This document shows, one piece after another, positions 1 through 13,990 of a DNA stretch of 13,990 nt (position 1 is its first letter; every line of letters starts with the position of its first letter). The stretch is taken from positions 1 to 13,990 of the forward strand of contig JALGVQ010000060.1 of the NCBI GenBank assembly GCA_025774615.1, read 5' to 3'. The position numbers and the translations under genes are program-made. The stretch comes from a bacterium (GTDB taxonomy: Bacteria > Blakebacterota > Blakebacteria > Blakebacterales > Blakebacteraceae). Below the pieces are notes generated by a model. The model did no database searches. It was not told the origin of the DNA and saw nothing but the letters and a program-made list of their open reading frames with translations.

Positions 1-1065
1 TGGTCGGTGATCAGCCCCGATCTCACCACCGCTGACACCTCCAAGACCAACGCCCGGAACCGCGGGGACATGCAGACCGGCGCGGAGAACCACTGCAACA
101 TCGTCACGATCGGTGAGTCACCACTCATCCCCGGCCTGATCTGGGTCGGGACCGATGACGGACTCGTTCACGTGACCAGGGACGGCGGCGTCATCTGGAC
201 AGAGGTCACCGATAACATCCAGGGCGTGCCGAACAACACCTGGGTCAGTCGCGTGCGACCGAGCGGTTTCGAAGCGGGGTCCTGCTACGTGACCTTCGAC
301 GGTCACCGGATGGGGGACTTCTCGACCTATGTCTACCGCACCGAGGATTTCGGCCAGACCTGGAAGAAACTGGGCGGTAGTCTGCCGAGTGACGATCCTG
401 TCTACGTGATCACCGAAGACCCGGTGAACCCCGACCTCATCTGGGTCGGTACCGAACGGGGGGTCTACATTTCCCTCGACCGGGGGGAGAGCTGGGATCC
501 GTTCAGCAACAACCTGCCGATCGTCCCGGTCCACGATATCGCAGTCCACCCACGGGAGCACGACCTCATGATCAGCACCCATGGGATGAGCATCTGGATC
601 ATGGACGATATCACCCCGCTCCAGGGACTCACCTCCAGCGCGCGGGAAGCGGATTTCGCCCTCATGGACATGAAGGACGCAATCTCCTGGAACTCCCGGT
701 ACGAGCAGGTCAGCCGCGGCGACAAGGTCTTCGCCGGCCAGAACCCCACCGACGGATTCAGGGTTGGCTACTGGGTCGGCACAGCGGCAGAGAAGGTGGA
801 GATCGTCATCGAGTCTATCGACAGCACCGAGATACGCCGGATCGAGGGCAATGGTGAAGAAGGTTTCCATATGGTCAGCGTACCCCTGCGACCCTCATTC
901 GCACGACGTGGGGCAGGTGGTGGTTTCCAGCGGCCCGAACCGGGTGCCACTCCGATGAGAGCTCTTGGAGTCGGCAGTTACCGGATGACGGTGACCTGTG
1001 GAGATGAGACCGCCACGAAGATCATCACGGTTCTCCCCGATCCGAGAACATCCGGAAGGAATTAG
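1..1065 (+). CDS. BNR/VPS10 (sortilin)-like beta-propeller protein, C-terminal part (5' end outside window)
   Basis: This is an open frame from base 1 (WSVISPDLTT...) to TAG at 1063-1065, 354 residues, cut at the window's left edge; the ATC at base 10 and the possible GTG at base 7 lie inside the conserved WSVISPDLT run, so neither is the real start. The first ~200 residues carry BNR/Asp-box repeats of the VPS10/exo-alpha-sialidase propeller class: WVGTDDGLVHVTRDGG (about 48-63), a YRTEDFGQTW blade (about 112-121) and WVGTERGVYISLDRGESW (about 149-166). The closing signature STHGMSIWIMDDITPLQ (about 195-211) is a variant of the family's usual GTHGRGIWIMDD. The last ~130 residues look like the FlgD/Fn3-type beta-sandwich often found after this propeller, ending in VLPDPR. 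Family members are normally secreted or periplasmic and rarely have a known substrate. Function is not assigned beyond the fold. Confidence 0.82.
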   Translation, partial: WSVISPDLTTADTSKTNARNRGDMQTGAENHCNIVTIGESPLIPGLIWVGTDDGLVHVTRDGGVIWTEVTDNIQGVPNNTWVSRVRPSGFEAGSCYVTFDGHRMGDFSTYVYRTEDFGQTWKKLGGSLPSDDPVYVITEDPVNPDLIWVGTERGVYISLDRGESWDPFSNNLPIVPVHDIAVHPREHDLMISTHGMSIWIMDDITPLQGLTSSAREADFALMDMKDAISWNSRYEQVSRGDKVFAGQNPTDGFRVGYWVGTAAEKVEIVIESIDSTEIRRIEGNGEEGFHMVSVPLRPSFARRGAGGGFQRPEPGATPMRALGVGSYRMTVTCGDETATKIITVLPDPRTSGRN

Positions 1066-1089
1066 CACCAGGAACAGTCAGTGCGACCT

Positions 1090-1125
1090 GGTCATCCCGG
1101 GAGGGTACCCCTTCCCGGGATGACC
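1090..1125. terminator. Strong intergenic hairpin, possible terminator or mRNA 3'-end structure
   Basis: A perfect 13-bp inverted repeat, GGTCATCCCGGGA (1090-1102) and TCCCGGGATGACC (1113-1125), continues inward with a G-T wobble and two G-C pairs. This leaves a 4-base TACC loop (1106-1109). It lies 25 nt after the propeller gene and 20 nt before the lipoprotein ATG. No T-run follows on either strand, so it is not a canonical intrinsic terminator. It could stop or protect the upstream message, or act in the 5' leader of the lipoprotein gene. Confidence 0.5.
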
Positions 1126-1144
1126 TGATGGTCGAAAGGCACAC

Positions 1145-2377
1145 ATGAAACAGCGGACGGTGCCACTTTCGCTCCTCCTCCTCATCGTCTTCCTGTCTAC
1201 ACAGGCGTCCTCCTGCGGCCTCCTCGACCCTGAACCCGACCCCGACGATGCCCTGCCTCTCCTCCGACTCAATCCGGAAACACTCGTAAGCACAGTTGTG
1301 CAGGCCTCCATTCCCGACAGCTTCGGAAATAATGAGTCCGCTCAGATGCGTTTTGATCTTACGACCGGAGCATTGGAGGCGATCAAGAACGGCGCGATCA
1401 TGGAACTGGCGCTCAGAGTACCGGATAGCGAGACATTCGAACTCACCGGCTGGACAGCGGACGGTACCACCCTGGTAACTCTTGAAACCAGGCCAGCAGG
1501 CAGCGGTTCCGGATCCACTGACTACTGGTGGCGGAAATCCTGGGCAGATCCTTCACTCGGTCAGCAGCTGGTCCCCACAGATGGCAGGGTGCGGATCTGC
1601 GTGACTCCGATACCTGAACCCGGTCAGGTTGTGTTGCGGGTAGTCGATATCCCGTCCCGGCTCAGGATCACTCTCTCACCCGGACCCACTCTGGCCACAT
1701 CAGGGAATTCTCTGCTCCTCCAGAGTAGCGGTGAGAGCAAACTGATCCGCCGCGATGTTCAGGGAAATGAACTGGGGCGTATCGGATCAATCCTGGCACC
1801 GCGGAGTCTCTGCCATCTCGGTTCCACGTACTTCGGAGTCAACGCGACTGAACTGCGGTTCCTGACATCTGTCGGAGGAACGTGGCAGCGCCTTGCCACC
1901 CTGCCCTGGGGTGCGCAAAACAGCTACGCACTCACCACCGACGGGACCGACCTATACCTGGTGCGACGACCTCTACAGCAAGAGAGTGAAACGTATCAGG
2001 TGCTTTACCGGCTGTCGGCAGACGGGCTGCGCAACACATCCAGTTTCTCCGCGGCACTGATCGACTCGACAGTCCTCGAACGGAACGGCCTGCTGGGTGG
2101 AGTGACACCTGGATTCGCGTACTGGCAGGATGAACGTCTCCTGGTCACACCAGGGAGACAGGAAGGTGACTTCGGACTGGTCACATTCACTCGTGTGGGC
2201 CGATTCCGGGAATTCATTCCGCTCCCCTTCGTTGAGGGAGGAGTCGGATTCGCGTTTGTCGGGGATTATCTCTTCGTGACCTCGGGGAATCCCACACTTG
2301 ATGCCCTGATGTGGACTGGATCGTTCACTCCCGCCCTTCCATCCGACCTGCTTCTCTACCGCTGGCCCACTCCCTGA
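1145..2377 (+). CDS. Putative lipoprotein of unknown function, possible beta-propeller
   Basis: The 410-residue protein opens with a basic MKQR, a hydrophobic run (LSLLLLIVFL) and ASSC, a plausible but imperfect lipobox that makes Cys24 the lipidation site. An acidic, Pro/Asp-rich linker (DPEPDPDD) follows, as is common after a lipoprotein cysteine. The ATG is preceded by GAAAGG at 1134-1139, five bases upstream. The remainder is rich in beta-strand and turn patterns; from about residue 180 it shows repeated 'D..G..lg.I' and 'LTTDGTDLYLV' phrases reminiscent of six-bladed propellers, but no catalytic motif is recognised. It follows the secreted BNR protein on the same strand, across a strong hairpin, so co-transcription is uncertain. 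Its 3' end overlaps the convergent gene by 22 nt. The family is not recognised; only the envelope location is reasonably supported. Confidence 0.78.
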   Translation: MKQRTVPLSLLLLIVFLSTQASSCGLLDPEPDPDDALPLLRLNPETLVSTVVQASIPDSFGNNESAQMRFDLTTGALEAIKNGAIMELALRVPDSETFELTGWTADGTTLVTLETRPAGSGSGSTDYWWRKSWADPSLGQQLVPTDGRVRICVTPIPEPGQVVLRVVDIPSRLRITLSPGPTLATSGNSLLLQSSGESKLIRRDVQGNELGRIGSILAPRSLCHLGSTYFGVNATELRFLTSVGGTWQRLATLPWGAQNSYALTTDGTDLYLVRRPLQQESETYQVLYRLSADGLRNTSSFSAALIDSTVLERNGLLGGVTPGFAYWQDERLLVTPGRQEGDFGLVTFTRVGRFREFIPLPFVEGGVGFAFVGDYLFVTSGNPTLDALMWTGSFTPALPSDLLLYRWPTP

Positions 2378-2931
2378 TCATCATCGACTGGTGTCTCCAC
2401 GATCGACTGGCTGTTGACACTCAACAGCAGTTCGAATCGGGAGCGGAGGGCCTCCAGCTCGGCACAGACCGCTGACAGTCCCTTCTTCGTGGGAAATACG
2501 ATGCGGAAATAGGACATCCCGCCGAGCAGGTTATCGGCATTATTCCGAATACGATCCAGGGATTCACTGATCATTTCGCGATCGGCCCACTCCGGTGTGA
2601 TCTCATTGACGTTCGGGCCTCTCGAATTGTAATGGACGGTGGGGAAGAAGAAATCGAGGAGAAAGGTCACATGCAGCATGAAGGATTCAAGGTACGCATC
2701 GAGGTCGACCTCCCCTACCCGATTGCCGTGCGCCGAGATGTAGTCAGCCGTCTCCCTGACCATGCGCATCTCATACTCGAGCTGACTGCGGATCTGGTCC
2801 ACATCCTCCTGCGTTCTCGGTTCAGCATGGGATACGGGCATGGCCGGGCCGAGTCGCCGATCTGAATCGCGTCGTTCATGTGAACGCCGGTCTTCACTCC
2901 TTCTATCTTCCGCACGTCTGTCCAGAGACAT
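2356..2931 (-). CDS. Uncharacterised 191-aa protein with DRR pentapeptide repeat head and helical domain
   Basis: ATG at 2931 is preceded by GGGGAG five bases upstream, a good ribosome-binding site. Residues 4-28 are five tandem pentapeptides of the form [D/E]RRxx (DRRAE, DRRSE, DRRSH, ERRDS, DRRLG), a highly charged and probably disordered head. From about residue 40 the protein looks all-helical: RSQLEYEMRMVRETADYI, then YLESFMLHVTFLLDFFFP and LDRIRNNADNLLGGMSYFR. The ESFxLHxxxLLDFF phrase followed by a helix with I.N.A..L....R recalls, from memory, uncharacterised HEPN-like helical proteins; this is a weak suggestion. There is no signal peptide or membrane segment. It lies 84 nt after the pseudouridine synthase stop and may be the last gene of that transcript. 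It meets the lipoprotein gene tail to tail. Confidence 0.72.
   Translation of the reverse strand: MSLDRRAEDRRSEDRRSHERRDSDRRLGPAMPVSHAEPRTQEDVDQIRSQLEYEMRMVRETADYISAHGNRVGEVDLDAYLESFMLHVTFLLDFFFPTVHYNSRGPNVNEITPEWADREMISESLDRIRNNADNLLGGMSYFRIVFPTKKGLSAVCAELEALRSRFELLLSVNSQSIVETPVDDDQGVGQR
2848..2922 (-). repeat. Five tandem 15-bp units encoding [D/E]RRxx
   Basis: The segment encodes residues 4-28 of the 191-aa protein as five consecutive pentapeptides, each starting D/E-R-R. The period is 15 bases and the copies have diverged at the nucleotide level, so it is an old in-frame expansion rather than a fresh slippage tract. Confidence 0.8.
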
Positions 2932-3015
2932 CAGACTCCCCTTTCACACACTGTAGCATCTACACGATCCATCATTACTGCATTGTCCCGGTCTGTCAGC
3001 AAACAATGCACCCTT

Positions 3016-4179
3016 TTACAGTACCGCCAGGAGCCTCTGCATATCCTCGGGCGGCTCGGAGAAGAGTGTGATTTCCTCTTCACTGACCGGATGAGTGAAC
3101 GAGAGTTCAATGGCATGTAATGCCTGCCGGTCGATCATCTTCAGCAACTCCCCGGCCCGCTTTCCCCGATCGCTCCGCATCCCCCTGATCGCCTTTTCCC
3201 GCCCTCCATAGACAGTATCCCCGACAACCGGGTGACCGATGGAAGTGAGATGAACCCGGATCTGATGAGTTCGACCCGTTTCGAGATCACACCTGACCAC
3301 CGATGCGAGATCAGAATCGGACAGGACCGAATAATGGGTGACGGCTCTGCGCGCGCCCGAGGGCACTCCTTCAGGTAACTCATTACCTTCCGGGAGCGTC
3401 AGATCATGCCCGGCAGGCACACTGCCGGATTCATCATCTCCAGGCTGCACATCCTCATACTCCACCGATTCCGGGATCAGGCCCTCTTCCCCCGGTCGTC
3501 CCCACCTCTTTACAAGAGGCCGGAGACGTTCAACATAGGAAGCCATCTTCTTGCGATCACTGCGACTCCGTCCGATCCATGACCGGATCGTCCCTTCCCC
3601 AGGATCGGGAGTTCCCCAGACAACGGCCTGGTAGACCCGACGGATATCCCGTTCCTTCATCGCTCCTGCCAGACCGATATGCGCCTTCTGACTCTTGGCG
3701 ACCACGATCAGTCCCGATGTGTCCTTGTCGAGTCGATGCACGAGACCGGGACGCAGCACACCACCTATTCCCGACAGATCGTCACAGTGATGGAGAAGCG
3801 CGTTGATCAGGGTACCGGAGTGATGTCCCGGCGCGGGGTGCACTACCAGTCCCGCCTGTTTGTTCACGACGATCAGGTGCTCATCTTCGAATCTGATATC
3901 GAGGGGGATCGCCTCCGGCTCCAGTGACGGTTTATCCGGCGGCGGGACTGAGAGCACGATCTGCTGGCCGGGAATCGCTGAGCGGCTGCCCTTGATCCCC
4001 TTTCCGTCGATGGTGATCGCCCCTCCCCTGATCAGTGCCTCGATCCGGGACCGGGAGAGATCATCGAACTGCCGGCCGAGGAAATGGTCGAGTCGTTCCT
4101 TCTCACCCAGTGGCGTTGTCTGAGATCCCGGCTCCGATGTAACCGTGAGCTCGCGACGCTCAGGAGTCGAGTCTTGCAT
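3016..4179 (-). CDS. rluD: RluD-family 23S rRNA pseudouridine synthase with internal insertion
   Basis: It isomerises specific uridines in 23S rRNA to pseudouridine. From the ATG at 4179 it is 387 residues. An N-terminal S4 RNA-binding domain (ERLDHFLGRQFDDLSRSRIEALI..., about 28-80) is followed by the RluA/RluD catalytic domain with the hallmark GLVHRLDKDTSGL, whose Asp151 is the expected catalytic residue, and by LETGRTHQIRVHL (about 299-311) near the end. I prefer ATG 4179 over the longer TTG frame (4206), because no family residues lie in the extra nine codons and the longer start would overlap lspA by 47 nt instead of 20. About 60 extra residues (roughly 216-277) separate the conserved KKMASYV and RRAVTHYSVL segments, making it longer than the usual ~300-330 residues. 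The exact target uridine (RluD-type or another RluA-family site) cannot be told from sequence. Confidence 0.9.
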   Translation of the reverse strand: MQDSTPERRELTVTSEPGSQTTPLGEKERLDHFLGRQFDDLSRSRIEALIRGGAITIDGKGIKGSRSAIPGQQIVLSVPPPDKPSLEPEAIPLDIRFEDEHLIVVNKQAGLVVHPAPGHHSGTLINALLHHCDDLSGIGGVLRPGLVHRLDKDTSGLIVVAKSQKAHIGLAGAMKERDIRRVYQAVVWGTPDPGEGTIRSWIGRSRSDRKKMASYVERLRPLVKRWGRPGEEGLIPESVEYEDVQPGDDESGSVPAGHDLTLPEGNELPEGVPSGARRAVTHYSVLSDSDLASVVRCDLETGRTHQIRVHLTSIGHPVVGDTVYGGREKAIRGMRSDRGKRAGELLKMIDRQALHAIELSFTHPVSEEEITLFSEPPEDMQRLLAVL

Positions 4180-4639
4180 CACGTTGGTCCGGTTCACCGA
4201 TAACAATAAAGTAGAGCATCAGCAGGATCACTCCGACACTGACACCCATGTCGGCGACGTTGAAGATGGGCCAGACGACCCGTGAGGAGAGTCCGACGTG
4301 GATGAAATCGACGACCTCTCCGAAACGAACCCGGTCGATGAGGTTGCCGAGCGCTCCAGCCAGAATCATCCCGAGGGCGATCCGCGGCCAGTATTCCCGT
4401 TTCGGTAACCGGATCATATACCAGGAGATCACCAGTGACGCGATGACACCGAAGATCACATTAAACCAGCTCGGCGCCAGTTCGAGTCCGAAGGCGGAGG
4501 CAGGGTTGTGGATAAAGGTCAGTTGGAGAAGATCTCCGATGAGCGGAATACTCTGATTCGGTGTCATTGAAACCGATATTAGAGCCTTGGTTACCTGATC
4601 TGTCAGCAGGATGAGTGCAGCAAGGCCGAATCCCCACAT
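4160..4639 (-). CDS. lspA: Lipoprotein signal peptidase (signal peptidase II)
   Basis: The 159-residue inner-membrane aspartyl protease removes the signal peptide from diacylglyceryl-prolipoproteins. Four hydrophobic segments fit the family topology (about 3-22, 57-75, 86-100 and 128-148). The conserved blocks are TDQVTK (13-18), FIHNPASAFG (42-51), GALGNLIDR (95-103), VVDFIH (109-114) and FNVADMGVSVG (126-136). The catalytic aspartates are expected to be Asp111 and Asp130. The length is typical. ATG at 4639 lies five bases after the dksA-type stop, with only a weak AGATC as ribosome-binding site, so translation may be coupled to the upstream gene. The putative lipoprotein at 1145-2377 would be a natural substrate, although it lies on the opposite strand. 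Confidence 0.96.
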   Translation of the reverse strand: MWGFGLAALILLTDQVTKALISVSMTPNQSIPLIGDLLQLTFIHNPASAFGLELAPSWFNVIFGVIASLVISWYMIRLPKREYWPRIALGMILAGALGNLIDRVRFGEVVDFIHVGLSSRVVWPIFNVADMGVSVGVILLMLYFIVIGEPDQRDARLDS

Positions 4640-4644
4640 CAGAT

Positions 4645-5037
4645 CTATTGATCCTTACTGGCGTCGTCGCTGGTCTTGCATGAAATGCAGAGGCGGCAGT
4701 GGGGGACCGCCCCGAGCCGGTCATCCGAAATTGGTTTGCTGCACTCTTCACAGTAACCGTAGGTACCGTCTTCTATCCGCTTCAGGGCCTGGTTCAGGTG
4801 ATAGAGGAATCGGCCCTCACGCGAGGCCCAGAGGAAGGCCTTCTCCCGCTCCATCGCGTCCGTACCCTGGTCGGCCATATGGAAAGAATAGGAAGAGATG
4901 TCTCCGGAGGATTCGGTGATCGTGGAGCGCAAAGATGCATCCTCGAGATAATCGAGTTCCTTCAACAGTGTTTCGCGTTTCTCCTGGATCAGTTTGCGAT
5001 ATTTATCCAGTTTCGCTTTCGAAAAACGCCTGGGCAT
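4645..5037 (-). CDS. DksA/TraR-family C4 zinc-finger protein
   Basis: DksA-family proteins enter the RNA polymerase secondary channel and modulate initiation, often together with ppGpp. The 130-residue protein begins with a basic helix (MPRRFSKAKLDKYRKLI), continues with a predicted coiled coil, and carries the family's D-x-x-D-x-A-like segment as ADQGTDAMEREK (55-66). The C-terminal GTYGYCEECSKPI...LCISCK motif gives a C4 zinc site at Cys96, Cys99, Cys117 and Cys120; there is one further cysteine, Cys114. The size is nearer to the short DksA-like/YteA-type proteins than to the 151-residue E. coli DksA, so I give no symbol. The SD AGGAG sits inside the end of ileS, eight bases from the ATG, which implies translational coupling with ileS. 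The same ileS, traR/dksA, lspA, rlu order is common in several phyla. Confidence 0.92.
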   Translation of the reverse strand: MPRRFSKAKLDKYRKLIQEKRETLLKELDYLEDASLRSTITESSGDISSYSFHMADQGTDAMEREKAFLWASREGRFLYHLNQALKRIEDGTYGYCEECSKPISDDRLGAVPHCRLCISCKTSDDASKDQ

Positions 5038-5042
5038 TCGTT

Positions 5043-8000
5043 CTACTCCTTCACCTTCACCTTAACCTTAACCATTGAAATCGTAACAGATTCACCGTCG
5101 ATATGCCACTCCTCATGCCATTCGGAACCCTCAAGCAGGCCCTTCTGCATTTCAACGGCAAGAGCCTCTCCTGCAATATACCCGGTATGGGTTTCAATCG
5201 CCTCTTCAAGCTTCGGTGAGGCCTGAAACCCGAGCCTGATCCGGTCGGTAACTTCAAATCCGATCTGACGCCTGAAATTCTGAACCCGGGTAGTGAACTC
5301 GCGTGCCAGCCCCTCCCGGATCAATGCCTCATCGAGATGGGAATCAACCGCCACGGTGACCTCACCTTCTCGCTCGACCACGAGCCCTTCCGGTTCGGCC
5401 TCTTCAAGGATCACATCCCCCGGTTCGATCACTATCTCATCTCCATCGAGGGAGAGTCGCACGTCGCCGCCATCCTGCAGAATGTGAAGATCGTGCTGGC
5501 TCATAGACCTGATCACATCGGCGACCCGGTTCACTTCACCGCCGTGTTTCGGTCCAAGCGCAGAGAAATGGGGCTGAGCCTGCAGACTCATGAACGATGA
5601 GGATGATTCCACCGGTTCCACCTGCTTGACGTTCATCTCTTCGAGGATGAGCGTCTCCAGCTGGTGAAGGGCCTCCTTCTGCCACGGCTGGCCGGTTACC
5701 ACCTTGATGACCGACAGCGGTTGCCGAACTTTGAGGCCGGCCCGGTTTCTGGCGGCTCTGCCCAGCGCAACGACCTCCCGCACGAAATCCATCTGCTTTT
5801 CCAGCTGCTCATCGATCAACGAGGCATCTCCGGCTGGATAATCGCTCAGATGAACACTTTCAGCGGCCCCTTCACGCCATGCCTGAAGGTTCCGCCACAC
5901 TTCCTCACTGGTGAAGGGAATGATCGGAGCCAGGAGCCCGGCAAGGGTGACCAGTACCTCATGGAGGGTCTGGTAGGCTGCCGACTTGTCCGGTCCCGGT
6001 TCACCTTTCCAGAACCTCCGCCGGGATCGCCGCACGTACCAGTTCGAGAGATCCTCGATCACGAAATGCTGGATAGCGCGGGCGGCGCGGGTAACCTCGA
6101 AGGCACCCAGGTGGAGACGTACAAGCCGGGTGGTGCTGTGCAGTCGTGAAAGCACCCATCGATCGAGAGAGGACATCGATTCAACGGGGATCATCTCTGA
6201 TCCCTCAGGTGAATATCCATCCACATTCGCGTAGAGAACGAAAAAGGCATGGGTGTTGTGAAGCGTGCCGAAGAACTTGCGGCTGACTTCCGCGATCCCC
6301 TCCTCATCGAATTTCGTCGGTGCCCAGGGTGGACTGTTCGTCACGATATACCAGCGCAGGGGATCGACTCCCCACTTCTCGATCACATCCCATGGATCAA
6401 CCGTATTGCCCTTACTCTTTGACATCTTCCGGCCGTCTTTGTCGAGAACCAGCTCCTGCACCAGGCAGTTCCGGAAGGAAGGACGGTCAGTAAGAAAGGC
6501 GGAAATGGCAAGCAGGCTATAGAACCAGCCCCTGGTCTGATCCACACCTTCACTGATGAAATCAGCCGGGTACTGCCTCTCGAACAATTCCTTGTTTTCG
6601 AACGGGTAGTGCCACTGGGCAAAAGGCATGGCACCCGAGTCGAACCAGCAATCGATCACTTCCGGAGTACGTTTCATCACTCCGCTGTCACACGCCTGAC
6701 ACTGCCACTGGATCTCATCCACGAACGGCTTGTGCAGATCGATCTCGGCAGGGAGTTCCTCCCCGGCCCGGCTCCTGAGTTCCTCTATCGAGCCGACGCA
6801 CTCGATCGCTCCGCACTCCTCCCGATCGCAGACCCAGATCGGCAGGGGTGTACCCCAGTACCGGTCACGGGAGAGCGCCCAGTCCTGATTGTTCTCAAGC
6901 CATTCCCCCATGCGACCGGAACCGATCTCCGCCGGTATCCAGTTGATCTCCCGGTTTGCCGAGAGGAGCTTCTCCTTGATCGCGGTAGTCCGGATATACC
7001 ACGAGGGCTGAGCCATGTAGAGGAGTGGAGACTCACAGCGCCAGCAGAAGGGATAGGTATGGCTGGCCTCACCCGCGGCAAAGAGCAGACCCCTTTCCGC
7101 CAGATCCCTGATGATGCCCGGATCGGCCTTTTTCACGAACACACCGGCCCACTGCTCGACCTCAGGCCTGAACTTCCCGTCGTTGTCGACCGGTTCAACG
7201 ATCGGCATGCCTTCACGCTTACCGGTGTTGTAATCATCCTCACCGTAGGCGGGGGAAGAGTGAACAAGTCCTGTCCCCTCCTCATCGGTCACATACTCGT
7301 CGGTGAAGACCACATTCGTGATGGATTCGTCCATCTCCATCCAGGTGAATGGCCGCTGATACCGGATCCCGGCCAGCTTTCTGCCCGTGAACCGTGAGAC
7401 CTCTCTGACTCCCTCATGGTACTCAGCCGCTTCGGGATTGCCGAAGAGGTTGAACGCCCTCCGCTCGGCCAGGATGAGTCGTTCCCTGCCACCTGGCTCT
7501 TTCGAGACATCGTGGATCTCACGGTGATAATTCTCTCCGTAGAGATCATCGAGTGAACGGTGGAGGTGAGGCCTGGCGGCGTCGACTTCCAGTTCCACGT
7601 AGATCAGGTCGGCATGAGCGACCGTAAAGGTGTTGCTTATCATCGTCCACGGTGTGGTGGTCCAGACCAGGAGGCTGCGCGCCATCTCTTCCGGTTTTTC
7701 GGCGAAGAGTTGAGCGGAGGCTTCATCTTCCCGGACCGGAAAGCGGACGTGGATCGACGGGTCATTGACCTCACGATACCCCAGCGATACCTCGTGACTG
7801 GACAGGGGCGTACCGCATCTCGGGCAGTACGGCAGGATCCGATGGCCCCGATAGATCATACCTTTCTGGAAAAAGCGGGAGAGTATCCACCAGACGCTCT
7901 CCATGTACTGGGGAGTATACGTGAAATAGGGGTCATCCAGATCGAGCCAGAAGCCGATCCGTTCGGTGAGGCGACGCCAGTCCTCCTCGTATCGCCGTAC

Positions 8001-8399
8001 CGAGGCACGGCATTTCTCATTGAACTCGGCTATTCCGTATTCTTCTATATCCGCCTTCTGGCTCAGGCCGAGCTGCTTCTCGACTTCGATCTCGACCGGA
8101 AGACCGTGAGTGTCCCAACCCGCTTTACGGAGGACCTGATACCCTTCCATGGTCTTCAGACGGCAGATCAGATCCTTGAACGTCCGGCTCTGCACATGGT
8201 GGACTCCGGGCAACCCATTGGCTGTCGGTGGTCCCTCGAAGAAAACATAATCGGGAGCATTCTTCCGCAGTTCGAGGGTTCGGGCAAAGATATCCCGTTC
8301 CCGCCACCACTCGAGGATCACCTCCTCGCGCGCAGGCGAGTGGTTGAGGTCCTCAACGGGACGGAAGGGCGAGTTATTCTCCTGGTCGGTCGCGCTCAT
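5043..8399 (-). CDS. ileS: Isoleucyl-tRNA synthetase with GVHH variant of the HIGH motif
   Basis: This class I synthetase charges tRNA-Ile in the cytoplasm. The 1118-residue chain has the N-terminal catalytic entry GPPTANGLPGVHHV (56-69), where the usual HxGH signature reads G65-V-H-H68, and then GWDTHGLPVE (94-103). The CP1 editing domain shows WTTTPWTMISN (246-256) and GTGLVHSSPAYGEDDY (375-390). Next come WALSRDRYWGTPLPIW (507-522) and KMSKS (658-662). Several CxxC pairs (192/195, 452/455, 567/570) and C524/C529 may bind zinc. The C-terminal region holds the anticodon-binding helical bundle. Length and motifs suit the eukaryote-like IleRS2 group better than type 1. The C-terminus is a VKVKVKVKE tail from a hexanucleotide repeat. 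ATG 8399 has only a weak SD, and the 29-nt spacer to the preceding stop leaves no room there for a T-box leader. Confidence 0.97.
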   Translation of the reverse strand: MSATDQENNSPFRPVEDLNHSPAREEVILEWWRERDIFARTLELRKNAPDYVFFEGPPTANGLPGVHHVQSRTFKDLICRLKTMEGYQVLRKAGWDTHGLPVEIEVEKQLGLSQKADIEEYGIAEFNEKCRASVRRYEEDWRRLTERIGFWLDLDDPYFTYTPQYMESVWWILSRFFQKGMIYRGHRILPYCPRCGTPLSSHEVSLGYREVNDPSIHVRFPVREDEASAQLFAEKPEEMARSLLVWTTTPWTMISNTFTVAHADLIYVELEVDAARPHLHRSLDDLYGENYHREIHDVSKEPGGRERLILAERRAFNLFGNPEAAEYHEGVREVSRFTGRKLAGIRYQRPFTWMEMDESITNVVFTDEYVTDEEGTGLVHSSPAYGEDDYNTGKREGMPIVEPVDNDGKFRPEVEQWAGVFVKKADPGIIRDLAERGLLFAAGEASHTYPFCWRCESPLLYMAQPSWYIRTTAIKEKLLSANREINWIPAEIGSGRMGEWLENNQDWALSRDRYWGTPLPIWVCDREECGAIECVGSIEELRSRAGEELPAEIDLHKPFVDEIQWQCQACDSGVMKRTPEVIDCWFDSGAMPFAQWHYPFENKELFERQYPADFISEGVDQTRGWFYSLLAISAFLTDRPSFRNCLVQELVLDKDGRKMSKSKGNTVDPWDVIEKWGVDPLRWYIVTNSPPWAPTKFDEEGIAEVSRKFFGTLHNTHAFFVLYANVDGYSPEGSEMIPVESMSSLDRWVLSRLHSTTRLVRLHLGAFEVTRAARAIQHFVIEDLSNWYVRRSRRRFWKGEPGPDKSAAYQTLHEVLVTLAGLLAPIIPFTSEEVWRNLQAWREGAAESVHLSDYPAGDASLIDEQLEKQMDFVREVVALGRAARNRAGLKVRQPLSVIKVVTGQPWQKEALHQLETLILEEMNVKQVEPVESSSSFMSLQAQPHFSALGPKHGGEVNRVADVIRSMSQHDLHILQDGGDVRLSLDGDEIVIEPGDVILEEAEPEGLVVEREGEVTVAVDSHLDEALIREGLAREFTTRVQNFRRQIGFEVTDRIRLGFQASPKLEEAIETHTGYIAGEALAVEMQKGLLEGSEWHEEWHIDGESVTISMVKVKVKVKE
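5048..5071 (-). repeat. Short hexanucleotide repeat at the 3' end of ileS
   Basis: On the plus strand this is four consecutive CCTTMA hexamers (CCTTCA twice, CCTTAA twice). On the coding strand they give alternating Val-Lys codons just before the stop. The tract also supplies the GAAGGAG that lies upstream of the dksA-type ATG. Confidence 0.75.
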
Positions 8400-8428
8400 G
8401 ATCTCATCAGTGTCCTGAATCTCGGTAT

Positions 8429-9241
8429 TCAGAGTTGTGCTATCAGATTCTTCACCAGGCGGTTCATCGACTGCTGTGCTGCGGCCAGGTTCGTATCATA
8501 CATTTCCGCAAATCGTGTTCCCGAATCCTCATCTGACCCGGAATCGGTGATCGCCAATATGGCAAGGACCTCCCCTCCCATATGGACGGCGGCCGTGACC
8601 TCGTGTACTACACCAGCGCCTGCAGCATCAGCACCCAGAGTGTTCAGATGCCTCCGCTCGGTTCCGGACATCGATCCCGGACCGATCACCGCGGCATAGA
8701 CCCCCTCGTGAAGAGGGATACGTTCTGCAATACCGGCCGCTCTGGCAAGCCTGATTAAACGGGAACTGTATGCGGTGGACATATCAGGGAACCGCGGACC
8801 GAGGCGATCGTCGTTCGGTCCTATCAGCGGATTGTCACCAGTGAGGTTGAGGTGATCGTTCACGAGCATTACCGAACCCGGTTCGAGTCGGTCGCTGAGT
8901 CCGCCTGCAAGATCGCATACGATCAGGTCGGAGATCCCGATCGCGCCCAGAAGCCGAATGGGGAACGCGGCATCCGCTGGAGTCCATCCCTGCCCTTCTG
9001 CCGGAATCGCGTGGGCGGCCGCGACAGGTCTGCCCGCCAGGGTGCCCAGAGTGAGTCCGCTCCCTTCGCGTCCACGGGGAGCATGCGGGATATCGGCCCA
9101 GGGAACGAATGTTCCTGTTTCGATTCCGTCGATCACTCCTTCAAGTTCCTCACCGATCACCATGCCGGCGACAGGCGCAGGATCAGCCTTGACCCCAAGA
9201 CAGGAGGCAGCCTCACTGAGCCGGTCATAGAGGCCGGTCAC
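8429..9241 (-). CDS. Purine nucleoside phosphorylase-like protein with degenerate active site
   Basis: The 270 residues match trimeric (PNP/MTAP-type) phosphorylases along their length. Matches include GISDLIVCDLAGGLSDRLEPG (102-122), DHLNLTGDNPLIGPND (129-144), RFPDMSTAY (150-158), EGVYAAVIGPG (179-189) and LGADAAGAGVVHE (202-214). The family splits purine (deoxy)nucleosides with phosphate. Here the usual ligand contacts are replaced: the GSGLG phosphate loop reads GEELE (30-34), the R-x-H-x-Y-E segment reads HAIPAE (77-82), NAAGG is DLAGG (110-114), GPxxET is GPGSMS (187-192), GMSTVPE is GAGVVHE (208-214), and the base-binding Asn of ITN is Asp233. Catalysis as a normal PNP is therefore doubtful; a pseudoenzyme or a different ligand is likelier. 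The GTG start at 9241 is chosen because GGGAGGGAG lies five bases upstream. The gene sits 22 nt after divIVA and 29 nt before ileS. Confidence 0.85.
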   Translation of the reverse strand: MTGLYDRLSEAASCLGVKADPAPVAGMVIGEELEGVIDGIETGTFVPWADIPHAPRGREGSGLTLGTLAGRPVAAAHAIPAEGQGWTPADAAFPIRLLGAIGISDLIVCDLAGGLSDRLEPGSVMLVNDHLNLTGDNPLIGPNDDRLGPRFPDMSTAYSSRLIRLARAAGIAERIPLHEGVYAAVIGPGSMSGTERRHLNTLGADAAGAGVVHEVTAAVHMGGEVLAILAITDSGSDEDSGTRFAEMYDTNLAAAQQSMNRLVKNLIAQL

Positions 9242-9246
9242 AGAGT

Positions 9247-9255
9247 CTCCCTCCC
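9247..9255 (-). promoter_or_regulatory. Shine-Dalgarno that fixes the GTG start of the PNP-like gene
   Basis: The coding strand reads GGGAGGGAG, then ACTCT, then GTG. This supports the GTG at 9241 rather than an internal ATG. It lies in the 22-nt gap after the divIVA stop. Confidence 0.7.
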
Positions 9256-9263
9256 ATGGCAGA

Positions 9264-9971
9264 TCAGAACCCCCTGTCTTCTTCCTCGACCTTGTCCTCC
9301 CCCTCCACGTCTCCGGTTTCTTCAGTTTCTACAGTTTCTACGATTTCTTCTTCCAATAATTCTGTTTCTTCCGTTGCCGGCTCGAGGGGTATTGCCGCGC
9401 TATCTTCATTATCGACGGTCCGAGGATCGGAATCTCCGGCCAGTGCCACCCGCTCCCGGGCCGCCGCGGTGAGTTCTTCGAGCCGTTCCTCGAAGATATC
9501 GAGTGTCGCGTCGGGAGTTTCCTCTTCCATCTCAGCGAGTTTCAGCATGTCGAGCTGGGCCTGCACAAGCATCCGGAGGCGGGTCACGTAAGAATCCCGC
9601 ATGCCTCTCAATTTGGCCAGTTCCTTCTTTATGTCCCGTATCGAGCGGTGGGCGTCTTCGATCCAGTTCCCGGCCCGGACCTCTGCCTCCTTGAGGATGA
9701 GTTCAGCCTCGCGGATCGCCGCTCCCCGCTTCTCCTCTGCTGCCCGCTGAACCGTCATGAGGGTCTCCCTCATGGTGGCTTCCATCTGCTGATACTCGGA
9801 AAGCCGTTCCTTCAGGGACACGGCTTCGCCCTTCGCCTGCTGGGCCGTACTGATCAATTCCTCCATCTCTTCGGAGACCATGGCCATGAAGGTATCGACC
9901 TCATCGATGTCATAGCCTCGCATGGCCCTGCGAAACTCCTGCTTCCGAATGTCGATCGGGGTTATCCGCAC
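9264..9971 (-). CDS. divIVA: DivIVA-family coiled-coil protein
   Basis: DivIVA-type proteins bind negatively curved membrane and organise division, polar growth or chromosome placement. The 235-residue chain opens with the conserved membrane-binding segment ITPIDIRKQEFRRAMRGYD (3-21), followed by IDEVDTFM (22-29). A long, charged, nearly continuous coiled coil runs to about residue 175. From about 176 the tail is very acidic and low-complexity, with many Glu/Thr/Val (EETELLEEEIVETVETEE), and is probably disordered. The start is GTG with a near-consensus AAAGGAGG eight bases upstream. YggT lies 34 nt upstream and YggS before that, the arrangement found in the yggS-yggT(sepF)-divIVA division neighbourhood of Gram-positives and kept in some diderm lineages. 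Its role in a diderm host is unknown. Confidence 0.9.
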   Translation of the reverse strand: MRITPIDIRKQEFRRAMRGYDIDEVDTFMAMVSEEMEELISTAQQAKGEAVSLKERLSEYQQMEATMRETLMTVQRAAEEKRGAAIREAELILKEAEVRAGNWIEDAHRSIRDIKKELAKLRGMRDSYVTRLRMLVQAQLDMLKLAEMEEETPDATLDIFEERLEELTAAARERVALAGDSDPRTVDNEDSAAIPLEPATEETELLEEEIVETVETEETGDVEGEDKVEEEDRGF

Positions 9972-9979
9972 TGTCGGGT

Positions 9980-9987
9980 CCTCCTTT
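9980..9987 (-). promoter_or_regulatory. Near-consensus Shine-Dalgarno of divIVA
   Basis: The coding strand has AAAGGAGG with an eight-base spacer to a GTG codon. This fixes the divIVA start and is the strongest ribosome-binding site seen in the minus-strand cluster. Confidence 0.8.
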
Positions 9988-10005
9988 GAGATGGTCTGCG
10001 GACCG

Positions 10006-10311
10006 TTATCTCATCCGCATTCCGACATCGATCAGACTCTGGAATACCGCGCCGTTTAAGAACCAGAGCGCCAGAATGATAAGGAACGGCGTGAAATCGA
10101 CACCGGTATTCCACAGTACCTTCGGCATGACCTTCCGAACCCTTTCGTAGACCGGGTCGGTAAGTCCCCTGAGGAGCTTCACTGCAGGGTGCCACGGATC
10201 GACCGGAAACCAGGTGATCACGGCTGAGGCAATCACTATCAGCATGTACAATCCGGCAATGGACTTCAGCAAACTGCCTGTTGTCACCAGAAGATTACCA
10301 AGAACAATCAC
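10006..10311 (-). CDS. YggT-family integral membrane protein
   Basis: This is a small membrane protein of the YGGT/YlmG family, whose bacterial members sit next to division and PLP genes and whose molecular function is unsettled. From the GTG at 10311 it has 101 residues with two hydrophobic segments (about 12-33 and 70-92). The family phrase ITWFPVDPWHPAVKLLRGLTDPVYERVRKVMP is followed by GVDFTPFLIILALWFL. I take GTG 10311 as the start because GAGAGG lies eight bases upstream and the gene then begins four bases after the yggS stop. The longer open frame (to 10356) would add 15 residues without family similarity and overlap yggS by 41 nt. It is probably translationally coupled to yggS. Confidence 0.92.
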   Translation of the reverse strand: MIVLGNLLVTTGSLLKSIAGLYMLIVIASAVITWFPVDPWHPAVKLLRGLTDPVYERVRKVMPKVLWNTGVDFTPFLIILALWFLNGAVFQSLIDVGMRMR

Positions 10312-10315
10312 GATC

Positions 10316-11026
10316 CTATCCTCTCGGGCCGAACAGGACTGATCCGAGGCGCACAATGGTAGCGCCTTCAGCTACAGCCCATTCAAAATCACCACTCATC
10401 CCCATGGAGAGTTCGTTCATCTCCACACCGGGAATATCCCACTCCCGGGCTTCTTCAAGCAAGCGGCGCAGTCTGACAAAAGCCGGACGCACTATTGTCT
10501 CACGGGGATCGAACGGTCCGATGGTCATCAGACCGCGCACAGTGATCCGATCCAGCGCCGAAACAGCCTCCAGAAGCGGCCTCAGATCGTCCGGAGGAAC
10601 ACCAAATTTGCTCTCCTCACCCGAGGTGTTCACTTCCAGGAATACCGGCAGGTTCCGCTCCTCGATCACAGCCCGCTGCTGAAGCGCCGAGGCGATCCGT
10701 TCCGAATCAACACTCTGGATGACATCGAACCACCGTGCCGCCTGTCGCGCCTTGTTTGTCTGGAGGTGTCCGATCAGGTGCCAGACGGCCGAGTCTCGGC
10801 CCAGTTCCTCGATCTTCTGACAGGCTTCCTGGATACGATTCTCACCGATCGCGTCGATGCCTGCCCGGATCGCGGCTGAGATGAGTGAGGCCGGCAGCGT
10901 CTTGGTGACTGCGACGATGCTCACTTCAGACGGATCCCGGCCCCCTTCCCCGGCTGCCCGCGCTATCCGATCCCGCACCTCTTCCAACCGCGAGGGGATC
11001 TCCCTGATCCGGGTCTCAAGTTCCAC
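10316..11026 (-). CDS. yggS: YggS/PROSC-family PLP homeostasis protein
   Basis: This is a cytoplasmic pyridoxal-5'-phosphate binding protein that buffers PLP and affects amino-acid and keto-acid balance; no enzymatic activity is established for the family. The 236-residue alanine-racemase-type barrel carries the PLP lysine in VAVTKT (Lys42), then GENRIQEA (61-68), WHLIGHLQTNKA (82-93) and VNTSGEESKFG. The C-terminal phosphate-binding signature is ELSMGMSGDFEWAVAEGATIVRLG, close to the end of the protein. The length is normal and all landmark motifs are intact. The start is GTG at 11026, two bases after the peptidase stop, with only a weak SD (CTGGAA), so it is probably translated by coupling to the peptidase gene. 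Confidence 0.95.
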   Translation of the reverse strand: MELETRIREIPSRLEEVRDRIARAAGEGGRDPSEVSIVAVTKTLPASLISAAIRAGIDAIGENRIQEACQKIEELGRDSAVWHLIGHLQTNKARQAARWFDVIQSVDSERIASALQQRAVIEERNLPVFLEVNTSGEESKFGVPPDDLRPLLEAVSALDRITVRGLMTIGPFDPRETIVRPAFVRLRRLLEEAREWDIPGVEMNELSMGMSGDFEWAVAEGATIVRLGSVLFGPRG

Positions 11027-11028
11027 GA

Positions 11029-12543
11029 TCAGAATTCCAGTCCGGTATCATTCGCCAGGTCGAGCAGTCCGAGGAACATCAGTTTCGCCACGTCTTCCAT
11101 GATCTCCGGAGTCAGTGTCTCGACGACATCCAGAGGATTATGATAATACGTCCGCATCCCGGGGATCCGTCCGGTGGTACCGAAACTCATGGTCCTGAAC
11201 CCTGCCCGGTTGAAAATGACCGAATCACTGCGGGGGCGGCCGGCTGATGACCGTGAGGCCGAGGTGCGCAACGTCCTGTGCAGATACATCCGGTTCGCCT
11301 CTTCAAAGTGTCGAAATACCTGCGGGTATGTCTCTCCTCCGCCTACCGACAGACCGGTACCGTGCCCCACCATGTCGAGATTGAAGTATACCACTGTCTT
11401 CTCGAGCGGGAACCGGGGGTGGGCGCAATAGTGGTAACTGCCGAGAAGCCCGCACTCTTCTCCACCGATGAAGATGAACATGATCGAGCGCTTCGGCCGC
11501 ACAGGGGAAGATGCCAGGGCGCGGGCGGCGGCAAGCATGTCGGCGCATCCTGATGCGTTATCGAGGGCACCAGGCATCACCTGGCCGAGATAACCGACCG
11601 CGTCGAGATGGCCACCCACAAGGATGACTTCATCCCTGAGCTCCGGATCAGAACCTTCGATCAGACCGATGACGTTGCATGCCTGTGAATCGGGGAGCCG
11701 CCTGATATCGGCGGTTATCGTTGCTTCCTTCCCGAGGGCCAGCGAACGGGGCTGCAGCGCGCTCCTGATCTCTTCCAGTACATCATCGTGTGTCTGACCG
11801 GTACCGAAGAAGAGGTGGTCGACCACGTGCTGGTCGATATGACAATAGACCAGGCCTTCGTTGAAGGAGGTATTGGGATTGGCAGTCTTGCCGATATAGA
11901 GCAGGCCGACAGCGCCATGTCGACGGGCGTTGTCCAGCTTGAACTGGTGATAGCTGTACGGAACCCAGTCGATGAATACATCCTCATCACCCTGGTATGG
12001 CACGGCAGCGTCTATCACGACGATCTTGCCCCGGACATCAAGTCCCGAGTAGTCATCATAGTTCAGTTCGGGAGCCGTTATGCCATATCCCACGTACACG
12101 ACTTCCCCGGTAACAGTGCCACTGTCGGAATTGGTGCCGGGATAGTAATCATCCGGGAAAGAGTACGAGAGATTCAGTTCCTCACCATCCTTCTCCATCT
12201 GCAGGGAGAGGCTTCCGGCGCTCTCGACCCGACTGTGCGGGTTGTCGAACATCTGGAAGTACGTTCCATCATCACCGTACGGCTTGACACCCCACTCCTC
12301 GAGCAGAGAGGCGACCCACCCGGCCGCCTTCATGTACTCCGGTGTGCCGGAGAGACGACCGCGGTATTTCGCGTCACTCATCTCGGTGGCATAAGAGAGG
12401 AGCTCATGACTCGAGATGGAATGGAAGACCTGCATGAGTTCCGCTGACTGGTTGCTCGCCTGTGCCTGAGCCTGTGTCTGCAAGAGACTGGTACCGGAGA
12501 GCAGAAGTATTGTAACACTGAGGAGAAACCTGATTCTTGACAT
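11029..12543 (-). CDS. Secreted M28-family zinc peptidase with PA-like insert
   Basis: From ATG 12543 it has 504 residues and begins with a clear Sec signal peptide (MSRIRFLLSVTILLLSG, with cleavage likely near AQAQA at 25-29), so it is exported. A PA-domain-like region (VVYVGYGITAPELNYDDYSGLDVRGKIVVI split across about 149-177) precedes the M28 catalytic core. The expected metal and catalytic residues are present: His312 and Asp314 in GGHLDAVG, Asp328 in LDNASG, Glu362-Glu363 in GGEECG, Asp390 in FNLDMVG, and His468 in YYHNP. The frame can be extended 26 codons upstream to an ATGA overlap with the DsrC-like gene, but that would bury the signal peptide, so I reject the extension. It acts as an aminopeptidase or carboxypeptidase on extracytoplasmic peptides; the substrate is unknown. 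It lies 74 nt after the DsrC-like stop. Confidence 0.93.
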   Translation of the reverse strand: MSRIRFLLSVTILLLSGTSLLQTQAQAQASNQSAELMQVFHSISSHELLSYATEMSDAKYRGRLSGTPEYMKAAGWVASLLEEWGVKPYGDDGTYFQMFDNPHSRVESAGSLSLQMEKDGEELNLSYSFPDDYYPGTNSDSGTVTGEVVYVGYGITAPELNYDDYSGLDVRGKIVVIDAAVPYQGDEDVFIDWVPYSYHQFKLDNARRHGAVGLLYIGKTANPNTSFNEGLVYCHIDQHVVDHLFFGTGQTHDDVLEEIRSALQPRSLALGKEATITADIRRLPDSQACNVIGLIEGSDPELRDEVILVGGHLDAVGYLGQVMPGALDNASGCADMLAAARALASSPVRPKRSIMFIFIGGEECGLLGSYHYCAHPRFPLEKTVVYFNLDMVGHGTGLSVGGGETYPQVFRHFEEANRMYLHRTLRTSASRSSAGRPRSDSVIFNRAGFRTMSFGTTGRIPGMRTYYHNPLDVVETLTPEIMEDVAKLMFLGLLDLANDTGLEF

Positions 12544-12617
12544 GATAGTTCTTTTTTTAAGGTGAGCTGTTGACTGGTGTAGTGTATCCCCAGAGCAGTG
12601 GATTTCGAATGCTGTAG

Positions 12618-13280
12618 TCATGCGAAGAACGGCAGTACGGCGATACGGCAGGCTGCCCGACGGTATCCGACATCGAAGAGTTCCCGGAATTCCTCCAGGT
12701 GAAGATCGTTCTCTCTGCAGGTCTCGATGACGGTGGGAATGTTCTTCGTCCTGGCGAAGTACGTTCTCAGATAGGCGATGATCTCCAGATGTCTTTCAGT
12801 AAGGCCCTGCTGCAGTTTCCATTCACGGATAATCAGATGAGCGAATCGTTCATTCCACTGGTCGAAGTCTGTCAGGAATCCGCGCGGGGAGAGCTTGAAT
12901 TCTTCCTGGAGAAGCGTGGATGTCTCGTACGTGAGCCAGATATTTGTCTGATACATGAAATCGTAATTGATCCCGGCGATCCTGCATGCCCCCCGATGAT
13001 AGCCGGTTGGAAAAAGGAACCTCAGATCGCTGAGTTTGAGGCTGTTGTCAGCACAGGCAAGCACCACAACCGGCACTGTCTCCTCTTCGAGAAACTTCGT
13101 CCTGAGATAATTGATGAAACTCCACTGTTCATCAGTGAGACCGCCGTAGATGCCCTGCATCATGGCCATACCTTCGGCGAACACCTCATCCCATTGATCG
13201 GGCGGATCAAGAAACCCGTGACCATCAAGGGTGTAGGTGCTGTCGCCGAAGGTCACCGATTCTGGTTCAGAAATGGTCAC
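12618..13280 (-). CDS. Tandem DsrC/TusE-like protein (two fused domains, CysB only)
   Basis: The 220-residue chain is two DsrC-like domains in a row. Domain 1 (about 12-105) reads HGFLDPPDQWDEVFAEGMA (21-39), GLTDEQWSFINYLRTKFL (47-64), then LFPTGYHRGACRIAG (89-103). Domain 2 (about 130-220) reads RGFLTDFDQWNERFA, GLTERHLEIIAYLRTYFA, then LFDVGYRRAACRIAV. In DsrC the C-terminal arm has two redox cysteines: CysB in GACKIAG and, eleven residues on, penultimate CysA. Here the CysB equivalents are Cys99 and Cys211, but domain 1 has Tyr at the CysA position and domain 2 stops after nine residues, so CysA is absent from both. Cys76 and Cys188 also occupy matching places in the two halves. The start is GTG with GGAG seven bases upstream. 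It lies 68 nt after the DsrK-like gene, DsrC's usual partner type. A relay or regulatory role is inferred. Confidence 0.85.
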   Translation of the reverse strand: MTISEPESVTFGDSTYTLDGHGFLDPPDQWDEVFAEGMAMMQGIYGGLTDEQWSFINYLRTKFLEEETVPVVVLACADNSLKLSDLRFLFPTGYHRGACRIAGINYDFMYQTNIWLTYETSTLLQEEFKLSPRGFLTDFDQWNERFAHLIIREWKLQQGLTERHLEIIAYLRTYFARTKNIPTVIETCRENDLHLEEFRELFDVGYRRAACRIAVLPFFA

Positions 13281-13348
13281 AATCCTACTCCGACTGGTGA
13301 TCTCGAAAATGTACTGTGCGAGCTGCAGATGCTGGAGATGTAATCGGC

Positions 13349-13990
13349 CTATTCGTATATGGTCCGCTCCGCAGCCTTCCCGTTGATCTTGATGGCCCTC
13401 GACAGCATGTCATGCACACCACCGACGGCATAGTCTTCGTTGTGGTATTCGACGAGCTGCATGAACTGCCTCTTGCAGTTGGAGCAGGCCGTCGCCAGAT
13501 ATTTGGCCCCGGTCGCACGCACCTGTTCTGTCTTCTTCTTGCCGGAGACGTTCATCCTGAATTCCTGGATATCGTCCATGGCTGAGAGACCACCACCACC
13601 TCCGCAACACCAGTTGTCACCACGGTTGGGGTGCATCTCACGGAAGTCTTCGCAGGAGGCATCAAGGATCACGCGGGGCGCCTCGACGATCCCGCAGCTT
13701 CTCCCGAAATTGCATGGATCGTGATAGGTCACCGGCATGGGATTCTTGCTTTTATCGAACTCGAGTTTGCCCTCCATGATCCGGTCGGCTGTCCACTCCA
13801 TGCAGTTGATGACCTCGAAGGGGAGTTCACCCCACCACTGGGCCTTTTCCATCATCATCTTCATAATCCGGTAGGCGTGGCCGCATTCACCCATGAGCAT
13901 GTACTTCACACCCAGATCGATCGCCTCATCAACATACGGCTTGTTGTCTGCCTTCATGTCGGCATCGTTGCCGGTGAAGAGACCGTAGTT
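13349..13990 (-). CDS. DsrK/HdrD-type CCG-domain iron-sulfur protein, C-terminal part (5' end outside window)
   Basis: An open frame runs from the window edge (NYGLFTGNDADMK...) to the TAG at 13349-13351, giving 213 residues; the N-terminal part, where ferredoxin-type clusters would lie, is not in view. Visible motifs (numbered from the first codon seen) are GECGHAYR with Cys36, YHDPCNFGRSCG with Cys93 and Cys99, WCCGGGGG with Cys128-Cys129, and ACSNCKRQF with Cys169 and Cys172. A VGGVHDMLSRAI tail is typical of the DsrK/HmcF/TmcB group. CCG domains bind the noncubane 4Fe-4S clusters of heterodisulfide-reductase-like subunits. In DsrMKJOP, DsrK reduces the DsrC trisulfide with quinol electrons. 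The adjacent tandem DsrC-like gene supports a DsrK-like rather than a LutA/GlpC-like assignment, but the full gene and its upstream neighbours are needed. Confidence 0.85.
   Translation of the reverse strand, partial: NYGLFTGNDADMKADNKPYVDEAIDLGVKYMLMGECGHAYRIMKMMMEKAQWWGELPFEVINCMEWTADRIMEGKLEFDKSKNPMPVTYHDPCNFGRSCGIVEAPRVILDASCEDFREMHPNRGDNWCCGGGGGLSAMDDIQEFRMNVSGKKKTEQVRATGAKYLATACSNCKRQFMQLVEYHNEDYAVGGVHDMLSRAIKINGKAAERTIYE

Follow-up and report, generated by a model that had tools for sequence, protein, structure and literature searches.

A 13,990-nucleotide stretch of DNA from a bacterium of the Blakebacterota (contig JALGVQ010000060.1 of assembly GCA_025774615.1), here called the window, carries on its minus strand a gene for a 220-residue protein with two DsrC-like domains in a row. 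The end of a dsrK gene lies just upstream. The features of the locus, with cysteines named as in canonical DsrC, are as follows.

13349..13990, minus strand: dsrK, C-terminal part, 68 bp upstream of the tandem gene; the contig ends inside the gene
13933..13990, no strand: contig overlap of 58 bp, with one mismatch, against the end of contig C260 of the same genome
12618..13280, minus strand: tandem DsrC-DsrC gene, 220 aa; GTG start at 13280, stop codon 12618-12620
12969..13247, minus strand: DsrC domain 1, residues 12-104 (PF04358, E 7e-16)
13053-13055, minus strand: C76 codon, domain 1 (17/17 orthologues)
12984-12986, minus strand: codon of CysB C99, domain 1 (17/17 orthologues)
12951-12953, minus strand: Tyr110, at the CysA position of half 1, just past the profile match
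12630..12908, minus strand: DsrC domain 2, residues 125-217 (PF04358, E 1.1e-14)
12717-12719, minus strand: C188 codon, domain 2 (16/17 orthologues)
12648-12650, minus strand: codon of CysB C211, domain 2 (17/17 orthologues)

An M28 peptidase ORF, listed at 11029-12621 on the minus strand, shares 4 bp with the end of the tandem gene, and its signal-peptide-like MSRIRFLLSV suggests that the true start is about 26 codons further in.

By profile and fold the protein is a member of the DsrC/TusE superfamily. The initial annotation had read it as two fused DsrC-like domains, and the comparison set beforehand, in which each half is searched alone, bore this out: PF04358 matches the halves with 59 and 55.2 bits, well above its cut-off of 24.9. 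TIGR03342 recognizes the whole tandem (85.7 bits, cut-off 53.5), with the single halves under that value (42.6 and 47.8 bits); the TusE model NF008562 reaches 43 bits, its cut-off being 191. An AlphaFold2 model with 45 homologues as input consists of two DsrC folds at a mean pLDDT of 86.2, and its pTM of 0.54 makes the relative placement of the domains uncertain. The closest solved structures are DsrC for residues 7-113 (Z 15.8) as well as for residues 126-220 (Z 13.4). For a DNA-binding fold only sub-threshold matches were obtained: in the profile search every DNA-binding family stays under its cut-off (LexA_DNA_bind has E 0.18-0.28), and TetR-like helices align with the model at Z 5-6, inside the chance range of the comparison tool.

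In canonical DsrC, CysA takes up sulfur, CysB closes a disulfide or trisulfide, and DsrMK(JOP) reduces the bridge (PMC3397948, PMC10504309). The CysB motif of the canonical protein, GAC[KR]xAG, is present at both C99 and C211 of the tandem. The canonical CysA is penultimate, 11 residues past CysB; in half 1 of the tandem, Tyr110 occupies this position (+11), and the chain of half 2 stops at +9. Without a CysA, the tandem cannot close the usual CysA-CysB bridge within one half. This agrees with what had been claimed from the sequence at the outset, namely that both halves keep CysB and lack CysA. The same claim listed C99 and C211 correctly but overlooked C76 and C188, through which a bridge within one domain might form.

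The search for further proteins of the same two-domain layout was productive. A scan of one genome per species (84,980 species) gave seven close orthologues, here called type A, five of them in MAGs labelled LCP-89, Calditrichaeota, Pirellulaceae, Latescibacterota and Zixiibacteriota; together with further hits, 17 type-A proteins were examined. C76, C99 and C211 occur in all 17 and C188 in 16, so that both CysB residues, whose conservation had been named as a check, are invariant. The canonical DsrC of these bacteria has a third cysteine (RKLC) that matches C76 and C188 in position. The lack of a cysteine at +11 is true of the window's protein but not of the family, since four of the 17 (in genomes G065, G168, G181 and G197) have one in half 1.

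A sister kind of tandem, type B, is found in the Zixibacteriota, where a tandem DsrC is encoded in 34 of 132 genomes. By score, seven of these are of type A and the remainder of type B, with up to five copies per genome. Half 1 of type B contains GRCPLVYETC and GACK. Half 2 has GAVK and hence no CysB, yet domain 2 retains the equivalent of C188 although valine stands in place of CysB. A strict pairing of C76 with C99 is therefore unsupported, as this domain retains only one of the two residues, and a C76 equivalent occurs in canonical DsrC as well. In a tree of 151 domains, with few columns and correspondingly rough details, all tandem domains separate from canonical and CysA-only DsrC at 100/100, and half 2 of type A groups with half 2 of type B at 99/86. 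The latter grouping fits the prediction of one old fusion, and type B shares ancestry with type A. An artefact or chance fusion is ruled out by the 17 type-A orthologues and by the separations in the tree. The architecture was not one that the initial annotation recognized, and no account of a tandem or CysB-only DsrC was found in open-access full text; the tandem family is apparently undescribed.

The window's tandem is encoded together with dsrM and dsrK: dsrK is adjacent, and dsrM and a DsrC that keeps only CysA are connected to it through the contig overlap. The dsrK fragment is recognized by the DsrK model NF045796 (E 3.4e-45, positions 236-440) and by PF02754 CCG (E 1.3e-12), and the DsrK of the cluster keeps the cysteine-rich motif CX34CCX39CXXC at about 13475-13714. 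Cysteine-rich Fe-S sites of this type reduce disulfides in related proteins (the HdrB, HdrD and DsrK families). Contig C260 (L006:10455-12382) supplies the genes on the regulator side of the cluster: the CysA-only DsrC, dsrM and the beginning of dsrK. The DsrK profile is continuous over the join (positions 18-249, then 236-441), and in G001, a genome of the same genus, the genes flanking the two contig ends are adjacent, which supports the join. The CysA-only DsrC on contig C260 of the window's genome is FPCGVARGAYRLAGLPRPFGCL.

A typical type-A cluster has the order regulator, CysA-only DsrC, dsrM, dsrK and, last, tandem DsrC. The order from the CysA-only gene to the tandem recurs on single contigs from several phyla (L033, L034, L035, L038, L122 and L123), and in L084 it is kept with an Rrf2 gene in between. 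No dsrJOP genes were seen in type-A clusters. The front of the cluster is usually occupied by a BldC/MerR-like regulator (L033, L034, L035, L038 and further genomes). Where it was inspected (L034:6394-7152, L035:4735-5691, L037:5910-6680), this regulator combines a BldC/MerR-like HTH with a receiver-like C-terminal part, and its middle part is rich in cysteine (CWEF...C..C..Y...RCYE...C...C..C.YY).

The cell's canonical DsrMKJOP/DsrC set is distinct from this cluster. Type-A genomes also encode a DsrC of the canonical, two-cysteine kind, and DsrA is over its cut-off in all of those tested except G168, which is fragmentary. A full-length canonical DsrK scoring above 700 bits occurs in nine of 11 type-A genomes tested, compared with about 350 bits for the cluster DsrK, so the cluster dsrK is a second one. 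This setting had been left out of the initial annotation; with a CysA-only DsrC and dsrMK in the cluster, a CysA could be available from outside the tandem.

The CysA-only neighbours show the opposite loss. All ten that were aligned keep the terminal CysA and have Tyr or Phe in place of CysB; a further pair of cysteines, in ICxxFPCG, is invariant among them. The cluster's CysA-only DsrC (for example L006:10455-10769, L033:3928-4242 and A4) stands as a separate clade at 100/100 with a long branch, and on this evidence is apparently a distinct, undescribed DsrC subfamily. The window's genome contains a further CysA-only DsrC of another clade (L009:9560-9874, plus strand), with a sulfide:quinone-oxidoreductase-like gene before it and a DsrE-like gene after it.

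Tandem and CysA-only genes co-occur strongly. For example, among the 132 Zixibacteriota genomes a type-A tandem is present in seven and the CysA-only FPCG gene in nine, with six common to both (Fisher P 8.8e-8, a value that ignores kinship of the genomes), and in the Latescibacterota both genes are present in exactly the same four of 80 genomes. Genomes with type B only are without the CysA-only gene. The cluster can be divided, as in G181 and G135, where CysA-only DsrC and dsrMK are on a different contig from the tandem. An obligate pair as a strict rule is ruled out by several genomes. G092, G108 and G166 have the CysA-only-dsrMK cluster without a tandem, and G065 has a tandem and no CysA-only FPCG gene. 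In G001 (MAG about 85% complete) the tandem is present with the CysA-only-dsrMK segment cleanly absent between it and IspH-YjbQ. The tandem there directly follows IspH-YjbQ (L032:8200-9200). No mirror-tree signal between tandem and CysA-only DsrC was seen in ten genomes with these short proteins (r -0.03).

The four tandems with a cysteine at +11 bear on the same question. The CysA-only gene was not found in G065 or in G168 (fragmentary), and in G197 it contains an in-frame TAG (L162, G197:C4:84631-84924). The association of the +11 cysteine with loss of the CysA-only gene (P 0.022, post hoc and likewise uncorrected for kinship) is only suggestive of a need for a CysA somewhere.

Comparison with known systems places the tandem near several of them. 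Canonical DsrC (2V4J chain C, 3OR1, 1SAU, 1YX3) has the profile, fold, CysB and DsrMK link of the tandem halves; the tandem differs in having two domains per chain, no CysA and no CysA arm, and GYxRGAC before CysB where the canonical protein has GPAKGAC. TusE and other CysA-only DsrC proteins belong to the same superfamily with the same fold and, like the tandem, keep one of the two cysteines. The pattern is reversed, however: TusE keeps CysA, and the tandem keeps CysB and is duplicated. The CysA-only DsrC of the cluster is the neighbour of the tandem, not its equivalent. RspA proteins are DsrC-like regulatory proteins without CysA and without CysB. They share with the tandem a DsrC fold lacking CysA and a possible regulatory role, and differ from it in that the tandem has CysB in both domains. 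DsrMK-only modules, with dsrMK lacking dsrJOP beside a full DsrMKJOP (PMC10504309), resemble the dsrM-dsrK pair described here. The likeness is one of gene set, and in this cluster a CysA-only DsrC and a CysB-CysB tandem are added.

The tandem lacks CysA, and its neighbour, without CysB, cannot close a CysA-CysB bridge either. With these complementary lacks, the most economical reading is that both proteins act together on the second DsrMK. We tentatively suggest, at rather less than even confidence, that the tandem is a DsrC paralogue that serves as a thiol-redox partner in the second DsrMK module and is paired with the CysA-only DsrC. The penultimate cysteine of the upstream-encoded CysA-only DsrC would be the carrier of sulfur or of a thiol, and the tandem would provide the missing CysB twice, possibly for two partners. 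On physical contact an inter-protein disulfide or trisulfide would form between them, a mixed disulfide that may or may not hold sulfur in the bridge. Membrane-bound DsrMK would then reduce this bridge at the cysteine-rich Fe-S site of DsrK, which sets the presumed direction of electron flow.

The specific form of this proposal, in which the CysA-only protein and the CysB-CysB tandem divide the two cysteines between them and the second DsrMK reduces the bridge joining them, is somewhat doubtful. Each partner is sometimes found alone, the cysteines of ICxxFPCG could serve as partners for the CysA of their own protein, and type B, which shares the ancestry of type A, has no dsrMK link. If the division is real, several little-known bacterial phyla would possess a parallel sulfur/thiol respiratory loop, and a sulfur-handling step that is normally the work of one protein may be split between two. 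In a conserved CysB-only tandem family that usually has a CysA-only neighbour, what each of the two cysteines does on its own becomes open to direct test. Where dissimilatory sulfur genes are present, a genome can hold a further dsrMK module served by a DsrC set of its own, and counts of dsrC from profile searches mix several kinds of protein.

A serious rival to such a pairing, if a somewhat unlikely one, is a redox- or sulfur-responsive adaptor or regulator. The tandem would sense thiol state through C76/C99 and C188/C211 and act on a two-component system, a transcription factor or the adjacent DsrMK or hydrogenase complex, without carrying bulk electrons or sulfur. The gene neighbourhoods lend this some weight. 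Type A adjoins PAS histidine kinases and/or a GcvH-like response regulator in G065 and G181 and histidine kinases in G135; in G061 and G026 type B has hydrogenase genes on one side and a histidine kinase on the other. The retention of the tandem alone in G001 points the same way, as does the loss of the arm that enters DsrAB. Most type-A genes, however, adjoin dsrK and not a kinase, kinases and regulators are common genes, and the absence of any DNA-binding family at cut-off in the tandem also counts against a regulator.

Less probable, and on balance unlikely, is a self-contained dithiol or persulfide carrier. The redox couple would be C76/C99 and C188/C211, or C99/C211 across the domains, reduced directly by DsrK or an HdrB-like site, and the CysA-only protein would be unneeded. 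The near-complete conservation of all four cysteines in type A speaks for it, and type B adjoins Vhu/Mvh-type and FeFe hydrogenases, relatives of which work with heterodisulfide reductases. The DsrC of D. vulgaris has also been reported to interact with FlxABCD-HdrABC (PMC10504309). But the C76/C188 equivalents in canonical DsrC show that these cysteines are not special to the tandem, the type-B domain with a C188 equivalent and no CysB shows no strict pair, and the co-occurrence with the CysA-only gene is left unexplained. In A. vinosum, DsrC without CysA bound no sulfur (PMC3397948), which also speaks against this carrier. A structural subunit or decoy, a DsrC pseudo-dimer with inherited but idle cysteines that would bind to DsrK or DsrAB and modulate how canonical DsrC gains access, would suit the two DsrC folds and the lost catalytic arm, but is improbable given that CysB is invariant in both domains of 17/17 proteins and that the fold does not require it, valine being tolerated there in type-B domain 2.

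Type-A tandem genes have next to them, at L083:2530-3303 (minus strand) and L120:1185-1976 (plus strand), response regulators with a fused GcvH-like domain of the lipoyl type. Type-B genes often stand two or three in a row (L078:10278-11705, L079:6151-7586, L080:9279-9968, L129:7541-9680). They directly follow Vhu/Mvh-type NiFe hydrogenase genes in G067 and G184, and in G061 HydABC-like FeFe hydrogenase genes come before and a histidine kinase after. This proximity to soluble hydrogenases hints, at the level of gene order, that DsrC-like proteins may take part in hydrogen metabolism or its control. In two genomes (L127:8324-10525, L137:9404-11644) type B is near a NifS-like cysteine desulfurase of about 740 aa and a Sir2-like gene. 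A type-B tandem in G026 (L021:1405-2164) is in two reading frames near a G run, either a frameshift or a sequencing error. Lastly, a 363-residue protein of the Zixibacteriota genome G107 (L130:7395-8486, minus strand) contains three DsrC domains.
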